Below, piece after piece: positions 1 through 64,000 of a DNA stretch of 64,000 nucleotides. Both the position numbers and the translations under genes were made by a program. This DNA is from Fibrobacter sp. UWR3 (lineage in GTDB: Bacteria; Fibrobacterota; Fibrobacteria; Fibrobacterales; Fibrobacteraceae), in assembly GCF_900143055.1 (NCBI RefSeq), contig NZ_FRCW01000004.1:62001-126000 (forward strand), read 5' to 3'. Below the pieces are notes generated by a model, which saw only the letters and a list, made by a program, of their open reading frames with translations, was not told where the DNA came from and did not search any database. The number at the start of each line of letters is the position of its first letter. The stretch's first letter is position 1.

Positions 1-82
1 CGTTCTTTTTCGTCATTCTGACGCCCGAAGGGCGGAAGAATCCAGGTCTGGATCCTTCGGCACCGCCTCAGGATGACGATTT
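1..82. repeat. Dispersed palindromic repeat, GTCATCCTGAG type
   Basis: The stretch has imperfectly inverted ends (CGTCATTCTGA on the left, TCAGGATGACG on the right) with an internal hairpin around GCCCGAAGGGC and a GGATCCTTCG core. The same end sequences recur at about 703-797, 4395-4482 and 37290-37383. It contains no gene. The left edge may lie outside the window. Confidence 0.6.
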
Positions 83-164
83 AAACAAAAAAACGCATTT
101 TTTGCAAAAAATCCCCTTGACAACGGGCGAGTAAAATCTATATTTGGGGGCGTCTAACAGACGA

Positions 165-237
165 TGCTTCATAGCTCAGTTGGTAGAGCCCGCGACTGTT
201 AATCGCGTTGTCCTTGGTTCGAGTCCAAGTGAAGCAG
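165..237 (+). tRNA. tRNA-Asn (anticodon GTT)
   Basis: A full cloverleaf can be drawn. The 7-bp acceptor is TGCTTCA/TGAAGCA with discriminator G. The D arm is GCTCAGTTGGTAGAGC. The anticodon stem CGCGA/TCGCG encloses the loop CTGTTAA with anticodon GTT. The T arm contains GGTTCGAGTCC. CCA is not encoded. It is 73 nt long and is followed at once by a strong terminator. Confidence 0.97.
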
Positions 238-240
238 CTT

Positions 241-270
241 AGAACCCCGTTCGAAAGAGCGGGGTTCTTT
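241..270 (+). terminator. Rho-independent terminator after tRNA-Asn
   Basis: A perfect 9-bp stem AGAACCCCG/CGGGGTTCT with a 10-nt loop runs into a short T tract. It separates the tRNA from the gene starting at 292. Confidence 0.85.
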
Positions 271-278
271 GTATTTGC

Positions 279-284
279 TATATT
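279..284 (+). promoter_or_regulatory. -10-like TATATT, 7 nt before start codon
   Basis: TATATT preceded by TTTGC ends 7 nt before the ATG at 292. There is no Shine-Dalgarno sequence, so a leaderless transcript is inferred. Confidence 0.55.
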
Positions 285-291
285 GGTTAAT

Positions 292-693
292 ATGATTAAG
301 AACCTGCTTATCGCTATTCTCGCTGCGGCTGCATTCGCGCTGGCGGCAGACCCTGTCACGATTGAAGGCCGCCTGACCGAAATCCCGGGCAAGATGCCGA
401 GCAACGACCTCTACAGCTACGTGTACGTATTCAAGTACAAGGTGCTGAAGGTTGTCTCCGGCAAGCTCGATGCCAAGGAAGTGCTGGTGGGCGTGTATAA
501 CCCGCTCATTGCACGCGGCAAGGTCAAGGACAAGATGGCCGACAAGAGCAAGGGCAACGTGGGCGAGTTCAAGGCGAAGGCCAAGCACACGCTCAAAATC
601 GTGCCGCTCGAGGGAAACTGGGATGGAGCTGTCGAAGACGAATACTTTGACGACGAAGCCCCGCGCTATCTCGCGATAGAGGTGAATGAATAA
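292..693 (+). CDS. Small exported protein of unknown function
   Basis: The 133-residue product begins with a clear signal peptide (MIKNLLIAILAAAAFALA, cleavage after about residue 18). It continues as a Lys/Asp/Glu-rich domain with alternating beta-type segments (SYVYVFKYKVLKV, KEVLVGVYNP). An upstream in-frame ATG at 208 lies inside the tRNA and terminator, so 292 is the start. No family was recognised. The beta-rich, single-domain look suggests a periplasmic protein, which is inference only. The gene stands alone, between the tRNA terminator and a palindromic repeat. Confidence 0.75.
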   Translation: MIKNLLIAILAAAAFALAADPVTIEGRLTEIPGKMPSNDLYSYVYVFKYKVLKVVSGKLDAKEVLVGVYNPLIARGKVKDKMADKSKGNVGEFKAKAKHTLKIVPLEGNWDGAVEDEYFDDEAPRYLAIEVNE

Positions 694-702
694 GAACGTA
701 TA

Positions 703-797
703 GTGTCATCCTGAGTGTAGTGGCGTAGCCACGAAATCGAAGGATCTCTCTGAATTAGATTCTTCGACTACGCCTTCGGCTTCGCTCAGAATGACGC
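703..797. repeat. Dispersed palindromic repeat, GTCATCCTGAG type
   Basis: The left end GTCATCCTGAGTG and right end CTCAGAATGACGC are inverted copies of each other. GAAGGATCT and AGATTCTTCG pair further in. The whole can fold into a long hairpin and may also act as a transcription stop between the flanking genes. It is the same family as 1-82, 4395-4482 and 37290-37383. Confidence 0.65.
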
Positions 798-808
798 ACT
801 AGTAGCTC

Positions 809-2227
809 ATGGTCTTCTCTTCCCAGATTTTTCTGTTCTACTTTTTGCCGACGTTCCTGGTCGGCTACTTTGTGCTGTTCCGTGCCGGGGTCAAGCATTC
901 CGGCCTGAACTTCTTCATCACGATTTTCAGTTACATCTTTTACGGCTGGCTCGAACCGTGGCTCGTATTCCTGATGTTCGGCTCGACGCTCGTGGTTTAC
1001 GTGAGCGGGCGGTTCATCTCTGCGCCTGGCGCTAGCAAGCGGCAACGCAATTTGGCGCTCCTTGCGGCGATTGTCGTGAATCTCGGTGCGCTCGGGTTCT
1101 TCAAGTACTACATGTTCGGCATGGGCGTCATCAACGATGTGGTGGCCAAGCTCGGCTGCGAGCCGTTCTCGGTGATGACGGTGCTTTTGCCGGTGGGCAT
1201 CTCGTTCTATACGTTCCAGTCCATGAGCTACGCGATTGACGTGTGGCGTGGTACCGCCCCTCCGGTCAAGGACTTCGTGACGTTCGCCTGCTACGTGGCG
1301 CTGTTCCCGCAGCTTGTCGCGGGCCCGATTGTGCGCTACAATACGGTGGCCGAAGAGCTGGCGACCCGCACGCACACGCTCGAGAACTTCGTGCGCGGCA
1401 TTATGTTCTTCAGTTTCGGCTTTGCCGAAAAGATTTTCCTTGCGAACCAGGTGGGCATCATCGCCGACCGCGTGTTTGCGGCAGACGCTCCAGGCGTACT
1501 CAATACGTGGTGGGGTAGCCTTGCCTACATGTTCCAGATTTACTTCGACTTCTCGGCGTACAGCAACATGGCGATTGGCCTCGGCCTGATGCTCGGGTTC
1601 CATTTCCCGCGCAACTTCAACGGCCCGTACCGCTCGGGGAGCATTACCGAATTCTGGAAGCGCTGGCACATTTCGCTCACGAGCTGGTTCCGCGATTACC
1701 TCTACATCGCCCTCGGTGGGAACCGTGTAGGCAAGAAACGCCTGTATTTTAATTTGTTCATGGTCATGTTCCTGAGCGGCGTGTGGCACGGCGCGAACTG
1801 GACGTTCGTTTGCTGGGGCCTCTACCATGCCTTCTTCATGATTGTGGAACGTGCAAACAACAAGAATGCGCTCTACTACAAGGCGCCCCGCGTGGTGCAG
1901 ATAATCATTACGCAGGTGATTGTGCTGTTCGGCTGGGTGCTGTTCCGTGCCGATAACATCGGTGAGGCGTGGCGCATGTGGAAATCGATGCTCGGGCTTA
2001 TGCCGGTAAGCGGCGCCGATGCCATCCTTACGGCCGAAATCTTCACGCCTACGTGCGTGGTGTTCATGGCCGTGGCGGCCCTGCTTTCGTTCTGGAAGTT
2101 CCGCAGCTTCGACTGGTGCAGCGAGGTGAAGACCTGGAAGGCCGCCGTCGCGCTCGGACTCTTTGTGCTCGCGACGCTCGCGCTCTTTACCCAGAGCTAC
2201 AACCCGTTCCTGTATTTCCAATTTTAA
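809..2227 (+). CDS. MBOAT family O-acyltransferase (AlgI-like)
   Basis: The 472-residue polytopic membrane protein has about ten hydrophobic helices. It carries the MBOAT signature SGVWHGANW near residue 325, whose His (about 327) is the catalytic residue in this family. FWKRWHISLTSWFRDYLY and the upstream PQLVAGPIVRY are typical of the AlgI/DltB branch. AlgI-type proteins move acyl groups across the inner membrane to decorate exported polysaccharides. Length matches the family. No AlgJ/AlgX/DltD-like partner sits next to it here, so the acceptor is unknown; cell-surface glycan acetylation is inference. Confidence 0.92.
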   Translation: MVFSSQIFLFYFLPTFLVGYFVLFRAGVKHSGLNFFITIFSYIFYGWLEPWLVFLMFGSTLVVYVSGRFISAPGASKRQRNLALLAAIVVNLGALGFFKYYMFGMGVINDVVAKLGCEPFSVMTVLLPVGISFYTFQSMSYAIDVWRGTAPPVKDFVTFACYVALFPQLVAGPIVRYNTVAEELATRTHTLENFVRGIMFFSFGFAEKIFLANQVGIIADRVFAADAPGVLNTWWGSLAYMFQIYFDFSAYSNMAIGLGLMLGFHFPRNFNGPYRSGSITEFWKRWHISLTSWFRDYLYIALGGNRVGKKRLYFNLFMVMFLSGVWHGANWTFVCWGLYHAFFMIVERANNKNALYYKAPRVVQIIITQVIVLFGWVLFRADNIGEAWRMWKSMLGLMPVSGADAILTAEIFTPTCVVFMAVAALLSFWKFRSFDWCSEVKTWKAAVALGLFVLATLALFTQSYNPFLYFQF

Positions 2228-2318
2228 CACTTCGCGGCCAGCAACTGTCTAGGGTGTTGCCCCGCGTTATGTTATATTTTCATTGGTATTTTGGGATAAG
2301 ACTGCATTTGGAGGATAA

Positions 2319-3548
2319 ATGAGGCGTTCTTTTCTTGTTTCTTTTGCGATGTTTCTTGCTGTTGCGGGACTCTCCTTGACGGCATGCGGGGATGATGAGA
2401 GCAGTTTTGCCCCGCGCGACGACGAGTCGTCCAGCAGTATCGAAGACGTCACACCGCAGTCGAGCGAAGACGAGACAAGTGTGTCCAGTAGCTCAGCCAA
2501 GTCTTCTTCTTCAGTCAACGCGAAGTCGAGCTCTAGTGCGAAGTCCAGCAGCAGTGTGAAGTCTTCCTCGAGCGTCGCGTCTAGCAGTTCCGCGAAGTCC
2601 TCTTCGAGCGTCACACCGCAGTCGAGCTCTAGTGCGAAGTCCAGCAGCAGTGCGAAGTCTTCCTCGAGCGTTGCGTCTAGCAGTTCCGCGAAATCTTCTT
2701 CGAGCGTCACACCGCAGTCGAGCTCTAGCGCGAAATCCAGCAGCAGCGCGAAGTCCTCTTCCAGCGTCACTCCGCAATCGAGCAGTAGTGAGAACTCCTC
2801 CTCCAGCGTCACTCCGCAGTCGAGTTCAAGTGTTCCCAGTAGCAGCGGCTATGTCCCGTATGACCATAAGGCTGATTTGGGTGATGCTATTCGTATCAAA
2901 AGCAGCGATTATAAGACCTTTGTTGATGAACGCAATGGTCGTAGCTACTACTACATTACGATAAACGGAAAAAACAAAAAAGGCGAGGCCGCTTCTGTGA
3001 CCGTAATGGCAGAAAACCTCAATATCGGCAAGATGATTGGTTGGGCCTTGGATCAGGCAAACGATACGTTAATCGAGCGTTACTGCTACGATAGGGATAC
3101 CACAAATTGCGACCGCTATGGTGGCCTCTACCAGTGGGCCGAGATGATGCAGCTGCCGAGCCGCTGCAATACCGAAAGCTGCGCCGATTTGATCCAGCCG
3201 AACCATCAGGGCATCTGTCCGGATGGCTGGCGCCTTCTGACCCAGGACGATTTTTACATTGTGCTTCATGCGGACAACAATAAGCACGGAATCGAAGACG
3301 TCCGGGCTATATCATTTGGTGGCTTTAATTACAGCGGCTATTCCCTCGTCGGTGCTGGGTATGTCTGGGATCGTAGGCTTTCTGGTATAAAAGAGGGTAC
3401 ATATTGGTATTATCCAGAGGAAGATTCGGCGAATCCAGATACAAAGGCTGTAGCAGATGCGGCAGATGCACATTTGGATTATCTTATTGAAAGTAAGTCC
3501 TCTAAATTGAATGGTTTCTCCGTCCGCTGTACTAAACTAGAAGAATAA
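2319..3548 (+). CDS. FISUMP-domain lipoprotein with long Ser-rich linker
   Basis: The 409-residue protein starts with a lipoprotein signal (lipobox LTAC, Cys about residue 23). Residues about 30-180 form a low-complexity linker of KSSSSA/KSSSSV repeats interspersed with VTPQSSSS. The C-terminal half is a FISUMP domain: YKTFVDERNGRSYYYITI, MAENLNIG, CYDRDTTNCDRYGGLYQWAEMM, CPDGWRLLTQDDF, ending GFSVRCTK. This domain is greatly expanded in Fibrobacter; its function is unknown and surface display is likely. Start choice is supported by GGAGGATAA before ATG. A strong terminator follows. Confidence 0.9.
   Translation: MRRSFLVSFAMFLAVAGLSLTACGDDESSFAPRDDESSSSIEDVTPQSSEDETSVSSSSAKSSSSVNAKSSSSAKSSSSVKSSSSVASSSSAKSSSSVTPQSSSSAKSSSSAKSSSSVASSSSAKSSSSVTPQSSSSAKSSSSAKSSSSVTPQSSSSENSSSSVTPQSSSSVPSSSGYVPYDHKADLGDAIRIKSSDYKTFVDERNGRSYYYITINGKNKKGEAASVTVMAENLNIGKMIGWALDQANDTLIERYCYDRDTTNCDRYGGLYQWAEMMQLPSRCNTESCADLIQPNHQGICPDGWRLLTQDDFYIVLHADNNKHGIEDVRAISFGGFNYSGYSLVGAGYVWDRRLSGIKEGTYWYYPEEDSANPDTKAVADAADAHLDYLIESKSSKLNGFSVRCTKLEE
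2500..2830 (+). repeat. Tandem codon repeats encoding Ser linker
   Basis: Units such as GCGAAGTCCAGCAGCAGT and GTCACACCGCAGTCGAGC are repeated many times with only synonymous drift between AGC/AGT and TCC/TCT. The DNA is prone to length change by slippage or recombination, which would alter the distance of the FISUMP domain from the membrane. Confidence 0.85.
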
Positions 3549-3563
3549 TCAACATTTTTGAAA

Positions 3564-3603
3564 ATAATTACAACGCACCCCGAGGTGCGCTGTAATTGTT
3601 TTA
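3564..3603 (+). terminator. Rho-independent terminator
   Basis: A long hairpin (ATTACAACGCACC, loop CCGA, GGTGCGCTGTAAT) is followed by TGTTTTAT. It lies 15 nt after the FISUMP gene stop. Confidence 0.85.
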
Positions 3604-3663
3604 TCCCAAATGGAATTTTCTTCAAATTCCACACAAAAAGTTTTAACTAAAAAGGCGAAAATC

Positions 3664-4179
3664 ATGTCCAAGAACGTCAAGTCCAACAACAAGAACACCA
3701 AGAAATCCGCTTCCAAGTCCAAGAAGTCTACCCGCAATATCTATAAAATGGACGCCTAACGGCGTCTGCGGCGGCGCTCGGTCATGCCAAAATGCAAGCA
3801 TTTTGTCGCGACACTCGCTTGCACGCTACTGAGTCTCTCGAACCGCGCCTGAGGCGCAAGCGCCTCCTCGTGCGGCTCGGCCATGCCAGCCTGCAAGCAG
3901 TCTGTCGCGGCACTCGCCTTACTAGTAGTGATGGATGCCGAGCCGCTCGATTCGGCCATCGAACCCAACCTCGACATGGAGCAGTTCGACTCGTACGTGG
4001 ATCAGATAAGCAATCTTTCGGATTCCATCGGTGAGAAGGCTGTCGAATCTCTTGGACAGTTCGACAAGATTGATTTTACCCAGTTCCATTTGGCGGACAA
4101 GGCCAATGCCGCTGTTGAATGCATCTTCCTGCAGTTTAATGCGGACCCGCAATTCGCGAAGGCCGATGGGACTAACTAG
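3664..4179 (+). pseudogene. Small hypothetical gene split by a palindromic element
   Basis: The left piece (3664-3759) encodes 31 residues, a Lys/Ser/Asn-rich basic peptide ending NIYKMDA. The right piece (3931-4179) encodes 82 residues, an acidic, helix-prone segment beginning MDAEPLDS. Both are in the same frame. ATGGACGCC at 3748 and ATGGATGCC at 3931 are a near-perfect 9-bp direct repeat. The 183 bp between their starts is exactly 61 codons and contains two in-frame stops and two palindromic elements. Removing it restores a continuous frame of about 111 codons. An insertion with target duplication is therefore inferred. The right piece has no Shine-Dalgarno sequence. Either fragment might still be expressed; no known family was recognised. 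Confidence 0.6.
3757..3930. mobile_element. Inserted palindromic element with two inverted-repeat units
   Basis: Two copies of the same hairpin unit lie at 3776-3818 and 3874-3918 on the minus strand, each reading GGCGAGTGYCGCGACA...GGCATGRCCGAGC. A third hairpin, GAGGCGC-AA-GCGCCTC, lies between them. The segment is flanked by the near-duplicate ATGGAYGCC. It encodes no transposase and would have to be mobilised in trans. Related units are at 31856-31902 and 45992-46039. Confidence 0.6.
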
Positions 4180-4228
4180 TCACGAGGCTTTCGCAGGACC
4201 CGCTTCGAAACGTTCCCGCAATAAACAG

Positions 4229-4278
4229 TCTTATTCCGGAGCCCCTCTCGTGTTTCTTTGCGGAGAGAGGGCGTTTTG
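4229..4278 (+). terminator. Probable terminator
   Basis: GCCCCTCTC pairs with GAGAGGGCG across a 15-nt loop and is followed by TTTTG. It lies about 50 nt after the split gene. Confidence 0.65.
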
Positions 4279-4299
4279 CTAAGCAAACACTTAAACGAA

Positions 4300-4662
4300 G
4301 TGATCGTGTTTGCGTGCGAAATGCCCCTCGAAGCAAACTATATTATGAAAAGCGTTTATGGACCCTATCGTCGTTTCACTCCTCCAGGGTGACAGATGAA
4401 GGTATGGAATGGGAGATCCCCGGTCAAGCCGGGGATGACAATTGGGGTCTGGATCCTTCGCTACGCTCAGGATGACGTTTTGAGATGGAAACCTGCGTTT
4501 ACAGATAAAGTAAACAATGCGTTAGGGATAGTGACCCCTTGGGGCGGCGCTGTGGTGCCGTTTTAGGAGGCGAGCCGGGGGCGGAACGCCACGGATTGCC
4601 CCTAAAATATAGCCCGACCGCACATATATGGGCGGGAACGCCCAAGAAAATGAAAATCCGGC
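4300..4662. other. Non-coding stretch with repeat and possible structured RNA
   Basis: No supported gene is present. A dispersed palindromic repeat occupies about 4395-4482 (GATCCCCGG...CCGGGGATGACA and GGATCCTTCGCTACGCTCAGGATGACG). Bases 4490-4620 are GC-rich with several pairable segments: GCGTTTAC/GTAAAC, GGGGC/GCCCC and GGCGG/CCGCC. They could be a small RNA or more repeat; the function is unknown. Confidence 0.45.
4395..4482. repeat. Dispersed palindromic repeat, GTCATCCTGAG type
   Basis: It contains the hairpin ATCCCCGG/CCGGGGAT and the right end GGATCCTTCGCTACGCTCAGGATGACG (split: GGATCCTTCG, CTCAGGATGACG). This end matches the copies at 1-82 and 703-797. Confidence 0.55.
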
Positions 4663-4673
4663 GTGTTTTTTAC

Positions 4674-4679
4674 TATCTT
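4674..4679 (+). promoter_or_regulatory. -10-like TATCTT, 7 nt before start codon
   Basis: TATCTT ends exactly 7 nt before the scpB ATG at 4687, with no Shine-Dalgarno sequence between. A leaderless transcript is inferred. Confidence 0.5.
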
Positions 4680-4686
4680 ACCGAAT

Positions 4687-5394
4687 ATGAGTGAAAACCC
4701 GCAGAATGTAGAAGAGGCCGAGGAACTCGAGGAAGAACTCCCGAAAGTCGAGAGCAGCGAGGACCTTGCCCGCATTATACAGGCTATCGTATTTGCATCG
4801 CCCGACATCGTGACCTTGAAGAAGTTGCGCGAAATCCTGGGCGACTTCCTGGATGCCCGTACCGTATCGGATGCGCTTATCGCCGCGAATGATTCCTTGA
4901 ACAAGATCAACTCGCCGTTCGAGATTGTGGAGCAGGCGGGCGGCTACCGTTTCCGCACGCGTGCCAAGTACTACCCGTGGGTGCGCAAGCTGTTCCCCGA
5001 GGCGAATGCACGCCGCCTGAGCCAGGCCGCACTCGAGACTCTCGCGGTGATTGCCTACCAGCAGCCCATCACGAAGGCCGCCATCGAGCAGGTGCGCGGT
5101 GTGTCTTCTGTGGATGGCCCGATCAGGAACTTGCTCGACAAGGGTTTTATTGCATTGGGCGCGCGCGCCGAGACGGTGGGCAACCCCTATACATACGTGA
5201 CGACCCAGGAATTCATGAAGTATTTCGGCATCAACCGCATTCCCGAGGACCTGCCGCGCCTGCGCGAGTTCAGCGAACTCCTGGAGGCGGGGACGCTCGT
5301 GCCGCAGTACGCCAAGCAGGAATCCGAACCTACGGAACCTGTGCCTCCGGAAGATAACCCGGAACAGATTGAACTTTCAATGGGAGACCTGTAA
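4687..5394 (+). CDS. scpB: Segregation and condensation protein B
   Basis: ScpB forms the kleisin-associated regulator of SMC-ScpA condensin in chromosome segregation. The 235-residue product has an acidic N-terminal tail (residues 1-25). Two winged-helix domains follow: ARIIQAIVFASPDIVTLKKL and the conserved LSQAALETLAVIAYQQPITKAAIEQVRG, with DGPIRNLLDKGFI after it. Length is typical. The track start at 4663 was moved to the ATG at 4687 because of the upstream -10-like hexamer. The stop overlaps the mutS start (TAATG). No scpA is in the window. Confidence 0.93.
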   Translation: MSENPQNVEEAEELEEELPKVESSEDLARIIQAIVFASPDIVTLKKLREILGDFLDARTVSDALIAANDSLNKINSPFEIVEQAGGYRFRTRAKYYPWVRKLFPEANARRLSQAALETLAVIAYQQPITKAAIEQVRGVSSVDGPIRNLLDKGFIALGARAETVGNPYTYVTTQEFMKYFGINRIPEDLPRLREFSELLEAGTLVPQYAKQESEPTEPVPPEDNPEQIELSMGDL

Positions 5395-8006
5395 TGGCTG
5401 TCACCCCGTTGATGCAGCAGTATTACGAGATCAAGAAACAGAATCCGGGCTGCATTTTATTTTTCCGCATGGGCGACTTCTTCGAACTGTTCGAGGATGA
5501 CGCCGTCATAGCATCCAAGATTCTTGGACTTACGCTCACGAGCCGCAACAACGGCGCCTCGGGGGCAACACCCTTGTGCGGGTTCCCGCACCATGCCGCC
5601 GACCGCTACGTGCCCAAGATGGTGGCGGCGGGCTACCGCATTGCGATTTGCGAGCAGGTGGAAGACCCGAAACTCGCGAAGGGCATCGTGAAGCGCGATA
5701 TCGTGGAGATTATCAGCGCCGGCACCGCGATGGACGAATCGAACCTGAACGCGAAGGAGGCGAACTACCTGTTTGCCTATGTGCCTGCCGAGAAGGAGGC
5801 CGCGTTTGCCGTCGCCGACGTGACGACGGGCTACCTCGCCGTGTGCAGGAGCAGCGTGCAGGCTTTCGAGTGCGAGTTCAGCCGCCGCATGCCCAAGGAA
5901 ATCGTGGTGCCCGAGGGTGTCGAGATTCCCTCGAGCATCATGGACATGGTCAAGGCCGACAACGTGCTGGTGACGCAGATTCCCGAGTTCATGTTCGGGG
6001 AGGAGCAGAGCCGCGACGTTCTGTTTAGCCACTTCAAGGTGGAATCGCTGGTGGGCCTCGGGCTCGATGGCCGCGATGCGGAAACGAAGGTCGCGGGAGC
6101 CCTGATGGCCTACCTGATGGACCAGAAGAAGTCGGAACTTTCGCACTTTACTGGCCTCGAGATCTTAAATCTCGACGACTACATGACGCTTGACCCGAGC
6201 ACGCTACGGAACCTGGAACTTACGCGCCCGCTGAATGCGGATGACTACTCGAGCACGCTTTGCTCGGTGCTGGACCATACGGTGACCGCGATGGGCGGGC
6301 GCACGCTCAAGGACTGGGTGAGTCACCCGCTGATTTCGGTGGACCGCATCCGCGAGCGCGAGGAAGCGGTTGCCGAACTGGTACAGAACCCCGTGGCGCT
6401 TGACGAACTGAAGGAATCGCTCACGAGCATCCTCGACATGGAACGCCTGATGGGGCGCGTGGGGAGTGGGCGTGCCAACGCGCGCGACCTCGCGGGTATG
6501 GGCCGTTCTCTTTCGCAGGCATCGAAGGTGGCCGACGTGCTCGAGGGCCTGCGCTCCTCCATATTCGAAGGGCTCCGCAGTACGCTGGAAAATGCGCGCG
6601 GGCGTGGCGAGGAACTGTTGGCGCAGTTCAACGAGGACTTGCCGCTTACGGTGCGCGAGGGCGGGATGATTCGCCCGGGCGCGAACGCGGAACTCGACGC
6701 GATGAACGCCGACATCAAGGAAAAGCGTGAATGGATTGCCTCGCTGGAAGGCCGCGAGCGCGAGCGCCTCGGAATCCCGAGCCTGAAGGTCGGTTACAAC
6801 CGCGTGTTCGGCTACTACATTGAGATTACCAAGGCCCAGATGGCGAAGGCGACAGGCCCGATCCCTGAGGAATATATCCGCAAGCAGACGACGGTGAACG
6901 GCGAGCGCTACATTACGCCCGAGATGAAGGAATGCGAATCCATCATCAGCAACGCCGAAGTGAATATCCACGACCTGGAATACCGCATCTTCTGCAGCCT
7001 GCGCGATCGCGTGAACGGCTGGCGTGGCGAACTCCAGGAGATTGCCGACGCGATTGCGAAGGTCGACACGCTCTACAGTTTTGCGCGGGCGGCCCGCAAG
7101 TACAACTACGCGTGCCCCGAGGTTTTCGAGGGTTCGGGAATCGAGATCCGTGGCGGCTTCCATCCGGTGATTGTCGCCGTGAACCCGGACCTGGACTTTA
7201 TCCCGAACGACGTCTCGCTTTCGCCCGATGGCACGCGCCTGATGCTCATCACGGGCCCGAACATGGCGGGTAAGTCGACTTACCTGCGCCAGACCGGACT
7301 CATTGTATTGATGGCGCAAATCGGCTGCTTTGTGCCGGCGGAATCTGCCCGCATTGGGGTAGTGGACCGCATATTCACCCGCGTGGGGGCGAGTGACCGC
7401 CTGAGTCGCGGGCTCAGTACCTTCATGGTCGAGATGATTGAGACTGCAAATATCTTGCGGAACGCGACTCCGCACAGCCTTGTGCTGCTCGATGAAATCG
7501 GGCGCGGCACGAGCACCTTCGATGGGCTTTCCATCGCCTGGGCGATTGTGGAGACCCTCCACGACGAGCCCGCACGGCAGGCACTGACCCTCTTCGCGAC
7601 GCACTACCACGAACTCACCGGGCTCGTGGAAAGCCTCGAACATGCGGGCAACTTCCAGGTGGCCGTGCAGGAGAAGGGCGACAAGCTCGTGTTCCTCCAC
7701 AAGATTCTCGCGGGCGCCTGTGACTCGAGCTACGGCATCCATGTGGCCGAGATGGCGGGCCTCCCGAACAACGTTGTCCGCAGGGCGAGGAAGATTCTTC
7801 TCCGACTCGAGAAGGAAAAGATTGACCCGAGCGACGGCGCCGTGAAGAAGAAGCAGAAGGAACACCCGCAGCTGGACATGTTTGCACCGCCCGACGAGAA
7901 CACGCAACTCCTGAAGGACGAAATCCGCAGGCTCAAGCCCGAGGAAATGACCCCGATGCAGGCGCTCCAGCGCTTGATGGAACTGAAGGAGAACTACGGC
8001 GCTTAA
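5394..8006 (+). CDS. mutS: DNA mismatch repair protein MutS
   Basis: MutS recognises mismatches and small loops and uses ATP to recruit MutL. The 870-residue protein has the mismatch-binding N-terminus (GDFFEL, residues 27-32; the usual Tyr of F-Y-E is Phe). Connector, lever and clamp regions follow. The ATPase has Walker A GPNMAGKST (about 621-629) and Walker B LLDEIGRGTSTFDG (about 697-710). The C-terminal tail EEMTPMQALQRLMELK resembles the MutS tetramer/interaction helix region. It is translationally coupled to scpB and followed 2 nt later by the HD gene. High confidence. Confidence 0.97.
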   Translation: MAVTPLMQQYYEIKKQNPGCILFFRMGDFFELFEDDAVIASKILGLTLTSRNNGASGATPLCGFPHHAADRYVPKMVAAGYRIAICEQVEDPKLAKGIVKRDIVEIISAGTAMDESNLNAKEANYLFAYVPAEKEAAFAVADVTTGYLAVCRSSVQAFECEFSRRMPKEIVVPEGVEIPSSIMDMVKADNVLVTQIPEFMFGEEQSRDVLFSHFKVESLVGLGLDGRDAETKVAGALMAYLMDQKKSELSHFTGLEILNLDDYMTLDPSTLRNLELTRPLNADDYSSTLCSVLDHTVTAMGGRTLKDWVSHPLISVDRIREREEAVAELVQNPVALDELKESLTSILDMERLMGRVGSGRANARDLAGMGRSLSQASKVADVLEGLRSSIFEGLRSTLENARGRGEELLAQFNEDLPLTVREGGMIRPGANAELDAMNADIKEKREWIASLEGRERERLGIPSLKVGYNRVFGYYIEITKAQMAKATGPIPEEYIRKQTTVNGERYITPEMKECESIISNAEVNIHDLEYRIFCSLRDRVNGWRGELQEIADAIAKVDTLYSFARAARKYNYACPEVFEGSGIEIRGGFHPVIVAVNPDLDFIPNDVSLSPDGTRLMLITGPNMAGKSTYLRQTGLIVLMAQIGCFVPAESARIGVVDRIFTRVGASDRLSRGLSTFMVEMIETANILRNATPHSLVLLDEIGRGTSTFDGLSIAWAIVETLHDEPARQALTLFATHYHELTGLVESLEHAGNFQVAVQEKGDKLVFLHKILAGACDSSYGIHVAEMAGLPNNVVRRARKILLRLEKEKIDPSDGAVKKKQKEHPQLDMFAPPDENTQLLKDEIRRLKPEEMTPMQALQRLMELKENYGA

Positions 8007-8008
8007 TT

Positions 8009-8518
8009 ATGATAGACTTTGCTGCCATAATGGAACATGCCTTCGCGAACCGTCCGTACCTTTCGGACGTTCACGGCATCGAGCATTGGCACCAGGTGGA
8101 AGCCAACGCGCTCATGCTTGCCGGCCGCGTTGCCGGCGTGGATGTCGACGTCGTTCGCCTGTTTGCCATATTCCACGACAGCAAGCGCTTTGACGATGGT
8201 CACGACCCTGAGCACGGCGCACGCGGTGCCGAATTCGCGAAGGAATGCCGCGAGGCTAAGCTCTTCGTGATAGACGACGAGCGTTTCGACAAGCTTTACC
8301 ATGCCTGCAAGTTCCACACGCACGAACCGAAAAACGGAGACCCGACCATAGACTGCTGCTACGATGCGGACAGGCTCGACTTGGGCAGGGTAGGGATTCC
8401 GCTCGACCCTGAAAAGATGGCGACAGGTTTCGGGAGCAGGATTGCGAAACAGTCTTTGAAAGAATGCGTGTCGGTATTTGCCATGCGCGAGTGGATAAAA
8501 AATTTAAACTTGCCCTGA
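8009..8518 (+). CDS. HD-domain phosphohydrolase
   Basis: The 169-residue protein has the HD metal-binding pattern: His26 in VHGIEHWHQVEAN, His56-Asp57 in FHDSKR, and an Asp near 118 in CCYDADRLDLGR. The segment KFHTHEP resembles the extra His of HD proteins that act on nucleotides. The family hydrolyses phosphomono- or diesters using divalent metal ions; the substrate here is unknown. It lies 2 nt after mutS, so it is probably co-transcribed with scpB-mutS. A nucleotide-pool role is inference. Confidence 0.85.
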   Translation: MIDFAAIMEHAFANRPYLSDVHGIEHWHQVEANALMLAGRVAGVDVDVVRLFAIFHDSKRFDDGHDPEHGARGAEFAKECREAKLFVIDDERFDKLYHACKFHTHEPKNGDPTIDCCYDADRLDLGRVGIPLDPEKMATGFGSRIAKQSLKECVSVFAMREWIKNLNLP

Positions 8519-8528
8519 GAGGAATAAT

Positions 8529-9113
8529 ATGCGTTTGAAAGTTATTGCCTGCCTTCTGCTTGCCCTTTTTGCAAGTTCGTTTGCCGCCCCTTCGGCCAAG
8601 GCTACGGCAAAGGCCCAGACTGGTAAGGTGGCTGCGCCTTCCGAAATCAAGCCGCTCCCCCCGGCTGTGGCCGATTCGCTCAACTGGTTTGCCGCCCGCG
8701 AGATGGGCGGGGCCAACATGCCGTTTACGCGTGCGCACCTTGCGAAGGTTGCTGCTGGGAGTAACCGCGTGGCGCTCGTGTACTTTGCCACGTGGTGCGT
8801 ACCGTGCCGCGCCGGTATGAAAAAGCTTGTAGAATCTCGGCAGGAACTCGAACAGAACGGGGTGAAGGTTATCCTCGTGAATGCGGGTGAACGCGAAGAG
8901 GCCAAAATCAAGAAGATGGTCGAGACTCTCGGGGCTACGGTTTTCCCTGTGGTGCTCGACCCCTACAAGCGCCTTTCGGAAGGTATCGGGCTCATAAAGG
9001 AGGGCGAAAATATCGCGCTCCCTATGACGCTTGTCGTGGACAATGCTGCAAAGCCTGTGTTCATGATTGGGCAGGAAGGCTCGGACTGGCCGTCTGTTCT
9101 CTGGACAAAATAA
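8529..9113 (+). CDS. Exported thioredoxin-fold protein (TlpA-like)
   Basis: The 194-residue protein has a signal peptide (MRLKVIACLLLALFASSFA) and a short Ala/Lys/Pro-rich spacer. A thioredoxin fold follows, with active site WCVPC (Cys90 and Cys93) after LVYFATWC. The cis-Pro is in IALPMTLVVDNA. Such proteins reduce or isomerise disulfides in the periplasm, or act in cytochrome c maturation. GAGAGGAAT precedes the ATG as ribosome-binding site. It starts 10 nt after the HD gene. The partner is not known. Confidence 0.85.
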   Translation: MRLKVIACLLLALFASSFAAPSAKATAKAQTGKVAAPSEIKPLPPAVADSLNWFAAREMGGANMPFTRAHLAKVAAGSNRVALVYFATWCVPCRAGMKKLVESRQELEQNGVKVILVNAGEREEAKIKKMVETLGATVFPVVLDPYKRLSEGIGLIKEGENIALPMTLVVDNAAKPVFMIGQEGSDWPSVLWTK

Positions 9114-9209
9114 GCCCCGGGGCTTGAAAAATCGCTTGTAAATTCTAAATTTACCTCCACGAAAAACATATGAATGCAATGGGCTCAAGGTGGGCCCTCT
9201 GGAGCATAA

Positions 9210-9800
9210 ATGGCAATTAACTACCTGGATCTCCCTATCGGACGCAAGTACCCCTACGAGGTCGACTGCGTTGTGGAAATCGGCAAGGACACCAACCTCA
9301 AGTACGAATATGACGAACGCCTGCATGTGTTCCGCCTGGACCGTTGCCTGCTCAGCTCGATGAGCTACCCCTGTACGTACGGTTTTATCCCGAGCACGAA
9401 GGCCGACGATGGCGATGCGCTCGATATGCTTATCTACAGCCCCGCCTCGATGATGACAGGTACGGTCTGCACCTGCCGCGTGATTGGCGCACTCGACATG
9501 ACCGACGGTGGCAAGAAGGACTACAAGGTGCTGGGCGTGCCGGTGTTCAACCCGCGCCCCATCAAGGACATCGGCGACGTTGACCAGATGTTCCTGCGCA
9601 TCACGAAGAACTTTTTCCAGAACTACAAGGAACTGGAAGGCAAGGACGTGCAGATTGGCGACTGGCAGGATGCCGCGTTTGCCCGCGAGCGCGTGATTGC
9701 CGCCCACAGGGCCTACTTCCAGAACCAGGTGCAGGTCCCAGAAACCTTCTACCAGGAACCGGAAAGCGCCGAGCATCTGCCTCCCGAGGAACTGATTTAG
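9210..9800 (+). CDS. ppa: Inorganic pyrophosphatase, family I
   Basis: The enzyme hydrolyses pyrophosphate to phosphate and drives biosynthetic reactions in the cytoplasm. The 196-residue sequence has the metal-binding signature DGDALD at 67-72; the usual Pro of DGDPxD is Ala here. It also has YPCTYGFIP at 53-61, PIKDIGDVDQM, and FFQNYKELEG near the C-terminus. Length fits bacterial family I enzymes. GGAGCATAA precedes the ATG. It is monocistronic. Confidence 0.95.
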   Translation: MAINYLDLPIGRKYPYEVDCVVEIGKDTNLKYEYDERLHVFRLDRCLLSSMSYPCTYGFIPSTKADDGDALDMLIYSPASMMTGTVCTCRVIGALDMTDGGKKDYKVLGVPVFNPRPIKDIGDVDQMFLRITKNFFQNYKELEGKDVQIGDWQDAAFARERVIAAHRAYFQNQVQVPETFYQEPESAEHLPPEELI

Positions 9801-9929
9801 CCATTGTGCCGTTTGTCGGCGTAAGACGGAATTTTATCCGTTTTTTCGCGTGGATGGCGTTTGCGCTTGTGTAAAAAAGAATATATTTTAGTTAAACAAT
9901 AAATCCGAACCTTTTAGAAAGGAGAACAA

Positions 9930-10346
9930 ATGAAGAAAATCGTTTTAGCCGCCCTCGCTGCGACTCTCATGCTTTCTTCTGGCGCATGGGCTGGTTTTTC
10001 CATCCATGTAGATAACAACAAGAAGAGCGAACGTCGTAATGATCCGCCTCCTCCGCCTCCTCCTCCGCGTGAACGCCTGGAATGCCGCTTCGAGAAGCCG
10101 GATTGCCGCCCGCGTGACCGCCACTACCGTGTGGACTACCGCAACCGTCGCCCGATGGTTGAAGGTGAATGCTACCGCGGCGATGCCGACGGCCGTTGGG
10201 ACTACTACTGCAACGACGGTACCCGCTGGATGACTATTGACTTCCGTCGCAACCGCCCGGGTCGCGTGGATTGCCTTGACCCGCGCCGTGGCCGTTTCTT
10301 TGATGCCCGCGACGTGCGTGAATGCGTCCGTATCCACGACCGCTAG
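9930..10346 (+). CDS. Exported Arg/Pro-rich protein, unknown
   Basis: The 138-residue protein has a signal peptide (MKKIVLAALAATLMLSSGAWA). Next come a short basic spacer, a run of eight prolines (about 46-53) and an Arg/Asp/Tyr-rich region with six cysteines, which could form three disulfides in the periplasm. GAAAGGAGAACAAATG is a strong ribosome-binding site, suggesting high expression. A good terminator follows. The family was not recognised. Confidence 0.75.
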   Translation: MKKIVLAALAATLMLSSGAWAGFSIHVDNNKKSERRNDPPPPPPPPRERLECRFEKPDCRPRDRHYRVDYRNRRPMVEGECYRGDADGRWDYYCNDGTRWMTIDFRRNRPGRVDCLDPRRGRFFDARDVRECVRIHDR

Positions 10347-10372
10347 TCTAGTCTAAAATTTTTGGACAAACG

Positions 10373-10402
10373 AAAAACCTTCCCCCGCGGGAAGGTTTTT
10401 TC
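10373..10402 (+). terminator. Rho-independent terminator
   Basis: AAAAACCTTCCC and GGGAAGGTTTTTT form a strong stem with a CCGC loop and flanking A and T tracts. It can work on both strands and lies about 30 nt after the preceding gene. Confidence 0.9.
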
Positions 10403-10423
10403 TATGTACCGGGATAGAATTAA

Positions 10424-10463
10424 GACTAGGGAGGGGCCGCCGTGCGAGCCTTGCCCTAGTCTC
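10424..10463. repeat. Inverted repeat AGACTAGGG/CCCTAGTCT
   Basis: Perfect 9-bp arms are separated by about 22 bp of GC-rich sequence, just after metF. It may be a transcription stop for metF, but it has no clear T tract on the minus strand. Confidence 0.5.
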
Positions 10464-10470
10464 ATACTTT

Positions 10471-11355
10471 CTAAAAGCTTTTCCCGAGTATAGCAGAGAC
10501 GTTCTTCAAGATGCCTTCCGCCACGTCGGGCTTGTTCATCGAGTACACGTGCACGTTTGTAATCCCGTTCGCATACAAGTCGATAATCTGGTCGCTCGCG
10601 TAGATGATGCCCGCCTGCTTCATGGCCTCGGGGTCGCTCCCGAACTTGTCGACCAGCGACTTGAAGCGTTGCGGCATAAAGGAGCCCGAAAGCTTGATGG
10701 CGCGTTCCACCTGGTTCGCGTTCGTGATGGGCATGATGCCGGGGAGTACCGGGCAGTTGACGCCCGCATCGCGCAGCTTGTAGAGGAAACTGAAGAACAG
10801 GTTGTTGTCAAACACCATCTGCGTGGTGAGAAAATCCGCGCCTGCGTCGACCTTTTCCTTGAGGTGCTTGATGTCTTCGGCCTGGTTCGCGCTCTCGGGG
10901 TGCTTTTCGGGGTAGCAGGCCGCGCCGATGCAGAAGTCCGCGTCGGCAGCCTTGAGTTCGCGGATGAGTTCCACTGCGTAGTGGTAGTCGCAGTTGTCGC
11001 GGCCCTTCTCGATGAGTTCCGGGGTGAGGTCGCCGCGGAGCGCCATCACGTTCTTGATGCCCGCCGCCTTCATGTCATCGATGCGCTGGTGCACCGTTTC
11101 CTTGCTGCTCGAGACGCACGTGAGGTGGGCGAGCATCGGAATGTTGAACTTTTCCTTGAGGTTCTTCGCGATATCGAGGGTGAAGTGGCTCACGCCGCCG
11201 CCTGCACCGTAGGTGACGCTCATGAATGCGGGGCCGAGGGCCGCGATGGATTCTGTTGCCGCCTTCACGTTTTCGAAGCTCGTTTCCTTCTTGGGCGGGA
11301 ACACTTCAAACGAAAGGCTCATCTTGTCTTGCTTGAGGATGTCGATAATCTTCAT
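10471..11355 (-). CDS. metF: 5,10-methylenetetrahydrofolate reductase
   Basis: MetF reduces methylene-THF to methyl-THF for methionine synthesis, using FAD. The 294-residue TIM-barrel sequence has the N-terminal SFEVFPPK (residues 15-22), SVTYGAGGGVS (flavin/folate site), LAHLTCVSSSKE, ALRGDLTPE, and FLTTQMVFDNNLFFSF (substrate site). Length matches bacterial MetF. It is monocistronic and divergent from the gene at 11511. No SAM riboswitch was seen upstream. An ArsR-methyltransferase fusion 9 kb away could be a regulator of this pathway (inference). Confidence 0.96.
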   Translation of the reverse strand: MKIIDILKQDKMSLSFEVFPPKKETSFENVKAATESIAALGPAFMSVTYGAGGGVSHFTLDIAKNLKEKFNIPMLAHLTCVSSSKETVHQRIDDMKAAGIKNVMALRGDLTPELIEKGRDNCDYHYAVELIRELKAADADFCIGAACYPEKHPESANQAEDIKHLKEKVDAGADFLTTQMVFDNNLFFSFLYKLRDAGVNCPVLPGIMPITNANQVERAIKLSGSFMPQRFKSLVDKFGSDPEAMKQAGIIYASDQIIDLYANGITNVHVYSMNKPDVAEGILKNVSAILGKSF

Positions 11356-11498
11356 ATAACCTCACATTTTTAAACTTTTCTTGTCCGGACCACCATGCGT
11401 AGTCTATGCGAATATTTGAATATATGCAAATATAGATAAAGTACCATAAAATGTGCGTGTAATTTTTTAAAAATATACAGATAAGATTATTACAAACT

Positions 11499-11504
11499 TA
11501 TATT
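11499..11504 (+). promoter_or_regulatory. -10-like TATATT, 6 nt before start codon
   Basis: TATATT ends 6 nt before the ATG at 11511. The intervening TTAGGC is not a convincing Shine-Dalgarno at this distance. A leaderless start is inferred. Confidence 0.5.
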
Positions 11505-11510
11505 TTAGGC

Positions 11511-13166
11511 ATGATTAAATCATACAAACTCTCTCTCTGTCTTGTGGCAGCCCTGTCTGCCACGGTTTTCTGGGCCTGCAAGGATGAACCCGACCCCCGC
11601 ACGGTCGCCGACAATAAGTCCGAAGCGGTCGATACAAGTAAAATCAAGGCGAAGGTGCGCAAGGTTCTTGGCGAAACGGACCTGCAGCGCAAGAATACCG
11701 AGAAATGGAGCAAGCTCCGGTTTGGCCAGACGGTTGCGGAAAAGGACCGTATCCGTACCGGCGCAGAATCCGAGGCTGTCATGGCTATCAACGACGGTTC
11801 CTCGCTGTGGATTACGGAACTTTCGGACGTAGTTCTCGATGCAGAGATTTTTGACTCGCTCAATCACCAGGTATCTGTTCGCGTGAATAACGGTGCGGTG
11901 CTCTTTGATGTGCAGAAGCAGCCTACTGGCCGTACGGTCAACTTCACTACCGGCGTGGCGACGGCTGCCATCCGTGGTACGGCGGGCTTTGTCGCAAGCG
12001 TCAACGGCCAGATGGTCACATCGCTTAAGCAGGGCCTGGTCAGCGTGAACAGTATCGCGGGCAATACGGGCGAGGTCGTCCAGAACCAGACGCTCATTGT
12101 CGGCAAGAACGGCGTCATCAAGAACTTGAACCTGAAGAGCTCGGGTACGAAGGCGCTCTCCATGGAGCTTGCCAACGTGAACATCTGGGGCATGGGCCCT
12201 GAATCGGAAGAGTTCGAGAAGGCTCTTACCGACTTCGATAACGATTATGAAAAGCGCAGGGAAGAGTTCGCGAAGAAGGTGAACTTCAGGGCGAACCCGC
12301 TTCCCGACACCCTCATGCTTCCGAGCGTGACGTTGCAGGCCCGCGTGAACCCGGGTATCGTCGTTACCGTGATGGGCGAATCCGATACGGTGCCCGAAAG
12401 CGGAATCTACCAGCGTACGGTGGAATGGGCGGACGATTCTTACGGCCCCAAGCGTTTCTCGGTTACCTGTAGCGAAGGCGATATCGAAATTGAGTGCTTC
12501 ACGTGGAAGTCCAACTACACGCCTCCGAGCAAGCCTGCGGGTGACGATGCCTCTGCGGATTCTGCCGCTAGGGCTGATTCCATCGCTGCAGCAGAAGCCG
12601 CAGAAGCCGCTGCCGCCGAGGCCGCCGCTGCAGAAAAGGCCGCTGCGGAAAAGGCCGCAGGCAAGAATGCTGCCGGCAAGAAGGCCGACCAGGCCGATGC
12701 TTCGGCCGCAAACGAAAAGAAGACCACCAAGAACGTGAACGTGTCGCTGAAACTTGTCGGCGGGAAGACCGAAAGGAAGCACCTCGACCCGCCTGCGCCC
12801 GAGTACAAGACGAATCTCAAGTTCTCGCTTGCCGGCATCACGGATGCGGATATAAGCGAGATTGCTAGCGTTACCGTGAAGCGCAAGGGCGAGGTGGTCC
12901 AGTCGTTTAACAATGTAAGCGCACTTACTTACGAAGTCCCCGTCTCTATCAAATTGAACACGATTGCGAAGTTCGATATCGAAATTGCCCTGAAGAGCGG
13001 CAAGAAGATCCGTACGACCAAGACCTACGAGGTGTTCTGCTTCCGTCGCAACCACATGGGCAAGGCGCGTAACTGCGTGCAGTACGACAAGGTCGATGGC
13101 GGTGGCTGTGATGAAAGCCATGAGGAAGAATACGAAGCAGTCAAGGGCCAGCTGAAGGAAGACTAG
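11511..13166 (+). CDS. FecR-domain lipoprotein
   Basis: The 551-residue lipoprotein has lipobox VFWAC (Cys about 23). Residues about 45-200 resemble the FecR fold: LRFGQTVAEKDRIRTGAESEAVMAINDGSSLWI, then GAVLFDVQ and VATAAIRGTAGFVASVNGQ. A low-complexity Ala/Glu/Lys-rich helix follows at about 350-400, then a beta-rich C-terminal domain with two Cys in VFCFRRNHMGKARNCVQY. FecR-like domains in envelope lipoproteins often bind other surface components; no sigma factor is adjacent. It is the first of three closely spaced envelope genes (gap 30 nt to the next). Confidence 0.8.
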   Translation: MIKSYKLSLCLVAALSATVFWACKDEPDPRTVADNKSEAVDTSKIKAKVRKVLGETDLQRKNTEKWSKLRFGQTVAEKDRIRTGAESEAVMAINDGSSLWITELSDVVLDAEIFDSLNHQVSVRVNNGAVLFDVQKQPTGRTVNFTTGVATAAIRGTAGFVASVNGQMVTSLKQGLVSVNSIAGNTGEVVQNQTLIVGKNGVIKNLNLKSSGTKALSMELANVNIWGMGPESEEFEKALTDFDNDYEKRREEFAKKVNFRANPLPDTLMLPSVTLQARVNPGIVVTVMGESDTVPESGIYQRTVEWADDSYGPKRFSVTCSEGDIEIECFTWKSNYTPPSKPAGDDASADSAARADSIAAAEAAEAAAAEAAAAEKAAAEKAAGKNAAGKKADQADASAANEKKTTKNVNVSLKLVGGKTERKHLDPPAPEYKTNLKFSLAGITDADISEIASVTVKRKGEVVQSFNNVSALTYEVPVSIKLNTIAKFDIEIALKSGKKIRTTKTYEVFCFRRNHMGKARNCVQYDKVDGGGCDESHEEEYEAVKGQLKED

Positions 13167-13196
13167 CATACAAGGATTTAAAACTGAGGAATCATC

Positions 13197-14201
13197 ATGA
13201 ACAAGAAAGAACTGAAAGGACTGATGGGCGTTTTCGCGTGCGCATGCTTGCTTGCCGCCTGTGCCTCGAACCCGCCTGCCAAGGAAGACAACTCGGACGA
13301 GATTCGTGCCCGCGCCGATGCCGCCCAGCGTGAAATTTCGCGCGAGACGGGTGAGGTCGTTGCTGACGATGCTCCGGCTGCCGCCGCATCGTCGGGTACG
13401 GCTGCTTCTGCTGCCGAAGACGACGGAATCATCGTCTCGACGGTGAATTTCAAGACCCGTCCGACGGTGCTTGTTGCCCCGGCGATGGGCGCGAAGATGG
13501 CGGGCAGCATCGACGTGATTCGCAGGAATCCGCTTGCGAAGACTGCGATGGAAGTCATCAACGCCTACCTCACCAGCCGTGACTACACGGTCATCGGGCT
13601 CGAAAGCCAGTCCCAGCTTGACGAGGTGGTGCAGCTCCAGTCCGATATCGCGGGCAACAGCGAAGACCTGGCCTACGTGGCCGGACTCTCCGTGGGTGCA
13701 GACATCAACATCACCTATGCGGGCAGCATCCAGGAAGACTACATCGTGATCGACCTGAACGCGAGCGAGGCCTCTACCGCAAACCTCCTGGCGAGCGAAT
13801 CGATCCGCCTCAAGGATAACGGCGAAAGCCAGCGCGTGCTCGTGCAGAAGGCTATCCAGCTTGCCATCAAGAAACTCGAGAACAAGGTGCGTGGCCGCCT
13901 TGCCGAAGAGCAGGAAAAGGGTGCGCTCTACAAGGTTGTGGCCCACCTGACGGGCGACTTTACCGATGACCAGGCCGAAGAAATCTCGAACATGGTCTCC
14001 ATCAAGATGAGGAAGAAGTTCAACAAGATGCAGGTGATTTCGATGAGCCGCAACACCTACGACTTGCTCATCTACGTGGACCCGAACAAGTACGAGGACG
14101 CCCAGATGGTTTACGGCGAGTTCGTGGAAAGCCTCGAAGGCCTGGCCAAGGTGCGCAAGCAGAACATCACCAAGAAGCTCATTATTCTCGAAATCCAGTA
14201 A
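13197..14201 (+). CDS. Envelope lipoprotein, DUF6175/CsgG-like
   Basis: The 334-residue lipoprotein has lipobox LAAC (Cys about 22). After an Ala/Ser/Asp spacer comes a mixed alpha/beta domain: RPTVLVAPAMGAKM, KTAMEVINAYLTSRDYTVIGLES, LAYVAGLSVGADINITYAGSI. This pattern of a nucleotide-free Rossmann-like strand-helix order resembles CsgG/LpoB-type and DUF6175 proteins. The assignment rests on pattern only. The C-terminal half has a second alpha/beta repeat (FNKMQVISMSRNTYDLLIYVD). It sits between the FecR-like and LPP20-like genes and probably forms an envelope complex with them. Confidence 0.6.
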   Translation: MNKKELKGLMGVFACACLLAACASNPPAKEDNSDEIRARADAAQREISRETGEVVADDAPAAAASSGTAASAAEDDGIIVSTVNFKTRPTVLVAPAMGAKMAGSIDVIRRNPLAKTAMEVINAYLTSRDYTVIGLESQSQLDEVVQLQSDIAGNSEDLAYVAGLSVGADINITYAGSIQEDYIVIDLNASEASTANLLASESIRLKDNGESQRVLVQKAIQLAIKKLENKVRGRLAEEQEKGALYKVVAHLTGDFTDDQAEEISNMVSIKMRKKFNKMQVISMSRNTYDLLIYVDPNKYEDAQMVYGEFVESLEGLAKVRKQNITKKLIILEIQ

Positions 14202-14219
14202 CCACGCGGGAGCGGAATT

Positions 14220-15401
14220 ATGAATAAACTATTTACCGCGTCGCTGCTGTCGCTTGCAGTGTTTGCATCTTACGCGAATGCAGAAATACTGACTTACACG
14301 GCAACGTCCAAGAAGTCCCAGAAGGAAGCGGATATGCTCGCTCTTGAAGGGCTTGCAAAGCAGCTGCGCACGAAGGTTTCGAGCGAGTTCGCGACCGAAG
14401 TGAAGGAAGATGCGAAGGGAAACGTGACGTCGACTGCCAAGAGCACCAAGAACACTTCGACCAACATGGTGCTCAAGGGCGCGAAGGTGACTCCGGGCCC
14501 CAAGTCGGGTGGCAAGTTCCAGTCCACAGCGACGATGGATACCGAACAGATGGCATCGAAGATTCTTGTGGATATCGAATCTATCCGCAAGGAGATGCAC
14601 GCGAAGGATTCCATAATCCGCTTGGACATGGTGGACGGTGATTACCGCAAGATGGGCGTCGATATGCTCGCGCTCGAAAAGCTGGCTGACCGCTACAACG
14701 AGAACCTCGAGGACCTGAGCTGCGTGCAGAAAATTCCCGATAACCTCCGGCTTGAAAGCACGATTGGCGAACTGACGGAATACCTCATCTCGGGTATGGA
14801 AAGCCTCAAGATGGAAACGGACCTCACGAGCGAAGCCCTGATTGTGACGGTGACGGACTTCAACGGCCCGGTGGTCGGGTTCCCGCTCGCCCTTACGCAG
14901 GATAGCCGTGATATCGCTCACGAGAAAACGAACGAGGAAGGTGAGGCCGTGTTCTCGCTCGCCCAGGTGAAGAAACTCCACCCGAGCGGCGATGTGACCG
15001 TGCATGCAGACCTCTCGTTCAAGTACGTGCGCAAGTCCGCGGTGATTTCCAAGTCGGTGCATTACACCTCCGACGTGGCTGCCTGTGCCTACACGCTGGA
15101 ATGCGTTGGCCCGACCGAGGCCTGCGGTGCGCTGCGTGGACATTTGATTGCATCTGGCATCTCGATTTCGGACAAGGCGAATCTCCCGAAGATGAAGGCT
15201 ACGATTACCTCTGCCGACAAGATGAACTCGAGCAAGACCCTCTGCACGTCGCGCATTACGCTTGCGATTGAGGCGGGCAAGCAGTCCATCTCCGAGCAGG
15301 CTCAGGGCGTTGGCCGCGACGAGGGCATCGCCCAGGCGACCGCCGTGAAGAAGGTAAATGCGACCCGCCTGCACGACACTTTCGGGAAGGCCTGCAAGTA
15401 G
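14220..15401 (+). CDS. Exported LPP20-like protein
   Basis: The 393-residue protein has a signal peptide (MNKLFTASLLSLAVFASYANA). Its N-terminal domain matches the general LPP20 pattern (KEADMLALEGLAKQLRTKVSSE), with a polar second half. A carboxypeptidase-regulatory or Ig-like insert (VTDFNGPVVGFPLAL...TNEEGEAVFSL) lies at about 205-260. A second LPP20/TPR-like motif ends the protein (GIAQATAVKKVNATRL). GGAGCGGAATT precedes ATG. It is the last gene of the three-gene envelope operon. Function unknown. Confidence 0.65.
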   Translation: MNKLFTASLLSLAVFASYANAEILTYTATSKKSQKEADMLALEGLAKQLRTKVSSEFATEVKEDAKGNVTSTAKSTKNTSTNMVLKGAKVTPGPKSGGKFQSTATMDTEQMASKILVDIESIRKEMHAKDSIIRLDMVDGDYRKMGVDMLALEKLADRYNENLEDLSCVQKIPDNLRLESTIGELTEYLISGMESLKMETDLTSEALIVTVTDFNGPVVGFPLALTQDSRDIAHEKTNEEGEAVFSLAQVKKLHPSGDVTVHADLSFKYVRKSAVISKSVHYTSDVAACAYTLECVGPTEACGALRGHLIASGISISDKANLPKMKATITSADKMNSSKTLCTSRITLAIEAGKQSISEQAQGVGRDEGIAQATAVKKVNATRLHDTFGKACK

Positions 15402-15467
15402 TACCTAACACTCAATAAATCGCTACATCTGGTCCCAGTTCTCAGGTTCGAGCGGTTTATTTTCGTG

Positions 15468-15493
15468 GGCGCCTTCCGGCGCCGTTTATTTTA
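15468..15493 (+). terminator. Rho-independent terminator
   Basis: GGCGCC-TTCC-GGCGCC is followed by GTTTATTTTAT. It ends the 11511-15401 operon. Confidence 0.75.
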
Positions 15494-15521
15494 TAATACC
15501 TAAGACGATGAGCGAACGGTA

Positions 15522-15552
15522 TAAAAAAAGACCTGGTCATGCGACCGGGTCT
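15522..15552 (-). terminator. Rho-independent terminator of the LPP20 lipoprotein gene
   Basis: On the minus strand AGACCCGGTC-GCAT-GACCAGGTCT is followed by a run of seven T. It lies 30 nt beyond the stop at 15582. Confidence 0.9.
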
Positions 15553-15581
15553 CTTTTGCGTTAAAACCGCTTGGGCAGAGA

Positions 15582-16124
15582 TTACTGCTTTTCGATTTCG
15601 GCGTCGAGTTCGGCGTAGGCCTTGTTGGCGGCAGCGCGGATCTTGTTGGCGACAGCGTCGTCGTACTGGCCGGCAGCCTGGAGGCTCTTGATGAGTTCTT
15701 CGACGAGGTTGGCGTCGAGAGTCATGATGCCGTAGATCTTGAAGTGACCGTCTTCGGTGGTTTCAACCTTCACGTCGACGAGGGTAGCGCCGCTCATGTG
15801 GGTGTTCACGACAGTCTTGGAGGTGGACTGGAAGTGTTCAGCAACCTGGTCGTTCACGTCTTCCTTGAAGTTCTTGATGAGAGCCTTGGTCTGGGCGTCG
15901 ATTTCCTTGGCGAGGTCAACACGGGCATTCTGGTCGGCCTTTTCCATGGCAATCTGTTCATCGGTAGAAACACCGATACCCATACCGGCAGGAACGTGGT
16001 CCTTCAAGTAGGCTTTCTTCTTCATCTGCATTTCGACGAGAGCGCTTGCAGACTTTTCCTGCGGGGTCGAGCTACAACCGATCATGAGGAACGCGGCAAG
16101 AGCGGCGACGATCAACTTCTTCAT
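15582..16124 (-). CDS. LPP20-family lipoprotein
   Basis: The 180-residue lipoprotein has lipobox LMIGC (Cys17). The core MEKADQNARVDLAKEIDAQTKALIKNFKEDV and the following beta segment (GATLVDVKVETTEDGHFKIYGIMTLD) match the LPP20 pattern of a small envelope lipoprotein with one long helix and a sheet. GGAGTTTATT precedes the ATG as a strong ribosome-binding site. It is convergent with the 11511-15401 operon, which also contains an LPP20-like domain, so the products may act together (inference). Confidence 0.8.
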   Translation of the reverse strand: MKKLIVAALAAFLMIGCSSTPQEKSASALVEMQMKKKAYLKDHVPAGMGIGVSTDEQIAMEKADQNARVDLAKEIDAQTKALIKNFKEDVNDQVAEHFQSTSKTVVNTHMSGATLVDVKVETTEDGHFKIYGIMTLDANLVEELIKSLQAAGQYDDAVANKIRAAANKAYAELDAEIEKQ

Positions 16125-16282
16125 AATAAACTCCTTGTTTAAGTTGTCCCCGTTATTGGGGTTGAATTGAAGTCTGTAACAAAAATATCTTAAAGAACGG
16201 ATAAAGTCAAGATGAAAAAAAGATTTCTTACAAAAATATGATGAAAATCAAATTCTGGGGGCTAAATTGGCGAAATTTGCGT

Positions 16283-16984
16283 TTAAACGAACTTTCCAAG
16301 GGCGATAATTGCCGCCGTCCTGGCGCGCAGACGGGTGTTCCCGAGATTGATGAGTGTGGTCTTCCCCCGCTGGTATGACTTTATTCGTGAAATTTCTTTG
16401 TCCGAAAAGCCGCCTTCGGGTCCGACCAGCAGGGTGGTCCCTTGCTCAAGGACGGGAACGCTTTTTTTTCCGTTAATATCGCAGAGCACCAGGTCGCCTT
16501 CGTAGGTATCGAGCCAGCGGTCAAATTCGATGGGACCCTCGATTCGGGTCAGCCACGGCTTCTTGGATTGCTTGAGGCTGACGAGGCTCTTGAGTTCGGC
16601 ACGCCGGACAAGCTTGTGCAGGTCGGAATTCTTGGGCTCCTGCGAAAAGTCCGTGCGTAGAAAGTAAATCGTGTCAATTTCTGTCTGCGCTGCATGGAAC
16701 ACGACTTCTTCGAGGGCGTCGTCCTTGAGGCATGCGATGGCGAGGTTCAGTTTCGGGCGTTCCGTGGATACGGTGTCGAACTTGTCGATGCGGACTTCGC
16801 AGGCCTTAGGGTCGGCTTTCACGATGGTCGCGTCGGCAAAGTGTCCGAGCCCATCGCAGAGTTCGAGCGTGTCGCCTGCGGTGGCACGGCATACCCGGAC
16901 GACGTGGCTGCTCTCGTTTTCGTCGAGCGTGAATGTGCCTACACCTATTTGCGGGCAGTAAAAACGGCTGTCTGGGGTTCTCAT
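16283..16984 (-). CDS. rsmE: 16S rRNA m3U1498 methyltransferase
   Basis: RsmE methylates U1498 of 16S rRNA. The 233-residue SPOUT-fold sequence has the N-terminal PUA-like part (SRFYCPQIG, ESSHVVRVCRATAGDTLELCDGLG). Its SAM-binding knot has LLVGPEGGFSDKEI and LGNTRLRARTAAIIALG. The usual ILRxETA reads LRARTA, a change of the conserved Glu to Arg. The TATATT hexamer 7 nt before ATG gives the start. It is divergent from the HAD gene. Confidence 0.92.
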   Translation of the reverse strand: MRTPDSRFYCPQIGVGTFTLDENESSHVVRVCRATAGDTLELCDGLGHFADATIVKADPKACEVRIDKFDTVSTERPKLNLAIACLKDDALEEVVFHAAQTEIDTIYFLRTDFSQEPKNSDLHKLVRRAELKSLVSLKQSKKPWLTRIEGPIEFDRWLDTYEGDLVLCDINGKKSVPVLEQGTTLLVGPEGGFSDKEISRIKSYQRGKTTLINLGNTRLRARTAAIIALGKFV

Positions 16985-16991
16985 GGCATAG

Positions 16992-16997
16992 AATATA
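16992..16997 (-). promoter_or_regulatory. -10-like TATATT, 7 nt before rsmE start
   Basis: Read on the minus strand, TATATT-CTATGCC-ATG has no Shine-Dalgarno sequence. A leaderless transcript is inferred. Confidence 0.5.
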
Positions 16998-17033
16998 AAA
17001 CTTTTTGCGGGTGTTTGCTACATTTATCGCATC

Positions 17034-17831
17034 GTGAAACACAAACCGGTAAAGGCAGTCGTATTTGATCTGGATGGCACGCTCTACCTGAGCGGACGCC
17101 CGTACCCGGGTGCTGTCGATGCGGTAAAACGCGTGGCCGCCCGCGTGCCGGTTTATTACCTGAGCAACAACACGAGCAAGTCGCCCGTTTTTTACGAGAA
17201 CCGCCTGAACGTGATGGGGCTCCCGCTTCGCGACGATTCCATCATCTCGGCGCTTTACCTCTCGCTCGACGCGATTCACGAGAAGGGCATCAAGAATGTG
17301 TATTTTTTTGCGAACCCCGAAGTCTACGAGTGGTTTGCGGCTCAGGACCCGAGCCTGAACCTGCAACCGTCGGTAGAGGATACGGAACTCGTTCTTGTTG
17401 CCTACCACAACAGTTTTGATTACCGCGAACTGTGCGAACTCAGTTTCCGTGTGCAGCGCGGGATTCCGTTCTGGGTGACGCACACCGACTTCGTGTGCCC
17501 CGATGCGAACGGCCCCGTGCCCGATATCGGAAGCTTTATGGCGCTTTTAAAAACGGCATACGGTGTAGAACCGGAGCGCAGTTTTGGCAAGCCGAACCCC
17601 GCGATGCTTGCGGGCGTGCTCAAGCATTATGCTCCCGAAGAAATCCTCTTCGTGGGGGATAGGCTCTACACGGACTTTGAACTGGCCAAACGCGCGGGTT
17701 GCAGGTTTGTACTGCCCCTGTGTGGCGAGACCAAGCGTGCCGATGTAGAAAAACTCGAGACCAAGCCCGAGTTTATTGTGGAAAGCGTCCGCGATATCGA
17801 CTTCGACGCCTTTCTTGACGGCCGCGCCTAG
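17034..17831 (+). CDS. HAD-IIA sugar phosphatase (NagD-like)
   Basis: The 265-residue HAD enzyme has motif I FDLDGTLYLSG (about 11-21), motif II YYLSNNTSKS (the SNN of NagD-like enzymes), a C2 cap, and the C-terminal FGKPNPAML and ILFVGDRLYTDFELAKRAG (motifs III and IV). Members dephosphorylate nucleotides or sugar phosphates; the substrate is unknown here. The start codon is GTG at 17034, after TTTGCTACATT with a 9-nt gap. It is divergent from rsmE with a 49-bp shared promoter region. Confidence 0.9.
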   Translation: MKHKPVKAVVFDLDGTLYLSGRPYPGAVDAVKRVAARVPVYYLSNNTSKSPVFYENRLNVMGLPLRDDSIISALYLSLDAIHEKGIKNVYFFANPEVYEWFAAQDPSLNLQPSVEDTELVLVAYHNSFDYRELCELSFRVQRGIPFWVTHTDFVCPDANGPVPDIGSFMALLKTAYGVEPERSFGKPNPAMLAGVLKHYAPEEILFVGDRLYTDFELAKRAGCRFVLPLCGETKRADVEKLETKPEFIVESVRDIDFDAFLDGRA

Positions 17832-17842
17832 GCCTGTTCTTG

Positions 17843-20458
17843 TTAGGCCTTCTGGCTGCCCGCCTTCTTGCTCTTTACGAAAGCGAATGTGCCGAGCCCC
17901 ACAAGCAGTATTGCCGCGAGCAGGCTCACCTTGATGCAGGCGTGGAACGGCTTGCTCCGGTATTCCATGCGGACTTCTGACTTGCCCTTCGGGATTTCGA
18001 CGGCGCGTAATGTGCCGAACGCCTTGTAGACCTTCGCGGGCTTGCCGTTCACGGTCGCGTTCCAGTAGGGGTGGTAGTTGCCTGCGACGACCATGAAGCC
18101 TGCGCGGTCGCTTTCTACCTGGAATACCTGCGTGTCCATCTTGGGGCTAGCGACAAGCTTTGCATACCCGTTTGCAATGCCGCCTTCGCCTGCATGTTCG
18201 GGCGTTTCGGAGAGGATGACCTTTTCGCGGTAGGCATATCCGTTCCGGAGGGATTCGATTGCCTTCGAATCGTCCATCGTTTCGGACTGCCCGTAGATGT
18301 AGGCTTCTCCCATGGCCGTCTTGATGGGCATGTACGTGGTACCCTGGCGGCTATCGAAGATGATGGCGCCCACGTTCATGAGGTCGAGGAACGGGTGGGC
18401 CGCATCGGGATTGTTGATGTTCAGGAGGTAGTTAGCGTTCTGCTGGCCGCCGCGGAACTCGCGGTAGGACGCAAGTTCGTTATCGTGGAAACCGTCGGCA
18501 TTGCGCATGTGGTACTGCGGGAACACGTTGCCACCGAGAGCCTTGTCGTGCGAGAGCGAAAGCACGCGCGGAATGTTGAGCGAATCGGCCTTGTAGGGGG
18601 CCTTGATGGCGGCAACGACACCGTTGTTCGGCTGCAGGTATTCGCCCGCGGGCACGTTCTGGATGAACGCCGCGTTGATGAAGAAGAGGTCTACCGCGGC
18701 GGCGATGGCGAGAATGCTTGCCTTGTACGCGATGGAACCGTTCCACTTGAATACGGCGAGAGTCGCCCCTGCAATCACGAGAGTCAGGATGAATCCCGGA
18801 ATCACGGTACCTGCGGTAGCGTTCATCACGATTTCGTTCAGCGGCTTGAAGTAGGGTGCAATGACCGGATCGTTGAGCAGGTTCTGCGCGCTTGCGAAGA
18901 ATAGCCCGACAAGTACGGAGCATACGAGGAGGCTTGCCTGCACTATGCGCGGGGTGCCGGGAAGCTTGTCCTTAAAGGCACCGATGAAGTTGTCGAACGA
19001 AAATTCCTTGCCCTGGTCGTCGATGCTCATGATTCCGAGGCATGCGATGGCGTAGAGCACGCTTGCGACGAGTCCGAACGGCCCGATGAAGAGTGTCCAG
19101 TTGTAGCGGGCGAACACGAAAATCACGAGGAGAATTGCGAACATGGCGGAGCCGTGCAGGAGGGCGCGCATGTTGCGTGCACGGTCGGCCGCGTCGTCGG
19201 AGATTGCCTTGAGCACGGGGCCCGCCATCATCACGAGCAGGAGCGGGAGCCAGAACATTGCCATGCCCGGTGCGCGGAAATTCTTGACACCCGGGAGAAT
19301 TGCGTACCAGAGCTTGAACAGCGGGGAATGCGCCCCCATGCCGTAACTGAGGGCGACGACTGCGCCCGTAAGCCAGAACGCGGCCCAGCGGCGTTTGCCC
19401 GGCAGGAAGAGGCAGAGGAACCCGAGGAAGGTGAGAAGTGCGCCCGCGTTGTTGTGGTCGAGTTTGAAGCTGTTGTGGCCCCAGTAGAACGGGCTTCCGT
19501 GGCTTCCCATTTCCGCCATCTTGCGGTAATCCTGCATGGAAACGTTTACGAAGGAACTGCCCTCGAGATCACCGCTCTGCGGGTTCTGCTCGTAGACGTC
19601 TACCCCGATGAATCCGGGAAGGACCATCTGCGCGAGTTCTTCCTGGTGGAGTGACCAGCTGGCGGCGTGCCCGATATTGGTGTGGTCGCCTTCGCCGCGT
19701 ACGGACTGCGTGGTAGTGTACAGGTAGGGCGGTACCAGCTGGAAGCAGCTGAGCGCAAGCCCGAAGGCGAGGCCGGCGGCGGCGAGCCCGATGCGCTTAC
19801 CGCGGGTCTTGAACGAATCGCAGTGGAAGAACGCCTCGTACAGCGTGTAGAAACCGGCGCCCCACAGGAACAGGTACGTGAGCTGCAGGTGGCTCCCGAG
19901 AATCATCCACGCGATGCTTGCCGCAAGCACGATGAGGTAGGGGAGGCTCCCGCAGCGGACCACCTTCCTGATGGCGAGGAGGGCGAGCGGCGCGATGGCG
20001 AATACCATCATCTTGCCGTCGTGACCGCCGTAGATATACGTGAAATATTCCGGAGAGAATGCGTAGAGGAACCCGAGGAGGGCGCCCCACCAGCGGTTGC
20101 CCGTGAGGTTCCAGGCCAAAAGCATGGCGCTCATGAAGGCGACCCACACGGTGAGTATGAACTTGAAGCCCACCGCACGTGCCGGGTCCATCAGGAACTG
20201 TGTCCACACGAGCGGGTGGTAGGCATCGGCGAACAGGGCGTCGATGGTAGGCACGCCACCCAGGCGGCTATCGTCCCATTCGGTGACGATGGCGTTCTCG
20301 GCACGCAGTATGCGGCTGCCGATGCCGTTCAGCTGGTCGCTGTTGAGCATCAGCTGGCTGTCGTCAAAAGCGAAACCGCGGAAAACGATGAGGAGAATTG
20401 CGAAGAAAAGCGCGGCCATCGCCGCAAAGAAAACGGGCTTCTTGTTCAGGAAATTCAT
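17843..20458 (-). CDS. YfhO-family polytopic membrane protein
   Basis: The 871-residue protein has a first membrane helix at 10-30, an extracytoplasmic loop containing DDSQLMLNSDQLNGIG, and about 12 further helices. A large extracytoplasmic C-terminal domain (VVAGNYHPYWNATVNGKPAKVYKAFGTLRAVEIPKGKSEV) and a last helix near 845-862 complete it. This layout is that of YfhO/GT-C-like proteins, implicated in modification of cell-wall polymers such as lipoteichoic acid in firmicutes; the role here is unknown. The stop is 11 nt from the convergent HAD stop. Confidence 0.85.
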   Translation of the reverse strand: MNFLNKKPVFFAAMAALFFAILLIVFRGFAFDDSQLMLNSDQLNGIGSRILRAENAIVTEWDDSRLGGVPTIDALFADAYHPLVWTQFLMDPARAVGFKFILTVWVAFMSAMLLAWNLTGNRWWGALLGFLYAFSPEYFTYIYGGHDGKMMVFAIAPLALLAIRKVVRCGSLPYLIVLAASIAWMILGSHLQLTYLFLWGAGFYTLYEAFFHCDSFKTRGKRIGLAAAGLAFGLALSCFQLVPPYLYTTTQSVRGEGDHTNIGHAASWSLHQEELAQMVLPGFIGVDVYEQNPQSGDLEGSSFVNVSMQDYRKMAEMGSHGSPFYWGHNSFKLDHNNAGALLTFLGFLCLFLPGKRRWAAFWLTGAVVALSYGMGAHSPLFKLWYAILPGVKNFRAPGMAMFWLPLLLVMMAGPVLKAISDDAADRARNMRALLHGSAMFAILLVIFVFARYNWTLFIGPFGLVASVLYAIACLGIMSIDDQGKEFSFDNFIGAFKDKLPGTPRIVQASLLVCSVLVGLFFASAQNLLNDPVIAPYFKPLNEIVMNATAGTVIPGFILTLVIAGATLAVFKWNGSIAYKASILAIAAAVDLFFINAAFIQNVPAGEYLQPNNGVVAAIKAPYKADSLNIPRVLSLSHDKALGGNVFPQYHMRNADGFHDNELASYREFRGGQQNANYLLNINNPDAAHPFLDLMNVGAIIFDSRQGTTYMPIKTAMGEAYIYGQSETMDDSKAIESLRNGYAYREKVILSETPEHAGEGGIANGYAKLVASPKMDTQVFQVESDRAGFMVVAGNYHPYWNATVNGKPAKVYKAFGTLRAVEIPKGKSEVRMEYRSKPFHACIKVSLLAAILLVGLGTFAFVKSKKAGSQKA

Positions 20459-20465
20459 GCGTGGA

Positions 20466-20471
20466 AATATA
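20466..20471 (-). promoter_or_regulatory. -10-like TATATT, 7 nt before start codon
   Basis: On the minus strand TTTTTATATT-TCCACGC-ATG has no Shine-Dalgarno sequence. It serves the YfhO-like gene; a leaderless start is inferred. Confidence 0.5.
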
Positions 20472-20551
20472 AAAATACCGCAGGCGTGTATGCTTTGCGG
20501 TATGGCAAAAAACGTCGAACCTGCGGCTCGACTGCGCTATGTACGTCTTGG

Positions 20552-20662
20552 CTAGTCGGCGGTGTTTTCGTCGACCTTGTTGTACTTGATGAGGCTGTAG
20601 ATACCGAATGCGGAAATCACGCATACGGCGACGAACACGACAATCTTGATGATTTTTCCCAT
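20552..20662 (-). CDS. 36-residue single-span membrane peptide
   Basis: The ORF reads MGKIIKIVVFVAVCVISAFG, then IYSLIKYNKVDENTAD. It has a basic N-terminus, one hydrophobic helix of about 18 residues and an acidic tail, so N-in topology is likely. AGGAAG sits 5-6 nt before ATG. It is too short for most gene callers. It lies between the ArsR-methyltransferase and YfhO-like genes on the same strand. No family was recognised. Confidence 0.6.
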   Translation of the reverse strand: MGKIIKIVVFVAVCVISAFGIYSLIKYNKVDENTAD

Positions 20663-20736
20663 AATGACTTCCTGTTTAATTCCTATTCTAAAATACCTTT
20701 TTTTAGGTAAAAAGCAACTGTTTTTTCAAAAAATGT

Positions 20737-21669
20737 TTAATCCTTCGTCAAAATCATGCAGATGACGGGGAGTTTCTTGTCCACCTCGTTCTCGCTCGGG
20801 ATGATTTCGCTTTCGAGAATCTTGCAGTTGAATTCCTTCATGAAGAACTCGAGCTGGCCGCGGTCAAAGCCCAGCCAGATGTGGCCGTGCGTGGTACGGA
20901 AGGATTCTTCCTTGTGCTGTGCGAGGTCGAGGAACGCAAGTGTTCCACCCGGCTTCAGGATGCGTACTGCCTCCTTGAGGGCGAGTCGCGGGTCTGTCGC
21001 GTGGTGCAACACCTGGCTCATGAGCACGAGGTCGGCGTAGTCGTCGGGGAGGCCTGTCTTTGTCATGTCGGCGACTTTCGGCGTGATGTTCTTGATGCCT
21101 TTCTGCTTCAGGATTTTCGTAAGCCCGCTGATGACCTTCGGGTCGTAGTCGAGCGAGGTGACGTTCTTGCAGCGGCTTGCGAGCATGAGCGAGAGGTCGC
21201 CGCCTTCGCCGCAGCCGATATCGACCGCGTTCTCAAAAGGTATCATGAGCTTGCTGAACAGGCTGATTTGCGCCTTGAGGCTTCCGCCCGCCTGGTTCAG
21301 CTTGTGGATTTGCCCCTTGGTCTGGTCGGTGCGTTCTTCGAGCACCTGTTCGGCACGGCAACGCAGGATATCCTTGTCGGGAAGTTCGCCGTAGGCGTCG
21401 CGGATTACGGAAAGCACGCGGTTGCTGAGCAGGAGTTCTTCGCTCAGGCGGTAGTAGGCCTTGATGCCATCGCGCCTGTCCTTGAGGAGGCCGCAGGCGG
21501 AAAGCTTCGAGAGGTGGCGGCTCGCGTTGCTCTGGTGGATGTCGAGAATATCCTTGATTTCGTTGACGGTAAATTCCGCAATGTCGAGGAGCATCAGAAT
21601 CTTGAGGCGCATCTCGTCGGAAATGGCGCCGAACAAATCCATCGTCGGGGTAATCGGTTCGCGTTGCAT
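20737..21669 (-). CDS. ArsR-family regulator fused to SAM methyltransferase
   Basis: Residues 1-95 are an ArsR winged helix: LFGAISDEMRLKILMLL, then EIKDILDIHQSNASRHLSKLSACGLLKDRRDG with YYRLSEEL in the wing. Residues about 140-300 are a class I methyltransferase: motif I AVDIGCGEGGDL, VTSLDYDP, ADMTKTGLPDDYADLVLMSQVLHH, ILKPGGTLAFLDL. The paired Cys of metal-sensing ArsR proteins is absent. Fusions of this kind occur in several phyla and have been linked to SAM/methionine-cycle control; that role here is inference. It is divergent from the PAP2 gene by 33 nt. Confidence 0.9.
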   Translation of the reverse strand: MQREPITPTMDLFGAISDEMRLKILMLLDIAEFTVNEIKDILDIHQSNASRHLSKLSACGLLKDRRDGIKAYYRLSEELLLSNRVLSVIRDAYGELPDKDILRCRAEQVLEERTDQTKGQIHKLNQAGGSLKAQISLFSKLMIPFENAVDIGCGEGGDLSLMLASRCKNVTSLDYDPKVISGLTKILKQKGIKNITPKVADMTKTGLPDDYADLVLMSQVLHHATDPRLALKEAVRILKPGGTLAFLDLAQHKEESFRTTHGHIWLGFDRGQLEFFMKEFNCKILESEIIPSENEVDKKLPVICMILTKD

Positions 21670-21690
21670 ACGCTATGCAATATAATTATT

Positions 21691-21696
21691 TAACTT
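21691..21696 (+). promoter_or_regulatory. -10-like TAACTT, 6 nt before GTG start
   Basis: TAACTT-TGGATT-GTG has no Shine-Dalgarno sequence. It is a weaker match than the others in this set. Confidence 0.35.
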
Positions 21697-21702
21697 TGGA
21701 TT

Positions 21703-22596
21703 GTGCCGGTTCGGATTTCGAAAATCATTTTTTTTGCGTTGGTGGCGCTGGCTGTGGCTGGCGTGGCCGCTCCTTCGGGTGAACCTGCGCCGATGCCTTC
21801 GGGTGTGCCTGCCCCGATGCCTGCTGATAAGGGTGGCGCCGGGACCCGCCACTACGTGCTTACGCTCGAAAAAGACCTGCCGCTCACGTTCTTTGCCGCC
21901 TTCGGGAGCATCTACGGTAATTACAGGCTTTCGCACATGGCGGTGACGGCCCGCGAGGACTTGCCGGCGCGTGAAGATCTTTTGCCCTGGGACCGCGCCG
22001 TTATGGGCCGCTACAACAAGATGGTCGATGACGTGAGCGACTGGTTTGCCGTACTCGGGGCGATGCCGCTTGCTTTGGGGGCAGCGTCGTGGTACCGGGG
22101 CGATGCCTGCGGGCGCGACCTTGCCGTATATTCCCTTATGTTTGCGCAGGCGCTTGCCTTGCAGAGTGCGCTAAACCTTACGTTTAGGTCCATGAAGTTC
22201 TGGCCTCGCCCTTACATTTATGCCGAGGATGGGGCGGGGGCGCGGGCTGCGGAAAGTGCCGAGGGCGAGGCCTACGGGAGCTTTTTTAGCGGGCATGCCT
22301 CGGCGGCGTTTACGGTAGCCGTGTTTACGGGCGAGTGGTTCTCGGAAATGTACCCGAATTCAGCCTACAGGCCGCTTGTGTGGGCGGGCACGCTCTCGCT
22401 GGCGGGCTTTGTGGGCGCGCTCCGTATCGCGGCAGGCAAGCACTACCCGAGTGACGTGGTTGTGGGGGCGCTCGCGGGTACCGGGATAAGCCTTGCTGTC
22501 ATAAGGCTACACAAAAAATCGGTACGATTTGGCCCGGTCGCTCTCTCCGGGCTCTGGGCCGGGCCCGCCTCCGCCGGCGCCGCTTTCGCGTTCTAA
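21703..22596 (+). CDS. PAP2-superfamily phosphatase
   Basis: The 297-residue protein starts at GTG with a signal or anchor helix and a Pro/Ala/Met-rich spacer (PSGEPAPMPSGVPAPMPAD). The three acid-phosphatase motifs are present: KFWPRPYIY (about 167-175), SGHASAAF (about 200-207) and RIAAGKHYPSDVVVG (about 245-259), with the catalytic His in SGH and KHYPSD. Such enzymes dephosphorylate membrane lipids such as undecaprenyl pyrophosphate or phosphatidic acid. About five hydrophobic helices support membrane location. The substrate is not known. Confidence 0.87.
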   Translation: MPVRISKIIFFALVALAVAGVAAPSGEPAPMPSGVPAPMPADKGGAGTRHYVLTLEKDLPLTFFAAFGSIYGNYRLSHMAVTAREDLPAREDLLPWDRAVMGRYNKMVDDVSDWFAVLGAMPLALGAASWYRGDACGRDLAVYSLMFAQALALQSALNLTFRSMKFWPRPYIYAEDGAGARAAESAEGEAYGSFFSGHASAAFTVAVFTGEWFSEMYPNSAYRPLVWAGTLSLAGFVGALRIAAGKHYPSDVVVGALAGTGISLAVIRLHKKSVRFGPVALSGLWAGPASAGAAFAF

Positions 22597-22746
22597 GAAC
22601 GCCCACTCCGAGCTGGGGCCCCTCCCGCGTGTTTTTTATACCTGTTTTTTTCTTGGCAAAAAAACAGTTTTTTTTCAAAAACGTTCCTTTTTTCATTTGC
22701 TTATATATATTATGGAAAAAGGTTTGTTACCCTCAGAGGTGTATTG

Positions 22747-23748
22747 ATGTTTAGATTTGTTGGCCGTGTGGCTGTGGCCTTGCTTATTGTTGCAGAATTT
22801 TCGCTTGCGGATACCGTAATCAAGGATAACCGCGACGGCAAAATGTACAAGACTCTTGCGTCGGGCAATTTGAACTGGTTTACCGACAATCTCTCTTACA
22901 GAAAACTGGTCTCGTTTACTGATAATGGCGGAGCGCCGTATTACAAGCAGTCAACCTGGAAAGCTGCATGCCCGGTCGGGACCCACGTGCCCGATATTCA
23001 GGAATGGACCCTTTTTGCGAAGGACCGCTTTACCGGCCCCCGTAAGCTTTCGAACGTGAAGTCCTTTGCGGGCAAGACGCGCGGTTTTTACGGCAGCGAA
23101 GATGCAAAGAAAATTCAGGGTAAGGATGCCGCCTATTTTGCGGTGAGTGACCCCAATGGCGTGCGCGCGATGATGCTCGACGTGAAGCGCGGTAATGCGA
23201 AAATGGTGGAACTCCCGGCGGGCGCAATCACTACGGTGCGTTGCGTGAGCGAGAGAAACTTCTACGCCGAAAAGAACGTGGACGAGAAGAAGATGATTCT
23301 TACCGACCCGCGTGACGGCAAGAACTACAAGGTGGAACTCCGCGACAACAGGCTCTGGATGGTGACGAACCTCAAGTTCAGCCTAACGAGCGCAAGGCAG
23401 TGCCTGCTCGAAGACACCACGTTCTGCAAGAAGTTTGGGCGTTTCTACAACTACAACGACGCCAAGAAGGCATGCCCCGCGGGCTGGCACCTGCCCGATG
23501 ACGGCGAGTGGCGTGACTTTCAGAAGGACCGTGAAAAGCTCAACTGGGAAACCATCGGTCGCGGCGGTTGCAAGGACTGGGACGGTTACTGCAACAGCGA
23601 ACTGACCGGGCACTACTGGTCCTCGACTTCCATCATGAAAAATACCGGACGTTCCTGGGAATTCAGGCGGCAGGCCAAGAGCATTGACCGTACCGACCAG
23701 AATGTGCAGAAAGGTCTTTATGTTAGATGCGTAACGGAGCTAAACTGA
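22747..23748 (+). CDS. Exported protein with two FISUMP-type domains
   Basis: The 333-residue protein has a signal peptide (VGRVAVALLIVAEFSLA). Two tandem FISUMP-like domains follow. The first, about residues 22-170, is degenerate: NRDGKMYKTLASGNLNWFTDNLSY, CPVGTHVPDIQEW. The second, about 180-333, is standard: DPRDGKNYKVELRDNRLWMVTNLKF, CPAGWHLPDDGEW, GHYWSSTS, GLYVRCVTELN. AGAGGT at 22735-22740 favours the ATG at 22747 over the TTG at 22744. It overlaps the next gene by 1 nt, so they form an operon. Confidence 0.87.
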   Translation: MFRFVGRVAVALLIVAEFSLADTVIKDNRDGKMYKTLASGNLNWFTDNLSYRKLVSFTDNGGAPYYKQSTWKAACPVGTHVPDIQEWTLFAKDRFTGPRKLSNVKSFAGKTRGFYGSEDAKKIQGKDAAYFAVSDPNGVRAMMLDVKRGNAKMVELPAGAITTVRCVSERNFYAEKNVDEKKMILTDPRDGKNYKVELRDNRLWMVTNLKFSLTSARQCLLEDTTFCKKFGRFYNYNDAKKACPAGWHLPDDGEWRDFQKDREKLNWETIGRGGCKDWDGYCNSELTGHYWSSTSIMKNTGRSWEFRRQAKSIDRTDQNVQKGLYVRCVTELN

Positions 23749-24539
23749 TGAACAAAAAAACTAGTTTGTTTAAAATGTGCGCTGCGATTGCGGTCGCGGC
23801 TTTCTTTACGGCGGGCTGTTCCGACGATTCCTCGGCGAGCTGTGCCGGGAGTTGCGTCGATAGCGGCGATACCATAGATATTCCCATTCCGGGTGGTGAT
23901 ACCGAGGGCGGTACCGGCGACGGTTCCGAATCGGCTGAAGCGAAATCGAGTTCAAGCGTCAAGACGCCTGCGAGCAGTGCGGGCGAAACGGCTCCCGAAA
24001 GTTCATCTGCCGGTGAGTCGCCTGCGGCATCGAGCACGGCTGATCCCGTGTCTAGTGCGGCGGAACCCGCTTCAAGCGATAGCAAACCCGCAAGTTCCGA
24101 GACCGCATCGGAAGACTGGCGCGACTACTGCCTGGAGGTGGTGAACGCGAAGCGCGCGACGGAAGACCTGCCGCCCCTGGTGCGCGCGACGGAAGAACGC
24201 GAAAAATGCGTGGTGACACAGGCTGCAGACGACATGGCTGCGAACAAGGGTCACGCGAATTTCGGTGACTGTGGCGAGTTTGCCCAGAACTCTGGCCCGA
24301 ACGTTCAGACGCAGTACTACAGTACCGAGAAGAAGATTGTCGATACCTACGTGAACATGATGTGGGATGACGAGAAGAAGCTCGTGACCAGCGGGGAACG
24401 TGACCCGGACAGCAAGGACGACTACCCCTACATCGGGCACTACCTGAACATGAAGAACACGAAGTACAAGTCGCTCGCCTGCGGGATAGCCTACAGTACG
24501 GACGGCAAGAAGGCGTGGTTCAACATGAACTTTTACTAA
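23748..24539 (+). CDS. CAP/SCP-domain lipoprotein
   Basis: The 263-residue lipoprotein has lipobox FTAGC (Cys about 24) and a Gly/Ser/Ala/Pro-rich linker with SSSS repeats to about residue 125. The C-terminal domain looks like the CAP (SCP/PR1) fold: VVNAKRATEDLPPLVRATEEREKCVVTQAADDMAANKGHANFGDCGEF, VDTYVNMMWDDEK, GHYLNMKNTKYKSLACGIAYS. One His of the usual CAP pair is in GHANF and one in GHYLNM. Surface location is likely; function unknown. It is translationally coupled to the FISUMP gene. Confidence 0.82.
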   Translation: MNKKTSLFKMCAAIAVAAFFTAGCSDDSSASCAGSCVDSGDTIDIPIPGGDTEGGTGDGSESAEAKSSSSVKTPASSAGETAPESSSAGESPAASSTADPVSSAAEPASSDSKPASSETASEDWRDYCLEVVNAKRATEDLPPLVRATEEREKCVVTQAADDMAANKGHANFGDCGEFAQNSGPNVQTQYYSTEKKIVDTYVNMMWDDEKKLVTSGERDPDSKDDYPYIGHYLNMKNTKYKSLACGIAYSTDGKKAWFNMNFY

Positions 24540-24588
24540 TCGTTGCTCGAGGACGAAACCGCTCGTTCTCGCGATCAATTTGAACTAC

Positions 24589-24620
24589 AAAAAAGGCCCC
24601 GGCGATTGCCGGAGCCTTTT
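24589..24620. terminator. Bidirectional terminator between CAP gene and fusA
   Basis: AAAAAAGGCTCCGGC-type arms (AAAAAAGGCCCCGGC / GCCGGAGCCTTTT) have an ATT loop. A and T tracts on both sides suit both converging genes. Confidence 0.85.
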
Positions 24621-24658
24621 AAGCTTTTGGGGCTTAGGGAGTAACCGCGAGCGGTCTG

Positions 24659-26788
24659 TTAACCTCTCTGGTTAACCTTGTCGCCGTACTTCTTGATGAG
24701 TTCTTCCTGGATGTTGCGCGGCACCGGAGCGTACTTTGCAAATTCCATGGTGAACTCGGCCTTGCCCTGAGTCATGGAGCGGAGGTCGGTAGCGTAACCG
24801 AACATTTCGGAAAGCGGAACTTCGGCGGTGATGGTCGTCGTGCCGAGTTCTTCGCTCGTACCGGTGATGGTACCGCGACGCTGGGAGACGTTACCCACAA
24901 CGTTGCCCTGGAATTCGGTCGGGGTGGCGATTTCGACCTTCATGATCGGTTCGAGAATCTGGGGGCCAGCCTTGGCGAAAGCTTCGCGGAAGGCCATACG
25001 GGCACAAATCTGGAACGCCATGTCAGAGGAGTCCACCGGGTGGAACGCACCGTCCTGAACTTCCATTTCGATACCCACGACCGGGAAGCCGATGAGGGAA
25101 CCGGCCTGCATGCAGCTCTGGAAGCCCTTGTCGCAAGACGGGATGTATTCCTTAGGAATACGGCCGCCGACGACGGAGTTCACGAAGTTGTAGACCTTTT
25201 CCTGGTCGCCTTCGACAGGCATCGGGCGCATCACGCCGGACATCTTAGCGAACTGACCCGAACCACCGGTCTGCTTCTTGTGGGTGTATTCGAACTTGGC
25301 TTCGCGGGTAATGGTTTCGCGGTAGGCCACCTGCGGAGCACCGGTCTGCACGTCCACCTTGTATTCGCGGCGCATACGTTCGATGTACACGTCGAGGTGA
25401 AGTTCGCCCATGCCCTTGATGATGGTTTCGCCGGATTCCTTGTTGACTTCGACCTGGAAGGTCGGGTCTTCCTTCGTGAAGCGGTTGAGGGCCTTGGACA
25501 TGTTGTCCAGGTCGTCACGGTTCTTGGCTTCGATCACGAGCTCAATCACGGGGTTCGGCACGTGCATGGAAGTCATGTTGTAGTGGTTCTTGCCGTCGGT
25601 GAAGGTCGTACCGGAAGCGCAGTCGATACCGAACAGTGCAACGATGTCGCCGGCGCCGGCTTCGGTGATGTCCACCATTTCGTCGGCGTGCATACGCACG
25701 AGACGGCCCACGGACACCTTCTTGCCGGTGGCCATGTTGGTGATCATGTCGCCCTTCTTGAGGGTGCCCTGGTACACGCGGACGTAGGTGAGCTGGCCGT
25801 AGCGGTCGTTCACGAGCTTGAACGCGTAGCAGACGAGCGGTGCGTTGTCGTCGCTCTTGAGAACGACTTCGGCTTCGTTGTTGTCGAGGTCGAGGGCCTT
25901 GTTTTCAACGTCGGTCGGGCACGGGAGGTAGTCGATAACACCGTCGAGGAGCTTCTGCACGCCAATGTTCTTGTGGGCAGAACCCATGAACACCGGGGTG
26001 ATGTCGAGGCGGATGGTGGCTTCGCGGATGGTCTTCTTGATGAGGGCCTTGTCGATCTGGTCCACACCGTACTGGCCTTCCATGGCCTTTTCCATGATTT
26101 CGTCGCTGTAGTCAGCGCAGCAGTCGATGAGCTTTTCGCGGTATTCGTTAGCCTGGTCGACGAGTTCGGCCGGGATTTCCTTTTCGATCATGTCGTCGCC
26201 GTTGGCGCCTTCGAAGTAGTAGGCCTTCATTTCGACGAGGTCGACCACGCCCTTCAGTTGGTCTTCGAGACCGATAGGAATCTGCATCACGCAGGGCTTG
26301 TGGTTGAGCTTTTCCTTGAGCATCACGGCCACGCGGAGCGGGTTTGCACCGGAGCGGTCGCACTTGTTGACGAACACGACGCGCGGCACATGGTAGCGCT
26401 TCATCTGGCGGTCAACGGTAATAGACTGGGACTGGACGCCTTCCACACCGGTCAGAACGAGGATAGCACCGTCCAACACACGGAGAGAACGTTCCACTTC
26501 GATAGTGAAGTCCACGTGCCCCGGGGTATCGATGATGTTGATGGAGTCCTGTTCACCGCTCTTGGTGTGGGTCCAGTTTGCGAACGTAGCGGCAGACTGA
26601 ATCGTGATGCCGCGTTCGCGTTCAAGTTCCATGGAGTCCATCGTGGCACCGACGCCGTCTTTACCACGAACTTCGTGGATAGCGTGGATACGCTTTGTGA
26701 AGTAGAGGATACGTTCGGTAAGGGTAGTCTTACCGGAGTCGATGTGGGCAGAAATACCGATATTTCTGTGCTTTTCTATGTTTTTCAT
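24659..26788 (-). CDS. fusA: Translation elongation factor G, type 1 (spd/mitochondrial-like)
   Basis: EF-G drives ribosomal translocation using GTP. The 709-residue protein has G1 AHIDSGKT (14-21), switch [12 protein letters not shown]4 NKCDR, and the usual domains II-V. The signature [13 protein letters not shown], then [32 protein letters not shown], matches the spirochaete/planctomycete EF-G1 and mitochondrial EFG1 group rather than canonical EF-G (HIDAGKTT). In that group translocation and ribosome recycling are split between two EF-Gs (established for Borrelia and mitochondria). No second EF-G is in this window. It is not next to rpsL/rpsG/tuf. Confidence 0.96.
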
Positions 26789-26837
26789 ATTTTATTCCAC
26801 TAATGGAGTTGATGTTTTAAAGTTTGCGCCCAAAGAT

Positions 26838-26873
26838 AGAAAAAAATGCCCCCGTTCTCAAGGGTGCGGGGGC
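26838..26873 (-). terminator. Terminator of the minus-strand membrane gene pair
   Basis: On the minus strand GCCCCCG...CGGGGGC is followed by a run of T. It lies 25 nt beyond the stop at 26898. Confidence 0.75.
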
Positions 26874-26897
26874 TGCTAGAGGCTTTACAGGGGCTAT

Positions 26898-28421
26898 TTA
26901 CTGCTTTTGGGGGCGTTTGCTGTGCTTGAAAACTTCATTTATGCTTGCAAAGGTGCAAAATGCAATCGCAAGCCAGTCCATGTAATTTCTGTGAGTCATC
27001 CAGGGACCATAATTCATAAGGTAGCGCTGGGCTGCCCGGGTGGTGAATTTTGCAGATTCGAGGTTTTCGGCGAGGCCGCTTACGTTTATAGTAATATAGG
27101 TATGGGCAAGGACCAACTGCAAAATCACGATATAGACGGCTGGCTTCACCGTGAGGTTCGCGTCGTCGAGCGCCTTCCCGAGGGCCGGGAGGAGCAGCGG
27201 GACGAACGTGGCGATATGCCTTGCCTCGCTATCGAGGGCGAAAAACACGAAAGCGAGCAGCACGAGCGCATGCCCGGGTGATTTTTCGGCGAAATTCCGG
27301 GTAAAGCCTTTCGCGAGGGCGAGAATGACCGGAATGAGCGCCCCCCAGTACACGACATGGCCCGCGAGGCTTATGAGCGGGTACTTTAGCGGGCGGACAA
27401 TTATCTGGAGCAGGAACAACTTGCCGTCGAAGAAGAACTCGTCGTTCGTGAACATGCGGAGCAGCAGGGATACCGCGATGATACTGATTGCCACGCCGGC
27501 GAAAGCCTTCGGGCTGAACGCCTTCATGTAGGAACGCGCCGGATAGGGTAGGGTCGGAATCTTGAGGCAAACTGCAAAGAGGGTTGAAATCAGGGTGAAC
27601 AGGACCAGGCTTATGGCGATGTTCCGCGGGCTAGGCGCGGTGAGCAGGAGCCCCTCCAGGTTTGCCTGCTTGTGGAATGCATAGAACAGCAGCACCAGTG
27701 CTCCGGCAACAAGCCCGTAGGCAATCGGGAGAATCTGGAAAGCCTTGGGGAACGGAGTATCGAGGAGCCTCGGGAGGAACGCCTTGCTTGCAGGCGGGGT
27801 TGTGGCAGATGCGCCCAGCCGGTGCGGGAACAGCAGGAGGAGCGCCATCACGTAGGTAATGGTGGGCCAGGTGACAAGCCCGAGAAGCGAAACGGCGAAG
27901 GCGCCCCGCTTGTTCCCCTTTATAAACAGGTAGTAGCTGGCAAACGCGATGGTGATGGCGTAGGGGTCAGTCTGGAAGGGCTCGTAGCCGTAGCCTTTGA
28001 GGGTCGCAAAGTTCAGAAAGAAAAGCGCGAACAGGATGACCGTAGTGATAGGCTTCCATTTTAGGAACTGCGCGAACTTGAAGAACAGGAACAGCTGGAA
28101 CGCGAGATTCACGAAGAGCAGCACGTACATTCCGACAATCATGTGCGCATTGTTGAGCGGAATGCCTGCCAGATTGTAGACAACGTTCATCAGGCAGAAG
28201 GGGAAAATGCGCTGGATGCGGAAACTGTCGTAGCCCGCAGTGAAGAACGTGCCCGTGAAGTCCCGGAAGACCTCGCGGTAGAATTCCCCGTCGAACCCCG
28301 CGCCGTCGTTAACCGGGATGGTCTCCCCGAATACGGAAATCGCAACGAGGACCAGAAGGGCTATCGTCAGGAGGGCGAGGGTCGCCTTTGCTGCGAGGTT
28401 CTTTTTCGCGGATTCTTTCAC
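26898..28421 (-). CDS. Polytopic membrane protein, possible GT-C-like
   Basis: The 507-residue protein has 10-12 predicted helices. The first loop after helix 1 contains GAGFDGEFYREVFRDF, which resembles the acidic loop (GYDGQFY) of some uncharacterised GT-C-type membrane proteins. This resemblance is pattern-based and weak. The rest is hydrophobic without clear motifs. It lies 5 nt downstream of the EcsC-like gene and ends at a terminator. Function unknown. Confidence 0.65.
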   Translation of the reverse strand: MKESAKKNLAAKATLALLTIALLVLVAISVFGETIPVNDGAGFDGEFYREVFRDFTGTFFTAGYDSFRIQRIFPFCLMNVVYNLAGIPLNNAHMIVGMYVLLFVNLAFQLFLFFKFAQFLKWKPITTVILFALFFLNFATLKGYGYEPFQTDPYAITIAFASYYLFIKGNKRGAFAVSLLGLVTWPTITYVMALLLLFPHRLGASATTPPASKAFLPRLLDTPFPKAFQILPIAYGLVAGALVLLFYAFHKQANLEGLLLTAPSPRNIAISLVLFTLISTLFAVCLKIPTLPYPARSYMKAFSPKAFAGVAISIIAVSLLLRMFTNDEFFFDGKLFLLQIIVRPLKYPLISLAGHVVYWGALIPVILALAKGFTRNFAEKSPGHALVLLAFVFFALDSEARHIATFVPLLLPALGKALDDANLTVKPAVYIVILQLVLAHTYITINVSGLAENLESAKFTTRAAQRYLMNYGPWMTHRNYMDWLAIAFCTFASINEVFKHSKRPQKQ

Positions 28422-28426
28422 GACTA

Positions 28427-29101
28427 TTAGGAGTCTGCGCCCTGTTCTTTGGAGCCTTGTTCTGCGGCGCTATCGGCGTCAACGACTTCGGCATCGGCGA
28501 TGTCCTTGCCGTCCTGGTCGGCGAGCGCCTTGAAATAGGCGATGGCGGTCTTGCCGACTTCCTTCGTGTCTAAGTACGCGTACGCACCGTTCCCGATGGC
28601 GCCTATCGCGGGGATTGCCCGCAGGAGCGACTTGCTTACGAACTTGGAAGAAATCTTGATGCCGATTTTTTCGACAATCTTCTTGAGGGCGGTGGTGGAA
28701 AGCTTCTGTACCACGATGCGGCTCCCGGTACGGACAGCGACATCGCGCAGGAGCTGTGCCGCACTGTGTCGGAACAGGCACCAGACCATCGCCTCTCGGG
28801 TCAGGAGGGCAATTTTCCCGTAGCTTGCGGCGATATCTGCAACGAGCTGCGCCTGTATGCGCCAGATGGCGGCAATGTCGGGAATGGCTGTGAGGATGCC
28901 CGTGAAGCCTGCCGGGATAGAGAGCGTCGCGCTGACGGTCGCCGCCTTGAACGCCGCCTGCTGGGTGAGCATGTTCGCGCGGTTCTCGGGGTCGATTGCC
29001 GAAACGTGCAGGGAGTCCGGAATGTTTGTAATCAGGTCAAAAATGATATTGATGGCCTTTTCCTTCAGTTTATCCATGGTCTCGTTCTTGCTTTCGGACA
29101 T
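28427..29101 (-). CDS. EcsC-like protein
   Basis: The 224-residue protein has a polar N-terminus. The region AFKAATVSATLSIPAGFTGILTAIPDIAAIWRIQAQLVADIAASYGK matches the general EcsC pattern of small residues and helices. Another amphipathic region (LLRAIPAIGAIGNGAYAYLDT) and an acidic tail (DADSAAEQGSKEQGADS) follow. Membrane association is likely. EcsC-like proteins are mostly uncharacterised. AGGAGT sits before the ATG. It is the first gene of a two-gene operon. Confidence 0.65.
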   Translation of the reverse strand: MSESKNETMDKLKEKAINIIFDLITNIPDSLHVSAIDPENRANMLTQQAAFKAATVSATLSIPAGFTGILTAIPDIAAIWRIQAQLVADIAASYGKIALLTREAMVWCLFRHSAAQLLRDVAVRTGSRIVVQKLSTTALKKIVEKIGIKISSKFVSKSLLRAIPAIGAIGNGAYAYLDTKEVGKTAIAYFKALADQDGKDIADAEVVDADSAAEQGSKEQGADS

Positions 29102-29149
29102 ACGGTACTCCTGTTTCTTGGAATTTTAACAAATCTTTTGGATTATGGC

Positions 29150-29174
29150 AAAAAATGCCGCATAAAATGCGGCA
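29150..29174 (-). terminator. Rho-independent terminator
   Basis: On the minus strand TGCCGCA-TTTTA-TGCGGCA is followed by TTTTTT. It lies 30 nt beyond the stop at 29205. Confidence 0.85.
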
Positions 29175-29204
29175 AAGAACAGTTCGTAAAGGCGAAAACG
29201 CACT

Positions 29205-29564
29205 CTAGAACAGTATTTTCGCGAACCTGCCGGTGATGCCTGCAAGTTTTTCGCCGCTGTAGTCGGCGATGGGGAAGCGGAGCACCTTGTTGCCCAGGGC
29301 GTACTTGATCATCTCGTTTATCCAGGCGCGTTCGCAGGTGATTTTCTCGAACACGAGCTCGGTGCCCTTTTCGCCCTCGTCAAATCCGTAGTAGCCTCTG
29401 AACAACGTTGTCTGCGATTCTCCGCGGAGGGTAATCCTTACTGTAGCGATACGCGATTCTGCGTCGATGGAGACTTCGTCGACTTCACCGAAACGCTGGA
29501 CCGTCTCGTTCTTGCGGATGAACGATTCAACGGCCCTGTCGCGTATGTTACTGAGGATGGACAT
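29205..29564 (-). CDS. Hypothetical protein
   Basis: The 119-residue product (MSILSNIRDRAVESFIRKNE...) is soluble and has no signal peptide. It reads as beta-rich in the middle (EVSIDAESRIATVRITLRGESQTTLFRGYYGF) and helical later (CERAWINEMIKYALGNKVLRF). The start at 29564 was chosen because the longer form would begin inside an intergenic repeat. No family was recognised. It is probably downstream of map on the same strand, separated by a repeat. Confidence 0.6.
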   Translation of the reverse strand: MSILSNIRDRAVESFIRKNETVQRFGEVDEVSIDAESRIATVRITLRGESQTTLFRGYYGFDEGEKGTELVFEKITCERAWINEMIKYALGNKVLRFPIADYSGEKLAGITGRFAKILF

Positions 29565-29581
29565 GTTTATGACTGGTTGTT

Positions 29582-29666
29582 GGTCATTGGTCAATGGTCA
29601 TTTTTTTTTGAAAGGCGGCAACGCCGCGATTATTCAACTAATGACTAACTGCTAACAACTAATGAC
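29582..29666. repeat. Intergenic repeat with GGTCATTGGTCAATGGTC and AACTAATGAC ends
   Basis: It has a GGTCATTGGTCAATGGTC left part, a central hairpin GGCGGC-AAC-GCCGC followed by CGATTAT, and a right part with repeats of CTAATGACTAA. A second copy lies at 40673-40770 with the same ends and a different hairpin (GTGGC-GAA-GCCAC). It fills the gap between map and the 29205 gene. Confidence 0.75.
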
Positions 29667-29675
29667 CGGAATGTA

Positions 29676-30437
29676 TTACCTGGGCAAGGTAAGAATCTCG
29701 ATGCCTTCTTTTGTTCTGACGATGGTATGTTCCCACTGGGCGCTGAGGCTGCCGTCGCGGGTGACTGCCGTCCAGCCATCCTTGAGGGTCTTGGTGCCCG
29801 GACGGCCCACGTTGATCATGGGTTCCACCGTGAACACGTTGCCCACCTCGATGTAGGGCGTGCGCTCGGAATTGCGGAAATGGAGAACGGTCGGTTCCTC
29901 GTGGAAACCGCGCCCGATACCGTGCCCGCAGTAGTCTTCCACCACGCTGAAGTCGTGCTCGTCGGCGATGTCCTGGATGGCGCAACCGATGTCGGAGAAT
30001 CGCGCACCCGGTTCGCCTGCCGCGCGGATGCCTTCTTCCATGCAGAACTTTGCCGTATCGACGAGTTCCTGCGCGAGGCTAGAAACCTTGCCGACGCAGA
30101 ACATGGCGGATGTATCGCCGTGGTAGCCCGAAAGGATGGTCGTGATGTCAATGTTCACGATGTCGCCGTCCTTGAGGATGGTCTGCGCGTTCGGGATGCC
30201 GTGGCAAACGACCTCGTTGATGCTGATGCAGGCGTAGCGCGGGTAGCCGTGGTAGCCCATGCAGGCCGAAATACCCTTGTGTTGGCGGGTGTAGTCGCCG
30301 ATGAACTCGTCGATTTCGAGTGTCGAAACGCCCGGCTTGCACATTTCGCCCGCGCGGATAAGCGTTTCGGCGGCAAGTGCGCCGGCATCGCGGATGAGTT
30401 CGATTTCCTTTGCGGATTTAACCTTGATTTTTGCCAT
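29676..30437 (-). CDS. map: Methionine aminopeptidase, type I
   Basis: Map removes N-terminal Met from nascent proteins. The 253-residue enzyme has the five metal ligands in typical motifs: NIDITTILSGYHGDTSAMF (two Asp), DYCGHGIGRGFHEEP (His), FTVEPMIN (Glu) and QWEHTIV (Glu). The start MAKIKVKSAKEIE fits the family. It lies 1 nt after the DEAD-box gene and is probably co-transcribed. High confidence. Confidence 0.96.
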   Translation of the reverse strand: MAKIKVKSAKEIELIRDAGALAAETLIRAGEMCKPGVSTLEIDEFIGDYTRQHKGISACMGYHGYPRYACISINEVVCHGIPNAQTILKDGDIVNIDITTILSGYHGDTSAMFCVGKVSSLAQELVDTAKFCMEEGIRAAGEPGARFSDIGCAIQDIADEHDFSVVEDYCGHGIGRGFHEEPTVLHFRNSERTPYIEVGNVFTVEPMINVGRPGTKTLKDGWTAVTRDGSLSAQWEHTIVRTKEGIEILTLPR

Positions 30438-30438
30438 T

Positions 30439-31833
30439 TTATGCCTTCTTCCATGCAAATCGGTCGACGAGGTATGCGAGCAGCATCTGGTCTTCCACGG
30501 GGCCGTTCGCGAGTTCCTTCACGAGCGGGAGCATGCGGCTGATGCGTTCGGTAGCCTTCTGGCCTCCGAAGTGGTTCTTTTCCTGTTCGAGACTCACGCG
30601 GGTGCGGTCGCTCACCTTCTTCGCGATTTCCTCGTTCGTGAGCGGTTCCATCTTGATGAAGTTGATGCCGAAGTCCGCCGCGGTCTGCTTGATTTCGATT
30701 TCTTCGACCGGAGTGATGAGCGAAATGCAGAGCCCGCTACGGCCGGCACGGGCGGTGCGCCCGCTGCGGTGCACGTACACCTCGTGGTCGGCCGGGTGGT
30801 CGTACACAATCACGTGGGTCACGTGGTCCACATCGATACCGCGGGCGGCAACGTCGGTGCAGATGAGAATGCGGAGCTTCTTGTCGCGGAAGGCGTTCAG
30901 CGTCTTTTCGCGCATGGCCTGCGCCACGTCGCCACTGAGGGCGCCCACCTTGAATCCGTAGCCCGAAAGCACCTGTTCCAGGTAGCTCACGTCGCTCTTC
31001 TTGTTGCAGAAAATCATGCAACTGTCGGGGTTGTAGTATTCCAGCACCTTGATGGTCATGGAATCCTTGTCCATCACGTCGCAGGGGTACCAGCGGTGCT
31101 CCAGGTTGTTCGCAATCACCTTGTCGTAGCTGAGCGAAAGGAATTCGGCGCTCGGGCGCTGGAACTCGCGGGCGAGGCTCTTCACCGTCTGCGGGATGGT
31201 GGCACTGAACATGGTGCAAGAAATCATCTTGGGCAGGTACTTGCGGATTTTCTGCATGTCGGGGTAGAAACCCATCGAGAGCATTTCGTCGGCTTCGTCG
31301 AGCACGAGGTCGCGGATGTCGAGGAAGTCGACGTTCCCGCGCTGCACGTGGTCCATGAGGCGGCCCGGGGTGGCGACGATGATATGCACACCGTTCTTGA
31401 GGGCCCTGAGCTGCGGTTCGTAACTCACGCCGCCGAAGATGGCGACCGAGCGGATACCCGTACCCTTCGCGAGTTTCTCGATTTCGTCCTGCACCTGGAT
31501 GCAGAGCTCGCGCGTCGGCACGAGAATCAGGGCCTGCGGGAATATGTGGTCACGAACGATGACCTGCAAAAGCGGGAGCACGTAGGCGCCTGTTTTGCCC
31601 GAGCCCGTCTTGGACTGCACCAGCATATCGCGGGCGGCGAGCATGTAGGGGATTGTCTTTCTCTGGACCGGCATGAGCTGCGTCCAGCCGTGTTCCGCGA
31701 GAACCTTCTTCTGTTCTTCGGGGAGCATGTCAAATGTGTAGTCGGGGAGCTTGTGTTCCGGTTCGATGATATTGACCGGGGTAAGGAACGGATTGACTTC
31801 TTCTTTCTTTTCTTCTGCTATAATATCGCTCAT
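30439..31833 (-). CDS. DEAD-box ATP-dependent RNA helicase
   Basis: The 464-residue helicase has a Q motif (GWTQLMPVQRKTIP), motif I SKTGSGKTGAY, Ia PTRELCIQV, II DEADEML, III SAT, and the C-terminal motifs DVAARGIDVDHVTHVI (V) and HRSGRTARAGRSG (VI). These define a canonical SF2 DEAD-box protein acting in RNA folding, ribosome assembly or decay. The specific family (RhlE, CsdA, RhlB) cannot be set. No RNA-binding tail of note is present after about residue 370. The start is MSDIIAEEKK at 31833. Confidence 0.93.
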   Translation of the reverse strand: MSDIIAEEKKEEVNPFLTPVNIIEPEHKLPDYTFDMLPEEQKKVLAEHGWTQLMPVQRKTIPYMLAARDMLVQSKTGSGKTGAYVLPLLQVIVRDHIFPQALILVPTRELCIQVQDEIEKLAKGTGIRSVAIFGGVSYEPQLRALKNGVHIIVATPGRLMDHVQRGNVDFLDIRDLVLDEADEMLSMGFYPDMQKIRKYLPKMISCTMFSATIPQTVKSLAREFQRPSAEFLSLSYDKVIANNLEHRWYPCDVMDKDSMTIKVLEYYNPDSCMIFCNKKSDVSYLEQVLSGYGFKVGALSGDVAQAMREKTLNAFRDKKLRILICTDVAARGIDVDHVTHVIVYDHPADHEVYVHRSGRTARAGRSGLCISLITPVEEIEIKQTAADFGINFIKMEPLTNEEIAKKVSDRTRVSLEQEKNHFGGQKATERISRMLPLVKELANGPVEDQMLLAYLVDRFAWKKA

Positions 31834-31849
31834 AGTGGGCACAAATTTA

Positions 31850-31998
31850 GTAAATGGCGAGCGCCGCGATAAAACAATTTATTGTTTTATCATGGCCGAG
31901 CCTAGCTAAATGCACTCCAAAGGAGTGCAAATTTAGCAATTTTTTACCGCATACGCTAAGGCGTGTGCGCGAGGCGAACTATGTTCGCCGAAGTTTGT
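31850..31998. repeat. Array of palindromic elements
   Basis: The array begins with a unit of the GGCGAGYGCCGCGA...TCATGGCCGAGCC family at 31856-31902, with a perfect hairpin GATAAAACAA/TTGTTTTATC. It continues with GCTAAATGCACTCC/GGAGTGCAAATTTAGC, CGCATACGC/GCGTGTGCG and GGCGAAC/GTTCGCC. It fills the gap upstream of the DEAD-box gene and contains no ORF. Confidence 0.8.
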
Positions 31999-32002
31999 GT
32001 CG

Positions 32003-33268
32003 CTATAAGCTCCAGTGGTACTCTAGCCCGAGGCTTATGAACCAATCTATGGTAGAGCCGCCGATAACTGTGGGGGCTGCGGCCGCATCGGGGGTCGGGT
32101 CTACGTACATGTCGCGTCCGCGGCTTGCTATACCCGTGCGGATACCTACGCCATAGTGGCCAAAGAATACGAATTGTGCTCCGCCACCGATAAGCCCGCC
32201 CTTGTAGGCCTCTTCAAACTTGATGCGGACATTGTATGCCTTCGAGGGCTTGTCGACATCATCCTTGAGGGCGATGTCTTCCACAAAGAAACTGTATTGG
32301 AACCCGAGGAAGGCGAACAGGTCGATGTCGAGCCATTTCTTGATGTTGTAGGACCTCGCGAACATCGCATTGAGCCCGATTTCGTGCTGGTAGAAATCCC
32401 AGTGGTCGAGTTCCTCGTAGACGGTGTCGCGGCTATCGGTCTTGACGCTGTGCTTTGCGAAGCGGTAGATGAGTTCAAGCCCGATGAACCCGTACCAGAT
32501 GCCACCCACGTATGCCGAAAGCAGCGGGTCATCATCTTCGATAAAGTTCCAGAGGCTTACCGAGTCCTTGGTAATGCGGTAGTTGCGCACCCGGCTCTTG
32601 GTGTGGCTTTCGGTCCAGTCGTCGGGAGTGAGCGGGATGTGTGCCTGCGAGTAGCCAATGGAAATGCCCGCCCATGCGCGGAAATTGGGGACTTCCTTGT
32701 ACAGGTCGTCGGGCTCCTCGAGCATCTTCTGGCGTTCTTCCTTCGATAGCCTGCGTTTTGTCTTGCCGCCAAAGAAGGTGGATGCAATCTCGTCGCCGAG
32801 CGCAATCTTGTCGTTCGTTTTGTTGACGCTCCCTGCAACCTTCGGGTTTGTCGAGGTCTCGTCAAAAATTGCAACGCTAATCGTGTTCCCGTTGTCGGCA
32901 AGGTACAGCACGATGTTGTCTTCGATGGATTGCACTTTTGCCATGAGGGCGGGGTGCCGGATATGCAGGTATTCCTCGTTCAGCTTGGGGTCGATATTCT
33001 TCTTGAGCCAGACCGCATAGTGCATGGCGATGGAATCGCGTTCCCATTCACCGAACAGGCGGCACTTGGGTTCCCCGATGCTCGGGTTGTTGCGCTTGAG
33101 CGAAAGGCAGAGTTCTTTCGGGTCAACGGGGCTCTCGCTTTCCGGAGTCCATATCAGGATGTCGGGATTCTGCCACAGGGTCGGGCGCTTGTTGAAATAG
33201 ATGTTGCCCGCAAAGCTCGTGGCTGCAATCGCGAAAATGCACGCTATGACGAGAGAGAATTTCTTCAT
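32003..33268 (-). CDS. Exported protein with beta-barrel-like C-terminus
   Basis: The 421-residue protein has a signal peptide (MKKFSLVIACIFAIAATSFA). The N-terminal region (20-200) is soluble and Cys-bearing. The C-terminal half has alternating amphipathic strands (FRAWAGISIGYSQA, WYGFIGLELIYRFA, WLDIDLFAFLGFQYSFFV, WFISLGLEYHWSL) and ends near an aromatic residue, as in outer-membrane barrels. It overlaps the upstream lipoprotein gene by 4 nt (ATGA), so the two probably work together. Outer-membrane location is inference. Confidence 0.7.
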   Translation of the reverse strand: MKKFSLVIACIFAIAATSFAGNIYFNKRPTLWQNPDILIWTPESESPVDPKELCLSLKRNNPSIGEPKCRLFGEWERDSIAMHYAVWLKKNIDPKLNEEYLHIRHPALMAKVQSIEDNIVLYLADNGNTISVAIFDETSTNPKVAGSVNKTNDKIALGDEIASTFFGGKTKRRLSKEERQKMLEEPDDLYKEVPNFRAWAGISIGYSQAHIPLTPDDWTESHTKSRVRNYRITKDSVSLWNFIEDDDPLLSAYVGGIWYGFIGLELIYRFAKHSVKTDSRDTVYEELDHWDFYQHEIGLNAMFARSYNIKKWLDIDLFAFLGFQYSFFVEDIALKDDVDKPSKAYNVRIKFEEAYKGGLIGGGAQFVFFGHYGVGIRTGIASRGRDMYVDPTPDAAAAPTVIGGSTIDWFISLGLEYHWSL

Positions 33269-33954
33269 TTCTGGACTCCCTCATACAAATTAATGCGAAT
33301 TTTCTTTGCGGCTTCGGCAGCCGCTGCGCGCAGGTCTTCCATCGTGAGTTTTACGATGGGGCGCTGGATTTCGTCCACGGCGCTGAACAGCGGGCGCTGA
33401 TTCTCGTTATCCCAGAGCGTGTACGAAAGTATGACGCTCAGGTTCTTCGACGTCTTCTTCTCGGCGCTTTCCTGCCGGATGAGGTCGTAGTCGTAGAAGA
33501 CTTCGCGGTTGATGTCGGTCCCGATGATGAATTCGTGTACAATCAGGATGTACGGCGGAATGTTGCCCTGCGCATCCTTGACGCTCACGCCCTGTTCCGG
33601 AAAATGCCCCTTGATGAATATCTTGTCGTCGAGTTTCTGGCTTTCTTCGGGGAACTTCAAGACGGCTGTGTCGGGAATCTCCTGGAGTGCGGGGTAGGCG
33701 CGTTTCATCTCGTCGAGGAAAGCCTGCCTGGAGAACGACGTCAACTGCACCTGCGCGCTTTCGGGAGCGACTTCCAGTTTTTTCGCAAACCACTTCGAAC
33801 GCGTGAGGATAAACGCGCTGCTCGTTCCGGTAATGGAAAGCGTGCTGTACGGCACCTGCCGGTAGAGCGGGTGGGCCTTGCTCCAATGGTAAGATGGCCC
33901 GCACCCGGTAAGGATGCAGGCTACCATACAAACTAAAGCAATACCCCTAAACAA
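33265..33954 (-). CDS. Envelope lipoprotein, unknown
   Basis: The 229-residue lipoprotein has lipobox ILTGC (Cys about 18). It contains LTSFSRQAFLDEMKRAYPALQEI and a beta-rich core (PPYILIVHEFIIGTDIN, LSVILSYTLWDNENQRPLFSAVDE), then an amphipathic C-terminal helix (MEDLRAAAAEAAKKI). The pattern resembles LpoB/CsgG-like folds only loosely. It is coupled by overlapping ATGA to the barrel-like protein downstream and follows pyrE by 22 nt. Confidence 0.65.
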   Translation of the reverse strand: MFRGIALVCMVACILTGCGPSYHWSKAHPLYRQVPYSTLSITGTSSAFILTRSKWFAKKLEVAPESAQVQLTSFSRQAFLDEMKRAYPALQEIPDTAVLKFPEESQKLDDKIFIKGHFPEQGVSVKDAQGNIPPYILIVHEFIIGTDINREVFYDYDLIRQESAEKKTSKNLSVILSYTLWDNENQRPLFSAVDEIQRPIVKLTMEDLRAAAAEAAKKIRINLYEGVQK

Positions 33955-33976
33955 CTCTCACCTATTGCCTGTGGGG

Positions 33977-34648
33977 CTACTTCGCGCCCCATTTTTCGCG
34001 GTAGGCGTGCACGCGTTCGAGAATGCCCTCGGGTGCGTTAATCGCCTTGCGGTTCTCTTCTTTTTCGAGGAATGCGATGATGTCGTTTATGCCGATGATG
34101 GAGTGTGCCTCGATGCCGTATTCGTCTTGCACGGTCTGGAGTGCGGACTTGCCGTTCTCGAGTTTTTCCTTGCGGTCGACAGAAATGAGGAGGCCGATGA
34201 CGTTCGCGTTTTCAATCTGGGAAAGCGCCTGCATCGTCTCGTTCACGCTGGTGCCCGCGGTAATCACGTCCTCGATAATCACGACGTTCGTCTTTTCGGC
34301 GTACTTGTAGCCGACGAGCGAACCGCCTTCACCGTGGTCCTTGACTTCCTTGCGGTTGTAGGTGAACGTGAGATTCTGGCCATACACGTCACTGAGCTTC
34401 ATGGCGGTGGCGGCACAGAGCGGGATGCCCTTGTAGGCCGGGCCGTAGAGGTTCTGGGCCTTGCCGTTGAAGTGGAGCATGTAGGTGCTCGCGTAGTATT
34501 CGGCGAGTTTTGAGAGTGTGGCCCCAGTGCGGAACTCTCCGGTATTGATGAAATACGGGGTCTCGCGACCGCTCTTGGTCACGAAGTTGCCGAACTTGAG
34601 GGCGCCGGCTTCAACGAGAAAATGTACGAATTGATCTTTAATGTTCAT
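33977..34648 (-). CDS. pyrE: Orotate phosphoribosyltransferase
   Basis: PyrE joins orotate and PRPP to make OMP in pyrimidine synthesis. The 223-residue sequence has GAYFINTG-like PYFINTGEF (about 31-39), LYGPAYKGIPL (orotate/PRPP loop), the catalytic-loop lysines in YNRKEVKDHGEGG (about 97-109), and the PRPP motif VVIIEDVITAGTSV (122-135). Length fits. An upstream start at 34705 would read through a short tandem repeat, so the MNIKDQF start at 34648 is preferred. The upstream gap is a tandem AATTC repeat. Confidence 0.95.
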   Translation of the reverse strand: MNIKDQFVHFLVEAGALKFGNFVTKSGRETPYFINTGEFRTGATLSKLAEYYASTYMLHFNGKAQNLYGPAYKGIPLCAATAMKLSDVYGQNLTFTYNRKEVKDHGEGGSLVGYKYAEKTNVVIIEDVITAGTSVNETMQALSQIENANVIGLLISVDRKEKLENGKSALQTVQDEYGIEAHSIIGINDIIAFLEKEENRKAINAPEGILERVHAYREKWGAK

Positions 34649-34650
34649 GA

Positions 34651-34705
34651 AACTAATTCCTAATTCCGAATTCCTAATTCCGAATTCCGAATTCTCAATT
34701 CTCAA
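34651..34705. repeat. Short tandem repeat CTAATTCCGAATTC
   Basis: Four to five imperfect copies of CTAATTCCGAATTC-like and GAATTCTCAATTCTCAATT units run end to end between pyrE and the gene upstream. No coding potential is supported. Confidence 0.8.
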
Positions 34706-35206
34706 TTACCCCGCTGCCCCGGTCAGGAGCGCGAAGATGCTGGAGAACACGTTCAGGTTTTCGGTCAGGACTTCAATTGCGATAAGGGCGGCGAGAACCA
34801 CCACGCAGAGTCCGATGTAGAAATAGAACGACTTCTTGAAACCCTTGATCTTGAGCTTGAAGATGAGCCAGATGACAAAGCTCAGGATGGCGCTGAAAAT
34901 CCATGCGGCTGCGCCGTTCAGAGAAACGAGCCTGCTCACGCCGAAGGTGAGGGCGATGCCCGGCATAAAGAAGAAGCAGATGCACAGCACGCAGAGCAGC
35001 GCGAAGCCAACGTAGTGGGCAAAGCCGCGTTCACGCTGCACGATAACCTGGGTCTGGGTGACGGAGGGGGCTTCGGTGCCTGTCGAATCGGCCGGAGCTG
35101 CGGCTTCTTCGACAGGTGCGGCCTGTTCAACCGGAGCGGATTCCTGGACGGGAACGCTTTCGGCGGCTGCGTTTTCAACGTTTTCGTTATTGAGTTCTTC
35201 GGACAT
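34706..35206 (-). CDS. Small membrane protein with acidic Ala/Pro/Glu N-terminus
   Basis: The 166-residue protein has a disordered acidic N-terminus (residues 1-60, with PVEQAAPVEEAAAPAD repeats) and three hydrophobic helices (about 67-92, 98-118, 125-150). QVIVQRERGFAHYVG precedes the first helix. The layout suggests a cytoplasmic tail and a three-span domain. No family was recognised. GGAGACAACCATG gives a strong start. It lies between purU and pyrE on one strand and is likely co-transcribed. Confidence 0.65.
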   Translation of the reverse strand: MSEELNNENVENAAAESVPVQESAPVEQAAPVEEAAAPADSTGTEAPSVTQTQVIVQRERGFAHYVGFALLCVLCICFFFMPGIALTFGVSRLVSLNGAAAWIFSAILSFVIWLIFKLKIKGFKKSFYFYIGLCVVVLAALIAIEVLTENLNVFSSIFALLTGAAG

Positions 35207-35228
35207 GGTTGTCTCCTAGGTTTAAAAC

Positions 35229-36074
35229 TTAAAGAATGAACGTGCGGCCGGCATACACGAATACGCGGTGCTCGAGCCAGAGCTTGAGGGCTGCAGAAAG
35301 CGTGCGTTTTTCAATATCCTTGCCGAGTTCCACCAGTTCATCGATGCTGGCCGTTTCGGGCACGCGCTGGATATCCTGGCAAATGATGGGGCCCTGGTCC
35401 AGGTCTTCGGTCGCGAAGTGGGCCGTTGCACCGATAATCTTCACGCCCTTGTGCCATGCCTGGTGGTAGGGCTTTGCTCCCTTGAATGCGGGTAGGAACC
35501 CGTGGTGGATATTGATGATGCGGTACTTGAATTCCTCGGTGAAGGCTTCGCTCAGAATCTGCATGTAGCGGGCGAGCACGACCGTGTCGGTCTTGGTTTC
35601 TGCGATGATTTCGCGGAAGCGGTTCTCGGGAATGCTCTTGTCCGGGTTGCTCGGCACGTAGTAGAACGGCACGCCGAACGTGCCCCCGACGGGGCCGAGG
35701 TCGGGGTGGTTACCGACGATGCAACTGAATTCGCAGGGGAGGTCGCCGTCGCGGTGCTTTAAAAGCAGGTCGTACAGGCAGTGGTCCGTCTTGGACACGA
35801 AAATGGCCACGCGCTCCGTCTTGGAGGTGTCGAAGAGTTTCCAGTTGAGTTCCAGGCGCGGGGCGAGCGTTTCCAGGTGCTTGTACACTTCCTGGATGTC
35901 CGCGGAATCCATGTCGAATACGGCGCGCAGGAAAAACGTCTCGATATCTTTTGCGGTATGTTGCTGGAGGTCGATAATGTTTGCACCCGCCTTCGCGAGG
36001 ACTTGCGTGGTGCCGGCGATAAGCCCCTTTTGGTCGGGGCAGTGAATTTGCAGTATATAACGGGTTGTAGCCAT
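35229..36074 (-). CDS. purU: Formyltetrahydrofolate deformylase
   Basis: PurU hydrolyses 10-formyl-THF to formate and THF, balancing one-carbon pools. The 281-residue protein has an N-terminal ACT domain (YILQIHCPDQKGLIAGTTQVLAKAGANI, residues 6-80). Its formyltransferase-like domain has catalytic Asn/His in INIHHGFLPAFKGAKPYHQAW (about 186-206) and Asp in ATEDLDQGPII (about 225-235). Length is typical. A TACATT hexamer 6 nt before ATG suggests a leaderless start. metF in the same window uses the same folate pool. Confidence 0.95.
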   Translation of the reverse strand: MATTRYILQIHCPDQKGLIAGTTQVLAKAGANIIDLQQHTAKDIETFFLRAVFDMDSADIQEVYKHLETLAPRLELNWKLFDTSKTERVAIFVSKTDHCLYDLLLKHRDGDLPCEFSCIVGNHPDLGPVGGTFGVPFYYVPSNPDKSIPENRFREIIAETKTDTVVLARYMQILSEAFTEEFKYRIINIHHGFLPAFKGAKPYHQAWHKGVKIIGATAHFATEDLDQGPIICQDIQRVPETASIDELVELGKDIEKRTLSAALKLWLEHRVFVYAGRTFIL

Positions 36075-36080
36075 GCCTAA

Positions 36081-36086
36081 AATGTA
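36081..36086 (-). promoter_or_regulatory. -10-like TACATT, 6 nt before purU start
   Basis: On the minus strand TACATT-TTAGGC-ATG has no Shine-Dalgarno in the usual place. A leaderless start is inferred. Confidence 0.45.
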
Positions 36087-36171
36087 GATAATTGTGCCTG
36101 AATCGCCTGTGCATTTGTCTAAAAAATGCTAACATTGTTTGCAATATCAACCATTTAAAAGCAGGCAGAGA

Positions 36172-37284
36172 ATGTTCTGTTCCAAAACAAAGTTTTTTGT
36201 ATGTTTCGCCGTCCTTGCAGGAATAGCGTTTGCGGCTCCTCCCAAGACATGGGATGCAATCTACAAGGCGGAAGGCGAGGGTGACTACACCGCGGTAAAG
36301 ATTGTGGGCAATATCCGCATGGGCAAGTACACCAACTACAAGGAAATTCAGCCCGTGTCGTTCAAGGTCGAAGACGGCATGTTCTCGTTCTCGGCTTCGG
36401 GCAACATGGTGGTGCCCGCAAACAAGATTGAGAAGGAAAACTTCTACCAGCAGTGCGACAAGTCGAAGGAAGCCTGGGTCTCTTACTTCAACAAGCCGAT
36501 GACATTCGGCAAGGAAGAACAGATTGTGCATATCGCGGGCGTTGACCTTGCCTGCGGTGACGATGCATATGCACTGAGCGACTTACGTATAAAGTTCACG
36601 AACCCGAAGGCTCAGGAATACTGGGCCGCGAACATGGAAAAGTACGAGAAGTACAAGCGCGAACAGGTGGCGGAACTCCGCCGTGCCGAACAGCAGCACC
36701 ACGCCGATATCCGCAGCATGTCGGGCTCGTTTACCGACCCGCGCGACGGCCAGACCTACCGCACCATCAAGGTGGAAGGCCGTGAATGGTTCGCGCAGAA
36801 CGTGAACTACGAAGTGCCGGGCCATTCCTGGTGCTACGAGGACAAGGAAAACTACTGCACCCGCAGCGGAAAGCTTTACGACCTGGAAGGCGCCCGCAAG
36901 GCATGCCCCGAAGGCTGGCACCTGCCGCGAGACCGCGAATGGATGGATATGCTCGTTGGGCTTACCAAGTGCTACGAGGGCGTGGACAAGTGCGGAAAGT
37001 TTGCGGAAAAAATGAAGGCGACTACCGGCTGGCACGGTGGTGGCGGTACGGATGAATACGGTTTCTCCGTATATTCTTCGGGTTACCGCAAGGTGATTGG
37101 CAAGTCTATCGTGCGCTATGAAGAGATGGGCGAGTATGCCGGTTTCTGGAGCGCGCAGAACGGCCGCAACGAAACAATCTGGCTCTGGTCCATGGGCCGC
37201 ATGAGCGACCAGATGGTGCGCCAGCTCGTGCCGAACAATTCAAAGAACAACGCCTACTCCGTCCGCTGCATCAACGGAAATTGA
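36172..37284 (+). CDS. Exported FISUMP-domain protein
   Basis: The 370-residue protein has a signal peptide (FFVCFAVLAGIAFAA). An N-terminal beta-rich domain follows at about 22-175 (YTAVKIVGNIRMG, VSFKVEDGMFSFSASGNMVVPA). A helical Lys/Glu/His linker comes next, then a C-terminal FISUMP domain (DPRDGQTYRTIKVEGREWFAQNVNYE, CYEDKENYCTRSGKLYDLEGARKACPEGWHLPRDREW, NAYSVRCINGN). GGCAGAGA before the ATG at 36172 supports this start. Surface location is likely; function unknown. Confidence 0.85.
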   Translation: MFCSKTKFFVCFAVLAGIAFAAPPKTWDAIYKAEGEGDYTAVKIVGNIRMGKYTNYKEIQPVSFKVEDGMFSFSASGNMVVPANKIEKENFYQQCDKSKEAWVSYFNKPMTFGKEEQIVHIAGVDLACGDDAYALSDLRIKFTNPKAQEYWAANMEKYEKYKREQVAELRRAEQQHHADIRSMSGSFTDPRDGQTYRTIKVEGREWFAQNVNYEVPGHSWCYEDKENYCTRSGKLYDLEGARKACPEGWHLPRDREWMDMLVGLTKCYEGVDKCGKFAEKMKATTGWHGGGGTDEYGFSVYSSGYRKVIGKSIVRYEEMGEYAGFWSAQNGRNETIWLWSMGRMSDQMVRQLVPNNSKNNAYSVRCINGN

Positions 37285-37289
37285 CACTT

Positions 37290-37383
37290 TAGTGTCATCC
37301 TGAGCGAAGCGCAAGCGGAGTCGATATACGAAACTAGGAAACTTGTTTCCTTAGTTGAGTTAGGTTCGAAGGAGCAGGATCTA
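37290..37383. repeat. Dispersed palindromic repeat, GTCATCCTGAG type
   Basis: It starts GTCATCCTGAGCGAAGCG and has an internal inverted repeat AACTAGGAAAC/GTTTCCTTAGTT and a degenerate right end GAAGGAGCAGGATCT. Same family as 1-82, 703-797 and 4395-4482. Confidence 0.6.
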
Positions 37384-37387
37384 AAAA

Positions 37388-37412
37388 AGAGAGCCTAAAA
37401 AGGCTCTCTTCT
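37388..37412. terminator. Bidirectional terminator
   Basis: AGAGAGCCT-AAAA-AGGCTCTCT is a perfect 9-bp stem with an A run before it and TTCTT after it. It separates the converging FISUMP and argS genes. Confidence 0.85.
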
Positions 37413-37454
37413 TGTATGTATCAAAATGCGTCGCGCCGTAGGGCGGGGCGTATA

Positions 37455-39188
37455 TTACATCTGGCGGATCGGGAAGAGTCCGAGCAGGTCGAGTACGTTC
37501 TCGAGCACAATCTGCGTGGCCTGAACCAGGAACAAACGGGACTTTTCTTCGGCACTCCCGAGCACGCGGTCTTCGTGGATGAACTTGTGCGCGGCTTCTG
37601 CGATTTCCAAGGCGTACTGAGCGAGAACGCTCGGTTCGTCACCGGCGACTGCATCAAGAATCTTCTTGCCCTTCTTCGACAGAATATTGATGAGGCTGTA
37701 GGCCGCATCGTCACTGAGTTCGGCGAAGTTCACATCCTTGATTGCGGCGGCAAGGTCCGCGCGTTCAATGCCGGCCTTGCGCATAATGCTGCAGAGGCGT
37801 ACGTGGGCATTCTGCACATACGGACCCGTATCGCCTTCGAAGCTCATCACGGCATCCCAGTCAAAGCGCACATCCTTCAAGCGGCTGTTCTTGAGGTCGT
37901 TGAAGGTGAGGGCGCTTATGCCGATTTGGCGCGCGATGAGTTCCTTGTTTTCGAGGTTCGGATTCTTCTCGTCGATGAATTCAAGAATCTTCTTCTGGGC
38001 GGCTTCAATCACATCGCGCAACAGGCTTGCGGTACCCGTGCGGGTCTTGCCCTTTTCCCACTTGCCGTCCACCAGCTGCAGAATCACGCCGAACGGAATG
38101 TGGTACATGTCCTTGTACCATTCACGGCCCATCTTCTTCAGCACATGGAATACCTGCTTGAAGTGGAGCGCCTGTCCGAGGTCCACCACGTAAAGGCACT
38201 TGTCGAAGTTGTATTCCTTCTTGCGGTAACAAGCGGCGGCAAGGTCGCGGGTCGCGTACAGCGTAGAACCGTCGCTCTTGCGAATCAGGCAGGGGTTCAG
38301 GTCGAATTCGTCCAGCATCACCACGTCCAAATCCTGGCTCTTCACCATCAGGTTCTTTTCGCGGAGTTCGTCGAGAATGGCCGGAATCTTGTCTTCGAAG
38401 AAGGATTCGCCGGTGTAGTGGTCAAAGCTCACGCCCATCATGTCGTAGATGCGCATGAGTTCCTTGAGCGTTGCGGCGCGGAAGGCGGTCCAGAGCTTGC
38501 GGTAGAATTCGTCGCCCTGTTCCAGCTTGGTAAATGCGGCACGCGCTTCGTCTTCGAGGCCCGGCTCTTCCTTGCTGGCCTTGGAGAAGGCTGCATAAAG
38601 GACGTTCAGTTCCTTCACGGTAAGGCTATCGAGCGTGGCGTCATCCGTCGGGCGGTTTTCACGCAGGTACATTACGATGAGCTTGCCGAAAGCGGTACCC
38701 CAGTCGCCGAGATGGTTGATGCGTTCCACCTTGTAGCCTGCTGCCTTGTAGATGCGGGAAAGCGAGTTCCCGATCATCGTGGAGCGCAGGTGGTGGAAGG
38801 CGAGTTCCTTGCCGATGTTCGGGGAACTGAAGTCGATGCACACGACCTTCCCGTTCGGGGCGGCGTGCCCGTATTCCAAGCCCTTCGCGGCAATTTCTTC
38901 GAGAGTCGACTTCGCGAGGAATCCGCGGTCGATGAAGAAGTTCAGGTAGCCGTTCACGGCTTCCACCTTCGAAAGGCCTGCGGGGAGTTTCACCTGTGCG
39001 GCCAAATCTTCCGCAATCATTTTCGGGGCCTTGCGCATCACCTTCGCGAGCGAGAAACACGGAATGGTAAAGTTGCCGTGGCTGGTGTCAGGCGGCACGG
39101 AGATAAGCTTGAGTGCGGCTTCCTTCTCGAAGGAACCGGTGGCGGCGAGCGCCTCTGCGATTTCTTGCTCAAACGAGTTCATCTTCAC
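37455..39188 (-). CDS. argS: Arginyl-tRNA synthetase
   Basis: ArgRS charges tRNA-Arg. The 577-residue class I enzyme has the N-terminal Add domain, FSSPNIGKELAFHHLRST in place of the usual KxxHVGHLRST, NHLGDWGTAFGKLI, LVVDLGQALHFKQVF-like VVDLGQALHFKQVF, TRTGTASLLRDVI, and the C-terminal anticodon domain with YVQNAHVR and NVLDLLGLFPIRQM. The HIGH tetrad reads AFHH, so the first His is Ala and Gly is His. It overlaps rsfS by 14-20 nt. The start could be 39188 or 39182. Confidence 0.94.
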   Translation of the reverse strand: MKMNSFEQEIAEALAATGSFEKEAALKLISVPPDTSHGNFTIPCFSLAKVMRKAPKMIAEDLAAQVKLPAGLSKVEAVNGYLNFFIDRGFLAKSTLEEIAAKGLEYGHAAPNGKVVCIDFSSPNIGKELAFHHLRSTMIGNSLSRIYKAAGYKVERINHLGDWGTAFGKLIVMYLRENRPTDDATLDSLTVKELNVLYAAFSKASKEEPGLEDEARAAFTKLEQGDEFYRKLWTAFRAATLKELMRIYDMMGVSFDHYTGESFFEDKIPAILDELREKNLMVKSQDLDVVMLDEFDLNPCLIRKSDGSTLYATRDLAAACYRKKEYNFDKCLYVVDLGQALHFKQVFHVLKKMGREWYKDMYHIPFGVILQLVDGKWEKGKTRTGTASLLRDVIEAAQKKILEFIDEKNPNLENKELIARQIGISALTFNDLKNSRLKDVRFDWDAVMSFEGDTGPYVQNAHVRLCSIMRKAGIERADLAAAIKDVNFAELSDDAAYSLINILSKKGKKILDAVAGDEPSVLAQYALEIAEAAHKFIHEDRVLGSAEEKSRLFLVQATQIVLENVLDLLGLFPIRQM

Positions 39189-39585
39189 TGCTCTTCTTCT
39201 TAGTGGTCTTCTTCACAAAGTCGTTTTCGTCGAGGGTTTCAATCTTGCCGTCGGCGTACAGGCGGTCAAGCGAAATCTCGCTCCTCTTTTCTTCTTCGAA
39301 CAGGTGGACCATCAGGTCGAGGCCCGCGTCGAACACTGCCCAGCGCACGCCTTCCTTGTATTCCACGCCTACAGACGGGAGCTTGTTCGCCTTGAATTCC
39401 TTGCGCAGTTCGTTCAGAATCGCCTGCATCTGGGCTTCGCTCTCGCAGGTCGCCACAAGGAAGTAGTCGGTCACGTCCTTGACTCCGCGGAGGTCCATCA
39501 GTTGCACGTTCTGGGCGCGAAGTTCAAACAAAATGCTTGCGCCGACTTGTACGGACTGGGGAAGTTCTTGCTTCTTAGTTGTCAT
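39169..39585 (-). CDS. rsfS: Ribosomal silencing factor RsfS
   Basis: RsfS binds ribosomal protein uL14 and blocks subunit joining in poor conditions. The 138-residue protein has the conserved core VQLMDLRGVKDVTDYFLVATCESEAQMQAI, then PSVGVEYKEGVRWAVFDAGLDLMVHLFEEEKRSEISLDRLYAD. A Lys/Ser-rich C-terminal tail is an extra. It sits between a LytR_C-domain lipoprotein and argS with overlaps on both sides, so the three genes are one operon. Confidence 0.93.
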   Translation of the reverse strand: MTTKKQELPQSVQVGASILFELRAQNVQLMDLRGVKDVTDYFLVATCESEAQMQAILNELRKEFKANKLPSVGVEYKEGVRWAVFDAGLDLMVHLFEEEKRSEISLDRLYADGKIETLDENDFVKKTTKKKSSEDELV

Positions 39586-40015
39586 CTGTTTCTTCCTGTT
39601 CAGGTTTTATTATTTGTTCAAAATCCTTGCCGATGTAAACGGCCACGTCGACTACCGCCCTCTTGCTCACGACGGTAAGCACGTTCTTTGTCTTGAGGGT
39701 CTGTGCCAGCGCCTGTGCGCCTTCCCATTCTGGGTTGCGGAGCACGATGATGGTCTCGTCGTTATTCTGCAGGCGGTCGTTGCCGAAACTTACCACGTCG
39801 AAGCCGTTCTCGCGCAAGAAGGTGCGCATCTTTACGGCGGCACCCGGTATCCCGCAACTGTTCAGGACTTCGACATCGCCCTTGTAGGTGCGTTTTTCCT
39901 TCACGACGACCTTCTTTTCTTCGCAGCCCGAAAGCAGCAAAACGCTTATTGCCAGCGCGGCAAAAACGAGCGGGCGCAGTCCCTTTCTAAAGATGTCGTG
40001 ACGTGGTAAATGCAC
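39575..40015 (-). CDS. Lipoprotein with LytR C-terminal-like domain
   Basis: The 146-residue lipoprotein starts at GTG. It has a hydrophobic signal with lipobox LLSGC (Cys about 31). Residues 45-125 match the LytR_C pattern: VEVLNSCGIPGAAVKMRTFLRENGFDVVSFGNDR, then ETIIVLRNPEWEGAQALAQTL. This small domain is often next to cell-wall polymer ligases or, as here, rsfS. The GTG start lies 6 nt after a TATCTT hexamer, so a leaderless operon start is inferred. Confidence 0.82.
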   Translation of the reverse strand: MHLPRHDIFRKGLRPLVFAALAISVLLLSGCEEKKVVVKEKRTYKGDVEVLNSCGIPGAAVKMRTFLRENGFDVVSFGNDRLQNNDETIIVLRNPEWEGAQALAQTLKTKNVLTVVSKRAVVDVAVYIGKDFEQIIKPEQEETDDN

Positions 40016-40021
40016 GCGTCA

Positions 40022-40027
40022 AAGATA
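40022..40027 (-). promoter_or_regulatory. -10-like TATCTT, 6 nt before GTG start
   Basis: On the minus strand TATCTT-TGACGC-GTG, with no Shine-Dalgarno, heads the LytR_C-rsfS-argS operon. Confidence 0.45.
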
Positions 40028-40051
40028 GAAATTTTCAATAGGGCGAACCTT

Positions 40052-40642
40052 CTACCTGCAATAATAACCCGTTCTCCACGGGCATCCGTAGTAGTAACGG
40101 AGCGGGCCGTACGCCTTCCGGGCGTCGTTCTCGTTCACGAGCATCAGCTGGATGTAGGAATTCTCCGTGGGCTTGTATTCCAGCGCTATTGCGGGGAGCA
40201 CGAATTCCACCTTGCCCTGGCGCACGTCTTCTTTTGCGATGGGCGCTCCGGAACTGAAATTCGCGTACAGTGGCATCCATAACCCGAGATCGGCATACAG
40301 GTGAAGGTCGGGTGTGAATTCGTAGGCGAGGTGGGCGAGGTAGCTCTGCTGGGCAAAACTGCCGAATGGCCCGCTGGTAAAGCTTGCAGAATAGGTGAAC
40401 CCTACGCTCAGGGCCTGGTCTATCGAGGATTTGCGCAGCAGGCGTTCTCGCGGGAAGTACGAGCGGTTCCAGGGAATGCCGTCGTCGGGAATCAGGTAAA
40501 CGGTGTCGATAATCGAATCGCCGGCGGTGCCTGCTAATTTCGCAGTAGTGTCGCGCTCGGCTACGGCGGAATCAGCCTTTGCAGGAGTCTCTGCAAAAGA
40601 TAAAACTGCTAGTGCAAATATGAGTGCGAATATCAACCGCAT
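40052..40642 (-). CDS. Exported protein, possible outer-membrane barrel
   Basis: The 196-residue protein has a signal peptide (MRLIFALIFALAVLSFAET) and a polar spacer. Strands with aromatic/aliphatic alternation follow (ALSVGFTYSASFTSGPFGSF, LAHLAYEFTPDLHLYADLGLWMPL, VEFVLPAIALEYKPTENSYIQLML). It ends YYYGCPWRTGYYCR. The pattern fits a small outer-membrane barrel; function unknown. The start is MRLIF at 40642 rather than the longer form, because of the TATATT hexamer. Confidence 0.65.
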   Translation of the reverse strand: MRLIFALIFALAVLSFAETPAKADSAVAERDTTAKLAGTAGDSIIDTVYLIPDDGIPWNRSYFPRERLLRKSSIDQALSVGFTYSASFTSGPFGSFAQQSYLAHLAYEFTPDLHLYADLGLWMPLYANFSSGAPIAKEDVRQGKVEFVLPAIALEYKPTENSYIQLMLVNENDARKAYGPLRYYYGCPWRTGYYCR

Positions 40643-40648
40643 ACAATG

Positions 40649-40654
40649 AATATA
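40649..40654 (-). promoter_or_regulatory. -10-like TATATT, 6 nt before start codon
   Basis: On the minus strand TGCTATATT-CATTGT-ATG has no Shine-Dalgarno sequence. A leaderless start is inferred. Confidence 0.5.
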
Positions 40655-40672
40655 GCATTTAGGACGGTCACT

Positions 40673-40770
40673 AGTCATTGGTCAATGGTCGTTAGAAAAG
40701 GCTTTTTGAAATAAAACAATCGGGTGGCGAAGCCACGATTATAAAACTAATGACTAAAAACTAATGACTA
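40673..40770. repeat. Second copy of the GTCATTGGTCAATGGTC intergenic repeat
   Basis: AGTCATTGGTCAATGGTC, then a hairpin GGTGGC-GAA-GCCAC with CGATTAT, then AACTAATGACTAAAAACTAATGACT. The ends match the copy at 29582-29666 while the hairpin arms differ. Confidence 0.75.
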
Positions 40771-41115
40771 GACGATTTCGTTCTTGACGTTCACGTGGAT
40801 AACAGTGGGCTTCCACGTCTTGGCTTCGTCTTCGCTCATGGTCGCGTAGGCAACGATAATCACGAGGTCGCCGGGCTGCACGAGGCGAGCTGCGGCACCG
40901 TTCAGGCAGATGACGCCCGAGCCCGCGGGGCCTTCGATAACGTATGTGTCGAGGCGGTTCCCGTTGTTCACGTCGAGCACGCCCACCTTCTCGAAGGGGA
41001 GGATGTGCGCGGCATCCATCAGGTCGCGGGCGATAGTGATGGAACCCTCGTAATTGAGGTTCGCATCGGTAACCGTGGCTCTGTGAATCTTGCTTTTGAG
41101 TAATTCCAGCTGCAT
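40768..41115 (-). CDS. panD: Aspartate 1-decarboxylase
   Basis: PanD makes beta-alanine for pantothenate. The 115-residue pro-enzyme has the autocleavage site Gly24-Ser25 in NYEGSITI, which makes the pyruvoyl cofactor. It also has [37 protein letters not shown] and [11 protein letters not shown]. Its length is slightly short of E. coli PanD but typical of the family. The start is MQLELL at 41115, not the longer upstream frame. Confidence 0.95.
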
Positions 41116-41122
41116 GGTGCGC

Positions 41123-41845
41123 TTAGAACTTGACCTGGAATGCTCCGAGCACGCCCTTTTCGGGGGTCGGGATGATTCCGAAACTGAAGCGGTTTGCGTC
41201 GGGGTTGCTATCCCACTGCGTGCCGAAGAATGCGTCGGCGAACGACCAGATGTGCGCTGCTGCGACACCGAGGAGGCCGTACCACCAGGCGGAGCTGCCA
41301 TCAACAAAGAGATAGGCGGTAACACCGACACTCGTTACCCACAGGGCGTCCATCCAGATAGCCTTCGTGGCCTGGCTGGATTTCCACTGGTAGTAGCTGG
41401 GGAGGAGCAGAGATACGTATGCAAGGCTCTGGTTGCCAGAACGGTGGCGGTAGGAACGGTCGATATCGGCATCTTCCATGCCTTGAGAGCGCTGGGAGAG
41501 CCAGTCTTCTTCACTTACGCCGAGCTTGTTCCAGGGCTTCTGGAGGTATTCGGATATGCGGACGCCGAGTTCAACGAGACGGGTAAGCTTGTCGCGGGTG
41601 ATGCCCTCTTCCTTGGCCTGCTGGAATTCCCATTGGGTCAGTCCGAGGTCTTCGTAACGGAAACCTTCCCACTGGTCACCGGAGGCCTTGGCCTCGCCAG
41701 CGGGTTCGTCGCTTGCAGATTCATCGTCCCCGTATGAGTAGGACTGCTCGGTAGAATCGTCATTTGACGGTTCATCGTCGAACTGTGCGAAAGCCATCGC
41801 ACCGACAAAGAACACTGCTAGAACAATCTTGCTCCAAATAGACAT
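41123..41845 (-). CDS. Exported/membrane protein, unknown
   Basis: The 240-residue protein has a signal peptide ([20 protein letters not shown]) and an acidic Ser/Asp/Glu spacer (about 20-60). A helical region with [39 protein letters not shown] follows. Two hydrophobic stretches ([58 protein letters not shown]) lead to a C-terminus ending GAFQVKF, an aromatic end that could suit the outer membrane. The middle resembles DUF5683-type envelope proteins only loosely. It lies 7 nt upstream of panD. Confidence 0.6.
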
Positions 41846-41869
41846 GTTTTACCTACTTCTATCCGTAAT

Positions 41870-41952
41870 GCCGGGGGAGGGAATCGAACCCTCACACTCT
41901 CGCGAGTACCGGATTTTGAGTCCGGCGCGTCTACCAATTTCACCACCCCGGC
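41870..41952 (-). tRNA. tRNA-Leu (anticodon CAA)
   Basis: On the minus strand the acceptor GCCGGGG/CCCCGGC has discriminator A. The anticodon stem CCGGA/TCCGG encloses loop CTCAAAA with anticodon CAA. A variable arm (TACTCGCGAGAGTGT) gives the class II shape, and the T arm is GGGTTCGATTCCC. It is 83 nt long and CCA is not encoded. Confidence 0.97.
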
Positions 41953-42060
41953 TTAGGGGTAACACAAATATAGCACAGTTTTTGCCTTTTTTGTAGGGAA
42001 AAAGGCGATATTTGCTCAAAATAAGCGAATTTTCAGGCGAAAACGTGCCGATGCGCTGCA

Positions 42061-43077
42061 TTATTTTTTCAAAATGGGCCTGAATTCAACATTGAGCGGC
42101 GTGAGTTTGCTCGCTCCGAAGTCAACGGCCTTTTCCTTGGTCTCGAACTTGCCGGTCTGCACCAGGTAGAGCGTCTTGGTTTCGCCTACGCGTTCTTCGA
42201 TGGTTCCTTTGATGCCCTGTTTTTTGAGGTTGTTGACCAGGAGCTCCGCGTTGCTCTTCACGCCGAACGCACCGAGTTGCAGGATCCAGTATTCTTTTTC
42301 CGGGGCGGGTGCGGGAACGGGCTTTTCAGGTTGGACCGCCGGTGCCGGTGTTGCCTTTGCGGCAGTGTCGGCGGGGGCAGTTTTCGCGGGTTCTGCCGCG
42401 GGTGCCGTGGTTGCGTCGTTGGCCGGTTGTGCTGCTGCCTTTGGTTCAGTTGCGGGTTGCTCGGTTACAGACTGAACTGCGGCAGGTTGTTCGGTTGCTG
42501 AGCCGGTCGAAGGGGTCGGATCCGGCGTGGGTGTCGAAGCATCCACGCCGGGCTCGCTCAGGCGCTTGCAGGTTTCGTCGAGGGTCGGGTTCTTGACCTT
42601 CGACTGCACTACGGCACAAACCTTCTGCAGAACTATGGCCTGGTGCGGTTGCGAAGTCTCGATGGCGTGGATCAGGGCCTCGGCGGCCTTCTCGTTACGG
42701 CCCATGTACAGCTGGAACTGCGCCTTCGTCATCATGAGGTCGGCGTATACGGCCTTTTGCGGGTTCGTCTTCTTGATGAGGCTGTCGAGCCTCTTGCCCG
42801 CAGTGCTGAATTCCTTTGCGGCGCCAATCTGCGAGAGCGCGAGAACGTTCCACAGGTAGCATTCCGTGCGCACGGAGTCGGGCTCGTTCGGGCATGCCTG
42901 CTCAAAGAGGCGAGCGGCATCTTTCCACTTGCCGGCCACGTACGCCTTCTGCGCATCGGCGATTGTAACGGTCGCCTGCGAATCTGCGGGGGCATTTGCT
43001 GCGGGTTGCGCAAGTGAACTTGTACTGCAAATCAAGAACAAAATAGCGGCAATTCCGCGAACATTCCAAAACTTCAT
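42061..43077 (-). CDS. SPOR-domain exported protein
   Basis: The 338-residue protein has a signal peptide (MKFWNVRGIAAILFLICSTSSLA) and TPR-like helices at 30-160 (AYVAGKWKDAARLFEQACP, AQFQLYMGRNEKAAEALIHAI). A long Ala/Pro/Thr/Glu spacer follows at about 175-260. The C-terminal SPOR domain (YWILQLGAFGVKSNAELLVNNLKKQGIKGTIEERVGETKTLYLVQTGKF) binds denuded peptidoglycan at division sites in known cases. GAGGT lies 7 nt before the ATG at 43077, which favours it over 43083. Confidence 0.88.
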   Translation of the reverse strand: MKFWNVRGIAAILFLICSTSSLAQPAANAPADSQATVTIADAQKAYVAGKWKDAARLFEQACPNEPDSVRTECYLWNVLALSQIGAAKEFSTAGKRLDSLIKKTNPQKAVYADLMMTKAQFQLYMGRNEKAAEALIHAIETSQPHQAIVLQKVCAVVQSKVKNPTLDETCKRLSEPGVDASTPTPDPTPSTGSATEQPAAVQSVTEQPATEPKAAAQPANDATTAPAAEPAKTAPADTAAKATPAPAVQPEKPVPAPAPEKEYWILQLGAFGVKSNAELLVNNLKKQGIKGTIEERVGETKTLYLVQTGKFETKEKAVDFGASKLTPLNVEFRPILKK

Positions 43078-43084
43078 CTTCATT

Positions 43085-43108
43085 ACCTCACACCACAATT
43101 ATCCATCA
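43085..43108. repeat. Short AATTATCAATTA tandem repeat
   Basis: A run of AATTATCCATCATCAATTATCAATTACCAATT-type units (43098-43130) extends over the miaB stop. Like those at 34651, 29650 and 40740 it sits at a same-strand gene junction. Confidence 0.5.
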
Positions 43109-44440
43109 TCAATTATCAATTACCAATTTCCCTCTAATCGTCCATCCGCGAATGTCGTCCAGCTTCACCTTCACGTAGTCGCCCGGCTTCACGATGCGGC
43201 CTTCTTCGGGCTTGAAAACGACCTTCTTGAAGTTGTCGGTACGGCCGCGCAGTTCCGTCTCGTCGCGCACGGAGTTCTTTTCTACCAGCAGTTCCTCGGT
43301 GCGGCCGAGCATCATCTGGTTACGCTTGAGCGTGATGGCGTTCTGCAGTTCTACCAGGCGCATGTGGCGCTCGTTCTTTTCGGCCTCGGTGAGCGTCTCC
43401 GCTTCCTTGTACGATTCCGTTCCCTTGCGCGGGCTGTAGATGAACATGAAGGCAGAGTCGAACTGGCACGTTTCAAAAGCCTTGAGCGTCTGTTCGAAAT
43501 CTTCTTCCGTTTCGCCCACGAATCCGCAGATTACGTCCGTCGAAATCCCGTAGAACGGGTCCTTGCTTCGCAGCTGTTCAATAATCGAGAGGTACTGCTC
43601 CATGTTGTGCTGGCGGCGCATCTTCTTGAGCATCGCGTCGGAGCCGCTTTGGATAGGAATGTGTGCATAGTGGCAGACCTTCGGGTTGTTCAGCAGCACG
43701 TCGATGAGTTCGTTCGTGTAGTGCCTCGGGTGCGGGCTCGTAAAGCGGATGCGGCGGATGCCCCCGATTTCAGAAACCTTCGTGAGCAGGTCGGCAAAAT
43801 TGCCGCCTTCCGTCTTGTAGGCGTTCACCGTCTGGCCAAGGAGCGTCACCTCGGTAATGCCCTTGTCGGCCGCCTTGCGCACTTCGGCGAGCACGTCTTC
43901 CATTTCGCGGTACTTTTCCGGCCCGCGAAGATACGGCACAATACAGTAACTGCAACGCTTGTTGCAACCGCGCTGGATGGCGACGAACGTGCTGAAGTCG
44001 TTCTGGAGCTTCGCATATTCGCCCAGGTAGTTCTCGCTCAGGTCCTCGTCGATGAACATCTTGTGGTGCGTCAGGTGCAACGGGCTTTTGGCATCGCCTA
44101 GCAGCAGTTCCGGAATTTTCTTGTACTGGTCTGGGCCCACGATGTAGCTCACGTTAGGCAGGCGCTTCAAAAGTTCCGGCCCGCGATTCTTCGCCATGCA
44201 ACCGCAAACGACCACCTTCACGTCGGGATTCTTTTTGCGCAAGTACTTGAGCTTGCTGATGTTGACGATGGCGGTTTCCTCGGCCTTCTCGCGTACGCTG
44301 CAGGTGTTCACGATGATAAAGTCGGCATCTTCCTGGTTGCTCGTCTCGACGCAACCGCACATGTCGAGCTCCTGGGCAATCATCGCCGAGTCGTACTCGT
44401 TCATCTGGCAGCCGTATGTGGCCAAGTGGTATTTTTTCAT
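43109..44440 (-). CDS. miaB: tRNA-2-methylthio-N6-dimethylallyladenosine synthase
   Basis: MiaB adds a methylthio group to i6A37 of tRNAs. The 443-residue protein has the MTTase N-terminal domain with three Cys (TYGCQMN, NTCSVREKAEE, VVCGCMAK). The radical-SAM cluster is CNKRCSYC (about 158-165), with IPIQSGSD. A C-terminal TRAM domain (FKPEEGRIVKPGDYVKVKLDDIRGWTIRGKLV) completes it. A TAAATT hexamer 7 nt before ATG suggests a leaderless start. Nothing in the context alters the assignment. Confidence 0.95.
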   Translation of the reverse strand: MKKYHLATYGCQMNEYDSAMIAQELDMCGCVETSNQEDADFIIVNTCSVREKAEETAIVNISKLKYLRKKNPDVKVVVCGCMAKNRGPELLKRLPNVSYIVGPDQYKKIPELLLGDAKSPLHLTHHKMFIDEDLSENYLGEYAKLQNDFSTFVAIQRGCNKRCSYCIVPYLRGPEKYREMEDVLAEVRKAADKGITEVTLLGQTVNAYKTEGGNFADLLTKVSEIGGIRRIRFTSPHPRHYTNELIDVLLNNPKVCHYAHIPIQSGSDAMLKKMRRQHNMEQYLSIIEQLRSKDPFYGISTDVICGFVGETEEDFEQTLKAFETCQFDSAFMFIYSPRKGTESYKEAETLTEAEKNERHMRLVELQNAITLKRNQMMLGRTEELLVEKNSVRDETELRGRTDNFKKVVFKPEEGRIVKPGDYVKVKLDDIRGWTIRGKLVIDN

Positions 44441-44447
44441 GCGGGTA

Positions 44448-44453
44448 AATTTA
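44448..44453 (-). promoter_or_regulatory. -10-like TAAATT, 7 nt before miaB start
   Basis: On the minus strand TTGCTAAATT-TACCCGC-ATG has no Shine-Dalgarno sequence. A leaderless start is inferred. Confidence 0.5.
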
Positions 44454-44459
44454 GCAATT

Positions 44460-45470
44460 TTAGACTTCTAGCCCTGCCTGCACCATGTATTTTTGCGCGA
44501 ATGCGTTTGCCTCGTCGTCCTTCTGCTGGTTCTTGTTGCCGTAATAGACGTTCTTGATGAAGATGTCCTTCTTGCCGTGGAGCACGATGTGGCCGAGCTC
44601 GTGGAAGAACGTGAACCAGAACGCGTTGCGGTCCTTGAAACGGTCGTGAAGCTGGATGACGGGGATGTCCTTGTACCAGCGGGCCATACCGTGAATCGGC
44701 GCCGACTTGAAGTTCTGCGCGTAGAGCACCTTGATACCGAGTTTTGCACCCAGTTCCTGCAACTTGTGCATGCCGTCGTCAATGAAATCTTCGCCCACCT
44801 TCGGCTTGGGCAGGGCCTTCTTGCGGCGTAAATCTTCCCATGCGGCAACATCGTTTTTGGCCAGTTCCACGAATTGCGGCATCGCCTTCTTGATGGCGGA
44901 ACGCACCTTCTTGTCGTTCTGCTTTTCCATCTTGATTTCGTCGGCGAGGATTTCGCCGCGGCGCATCCACACGGAGGCCGCGTACGGGTCTTCGGTTTCG
45001 GCCAGCGAGATGCGGAAGGCCACCTTCAGGCGGTTCTTGTAGTAGTAATTTTCCCACGCCTTTGGGCTAGCCACCCCGAAGAACTTGAGGATGGGCGACA
45101 CACCGTCTTCTTTGTTGTTGAAGTCCTTGATCCATGTGCGCGGATTGAGTTCACCGATAGGAAAGAACTTGCGCCAAACAACACTTTTCTTGAGGGATTT
45201 CTTGATTTTTTCTCGCCAGAGATCCCGTTCGTACTGCTTTTGTGCTTCTAGCCAAAAATACTGCGGAATTCCTGTCCCAAATTCAAGGCTGTAGGCCATT
45301 TCTACCGTCACCCTGCACTTGGCTTTGAGCAATTCGTTTACCGTCTTGGGGGTGTAGCCGATTCGGGCGGCGAAATCGTTAACATCCACATTCATTTCTT
45401 GAAGTTTTTCTTCAAGAATTTCTCCAGGGGAAGTTGCTCCCCACAAAATGAGTTCTTTTTCTTCTGCCAT
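44460..45470 (-). CDS. HigA-like antitoxin fused to ImmA/IrrE-type zinc peptidase
   Basis: The 336-residue protein has an N-terminal HTH of the HigA type: SPGEILEEKLQEMNVDVNDFAARIGYTPKTVNELLKAK, residues 14-52. A middle helical region follows. The C-terminal metallopeptidase-like domain has HELGHIVLHG (about 289-298) and the downstream Glu in DDEANAFAQKYM, as in ImmA/IrrE. It lies 11 nt after the HigB-like toxin. The HTH would bind the operon promoter; the peptidase domain may respond to a signal by cleavage (inference from ImmA). GGAATAAC lies before ATG. Confidence 0.88.
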   Translation of the reverse strand: MAEEKELILWGATSPGEILEEKLQEMNVDVNDFAARIGYTPKTVNELLKAKCRVTVEMAYSLEFGTGIPQYFWLEAQKQYERDLWREKIKKSLKKSVVWRKFFPIGELNPRTWIKDFNNKEDGVSPILKFFGVASPKAWENYYYKNRLKVAFRISLAETEDPYAASVWMRRGEILADEIKMEKQNDKKVRSAIKKAMPQFVELAKNDVAAWEDLRRKKALPKPKVGEDFIDDGMHKLQELGAKLGIKVLYAQNFKSAPIHGMARWYKDIPVIQLHDRFKDRNAFWFTFFHELGHIVLHGKKDIFIKNVYYGNKNQQKDDEANAFAQKYMVQAGLEV

Positions 45471-45481
45471 GTTATTCCTCT

Positions 45482-45799
45482 CTATTTATGATAATCTACA
45501 ATTTCTACGACTTCGGCCTCGGTAACTTCAGCCCAAATAACAGCCTTGTTCGGTTCTGCGCCACAAATAATCAATCGGTATGGCTGATCAAGGTCGCATG
45601 CCCATTGTCCTTTTCGGTTGCCTACGAGCTCATGAAAATGACCCGGAACCGAAGGTAAAACAGCAAAATTTTTAGCTAAGTGCAGGGTGTTGATTCGATT
45701 CCTGTAGCATACGGCCCGTTTTTTGCCCATTCGCCGTATTGCATAAGCCTCATCCATTGCGCAAAGTTCCAAATCCTTATCTCTAAACTCAACTTTCAA
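45482..45799 (-). CDS. HigB-like toxin (RelE/ParE superfamily)
   Basis: The 105-residue product (start LKVEFRDKDLELC, read as Met) is small and basic in its first half (YAIRRMGKKRAVCYRNRINTLH). It has the typical RelE-type end GQWACDLDQPYRLIICGAEPNKAVIWAEVTEAEVVEIVDYH. HigB toxins cleave mRNA on the ribosome. The TTG start at 45799 is set by GGAGG four nt before it. Toxin before antitoxin is the usual HigBA order. Confidence 0.85.
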   Translation of the reverse strand: MKVEFRDKDLELCAMDEAYAIRRMGKKRAVCYRNRINTLHLAKNFAVLPSVPGHFHELVGNRKGQWACDLDQPYRLIICGAEPNKAVIWAEVTEAEVVEIVDYHK

Positions 45800-45839
45800 G
45801 AAACCTCCGCCGTTAATCAAAAGCCCTGTTTTCTAATAT

Positions 45840-46085
45840 AATAAAAACTTTTAAGAAACGCAAGGGGTGTCTTATTTTTACAAAAATAGGGTCGATTTTA
45901 TTGATAACTAAAGGGGGAGGCGTCCCCCTGGTTCGCACTTCGTTGCTCTCCACCCCCTCGCCTAGGTGGCCCGCCCCCTAACACCCCCAAAGGCGAATGC
46001 CGTGACAATCGTGCTTGCGCGAATTGTCATGGCTGAGCCGCAGGGGTTTCTGCAACACCCCTGATGCTCACGAAAATTTTTTTGT
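45840..46085. repeat. Intergenic palindrome cluster
   Basis: No gene is supported. It contains hairpin GGGGGA-GGCG-TCCCCC (about 45914-45929) and a unit of the GGCGAG...GGCCGAGCC family at 45992-46039 (GGCGAATGCC, TGACAAT...ATTGTCA, GGCTGAGCC). The last is hairpin CAGGGG/CCCCTG at about 46040-46063. It separates the toxin-antitoxin pair from the AT-rich lipoproteins. Confidence 0.75.
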
Positions 46086-46091
46086 TATACT
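46086..46091 (+). promoter_or_regulatory. -10-like TATACT, 6 nt before start codon
   Basis: TTTGTTATACT-TAAAAT-ATG has no Shine-Dalgarno sequence. A leaderless start is inferred. Confidence 0.45.
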
Positions 46092-46097
46092 TAAAAT

Positions 46098-46652
46098 ATG
46101 ACGGAACCCTTTAGCAAATTTCTTGGGAAGTTTGTTCTGATGATTGCAGCGGCGCTTGTAGGCTTGCTTGTTGCGTGTTCATCTTCGGAAAAGGCTTCGA
46201 AAAACCGTAATGCGGTGTCTGAAGAAGAACGCAAGGCGGAGTGCCTGGCTTGGCTGAATTCTCTAACGCCTGAGAATTTGATTACGTGTCATTTGGATAA
46301 ACTGGGACTTGACGAAAGGTTGGATTCTTTGCTGTTTTGTGCTTTTGGACAATCGCTTAAAATGAGCGGAGGAAAAGTTTTTTGTGCTGAAGAAGGAAAT
46401 GAATTTTCATTTTCGTTGGCAGATGAAAAATGCGAGTCAGGTGAATTGGTGTGTGTGCAAACAACTCGTGAAAAACCGAATGAAAATTGTAAGCTGGGTA
46501 AACTTCCTGTTTTTATTAACGGGATTAGTATTACTCTAAAAGATGAGGGCTATTTGATTTCTTCTATTTGTGGCGATTTTGGATGTGATGATTATATGCT
46601 TATGAAAATTGATGATTGTGGGAAAAAATGGCTGAATATTAAAAAGGATTAA
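46098..46652 (+). CDS. AT-rich lipoprotein, unknown
   Basis: The 184-residue protein has a signal with lipobox LLVAC (Cys27). The mature part is Cys-rich (about nine Cys) and acidic: KAECLAWLNSLTPENLITCHLD, FCAFGQSLKMSGGKVFCAEEG, KCESGELVCVQ, SSICGDFGCDDYMLMKIDDCGKKW. Codon use is clearly more AT-rich than in flanking housekeeping genes. It precedes a second AT-rich lipoprotein by 1 nt, so the pair is an operon. No family was recognised; recent acquisition is likely. Confidence 0.65.
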   Translation: MTEPFSKFLGKFVLMIAAALVGLLVACSSSEKASKNRNAVSEEERKAECLAWLNSLTPENLITCHLDKLGLDERLDSLLFCAFGQSLKMSGGKVFCAEEGNEFSFSLADEKCESGELVCVQTTREKPNENCKLGKLPVFINGISITLKDEGYLISSICGDFGCDDYMLMKIDDCGKKWLNIKKD

Positions 46653-46653
46653 T

Positions 46654-47082
46654 ATGATTGTCAAAAAGCTTTTACCTGTTGTTCTTGTATTCATTCTTGC
46701 TCTGTTCTATACCGCTTGCGATAATTGTGCAGGTGGGTTTGAGGAACGTATAGAAATAAAATCAGTTGCAGAGATTGATACGATTCTTTCTAATAGGCAT
46801 TCTTACAGCAATTGTAGTTCGGACAAATGTACTTCTTATGAAATTCCGTTTCAACATGGATATAAAGACACCATATCTTTGAGCGTGGTTGTCTTAGGCG
46901 ATACTTTGGATTATGTTGTAAGTGGGAAGGATTTGAACAATACATATATTGTTATTGATACTGTGAAAACGCCATGTGATTCTTCTTATAGCATTATTTC
47001 AGAAAGGGGCTCAGGTCATTATAGGGTGGATTCGAAAAGACTCTATTCATGCGTGTTTTATTTTGAACCTAGTTGTCCGTGA
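46654..47082 (+). CDS. AT-rich lipoprotein, unknown
   Basis: The 142-residue protein has lipobox FYTAC (Cys about 22). The mature part has six further Cys, in DNCAGG, SNCSSDKCTSYE, TPCDSS and the C-terminal LYSCVFYFEPSCP, and beta-type segments. It follows the preceding lipoprotein with a 1-nt gap. Low GC is shared by both. The function is unknown; disulfide-stabilised surface or periplasmic location is inferred. Confidence 0.65.
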   Translation: MIVKKLLPVVLVFILALFYTACDNCAGGFEERIEIKSVAEIDTILSNRHSYSNCSSDKCTSYEIPFQHGYKDTISLSVVVLGDTLDYVVSGKDLNNTYIVIDTVKTPCDSSYSIISERGSGHYRVDSKRLYSCVFYFEPSCP

Positions 47083-47111
47083 TTTGATAAGGGCAAAGAA
47101 AGAAACTTGAT

Positions 47112-48809
47112 ATGAATCGCCAAAAGTTTTTGCTCGCATTTTTTGCGTCCTTATTTGCCCTCCTTGTCGCCTGTGGCGATGATTCGAGCGGCTCCGGACC
47201 CGAGAATGCAGAAAGCAGCGCGATTGAAGAATCGAGTTCTTCGGATGCCGTGCCGTCCTCGTCTGTAACGCAGTCGAGTTCGTCTATAGAAGTCTCATCA
47301 AGCAGTGGAAACGGTGATTCCGGCACTGAGGCCGGAATGACATCATCAAGTAACGCCAACTCTTCCGTCGCAATCAAAGCAGACACCACAAAAATCACCT
47401 ACGCGCTCAAGCGTTTCGATGGGCCGCTTTCTAACCCGCACAAGGGCTTCACGGTGCCGACCGGTGGCGCGTGGACTTTTGTCCCGGAATTCGAATACGG
47501 CCCCTACGGTTCCCTGAACAACAGGGCGTGGGACCTGGTATCTTACGGTTCCGGTTACCAGCAGTGGAACAAGCTGAACCCCGCAAAGGGCGTTTACGAC
47601 TGGACGGAACTGGAAAAACTGCTGAATGCACTTGCCGAGCACAACATGACTTACGCCCTGCGCGTGCTGCCGTACACCCCTTCGTTTATCAAGAGCGATT
47701 TTCCGCCCCAAGAGGAATACGATTGGACTCCGCCCTTTGTCTATGAGATGGGCGCGAAGAAAATCCAGATTGACTTGCGCGGGACGGAATACCATGCGTA
47801 TGCTCCCGTCTGGGATGACCCGATTTATTTGCAAGCGGCGAAGGATTTCGCGAAGGCCCTGGCCGAAAAATACGATGGAGACCCGCGTATCGAATACATT
47901 GATGTCCGCACTTTTGGCGAATGGGGCGAATGGCACGCCTCCCACATGTTGGGGAGCGTGATGCCCGCCGACTCGGTGCTGAAGGACATGCTGGACTATT
48001 ATGCGTCCGTGTTCAAGAAAACCCAGCTGGTGCTGCCTTCCAACGGTTTTGGCGATGTCTATACGCATGCGCTGGACCTCGGCATTACCAAGCGCGACGA
48101 CGGGTTCATCGGCATTCCCGGCAGGCCCGATACCTTGCTGCGGGCGTACAATGCGAACCTCCCGACCATCGCCGAAAACATCGCCGGTTACAGGACGATG
48201 CTGACCTACGACGACCTGATTCCCGGAGGTAGCCAGAAGTGGACTGCGGAACGCTGGGTGGATGCGATTACCACGGCGCACCTGACTTACTACGTTCTGG
48301 ATCAGGACAACGACTGCGGTTACTATTTCTACAAGGACAACAAGGCGCTGGCGGATTCCATGAGCAAGGTCATCGGGTACAATTTTACCGTGACGCAGGC
48401 GGAACTTTTGACCGTCGCGACGCCCGCCACGGAAAACTCCGCCGGCTCTACTGCAGGCAAGGCTGCGACGAACACGCTGAGCATTACCGTCAAGAACACC
48501 GGCGTGGCGCCCTGCTTCTTCGATGTCTACATGGTCGCGGAATTCGTGGATAGTACGGGAGTGTCTCTTGCGCAGTTGGGCAAAACCGTCCGCATTCCCA
48601 AGGGAACGTTCAAGGATGGCGCTTCGCGGCAGTTCTCATTCAGTGGCACACTTCCGGCAGGCGAGGCGAATCTCGCAACCCAGCCCGGTGTTTCTGTAGC
48701 CCTATCCCTCTACGAGAGCGAAGAAGCCTACAAGAGCGACAAGAATCCCACCGTCCGCTTTGACAACGACGGCCTTCAAGGGAATAACAAGCTACTACTG
48801 CATAAATAA
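47112..48809 (+). CDS. Lipoprotein with glycosidase-like TIM barrel (DUF4874/DUF4832-like)
   Basis: The 565-residue lipoprotein has lipobox LLVAC (Cys21) and a Ser-rich linker (22-90). The catalytic-looking domain begins LSNPHKGFTVPTGGAW. It has WNKLNPAKGVYDWTELEKLLNALAEHNMTYALRVLP and a strand end with YIDVRTFGEWGEWHAS, in which the Glu residues could be the acid/base. The C-terminal beta domain (LSITVKNTGVAPCFFDVYMVAEFVDSTG, then FSFSGTLPAGEANL) fits DUF4832. The protein is probably surface-exposed and may act on plant or host glycans; the substrate is unknown. Confidence 0.78.
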   Translation: MNRQKFLLAFFASLFALLVACGDDSSGSGPENAESSAIEESSSSDAVPSSSVTQSSSSIEVSSSSGNGDSGTEAGMTSSSNANSSVAIKADTTKITYALKRFDGPLSNPHKGFTVPTGGAWTFVPEFEYGPYGSLNNRAWDLVSYGSGYQQWNKLNPAKGVYDWTELEKLLNALAEHNMTYALRVLPYTPSFIKSDFPPQEEYDWTPPFVYEMGAKKIQIDLRGTEYHAYAPVWDDPIYLQAAKDFAKALAEKYDGDPRIEYIDVRTFGEWGEWHASHMLGSVMPADSVLKDMLDYYASVFKKTQLVLPSNGFGDVYTHALDLGITKRDDGFIGIPGRPDTLLRAYNANLPTIAENIAGYRTMLTYDDLIPGGSQKWTAERWVDAITTAHLTYYVLDQDNDCGYYFYKDNKALADSMSKVIGYNFTVTQAELLTVATPATENSAGSTAGKAATNTLSITVKNTGVAPCFFDVYMVAEFVDSTGVSLAQLGKTVRIPKGTFKDGASRQFSFSGTLPAGEANLATQPGVSVALSLYESEEAYKSDKNPTVRFDNDGLQGNNKLLLHK

Positions 48810-48883
48810 TTTTTTATGGAGGGGTGTTCGGATTTGAGAAACCTGGGTGAAAAAATTTATATTTCTCGTTGTAGGAGAATTTC

Positions 48884-49918
48884 ATGATTTGTCCGAAATG
48901 CGGTGAAGAATACGAAGATGACATGCAGTGTTGCTTGTGGTGCGATGCGCCGAATCCGAATTATGGTCGCGTCGAGGAAGCCGAATGTAAAGTAGGTTCT
49001 GTCCAGAAACGGAATCAGGGTGAAATAAACGGCTTTGATTATCTTGAGCATTCCGATGAGGTGAAATTTGCGCAAAGAACCTCTGGTTATGTTGTGTTTA
49101 AAATTGCCAAGTTTGAATTTGTTAAAACTGTTGTGGGAATGCTCTTCTGTCTTGGTCCATTTTTGTTTTTTGCGGCGATGTTCTTTGTCGAAGAGCAGAA
49201 GTCTTTGTGGCCGTTATTGCTTGTGAGTGGGTGTTTTGCCTTTTATATTTTCGTTTTGTCAAGAACGGTTCTTGCCGTAAAATGGTATAAGGATAAATTC
49301 GTTTTAAAGACACTCTATGGAGAAACGGAACTCTCGTTTGATAAATCGGTGTTTGCGGAGTTTGGATACGAAGACGACAAAGGGTTTTGCGTTTGCCTGA
49401 AAAAGGGAAAATGGATTTTTGTACTTCGTGAAAAGGCGTTTCCTGAAGTTACAAAGATGTTGTGCAGAATTTACGACGAGTTAAATCCGAAAGACCTTGT
49501 GCTGGGCGAAAACGGTTCGGTTTATGCGGAATTCAAGCCGCTGAAGCGCCCCGCCGCCATGGGCTGGTATGTCGTAGCCTTTCTTTTCAATATATTTTTA
49601 GGTCTTGGTAATATTTTGGCTTCGGACTCGGGCTATGCTGCGTTCGCTTTTTTATTTGCCGCCATAGTCCTTATCTGTGCATTTTATCATTTGAGTGATG
49701 TTTTCGAAATCCGGTGGTACAAGGACAAGTTTGTGCTTTGCACCCGTTTCGGAGAAAAGACGTTCTCGTTCGACAAGTCGGAACTGCAAAAGACCAAGCG
49801 CGATGAAAAGGGCGCTTTGAAGTTCTTTTTCAAGAAAGGCCGAATGTCTTTTGTTGTGGATGAACGCGTCTTTCCCGAAGTAGCGGCAATGATGAAAACG
49901 CATTACGGCGTGGAGTGA
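48884..49918 (+). CDS. Zinc-ribbon membrane protein with internal duplication
   Basis: The 344-residue protein opens with a zinc ribbon (ICPKCGEEYEDDMQCCLWCD; Cys pairs about residues 3/6 and 16/19). Two similar units follow, each with two helices and a soluble tail. Unit A (about 85-200) has KWYKDKFVLKTLYGETELSFDKS and FVLREKAFPEVTKML. Unit B (about 225-344) has RWYKDKFVLCTRFGEKTFSFDKS and FVVDERVFPEVAAMM. The duplicated tail looks PH-like (strand-rich, then a helix). GTAGGAGAATTTC lies before ATG. Family not recognised; function unknown. Confidence 0.7.
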   Translation: MICPKCGEEYEDDMQCCLWCDAPNPNYGRVEEAECKVGSVQKRNQGEINGFDYLEHSDEVKFAQRTSGYVVFKIAKFEFVKTVVGMLFCLGPFLFFAAMFFVEEQKSLWPLLLVSGCFAFYIFVLSRTVLAVKWYKDKFVLKTLYGETELSFDKSVFAEFGYEDDKGFCVCLKKGKWIFVLREKAFPEVTKMLCRIYDELNPKDLVLGENGSVYAEFKPLKRPAAMGWYVVAFLFNIFLGLGNILASDSGYAAFAFLFAAIVLICAFYHLSDVFEIRWYKDKFVLCTRFGEKTFSFDKSELQKTKRDEKGALKFFFKKGRMSFVVDERVFPEVAAMMKTHYGVE

Positions 49919-49925
49919 TTCTGCG

Positions 49926-50120
49926 ATGTCCCTGTTGCTTGCCCTTTTGTTCCTAGCCCTATTCGTGAGTGCCGTTGTGCGCGGGCAGTTCTCTTACGGC
50001 AAGGCGGATTACAGTTTCCGGGAGCATCCGGTGCAGTTCGTAATCGTGCTTGTGTTCATCTTGGGCGTGTCGGCGCTTTGCTTTTACCGTTTTCTTGTGG
50101 AAATGGAATTCTTGCGGTAA
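49926..50120 (+). CDS. Small two-helix membrane protein
   Basis: The 64-residue protein has helices at about 2-20 (LLLALLFLALFVSAVVRG) and 37-57 (VQFVIVLVFILGVSALCFY), separated by a polar loop (QFSYGKADYSFREHP). It lies 7 nt after the zinc-ribbon gene and 21 nt before the HAD gene. It is too short for a family assignment. Confidence 0.6.
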   Translation: MSLLLALLFLALFVSAVVRGQFSYGKADYSFREHPVQFVIVLVFILGVSALCFYRFLVEMEFLR

Positions 50121-50141
50121 ATTTCTACATTTGGGCGCGCT

Positions 50142-50822
50142 ATGCTCCAAAAGAAATCCCTCATCGTTTTTGACCTGGACGGCACGCTGTTCAATACCCT
50201 CGGCGACCTTGCCGTGGCGGTGAACTATGCGCTGCGCTATTTTGGCCTGCCGGAACATGACGAGCAGCGGGTGCGGACCTTTATCGGGAACGGCTCCATG
50301 AAGCTGATCGAGCGGAGTATGGGGGAGGCTGCCCTCCCGGAAAACATTTCCCGCACGGGCGTTACGGTTGAGATGGTCCACAAGGTCTATTCGGATTTTT
50401 ACTGGGAACACTGCACCGAACGCACGCTCCCGAATCCGGGCGTTGTCGAATTCCTGCGCAATACGACTGCCCGCGTGGCCATGCTTACCAACAAGCCGGA
50501 GCGCCCGACATTCAAGCTGCTGGAACATTTTGGGCTCCGCGACCGTTTTGAATTCGTGCTCTGCGGCGACACCACGCCCGAACGCAAACCCAGCCCCGCG
50601 GGCTTGTTGAAAATCATGGAATCCGCGGGTGTCGCTCCCGCCGAAACCGTGATGGTGGGTGATGACCAGCCCGACATTCTGGCCGCCCGCAACGCCGGAG
50701 TCGACTGCATTACGCTGTTCTGCGGGTTCGGAAAGCCGGTGAACTTGCTCCCGCTTGCCCCGGAGAATGTGGTCGAAAGCTACGCCGAAATGTGCGAATT
50801 ACTTTGTTCTTTAACGCGTTGA
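50142..50822 (+). CDS. gph: HAD phosphatase, phosphoglycolate phosphatase-like
   Basis: The 226-residue HAD-IA enzyme has motif I VFDLDGTLFNT (about 9-19) and a helical cap (LPEHDEQRVRTFIGNGSMKLIERSMG). Motif II is MLTNKPERPT and motifs III/IV are ERKPSPAGLLKIM and VMVGDDQPDILAARNAG. Gph-type enzymes remove phosphate from 2-phosphoglycolate formed in DNA repair. The annotation is by similarity of motifs, so another substrate is possible. It overlaps nothing but may be co-transcribed with the small membrane protein upstream. Confidence 0.85.
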   Translation: MLQKKSLIVFDLDGTLFNTLGDLAVAVNYALRYFGLPEHDEQRVRTFIGNGSMKLIERSMGEAALPENISRTGVTVEMVHKVYSDFYWEHCTERTLPNPGVVEFLRNTTARVAMLTNKPERPTFKLLEHFGLRDRFEFVLCGDTTPERKPSPAGLLKIMESAGVAPAETVMVGDDQPDILAARNAGVDCITLFCGFGKPVNLLPLAPENVVESYAEMCELLCSLTR

Positions 50823-50884
50823 TGCTCTTGTTTTGGGGCGCACCTTCGCACAGCCTTGTAAAAAATTGTATAGTTGTGCTTGGT

Positions 50885-52156
50885 ATGCTCTATAAGTTTT
50901 TACGCCTCGTGACATTCGTATTGGTGATGGCTCTCGGCCTTGTCGCTTGCAGTAATTCCTATAGTTCCCTTGCCGATGTTTCGGAAGAAAATTCTTCGTC
51001 AGAAACCTTTTCGAGTTCATCGTTTGTAGTTTCGTCAAGTTCCGTCTCTTCCAGTTCTACAGTAAGTTCGTCAAGTTTTTCTGATTCCTCGGGTGTGATT
51101 TCAGTTACGGCGCTTGTGACGGATACCTTCGAGGTTTTTGCCTTTGGGTCGTTGAATATCGATATTGCCGCGGATTCGTTCTTGACCAAGTTCGATTACG
51201 GGGACGTTGTTTCGGTGATGGTGCCAGGGTACGATACGCTGGACGTTCCCGTGGTTGCGAGCTATGGCGATGTGTTTCCGGGCGAATTCTTTTTGTATGT
51301 TTCCTCGGGACTGAATTATCTCAAGCTTGAAGCCCGTTATGGACAGATGGCGGAGGTCATTGGTCTCGGGCGTGGTGCAGAATTCCCGATAGAAGTTGCC
51401 ATCCGGATGAAGGAGAAGGGCGGATATGCGGAACATCTGGGAAACCTGAATTCACTTGCAATTTCCTATTCCATTGAGGCGTATCCGGAGCTTTCCGTCG
51501 CGGACTTTGCGAATTTCAGGATGGTGCGTACGACGGGAATGGGCGAGGGGCGGCTTTACCGCTCGTCGAGCCCGGTGGACCCCTCGATTGGGCGCAACAA
51601 GTATGCGGATTCACTTGCGGCGGTCGCGGGAGTCAAGACCTTTGTGAATCTTGCTAATAGCGAGGAATATGCGGAATCGTACAACGGCTTTGCGCAGTCC
51701 TATTATGCGACGCGGAACGTTGTTTACCTTGATGTGCTGCCGGGCTTTGCGAACACGCCGTTCAAGGAGGGCTTCGTGAAGGGGCTCCGCTACATGGTAG
51801 AACATGATGGCCCGTACCTATGGCACTGCACGTACGGCATGGACCGCACCGGGTACACGATTGCCGTGCTAGAGGCACTGATGGGAGCGACCGCCGAAGA
51901 AATCAAGGCGGATTATGTTGCGACACACAAGAATTTCTTCAGCGTGACCGGCGGCGTGCAGGTCGCTTTGACGCCAAAGCAGGCGGAACTCATTCAGGCG
52001 ATAATTGTGAGGCTCATGCGGAATGCGTATAAGGTGGAGGGAGTCGACATCTCGGATTTCGAGAATGCTGATTTGGCGGCCGCCACCGAGAAGTACCTGC
52101 TCTCGCTTGGCTTGGAACAGTATGAAATTGATTCGCTCAGGGCGCGAATGAAGTGA
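50885..52156 (+). CDS. Exported protein-tyrosine-phosphatase-like lipoprotein
   Basis: The 423-residue lipoprotein has lipobox LVAC (Cys about 22) and a Ser-rich spacer (residues 25-70) with a beta domain to about 180. A PTP fold follows: FRMVRTTGMGEGRLYRSSSPVDPSIGRNKYAD, FVNLANSEEYAESY, then the signature HCTYGMDRTGY with Cys315 and Arg321 (HCX5RT), and an Asp before it in VYLDVLPGF. This makes an active enzyme likely. Targets could be phospho-sugars or phospholipids as well as proteins. The longer start at 50792 was rejected; the lipoprotein signal begins at 50885. Confidence 0.85.
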   Translation: MLYKFLRLVTFVLVMALGLVACSNSYSSLADVSEENSSSETFSSSSFVVSSSSVSSSSTVSSSSFSDSSGVISVTALVTDTFEVFAFGSLNIDIAADSFLTKFDYGDVVSVMVPGYDTLDVPVVASYGDVFPGEFFLYVSSGLNYLKLEARYGQMAEVIGLGRGAEFPIEVAIRMKEKGGYAEHLGNLNSLAISYSIEAYPELSVADFANFRMVRTTGMGEGRLYRSSSPVDPSIGRNKYADSLAAVAGVKTFVNLANSEEYAESYNGFAQSYYATRNVVYLDVLPGFANTPFKEGFVKGLRYMVEHDGPYLWHCTYGMDRTGYTIAVLEALMGATAEEIKADYVATHKNFFSVTGGVQVALTPKQAELIQAIIVRLMRNAYKVEGVDISDFENADLAAATEKYLLSLGLEQYEIDSLRARMK

Positions 52157-52158
52157 AA

Positions 52159-52983
52159 CTACTTCAGGAATTTTCGAATGACGTTCCTCACGTGTTTCGC
52201 GTTAAGCGGGGTGGTCGATGTTTCGAATGTTGCGATGAGTTTCTCGCCGAGCGTATAGCCGGATTTGTCGTAGTGCTCGATTTTCTTGACTGCGTTGGAA
52301 GCGTATTCCGGATTGTCCATCAGCCCGAAATGTTCCCATACGATTTCCTTGCGGGAGTGAATGTTCAAGCAATAGAAATCCGGATGCAGTGTGCCCATGC
52401 CCTTGACTGTAAGCGGGAATTCGTACCGGAAGGGAATTCCTTCACTATCTAGAGAATCGGCGATGATGACCTCGGACTTCGATCGGACTCTCACGCCTCT
52501 TGAGGTATAAATTTCCGGAGTGTCTTCTGCGAAGGATTTTGCTTTGTACGGGAGGCTTCGCCAGAGTTCGGCGTATTTTGCATCGGGCAATATCGCCGGA
52601 GAGACGAGTCCCCTGCGGGCTGGATTTAGGGCGTTGTAGATATCCTCAATCTCGGTGCCGTTGTATTTCTGGGCAAATTTTTCCAGCAATTCGATTTCAC
52701 GTATTGCTGCCGAAAGAAGAGCTTTGTTATAATCCCTTTGGGCGACTGCCTGAACCTTGTGGAGTTCTTTTTCGGGAACATAAACTCCGTTGAGGTTGCT
52801 GTTGCTTACAAGGTAAAAATGCGGATAGCCGCTCTTGCTTGTTGAAATTCTAAGCCGCCCTTTGGGTGCATTTCTTAGGGCCTTTTGTTTTTCGCTACGG
52901 AGGGCTTGCAACTCCTGCAGGCGCGCAGCCACCTGGAACGAAAGCGATTCCCTGGAAATCAGCTCGGGTATATGATTGTCCAT
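52159..52983 (-). CDS. PD-(D/E)XK-like nuclease
   Basis: The 274-residue protein has a helical N-terminal half (residues 10-150). A C-terminal domain follows with SKSEVIIADSLDSEGIPFRYEFPLT (Glu171), HPDFYCL (Asp202) and RKEIVWEHFGLMDNPEYASNAVKKIEHYDKSGY (Glu217, with WEHFG). The order E...PD...(E)xWEHfG is that of a group of stand-alone restriction-endonuclease-like proteins. The middle (SGYPHFYLVSN) is not recognised. It converges with the phosphatase gene (2-nt gap). Its 5' end faces a 201-bp tandem repeat array, which starts 85 bp away. Role unknown; defence or mobility is possible. Confidence 0.72.
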   Translation of the reverse strand: MDNHIPELISRESLSFQVAARLQELQALRSEKQKALRNAPKGRLRISTSKSGYPHFYLVSNSNLNGVYVPEKELHKVQAVAQRDYNKALLSAAIREIELLEKFAQKYNGTEIEDIYNALNPARRGLVSPAILPDAKYAELWRSLPYKAKSFAEDTPEIYTSRGVRVRSKSEVIIADSLDSEGIPFRYEFPLTVKGMGTLHPDFYCLNIHSRKEIVWEHFGLMDNPEYASNAVKKIEHYDKSGYTLGEKLIATFETSTTPLNAKHVRNVIRKFLK

Positions 52984-53068
52984 TTTTTCCCCTCAGATTA
53001 ATGGTGTTGGGTGTAATGTATAAAATATGGAGCCCGCAGACCAGTGGTTGGGCCGGTATTTGAAAAAA

Positions 53069-53577
53069 TAGGACTAAACGGGGGGTGAAATTGTGGTTTA
53101 GTCCTACCGAGGCTGTTGCAGTTAAAGTGGCGATAGGACTAAATTGGCGAAAATGTGCCGTTTAGTCCTATTTTCGGGCGCTCCTCCCTCCATTTTCGTA
53201 TGCAGAATCCCCGCAACCCTCTGATTTTTTGCTGAAAGAGGTAGAAAATTTTTTTGAAGTTGCAGGTTGGTAGGACTAAACGGGGGTGAAATTGTGGTTT
53301 AGTCCTACCGAGGCCGTCGCAGTCAAAGAGGTGATAGGACTAAATGGGCGAAAAGATGCCGTTTAGTCCTATTTTCGGGCGCTCCTCCCTCCATTTTTGT
53401 ATGCAGAATCCCCGCAACCCTCTGATTTTTTGCTGAAAGAGGTAGAAAATTTTTTTGAAGTTGCAGGTTGGTAGGACTAAACGGGGGTGAAATTGTGGTT
53501 TAGTCCTACCGAGGCCGTCGCAGTCAAAGTGGCGATAGGACTAAATGGGCGAAAAGATGCCGTTTAGTCCTATTTTC
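53069..53577. repeat. Three tandem 201-bp units with paired TAGGACTAAA hairpins
   Basis: Units start at 53069, 53271 and 53472 (periods 202 and 201). The third unit is cut at about 53577. Each has hairpin 1 (TAGGACTAAAC, 15-nt loop, GTTTAGTCCTA) and hairpin 2 (TAGGACTAAA, GGC...GCC loop helix, TTTAGTCCTA). Complete units add a third stem (CCTCT/AGAGG, inside GCAAC/GTTGC). Arms are identical in all six hairpins, while linkers vary (AAAGTGGCG vs AAAGAGGTG). No ORF is supported. Confidence 0.92.
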
Positions 53578-53599
53578 GAGCCCTCTGCGTTGAATTTGC

Positions 53600-53605
53600 T
53601 ATATT
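53600..53605 (+). promoter_or_regulatory. -10-like TATATT, 7 nt before start codon
   Basis: TTTGCTATATT-CTTGCCT-ATG has no Shine-Dalgarno sequence. A leaderless start for the 53613 gene is inferred. Confidence 0.55.
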
Positions 53606-53612
53606 CTTGCCT

Positions 53613-54347
53613 ATGATTTCAAGAATTTTTAAACCGGCATTCATCGCGGCGCTCGCTTTTGCCGCGGCCTCCTTTGCCGACGAGGCCATCCGCTTTGTTC
53701 CCGAGGTTTTCCCGATGGGCGAGGTTGCTCAGGGCGACCAGAAACACTACGTGCTGCAGGGCGCGAACACCACAGGTGCAGAGATCGTGCTCGAAAACGT
53801 GTTCGGGCAGGGCATCGGTATGTCGAACTTCAAGTTCCCGCAGAAAATTGCCCCGAATGCGACCGTCACCATCGAGTTCGATATGGACTTCGCTGGCATG
53901 GAAGGGAAAATTGACCCGACGGTCGTGCTTGTTGCCGCCGGCGGTAAGCCCTATACGGCGAACCTTTCGGGCGTGGTGAAGGCTCCCGTGTTCTTCGGCG
54001 AGAAGCTTTTCGATGCTGGTTTCTACAAGGCGGGCGAAAAGCGCGAATGGACGTTCTACGTGTGGGAGACCGACAAGAAGGCTCGCCCCGATATTGAACT
54101 TTCGCCCGAGTCGGCGAAGCAGTTTGCGATGAAGTCTAAACCCGTGATGCTCAATGTCGACAAGCTCGACAAGATCAAGGAAGGCGGCAAGGTTCCCGGA
54201 ATCAAGGTGACTCTCTCGACGAAGGGGCTTACCCGCGAGGGCTGGGAATTAAAGCAGAAGAGCATCCGGAAGATAGTCTCCTTCAAGAGCAAGAAGTACC
54301 CGAAGGCGACTCCGGAAGTGCTCATCGTCGGCTACTGGAACGAGTAG
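53613..54347 (+). CDS. Exported Ig-like (DUF1573/ASH-type) protein
   Basis: The 244-residue protein has a signal peptide (FKPAFIAALAFAAASFA). A beta-sandwich follows: VPEVFPMGEVAQGDQKHYVLQGANTTGAEIVLENVFGQGIG, then PNATVTIEFDMDFAGMEGKIDPTVVLVAAGG. This resembles DUF1573/ASPM-SPD2-Hydin-like repeats but lacks their Cys motif. A C-terminal mixed domain ends EVLIVGYWNE. It stands alone with a terminator after it. Periplasmic or surface location; function unknown. Confidence 0.68.
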   Translation: MISRIFKPAFIAALAFAAASFADEAIRFVPEVFPMGEVAQGDQKHYVLQGANTTGAEIVLENVFGQGIGMSNFKFPQKIAPNATVTIEFDMDFAGMEGKIDPTVVLVAAGGKPYTANLSGVVKAPVFFGEKLFDAGFYKAGEKREWTFYVWETDKKARPDIELSPESAKQFAMKSKPVMLNVDKLDKIKEGGKVPGIKVTLSTKGLTREGWELKQKSIRKIVSFKSKKYPKATPEVLIVGYWNE

Positions 54348-54350
54348 TCC

Positions 54351-54392
54351 GGCCCCGAAATGGCGAAAATTTTGCCTTTTTCGGGCTTTTGC
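54351..54392 (+). terminator. Probable terminator
   Basis: GCCCCGAAA...TTTTCGGGC encloses an inner stem GGC/GCC and is followed by TTTTG. It lies just after the 53613 gene. Confidence 0.65.
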
Positions 54393-54445
54393 CTTGAAAA
54401 ATGCCCCGAGTTTAACTAACTTTGGCATACTCTTACGAGAGACCT

Positions 54446-54519
54446 CGGGATGTAGCTCAGCCTGGTAGAGCGCTTGAATGGGGTTCAAGAGGTCGCTGAT
54501 TCGAATTCAGTCATCCCGA
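54446..54519 (+). tRNA. tRNA-Pro (anticodon GGG)
   Basis: Acceptor CGGGATG/CATCCCG has discriminator A. The D arm is AGCTCAGCCTGGTAGAGCG. The anticodon stem CTTGA/TCAAG has loop ATGGGGT and anticodon GGG. The T arm has TTCGAAT in CTGA/TCAG. It is 74 nt long and CCA is not encoded. A terminator follows. Confidence 0.97.
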
Positions 54520-54524
54520 TAGAA

Positions 54525-54556
54525 AACGCCGCTGTTTCAGCGGCGCTTTTCTTTTT
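54525..54556 (+). terminator. Rho-independent terminator after tRNA-Pro
   Basis: CGCCGCTG-TTT-CAGCGGCG is followed by CTTTTCTTTTT. Confidence 0.9.
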
Positions 54557-54563
54557 ACTGATC

Positions 54564-54655
54564 CGCGCGGTTCTTCGACCGGCAATTCAACCGGCAATTT
54601 TGCGCGGTTCTTCGACCGGCAAATCAACCAGCAGTTCAACTAGCAATTCAACCGC
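54564..54655. repeat. Short direct repeats (12-bp CCGGCAATTCAA units)
   Basis: GCGCGGTTCTTCGACCGGCAA occurs at 54564 and 54602 (38-bp period), with 12-bp sub-repeats of the TCAACCGGCAAT type. It fills the gap after tRNA-Pro and before the 3' end of the diguanylate cyclase gene. Confidence 0.75.
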
Positions 54656-54659
54656 GGCC

Positions 54660-56336
54660 CTACGACTCCGGTTTCCAGACAATCACCTTGTTGCGCCCGG
54701 TTTCCTTGCCTTCGTAGAGCGCGCGGTCCGCCATCTGGATGCTCTTGTCCGCCCCGAGCGCGTGGTCGTATTGCGCGACGCCGAGCGTGATGGTCACCTT
54801 GATGGAAAGTTTCCCGAATATGACGGTCGTGTTCTCAATTGTCTTGCGGAAACGCTCGGCGACAATCTTCGCCCCTTCGAGGTCAGTTTCCGGGAGCAGC
54901 GTGAGGAATTCCTCCCCGCCGTATCGCGCGAGCACGTCGTACTTGCGTAGCAGGTTGCGGATTGTGGCCGAAACATGCTTAAGGACTTCGTCGCCGCAGG
55001 CATGCCCGTAGGTGTCGTTCACGTTCTTGAAGTGGTCTATATCAATGAATATGAAGCAGAACGGTTTCTTGGAGCGGGTCACGCGCTGTATCTCGTTGTC
55101 GATGGTCCGCAACATGTCGCGCCGGTTCGGAAGTCCGGTGAGTTCGTCGGTCCGCGAAATCAGGTCGAGTTTCTTGTTCGCTTCCTCGAGTTCCTTCGTG
55201 CGTTCCTGCACTTCCTGTTCAAGCATTTCCCGGTGCGCGTTCAGTTCCGCAATCTGTCGCTTGATGGTGTGGTGCATTATGTTGAAGTGCTTCGCGAGGA
55301 TTCCTATTTCGTCTTGCCTGTTGCCCACGTCGATATCCGGAGCTTCCATGTCGCCTTCCGAAATCTCTATGGTGTGCTGGATGAATCGCCCCATCGGGAG
55401 CACCAGCTTGCGGTAGAGCCAGAAAGAAATGAGCAGTATCGCGATAAGCGCCGTGGCAAGCATGACCTTGCTCACGAGCAGGAGCGAAGCCACCTGTTCG
55501 TCGATTTCGGACTTGGGCTGCAGCGACAGCAGGCCGAAATCGTACGAGGCGTCGTACACGTAGTTTGCAAGGTAGGCCTGGTTATCGGAGAGCGTGTAGA
55601 ACTTGATTCCCTTTGTCTCGTCTGCCTTCGGGTCGAACCCCTTGATTCCGATTTCTGCAATCTTGTGAGGCTCGGTAAGCCAGGTCTCCAGGTCGGGGTG
55701 GAACAGTATCTCGCCTTCGGAATTGATGACGATGTAGTACCCCTTCTTGCCCACCTTGCTTTCGGAAAGGATTCTCCAGAGCCTCTGCGCCGAGAAGCTG
55801 GCCACGAGACTCCCGTTGCCCTTCGCGTTGTCCGAGACGACTGTCGCGAAAGCGCGCTTGGGTCGCATGTTGTCCGAGTCGCGGTACCAGCCCGAAATAA
55901 ACGGCCTGTGCGGTGTAATCTTGCTGAAGTCTACGGGATACTTGGTGGGGGCAGACGCAATCATCGCGTTGTCGCAGATGAGGCTGTCGTTACGGTCGAA
56001 CAGGGAAACCTTCTCGCCCGATATGAATAGCGGGGAAATGTTGTAGCTCTTGAGGTAGCTGGTCGATATGGCCGGGTCCATGCTCTTGATTTCGGATGCC
56101 TTGGCGAGCAGGGTAAGCTGGTTGCCGAACTGGAACAGCTCGTTGTGGAGGGTCGACGACATCTGCTGCAGGTGGATGATGTTGGTCTCGTCGGCGGACT
56201 CGAGCGTCATCTGGGTCTGTCGCTTCGCGAAATAGTACGTGCCACCGATGGTGACGACCGCCATTGTGCTTACCAGGAGCAGCAGGCTCTTGACGATGAT
56301 GCTCTTGGAGAGTTTTAGGATTTTCTTTTCGCTCAT
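54660..56336 (-). CDS. Membrane diguanylate cyclase (dCache-HAMP-GGDEF)
   Basis: It makes c-di-GMP from GTP. The 558-residue protein has a first TM at about 13-32 and a large extracytoplasmic sensor of dCache type (about 33-285, with YYIVINSEGEILFHPDLETW). A second TM lies near 290-310, then HAMP (MGRFIQHTIEISEGDMEAPDIDVGNRQDEIGILAKHFN), a coiled coil, and GGDEF with RYGGEEF near 470. The I-site RKYD lies exactly five residues before GGEEF, so product inhibition is expected. It lies 9 nt after a solute-binding-protein gene, so it is likely co-transcribed and may sense its ligand. Confidence 0.93.
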   Translation of the reverse strand: MSEKKILKLSKSIIVKSLLLLVSTMAVVTIGGTYYFAKRQTQMTLESADETNIIHLQQMSSTLHNELFQFGNQLTLLAKASEIKSMDPAISTSYLKSYNISPLFISGEKVSLFDRNDSLICDNAMIASAPTKYPVDFSKITPHRPFISGWYRDSDNMRPKRAFATVVSDNAKGNGSLVASFSAQRLWRILSESKVGKKGYYIVINSEGEILFHPDLETWLTEPHKIAEIGIKGFDPKADETKGIKFYTLSDNQAYLANYVYDASYDFGLLSLQPKSEIDEQVASLLLVSKVMLATALIAILLISFWLYRKLVLPMGRFIQHTIEISEGDMEAPDIDVGNRQDEIGILAKHFNIMHHTIKRQIAELNAHREMLEQEVQERTKELEEANKKLDLISRTDELTGLPNRRDMLRTIDNEIQRVTRSKKPFCFIFIDIDHFKNVNDTYGHACGDEVLKHVSATIRNLLRKYDVLARYGGEEFLTLLPETDLEGAKIVAERFRKTIENTTVIFGKLSIKVTITLGVAQYDHALGADKSIQMADRALYEGKETGRNKVIVWKPES

Positions 56337-56345
56337 GGTTCTAGT

Positions 56346-57851
56346 TTAACTTTTTCTCTTGCGCGTGTACGAAAAAAGGAAACTCAGGACTAGTACAAAG
56401 AAGAATATAAAGAAGGTCGGGTTGACTCCGTTCCCTTCGACCTGCTCGGCCTTTTTGTCGGAGGTATCCTTTGGGGCGCCCTTGTTCATTGCCTTTGCCC
56501 ATATTTCCTGGAATTCGGCGTAGGTCGTCGTGCTTGTCGGCGTATAGCCGAGCTGGTTGTTGATGGTATCCGAGTAGCTCTTGAATATCTGGTAGAGTTT
56601 CTCTTTGGAGTAGGGAACGGGGAGTTCCAGGTGGTCCCATACGGCGCTGAACATGCAGACGAGCGACTGCTCGACTTCGCCCCATTCGGGGAGTGCCGGG
56701 TAGGTCTTGCCGGTTTCCAGCTGCGTTACGAGGCTCTTGTACGCTTCGTCTTCGGCCCAGGATGCAAGAACCGCCTTGGATGTGGGGAGGAACCCGATTT
56801 GCTTAGTGTAGTCGTCCAGGCTGTTGTCTTCGGTCAGGTAGAGCAACAGCTTGGCTGCTTCCTTGTTCGTGCTTTTTGTGGGAATGGCGAGGTTCGAACC
56901 TCCGATAAAGCTCACGCTGCCCGCACTTCCCTTCGGGAAAGGTAGCACAATTACGCCGTCCGCCCCGATACGCGAATTCGAAAGCCCGCCCTGCGAACTG
57001 TGGATGCGCGTCTGCATCACGACTTCTGCTGTACTCACGATGAAAGCGAGTTCGCCGTTGTTGAACTGCTGCGCGATTTGCGCGGAGTTCGCCTGCAGCG
57101 CGTCGGTAGAGACCAGCGAGTCGATGACGAACGATATGTACTTGGCTATCCCTTCGAGCGTTTGCGGTGCAAGGATGTTCGAGCACCACTTGCCGTTGTT
57201 GTCCTTCTTGACAAAGGAGCCGCCGTAACTCCACACCCAGGGGGCGAAGTTGTGGGGAATGTTCCAGTCGCTCTTGCCGGGGAGCGCGTAACCACGAATC
57301 TTTGCACCGTCTTCGAGGATTTCCTTGCCCTCGTTCACCTTGCGGATGGCGTTCGTGAAACCCTTGTAGCTCTCGATGTCGGCGGGCGAAATGCCGTACT
57401 TTTCCATGATGCGCTTGTTGCCGAGCACGGGGCGGATGTCGATGAACCACGGAACGGAATAGATGTTCGTGTCGGAATCGATGTGCGACGTGTACCACGA
57501 GACGGGCACGAACCGATTTGAATCAATCTTGTCGAGGTAGGCGTTCAGGGGCTTGATTTCGCCGCGTGCGGCAAAGTACGGGACCCACGTGGACCCGAGC
57601 TGCAGTACGTCGGGTGTGCCGTTCCCGGTTTCGAGCATGGTAGAAATGCGGTTCCAGGCTTCTCCCCAGTCGAGCACGGTCACTTTTGTCGGGATACGAG
57701 TCTTTTGCGTGAACTTTTCGAGCTGTTGTTCCAGTTTCTCTTGCGGGGTGGCGCCGTTGGGCATAATCCAGATGCTGAGCGTATCGGCGGCGATGGCCGG
57801 CGAGAGCGATAAGGCAAGTGCGAGAGCCGTACCTTTAAGGGAAAAATTCAT
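56346..57851 (-). CDS. Extracellular solute-binding protein with C-terminal membrane anchor
   Basis: The 501-residue protein has a signal peptide (LKGTALALALSLSPAIAA) and a family 1 (sugar) binding-protein pattern: LEKFTQKTRIPTKVTVLDWGEAWNRISTMLETGNGTPDVLQLGSTWVPYFAARGEIKPL. FIGGSNLAI-type VSFIGGSNLAIP and ILYLTEDNS-type LLYLTEDNS follow. An unusual C-terminal hydrophobic helix (FFIFFFVLVLSFLFSY) with a basic tail follows a short spacer. No ABC permease is nearby. GGAG lies just before ATG. Together with the adjacent diguanylate cyclase this suggests sensing rather than uptake (inference). Confidence 0.85.
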   Translation of the reverse strand: MNFSLKGTALALALSLSPAIAADTLSIWIMPNGATPQEKLEQQLEKFTQKTRIPTKVTVLDWGEAWNRISTMLETGNGTPDVLQLGSTWVPYFAARGEIKPLNAYLDKIDSNRFVPVSWYTSHIDSDTNIYSVPWFIDIRPVLGNKRIMEKYGISPADIESYKGFTNAIRKVNEGKEILEDGAKIRGYALPGKSDWNIPHNFAPWVWSYGGSFVKKDNNGKWCSNILAPQTLEGIAKYISFVIDSLVSTDALQANSAQIAQQFNNGELAFIVSTAEVVMQTRIHSSQGGLSNSRIGADGVIVLPFPKGSAGSVSFIGGSNLAIPTKSTNKEAAKLLLYLTEDNSLDDYTKQIGFLPTSKAVLASWAEDEAYKSLVTQLETGKTYPALPEWGEVEQSLVCMFSAVWDHLELPVPYSKEKLYQIFKSYSDTINNQLGYTPTSTTTYAEFQEIWAKAMNKGAPKDTSDKKAEQVEGNGVNPTFFIFFFVLVLSFLFSYTRKRKS

Positions 57852-57960
57852 ACTCCTATCCTTTTTTTCGGGAAAGCCCCGATAAATGCGTGTACCCTTG
57901 TTCAAATTAAATAAATTTTTGTACATTCTTCGCAAAAAATTCGTAAAAAGGGGAGCGTTT

Positions 57961-58338
57961 ATGCTTGTTGCTTGCGGGATTGCAGAACGGGAAGGGAAGT
58001 TGCTTGTGTGCAAAAGGCCTTCGGGCGTGCCTTACGCGGGTGCCTGGGAGTTCCCTTCCGAGGAACTCGCGGAAGGGGAAACTCTTGAAAATTGTGTAAA
58101 AACGGCGTTTTTTGACCGTATTTCGGCTGTTTTGGCCGAGAATCGTGCCATTTTCGCGTTCGATTCTGCGTGTGTGCCCGGGTGCCGGCTTTTTACATTC
58201 AAGGTAAACTTTTTTGAAACAAAAATGAGCCTAAATGGCTACAAAGATGCCCGTTGGGTGCGAAAAGAGAAACTTTGTAGGCTTCGGCTGCACCCCGACA
58301 GTGTGACAATGGTCAAAGAAATTGAAAATTTTTCGTGA
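57961..58338 (+). CDS. Nudix-fold protein with degenerate catalytic box
   Basis: The 125-residue protein has the MutT-like N-terminus (MLVACGIAEREGKLLVCKRPSGVPYAGAWEFP) and length. The Nudix box reads SEELAEGETLENCVKTAFFDRISA: the expected REUxEE is TAFFDR, so the metal-binding Glu residues are lost. The substrate side (WEFP, RWVRKEKL) is retained. An inactive relative or a binding/regulatory protein is likely. AAGGGGAG sits six nt before ATG. Confidence 0.75.
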   Translation: MLVACGIAEREGKLLVCKRPSGVPYAGAWEFPSEELAEGETLENCVKTAFFDRISAVLAENRAIFAFDSACVPGCRLFTFKVNFFETKMSLNGYKDARWVRKEKLCRLRLHPDSVTMVKEIENFS

Positions 58339-58421
58339 AAATTCGTGCAGAAACATATTTTTTATTTATATTTCTGCTCAGTCGTAATTACGATAAAACC
58401 AAATCCTTAAGGAGTAAAAAA

Positions 58422-58859
58422 ATGAAAAAAGGTATCGCTGCTCTCGTTTGCGCTGGCATGATCACCCTCACGGGCTGCTATGGCAGCAACGCTTGCTTCG
58501 AAAAGCTTCACAAGTGGAACGGCACGCTTGGCAACAAGTGGCTCAACTCCATCGTTCACTTCTTCCTGCAGATCTTCGGTGTGTACTGGATTTGCCTTGG
58601 CCTCATCGACGGCCTCGTGCTCAACACCATCGAATTCTGGACTGGCTCCAACCCGCTCGCTGCTGGTGACTCCTACTTCGAACAGGATGCCCAGGGCAAC
58701 TCCATCGCTGCCGTGAAGAACGCCGATGGCTCCATGAGCGTCGAACTCACCTCTGCTGCTGGCGAAAAGGCTAGCCTCACGCTCCAGCGCGACGAAAACG
58801 TTGTCCGCGCTCTCGACGCCGAAGGCAACCTCGTTGCTCAGTACGACATCGCCAAGTAA
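58422..58859 (+). CDS. DUF3332-family lipoprotein
   Basis: The 145-residue lipoprotein has lipobox LTGC (Cys19). Typical DUF3332 features follow: SNACFEKLHKWNGTLGNKWLNSIVHFFLQIFGVYWICLGLIDGLVLNTIEFWTGSNPL, with two hydrophobic stretches. The C-terminal polar beta region (SMSVELTSAAGEKASLTLQRDENVVRALDAEGN) is also typical. AAGGAG lies about 7 nt before ATG. The gene is strongly codon-biased (GCT, AAG, CTC), suggesting high expression. Function unknown. Confidence 0.87.
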   Translation: MKKGIAALVCAGMITLTGCYGSNACFEKLHKWNGTLGNKWLNSIVHFFLQIFGVYWICLGLIDGLVLNTIEFWTGSNPLAAGDSYFEQDAQGNSIAAVKNADGSMSVELTSAAGEKASLTLQRDENVVRALDAEGNLVAQYDIAK

Positions 58860-58882
58860 TTTCTACTTCGGAAATGTTTTGG

Positions 58883-58915
58883 AACCCTGGCACATGCCAG
58901 GGTTTCTTTTTTATA
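58883..58915 (+). terminator. Rho-independent terminator
   Basis: AACCCTGGCA-CA-TGCCAGGGTT is followed by TCTTTTTTAT. Confidence 0.9.
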
Positions 58916-58916
58916 A

Positions 58917-59060
58917 CCGCTCGTTCGTCGTCTTGGGTTGAGAACCTCCGGTTCCTCACTCGCTCCCACCTAAAGGTGGCCATGCCCACATAGGCACTGA
59001 AGTGCCAAGTGGTCAAAGGTCGCCAACACGGCACGCTTGCGCCGTGCCGCTTATGGCTCA
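58917..59060. repeat. Array of small hairpins
   Basis: Successive palindromes: GAACC-TCC-GGTTC, CCACC-TAAA-GGTGG, GGCACT-GA-AGTGCC and CGGCACG-CTTG-CGCCGTGCCG. Spacer words such as CATGCC and TATGGCTCAC resemble those of the other elements. No gene is supported. It separates the DUF3332 gene from the kinase operon. Confidence 0.7.
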
Positions 59061-59153
59061 CATTATACTGCTTATTGGCCTGTTTTTTAATAAAAAGTGC
59101 AATTTTTGCGTTGTAAACCGCTTTTTTCTTGAATTTTAATGTATTTTGGGGGT

Positions 59154-59861
59154 ATGGCAAGGCGTTTTGCAAAAGTTGGACGCTTGGTTGCGGTATTGCT
59201 TACTGCAATCTGTTTCTGCGCGTGCGTCGAGGATGACGTGAATCGCGGGAACGATGCGCTCCGCATTGGCGACTACGACCGTGCCGTGGCGAACTTCTCG
59301 AAGGCGCTCGACATGCAGCCGGCGAATCGCGACGCGCGCTATGGCCTTGCGCTGGCCTACTATTCCATTGCCGAAGAGAACGAACGCCTGAAGGTCCCTG
59401 TTCTTGAAACCTGGCAGCGCACCGTGAACGAATTCCGCATCCTTTCGCGCGTGGATTCTAGCGGGCGCATTTCCGGAACGTATTCCACGAGCCTGTTCTA
59501 CCTGGCGCGCGCGACGCTTGCAAGCAACGGGCATGCCGATGTGCTCCCGCTACTCGACAAGTCTATCGCCCTCGATAGCGCGAACTACTTCAGTTACAAC
59601 CTGAAGGCGCTTGTGCTCGGGAATCTCGGGCGCACCGAGGAAGCAAAGAAGATTTTCGTCTTTATCGTGACGAAGAACCCGAAGTTCGCCTCGGCCTACT
59701 TGAACCTGGGCAATATCTACTGGACCGAGGGCGACATAGAATCCGCGTGGGATATATGGTCGATGGGGCACGAGGCGCTGCCCGAAAATGCTGGACTTGC
59801 GCGCTGGACGGCTGTTGCAGAAGATTCACTCAAGGCTCTTGCCATTGCGGGTGAACTATGA
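59154..59861 (+). CDS. TPR lipoprotein
   Basis: The 235-residue lipoprotein has a basic N-terminus and hydrophobic signal with lipobox CFCAC (Cys about 26). It contains about four TPR units (GNDALRIGDYDRAVANFSKALDMQP, ARATLASNGHADVLPLLDKSIALD, LKALVLGNLGRTEEAKKIFVFI, LNLGNIYWTEGDIESAWDIW). Such proteins scaffold envelope complexes. The stop overlaps the kinase start (ATGA), so it is the first gene of a three-gene signalling operon. The start at 59154 is preferred; 59139 lacks support. Confidence 0.8.
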   Translation: MARRFAKVGRLVAVLLTAICFCACVEDDVNRGNDALRIGDYDRAVANFSKALDMQPANRDARYGLALAYYSIAEENERLKVPVLETWQRTVNEFRILSRVDSSGRISGTYSTSLFYLARATLASNGHADVLPLLDKSIALDSANYFSYNLKALVLGNLGRTEEAKKIFVFIVTKNPKFASAYLNLGNIYWTEGDIESAWDIWSMGHEALPENAGLARWTAVAEDSLKALAIAGEL

Positions 59862-61033
59862 GCGTGCTTGCCGGAGTGAACCGTTGTGCATTGTTGCACG
59901 AGGGTGGCGAGGCTCAGGTCTACGCGCTTGAATCGGATGGCAAGAAGTATGTGCTCAAGTGGTATGCCGACGGCGTTCAGATTGATTCCCGTGTGGTAGA
60001 AGCTCTCCTGCGCGAACGCATTCCGGGCGTCTACCGCCTGATGGAAGCGGGCAAGAAGGCGGGCCGTCACTACCTGGTGTACGAGTTTATCGAAGGCGTT
60101 TCGGTTGCGGATCTCGCGAGCATCTCCACTGCGAGCAATCCCCCTGCGGGCCCCTTCGCAGCAAAGGATGGTTGCGTTCCCGCGCCGGTAGCAATTTCGC
60201 TTGTACGTAACCTGGCGCAGTCGCTCGCGCAACTTTCAAAAAAAGACGTTCACCACGGGGACCTGAGCCCCTCCAACGTGCTTGTGACGGCGGACGCTGC
60301 TCCGGTGCTTATCGACTGCGGGATAGTGGGCCCGGGCGCCCTCGCGTATGCTGCGCCCGAACGCATCCAGGGCAAGCCCGCCACGGTAAAGAGCGACATG
60401 TACAGCCTGGGGCTATTGCTCTACCGGCTTGTTGCGGGCGAGAACCTGCTGCACTGCGACTGCTTCGATGGCTTTGCGCAGGCCGCGGCGGAAATAGATG
60501 CGGTGGATGTGACTGCGCTCCTCTACGGCAAGGGAATGGATGCGGAAATCCTTTCCACACTAGCTCCCTTGTGGAAGGCGACGCTACGTGCCGACCCTGC
60601 CGAACGTGCCGAAGATTTCGAGGAACTCGACGAACTGCTTGAGATTGCCTTTGACGCCGCCTCCCGCGGGTCGGTCACCTGGGAAACCATTCGTGATGCC
60701 TTTACCAAGAACATTGCTGCGAAAATCGGAACGAATTGTCGCGACGCGGGTGCGGAATGCGGCTTGCCTCCCGAATTTGCAGTGACGAAGCCCACAGGTC
60801 ACCGCAAATTCGCTGTTTTTGCGGGGGTATTAGGATTTATATTGTTTGTGTTGGTATTGTTTTTCGCGCTTGCTCCCAGGCAACCGTCTATCGATGAGAC
60901 TGGTGCGAAGATACTTTCCAACTCGAGGTCTCTCGAAGGCGCTACCGGACTGGTCGCGGATTCTTCGGGCGATGCGGGCCGGATTTCGGGCGAGGTGCTG
61001 GAATCCCTGCCTGTGCCGGAACGGCCCGAATGA
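59858..61033 (+). CDS. Ser/Thr protein kinase with C-terminal membrane span
   Basis: The 391-residue protein has a Gly-rich loop HEGGEAQVY (14-22), the VAIK-type Lys34 (YVLKWY), a catalytic loop HHGDLSPSNVLV with Asp and Asn (HGD instead of HRD, a non-RD kinase), and DCG in place of DFG. AAPE and SDMYSLGLLLYRLV follow. The activation segment between DCG and APE is only about ten residues. A membrane helix lies near 318-340, then a short extracytoplasmic tail. The target is unknown; the downstream sigma-54 activator is an obvious candidate (inference). Confidence 0.85.
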   Translation: MSVLAGVNRCALLHEGGEAQVYALESDGKKYVLKWYADGVQIDSRVVEALLRERIPGVYRLMEAGKKAGRHYLVYEFIEGVSVADLASISTASNPPAGPFAAKDGCVPAPVAISLVRNLAQSLAQLSKKDVHHGDLSPSNVLVTADAAPVLIDCGIVGPGALAYAAPERIQGKPATVKSDMYSLGLLLYRLVAGENLLHCDCFDGFAQAAAEIDAVDVTALLYGKGMDAEILSTLAPLWKATLRADPAERAEDFEELDELLEIAFDAASRGSVTWETIRDAFTKNIAAKIGTNCRDAGAECGLPPEFAVTKPTGHRKFAVFAGVLGFILFVLVLFFALAPRQPSIDETGAKILSNSRSLEGATGLVADSSGDAGRISGEVLESLPVPERPE

Positions 61034-61052
61034 CGTAATGGAGTAATTAGGT

Positions 61053-62507
61053 ATGAAGACAGAAACGATGCTTGCAACGGAAAAGATGCTGGACGTGGTG
61101 AAGACCCTCCTTGACGAGGAACAGCCCGAAAGTCTTTTCTCGAAAATTCTTGAAGTGGCGAAAAGCGTGCTCCGTGCGGATGCCGCAGTGCTGGATATTT
61201 CGGGCGAGACGCCCCTCCACTTTTCGAACCCGGAGCAGGTGAGCATTTCTATTTCGGCGGTGAGGCAGGCGAAGAGCGAACGGCGGGCGGTGGTGTGGAA
61301 CCAGCTCGACGACGATACCGCAGACCTTTCGAAGTCTATTGTGCAGAACCAGCTCACGAGTATCATGGTTTCCCCGTTCCGCACTCCCGATAGCGAATCC
61401 GGCTACCTGTACCTGCAGCGCGCCGCACGCGAGGAACCCTTTACCGAAGAAGACAGCGCCCTGTTCGATTCGTTCGTGGCGGTGTGCGAAAAGTTTGCCT
61501 TTGCCGCCTACGACCGCCTGCGCGACAAGGAATCGCTCGATGTTTTGAAGAACGTTGTACGTAAGGACGGGATTGTTTATTCGAGCAAGGCTATGGCAGA
61601 CCTTGTCGCCCTGGCCGAAAAGCTTTCCACGCTTCCGCTACCCGTGATTATCCGCGGCGAAACCGGTACGGGCAAGGAAGTGTTTGCACGCTTTATCCAT
61701 AACCACAGCCCGCGTGCGGAACGCCCGTTTATTGCGGTAAACTGCGGGGCCATTCCCGAAAACCTGATAGAATCCCTGCTGTTCGGGCATGCGAAGGGCT
61801 CGTTCACCGGGGCGATTGATACCCGCAAGGGATTTTTCGAGGAAGCCGATGGCGGCACGATTTTCCTGGACGAGATTGGCGAACTCCCGATGAACATGCA
61901 GGTGAAACTCCTGCGCGTATTGCAGGAGAAGCACATTACCCGCGTGGGCGACAACCGCGAGATTCCGGTGAACGTGCGCGTGATATCTGCGACGCATGTG
62001 GACTTGGAAGAGGCCGTGCGTGAAAAACGTTTCCGCGAGGACCTGTACTTCCGCATCCAGGTGATGCCGCTCCAGCTGCCGCCCCTGCGTGAACGTGGCC
62101 AGGACGTTATTTTGCTTGCAGAAGAATTTATCAAGCGCTACGGTGCCGAGTACGGTCGTGGCAGGTTCAAGATGAGCCGCAATACTGAAAAGGCGCTGCT
62201 CGGTTACCACTGGCCGGGCAACGTGCGCGAACTCGAGAACCGCATCCAGAAGGGCCTGGTGCAGGCGGTTCACGGCGTTATACAGCCCAAGGATATCGGG
62301 CTTGACGAGGTGCAGAAGGAGGCGAAGGAAAGCCCCCGCACGCTCAAGGAAGCCCGCGAGACCGTGGAACGCGAGGTCATTGGCCGCGCCCTGCAGGATA
62401 GCAATGCGAACCTGACTCTTGCTGCGACGATTTTGGGCATCGACCGCAAGGTGCTGCGCGAAATCATGGAACGCCTGGGCATAAAAAAGGAAGATTTCAA
62501 GAATTAA
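61053..62507 (+). CDS. Sigma-54-dependent transcriptional activator (GAF-AAA-Fis)
   Basis: The 484-residue enhancer-binding protein has an N-terminal GAF-like domain (about 15-165) and the AAA+ domain (about 180-410). The AAA+ domain has Walker A GETGTGKE (about 203-210), the sigma-54 contact loop GSFTGA (about 249-254), Walker B GTIFLDEIGELP, and the sensor region FREDLYFRIQVMPLQLPPLRERGQD. A Fis-type HTH ends it (NLTLAATILGIDRKVLREIM, about 450-470). No response-regulator receiver is present, so activity is set by ligand or kinase. It follows the kinase by 19 nt. Confidence 0.93.
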   Translation: MKTETMLATEKMLDVVKTLLDEEQPESLFSKILEVAKSVLRADAAVLDISGETPLHFSNPEQVSISISAVRQAKSERRAVVWNQLDDDTADLSKSIVQNQLTSIMVSPFRTPDSESGYLYLQRAAREEPFTEEDSALFDSFVAVCEKFAFAAYDRLRDKESLDVLKNVVRKDGIVYSSKAMADLVALAEKLSTLPLPVIIRGETGTGKEVFARFIHNHSPRAERPFIAVNCGAIPENLIESLLFGHAKGSFTGAIDTRKGFFEEADGGTIFLDEIGELPMNMQVKLLRVLQEKHITRVGDNREIPVNVRVISATHVDLEEAVREKRFREDLYFRIQVMPLQLPPLRERGQDVILLAEEFIKRYGAEYGRGRFKMSRNTEKALLGYHWPGNVRELENRIQKGLVQAVHGVIQPKDIGLDEVQKEAKESPRTLKEARETVEREVIGRALQDSNANLTLAATILGIDRKVLREIMERLGIKKEDFKN

Positions 62508-62557
62508 GGGTCTGAAAACTAAAAAACGGAACAAAAAGTACTATAGGAGCAAAAAGT

Positions 62558-62625
62558 CTCGAAATTTTACTTTGGGTGAACGCGAATTTTATGTATATTA
62601 TTTGCTAGAATGCTCGAAATGAGCA
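62558..62625 (+). promoter_or_regulatory. Candidate activator-binding sites upstream of sigma-54 promoter
   Basis: CTCGAAAT occurs at 62558-62565 and 62613-62620, 55 bp apart, on the same face of the helix. The second is inside the palindrome TGCTC-GAAAT-GAGCA. Their place, 25-90 bp before the -24 box, fits enhancer sites. Confidence 0.35.
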
Positions 62626-62648
62626 GTAAATAAAGCCTAAAGGAAAAC

Positions 62649-62664
62649 TGGCACGGTTTTTGCT
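62649..62664 (+). promoter_or_regulatory. Sigma-54 (RpoN) promoter
   Basis: TGGCACG-GTTT-TTGCT matches the consensus -24/-12 element, with the correct GG-N10-GC spacing (GG at 62650-62651, GC at 62662-62663). The predicted transcript start is near 62675, next to the ATG of the following gene. The gene just upstream encodes a sigma-54 activator. Confidence 0.88.
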
Positions 62665-62675
62665 AAGTAATGAGT

Positions 62676-63116
62676 ATGAAACACGCAACTTTCATATCGA
62701 TTATAGGCCTCGCGGCGACGCTTTCGTTCGCCCAGGGCTTTGCAGCGCCGGAATCCAGTGTTCCGACCCCTGCCGAAAGTGCGGAAATTTCTAACCAGAC
62801 CCCGGACTTAGGCGCTAAAGAAAGCGCAGAATGGCAAAAAATGCGTGCAGAACGCAAGCAGGCCCGCGAACAGATCCTTTCCAAGCTGAAGGAAAGGTCC
62901 AATGTTGAAAAACAGGGCATTCGCCAAGACGTTTCGAAAAAACGGAACGAAAAATCTCGCTTTGAGGGAAAACCGCAAAAGAATGAACCTCGCGAGCGTC
63001 AACCGTTTTACGATAGACCCGATTCTCCGAATATGAATCCGATGCGAGGTAACAATCCGCCTGTCCTGCCGCCCCCCTGGTGGTGGCAGCCCCAGCCGGT
63101 TCCACCTCAGCCGTAA
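62676..63116 (+). CDS. Exported basic/proline-rich protein under sigma-54 control
   Basis: The 146-residue protein has a signal peptide (MKHATFISIIGLAATLSFAQGFA), a charged helical region (AEWQKMRAERKQAREQILSKLKERSN), and a Pro/Arg/Asn/Trp-rich C-terminus (PPVLPPPWWWQPQPVPPQP). An alternative start at 62670 adds MS. The sigma-54 promoter puts the transcript 5' end at about 62675, which would make the message leaderless. It overlaps the next gene (TAATG). Function unknown; EAAL/CpxP-like helices are possible but weak. Confidence 0.75.
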   Translation: MKHATFISIIGLAATLSFAQGFAAPESSVPTPAESAEISNQTPDLGAKESAEWQKMRAERKQAREQILSKLKERSNVEKQGIRQDVSKKRNEKSRFEGKPQKNEPRERQPFYDRPDSPNMNPMRGNNPPVLPPPWWWQPQPVPPQP

Positions 63117-64000
63117 TGCGGTCCCTGACATTATTCCTCGTGTTGTTAGCGTCTGCGCTTTTTGCGCAGACGCAACAAGACATTTATAGGCAGGCACTTG
63201 AAGCCGAAGAGGCGGGGGACGTTTCCAAGTCTATTGAACTGTTCGAGAAGGCTCGCGATGCGGGTGGCGAGTACACCGAAGAAATCAGCGAAATCCTGGA
63301 AGCCTACGAGGAGGCCCTGGGTGGCGATGCGGATACTTCGGAGGTGTCTTTCCGTTTCTTGGGCAACTTGGGCTTTTACGGTCTGCACTATGCCGAATAT
63401 GGTTCTACAAAAGACGTTTCCGAAAATGGCGGCGACTTGTTCGCCTCGGTAAGCGGGTACTTGGATTTTTCTACGGGCAACTGGATTCATTCCTTTGGCG
63501 TTGCGTTTGTTTCGGATTGGTTTGTGACGAACGAAGACATGCCCGTGCTCGATACAAACGACTGGACGATGGCTCCGGGGCTGGAGTATTCGCTTGTCGG
63601 GCAGCGCCTGCTCCTGGATATCGGGGTGGACTTCAATATTACGAGCGAAGGGGATTTCAATCCGGCGGGTTACGGCTGGGTGGAATTTGACATCGCGCGA
63701 TATACGGCTCAGCGTTTTGGGGTGGCGGGATCCATTTACTACAGGAAGGATGGCCCGGCGACCGCGGGCGTGTTCGGTTCCTGGCACCGCTCCGAAACCC
63801 AGGGGCTGAACGGCTCTGCCTACCTGGGTGCGAAATACGAGGCCGACTACCTTCTCGACATTCTGGATTATGTCGGTAGCTCGCAAGAGGATTGTGAACG
63901 CGATGCTTGGGGCAACTGCATTGACCAGACATTCCCGACAATAAATTTTGAAGAGGTCGTGGCGAAGTGTGTGGCCGAGAACGGGGATTCGCTCTGCTGG
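63116..64000 (+). CDS. Exported beta-barrel-like protein (partial, runs off window)
   Basis: The 295 residues seen are open at the end. A signal peptide (MRSLTLFLVLLASALFAQ) is followed by a TPR-like segment (IYRQALEAEEAGDVSKSIELFEKAREAGG). Then come alternating strands typical of an outer-membrane barrel (RFLGNLGFYGLHYAEYG, LFASVSGYLDFSTGNWIHSFGVAFVSDW, LLLDIGVDFNITSEG, FGVAGSIYYRKDG, GSAYLGAKYEADYLLD). It begins within the stop of the preceding gene and is in the same predicted sigma-54 operon. Confidence 0.72.
   Translation, partial: MRSLTLFLVLLASALFAQTQQDIYRQALEAEEAGDVSKSIELFEKARDAGGEYTEEISEILEAYEEALGGDADTSEVSFRFLGNLGFYGLHYAEYGSTKDVSENGGDLFASVSGYLDFSTGNWIHSFGVAFVSDWFVTNEDMPVLDTNDWTMAPGLEYSLVGQRLLLDIGVDFNITSEGDFNPAGYGWVEFDIARYTAQRFGVAGSIYYRKDGPATAGVFGSWHRSETQGLNGSAYLGAKYEADYLLDILDYVGSSQEDCERDAWGNCIDQTFPTINFEEVVAKCVAENGDSLCW

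Follow-up and report, generated by a model that had tools for sequence, protein, structure and literature searches.

Helically phased palindrome arrays paired with a family of nuclease-like proteins in Fibrobacter, Treponema and Clostridia

A family of nuclease-like proteins found in Fibrobacter, Treponema and Lachnospiraceae/Clostridia, with up to eight paralogues per genome, is paired with arrays of palindromes whose centres lie whole helical turns apart. The protein very probably reads the neighbouring palindromes as paired signs, judging from sequence comparison, and we consider it likely that the two form a two-part system, in which the protein is a nuclease that binds DNA sequence-specifically and the helically phased arrays are its cognate sites. 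The case described in most detail lies in a 64,000-nt stretch of a Fibrobacter genome (the window).

The array in the window

Six palindromes of the form TAGGACTAAA-N17/18-TTTAGTCCTA lie within 53069-53572 (Table 1). All 12 arms are identical, 12 matches where 0.04 are expected by chance; the interiors measure 18 nt in palindrome 1 and 17 nt in palindromes 2-6. Tandem Repeats Finder reports a 201-bp unit in 2.6 copies with 95% match (53069-53585), and the repeat periodicity along the array is 201/202 bp. On one side the module borders a phosphatase-like gene (ending at 52156), on the other the promoter region of a DUF1573 gene (starting at 53613). A consensus scan of the minus strand recognised no promoter in the leader between array and gene.

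The preliminary description had reported a three-copy array with six invariant-arm palindromes, a nuclease-like gene pointing away from it at 85 bp, and a third stem in the complete units. Positions and arms agree with all of this; the third stem, CCTCT...AGAGG, is in both complete units of the window array, and none was seen in the other arrays read. The 201-bp repeat does not stand as the functional unit, which is a single palindrome, the centres in other arrays being 52-158 bp apart.

Table 1. Features of the module in the window (window coordinates)
Feature	Position	Strand	Remarks
Whole module, gene and array, ~1.43 kb	52157..53590		right border approximate
Gene for the 274-aa family protein	52159..52983	-	predicted N-terminal head and nuclease-like domain
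Leader, 85 bp, array to nuclease start codon	52984..53068	-	presumed promoter region, read from sequence
Palindrome 1	53069..53106		18-nt interior
Palindrome 2	53134..53170		centre 64.5 bp from palindrome 1
Palindrome 3	53271..53307		centre 137 bp (13 helical turns) from palindrome 2
Palindrome 4	53335..53371		centre 64 bp from palindrome 3
Palindrome 5	53472..53508		centre 137 bp from palindrome 4
Palindrome 6	53536..53572		centre 64 bp from palindrome 5

Pairing of gene and array across the family

One palindrome detector, which makes no use of the spacing between palindromes, was applied uniformly to all loci. Of 203 family genes, 157 had at least three inverted-repeat sites within 900 bp. 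The same threshold was reached in 0 of 191 first-order shuffles and in 1 of 129 real control stretches lying more than 2 kb away; 46 family genes had no array by this detector. Arrays at 110 non-redundant loci (proteins less than 90% identical) were placed upstream of the gene in 93 cases, with a median distance of 124 bp between array end and start codon, and downstream in 17. The arms differ gene by gene (TAGGACTAAA, TAGAACTT, TTACATACTA, GTACCTATAAA, GGGGC[GA]TATAAA, GGGGCATATAA, AAGGACTAAA and more) and are fixed for each cognate protein. A link of the array to the nuclease family, and constraint on the arms, had both been proposed in the preliminary description, and both are borne out. 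The opposite pattern, with repeats at random places, freely varying arms and no nuclease link, is mostly absent: the arms are fixed per protein, although dispersed arrays do occur far from the gene.

Species genomes, when scanned, contained at least 576 relatives of the 274-aa protein. The best 80 come from Lachnospiraceae and other Clostridia, Treponema, Fibrobacter and one Tenericutes MAG, and many of these 80 likewise have arrays of their own. At three loci (L104, L132, L144) arrays of the same motif lie on both flanks of the family gene. The genome of the window encodes a second family member, ~49% identical and with a different motif, of TTACATA type (L184, G000:C1:205000-209900).

Across Fibrobacter genomes, the presence of palindromes of a given arm type is associated with the presence of a gene with that array type, with p = 3e-6 for TTACATAC and p = 0.004 for TAGGACTA when one mismatch is allowed and kinship ignored; the window genome has 8 TTACATAC palindromes. 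By exact arm type, the TAGGACTA gene is in four genomes, and palindromes are in all four. Orphan TAGGACTA palindromes, one or two each, occur in four other genomes; orphans are in genomes without a detected cognate gene, some of which are incomplete MAGs.

Helical phase of the sites

A first clue to phasing is that the gaps between neighbouring half-sites of successive palindromes fall near 25, 35, 45, 56, 66, 77, 88, 98 and 108 bp, i.e. in steps of ~10.5 bp, while the half-site distance inside a palindrome is 28-30 bp. The 223 distinct centre-to-centre spacings at the 110 loci span 52-158 bp, again in 10.5-bp steps, with clusters near 53, 63.5, 74, 84.5, 95 and 105.5 bp. These clusters persist across many motif classes, related loci not being fully independent. 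Of the 223, 97% deviate from n x 10.5 bp by no more than 1.5 bp (29% expected). The period that fits best is 10.5-10.55 bp, at R = 0.914; the largest value among 1000 jittered sets is 0.359.

The A+T content around the dyads oscillates with a period of 10.5 bp, with maxima at the dyad, out to 100 bp. Part of this oscillation comes from neighbouring half-sites in phase; a mostly-linker stretch ~22-43 bp from the dyad also oscillates, with maxima near 22 and 31 and minima near 26 and 35. For the window array taken by itself, the power of the oscillation is 0.351 (random maximum 0.267), with a best period of 11.0 and a different phase. Because of the 10.5-bp spacing together with the in-phase A+T, we read the sites as bent double-stranded DNA and not as RNA hairpins or guides; the pattern points to palindromes bound as duplex, bent DNA on one face of the helix.

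Arm recognition by the N-terminal head

Similarity between motifs tracks residues 44-58 of the protein, the predicted beta-sheet tip, above any other segment (Spearman 0.29), also given the nuclease domain (partial Mantel 0.27; permutation maximum 0.09). For cross-phylum pairs the value is 0.27 for residues 44-58, while the helices give -0.04 and 0.03 and the nuclease domain gives 0.09; LRVL[KTS] goes with GCATATAA both in Fibrobacter and in Butyrivibrio. The protein tree is largely sorted by phylum (5 changes for three groups), so that the agreement of protein and motif between phyla looks convergent.

Where nuclease domains are at least 75% identical, the motif similarity of a pair has a Spearman correlation of 0.74 with residues 44-58 and of 0.19 with the nuclease domain. 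Two pairs of loci, L055/L057 and L042/L044, combine 97% identical nuclease domains with unlike N-termini and different motifs, the C-terminal 200 residues being nearly identical. By analogy with the target-recognition domains of HsdS, such an N-terminal swap looks like a recombined specificity module. A DNA-reading head in the beta tip is what would give this pattern of covariation and swapping, and from these two lines, indirect as they are, we strongly infer that the protein binds the arrays.

Protein family and predicted structure

Of 80 genomes of the genus Fibrobacter, 49 encode homologues of the 274-residue protein, with a maximum of eight in one; no Pfam or NCBIfam model matched the family. 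The AlphaFold model (50-row alignment, pLDDT 95) has a helix (11-37), three strands within 43-68, a second helix (71-106), a linker, and a nuclease-like domain (158-274). The best solved-structure match of residues 158-274 is I-Bth0305I (3r3p, an EDxHD homing endonuclease; Z 8.0, rmsd 2.8, 90 residues); further matches are Bax1 (Z 7.8), TnsA (7.5) and Vsr (1cw0, 6.4), and VRR_NUC is among them. Several independent members of the PD-(D/E)XK / EDxHD superfamily are thus matched, at Z 6.2-8.0 and rmsd 2.7-4.2, the Z values being at about the usual background. The fold assignment gains support from conserved residues, which back these near-background matches: R167-S168-K169, E171, D202, E217, H218, Y227 and E254 are kept in 188-190 of 190 members. 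We describe residues 158-274 as a putative PD-(D/E)XK / EDxHD-like nuclease domain, in which E171, D202, E217, H218 and E254 would be the catalytic residues.

The N-terminal model alone gave only coiled-coil-type matches (Z 7-8). A TasH chain matches it at Z 7.3, level with many unrelated coiled coils, and an AP2-like fold, considered for this part, had no support from the fold search. In eight family members (G009:C28:716-1639, G063:C28, G006:C161, G098:C9, G074:C21, G061:C9, G033:C20, G090:C27) an in-frame insertion of ~25-60 residues, recognised as two matches inside one open frame, lies near position 195 in the nuclease domain.

Records of plasmids and phages have the C-terminal domain only, mostly as the tail of helicase/ATPase proteins, with one exception, a full-length match (29%) on an unverified gut 'phage' scaffold. 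In the six plasmid matches H1-H6 this nuclease domain is the tail of AAA ATPase/helicase proteins, and in viral contigs (L060-L068) it stands alone.

Dispersed arrays, gain and loss

The window array is one of several in its genome, as the exact palindrome occurs there 28 times at eight places (reversed control pattern, 0). Among 61 genomes of the genus, the palindrome with 8-bp arms is present in 8 (1-31 copies) and absent from 53. The motif of the local family gene also recurs at several places in Butyrivibrio and Treponema genomes: G107 has 33 palindromes over nine contigs, and several Treponema genomes have 15-30. A family gene was present in four of 20 stretches fetched with a recurring motif. 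In the 26 arrays with no family gene detected nearby, the phase is retained (98% of 47 spacings), as is the A+T oscillation with its period of 10.5 bp.

Dispersed arrays sit in gaps between unrelated housekeeping genes that have no common theme. Judged by a simple ORF rule, 9 of the 14 gaps around Fibrobacter TAGGACTA arrays are convergent; Butyrivibrio and Treponema show mixed placement. In two species, dispersed TAGGACTA arrays adjoin a related glycosyltransferase gene (L024 in G009, L028 in G011).

Between loci, interiors resemble each other only slightly more than shuffles do, mainly through a central A-tract, which disfavours recent copy-and-paste. Some dispersed arrays seem to persist across species. 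In two orthologous arrays, agreement was higher in the arms than outside them (54/60 versus 165/197 and 52/57 versus 136/204), the alignment itself favouring the arms.

Relatives differ in the arrays they have, and the comparisons are unpolarised, i.e. compatible with either direction of change. In G015 and G023 the phosphatase-like and DUF1573 genes are ~22 bp apart, a site without the window module, and the three units of the window correspond to two in G083. The dispersed array L020 of the window genome is absent in G078 and present in G083, and L019 and L021 are absent in both. No target-site duplications were recognised at the presence/absence sites compared.

Comparison with known systems

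Enterobacterial BIMEs/REP sequences are palindromic extragenic arrays, often at gene ends, that are bound by gyrase. The arrays described here resemble them in form and in being associated with a DNA-processing protein, whose binding here is deduced; BIMEs have no dedicated sequence-matched protein of many specificities, and we know of no 10.5-bp law for them. A homing endonuclease gene normally interrupts its only target. The likeness of our family to EDxHD homing endonucleases such as I-Bth0305I, or to Vsr-like nucleases, lies in the fold match, the free-standing gene and the long two-part target, whereas here the genome keeps intact arrays of the presumed target, both next to the gene and at other places. 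The destruction by a gene of its own target is thus absent, on the assumption that the intact cognate palindromes are what is cleaved. Phased operator arrays are generally understood to have dimeric sites at integral helical turns, likely bound cooperatively and often upstream of the binder's gene, and sites at integral multiples of the helical repeat are present here too; the differences are that the binder has a conserved nuclease domain and that dispersed Fibrobacter copies are mostly not at promoters.

The closest likeness in lifestyle is to REPIN-RAYT systems. To our knowledge these have no helical phase. As in those systems, short inverted extragenic repeats are dispersed through the genome and also lie beside the gene for a dedicated DNA-processing protein, a separate repeat class belongs to each such protein, and repeats and protein coevolve; RAYTs are thought to spread REPINs (PMC3116915). 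REPIN-RAYT systems, however, have a Y1 HUH transposase, single-stranded hairpin units and hundreds of copies, while here a PD-(D/E)XK / EDxHD-like nuclease with a predicted beta-tip coiled-coil head accompanies tens of sites at whole helical turns, as for duplex recognition, and specificity is exchanged by swapping the N-terminal module. The predicted structure, helix-beta-helix followed by a PD-(D/E)XK-like domain, is not that of a Y1 transposase, and Pfam and NCBIfam gave no transposase family for the protein. No known kind of system among those tested agrees in its defining features. We rate the system as categorically new in parts and signature, with a lifestyle like that of REPIN-RAYT; nothing on such a nuclease-plus-phased-array system was found in the open-access literature.

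Alternative explanations

Three roles had been offered for the array: operator sites, a repeated structured RNA, or a substrate or guide for the nuclease. An array of binding sites of the operator kind is the best of these. That the protein is simply an autorepressor with a regulon, the gene array being its operator and the dispersed arrays controlling other genes, we nevertheless think unlikely. The upstream arrays at 93 of 110 loci, a median of 124 bp from the start codon, would suit it, and phased dimer sites are in general typical of operators; but the dispersed arrays adjoin unrelated housekeeping genes, 9 of the 14 gaps at Fibrobacter TAGGACTA arrays are convergent, with no promoter to control, and the putative catalytic residues are nearly invariant. 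In another reading, the protein would wrap DNA at intergenic arrays and so set topological or transcription boundaries, much like gyrase-binding BIMEs, the nuclease domain acting as a nick or swivel. The in-phase A+T oscillation, as in bent DNA, the phase retained in arrays away from the gene despite differing interiors, and the frequent convergent placement in Fibrobacter are in keeping with such an architectural role. It too appears improbable: a patchy distribution, up to eight specificities per genome and gain or loss between relatives are unusual for a housekeeping function, and placement in Butyrivibrio and Treponema is mixed.

We regard as quite improbable that this is a defence or conflict system, in which the nuclease would act on foreign DNA and the arrays would control or titrate it. 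Its C-terminal domain is like the end of the PADLOC candidate PDC-S68 proteins (1e-24), and a multi-copy, patchy family that swaps specificity modules behaves as defence genes do. The neighbours examined are, however, housekeeping genes, and phage and plasmid records contain next to no full-length members. Searched for as viral targets, two Fibrobacter palindromes gave 7 stretches in viral contigs with scattered single palindromes, about the chance estimate for 18-20 fixed bases; the TACGTGA pattern, at 14 bases, is too short to inform. Least credible is that the palindromes are transcribed as hairpins, i.e. as structured RNA, terminators or CRISPR- or TIGR-like nuclease guides, a reading to which we give hardly any weight. 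The plus strand folds well (z = -7.8), as would any perfect inverted repeats, and repeat arrays beside nuclease genes can be guides: TIGR arrays encode 36-nt guide RNAs with two alternating repeats and 9-nt spacers for Nop-domain Tas proteins (PMC12045711). The likeness to TIGR-Tas consists in a short-repeat array next to a gene whose product may include a nuclease domain. Against it, no Nop domain was found in 50 family members scanned against Pfam, the units vary over 52-158 bp in 10.5-bp steps and are not a fixed 36 nt, and the arms are inverted and track the predicted beta-sheet module of the protein; on these features TIGR-Tas is rejected. More generally, quantised spacing and in-phase A+T are properties of double-stranded DNA that neither a structured RNA nor a guide explains. 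Rfam gave no family over the array, and a scan of the array found no terminator-like site. A CRISPR had already been dismissed in the preliminary description, and CRISPR-Cas is rejected here too, on the inverted arms, on interiors repeated inside the array and on neighbours (phosphatase-like and DUF1573) that are not cas genes.

A model for the two-part system

In the two-part system that we favour, each palindrome would seat one protein dimer, with one beta-sheet reading head on each 8-10-bp half-site and the nuclease domains near the dyad. Because the centres are whole turns apart, neighbouring dimers would share a face of the helix, and with bent DNA they could form one cooperative nucleoprotein complex. 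The array beside the gene, usually upstream, may let the protein limit its own production, though autoregulation cannot be the whole story because 17 of the 110 loci have the array downstream. The other arrays on the chromosome would be extra docking or cutting sites, gained or lost between relatives. The whole may then behave much as REPIN-RAYT does, as a family of dispersed repeats that its nuclease serves in trans. That the putative active site is conserved suggests a role for cleavage or nicking, which might spread the arrays, guard them or have some other use. The least certain part, held with more doubt than confidence, is that nuclease action spreads or maintains the dispersed arrays. 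Tentatively, then, this might be a new class of genome-resident repeat, with an exchangeable beta-tip reading module that has a readable code, multimers that wrap bent DNA, and a nuclease that maintains or spreads the arrays.

These results connect a large nuclease family of rumen and gut bacteria, so far unannotated, with its probable DNA sites. Nature offers over 100 pairs of protein and motif, some of them swaps on a protein that is otherwise near-identical, so that the code by which a new DNA-reading module recognises its sites can be worked out directly. The system would be a second, unrelated case of the repeat-plus-protein lifestyle that REPIN-RAYT represents, and its helical-phase signature is strong enough to find such systems by sequence alone.

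Other repeats in the window

Two other repetitive stretches were seen in the window. Imperfect tandem repeats with periods of 18-96 bp, unrelated to the array, lie at 2520-2824 and perhaps encode, by their sequence, a serine-rich linker. A tandem repeat of AATTCCG type, with a period of 7/14/21, lies at 34653-34707.
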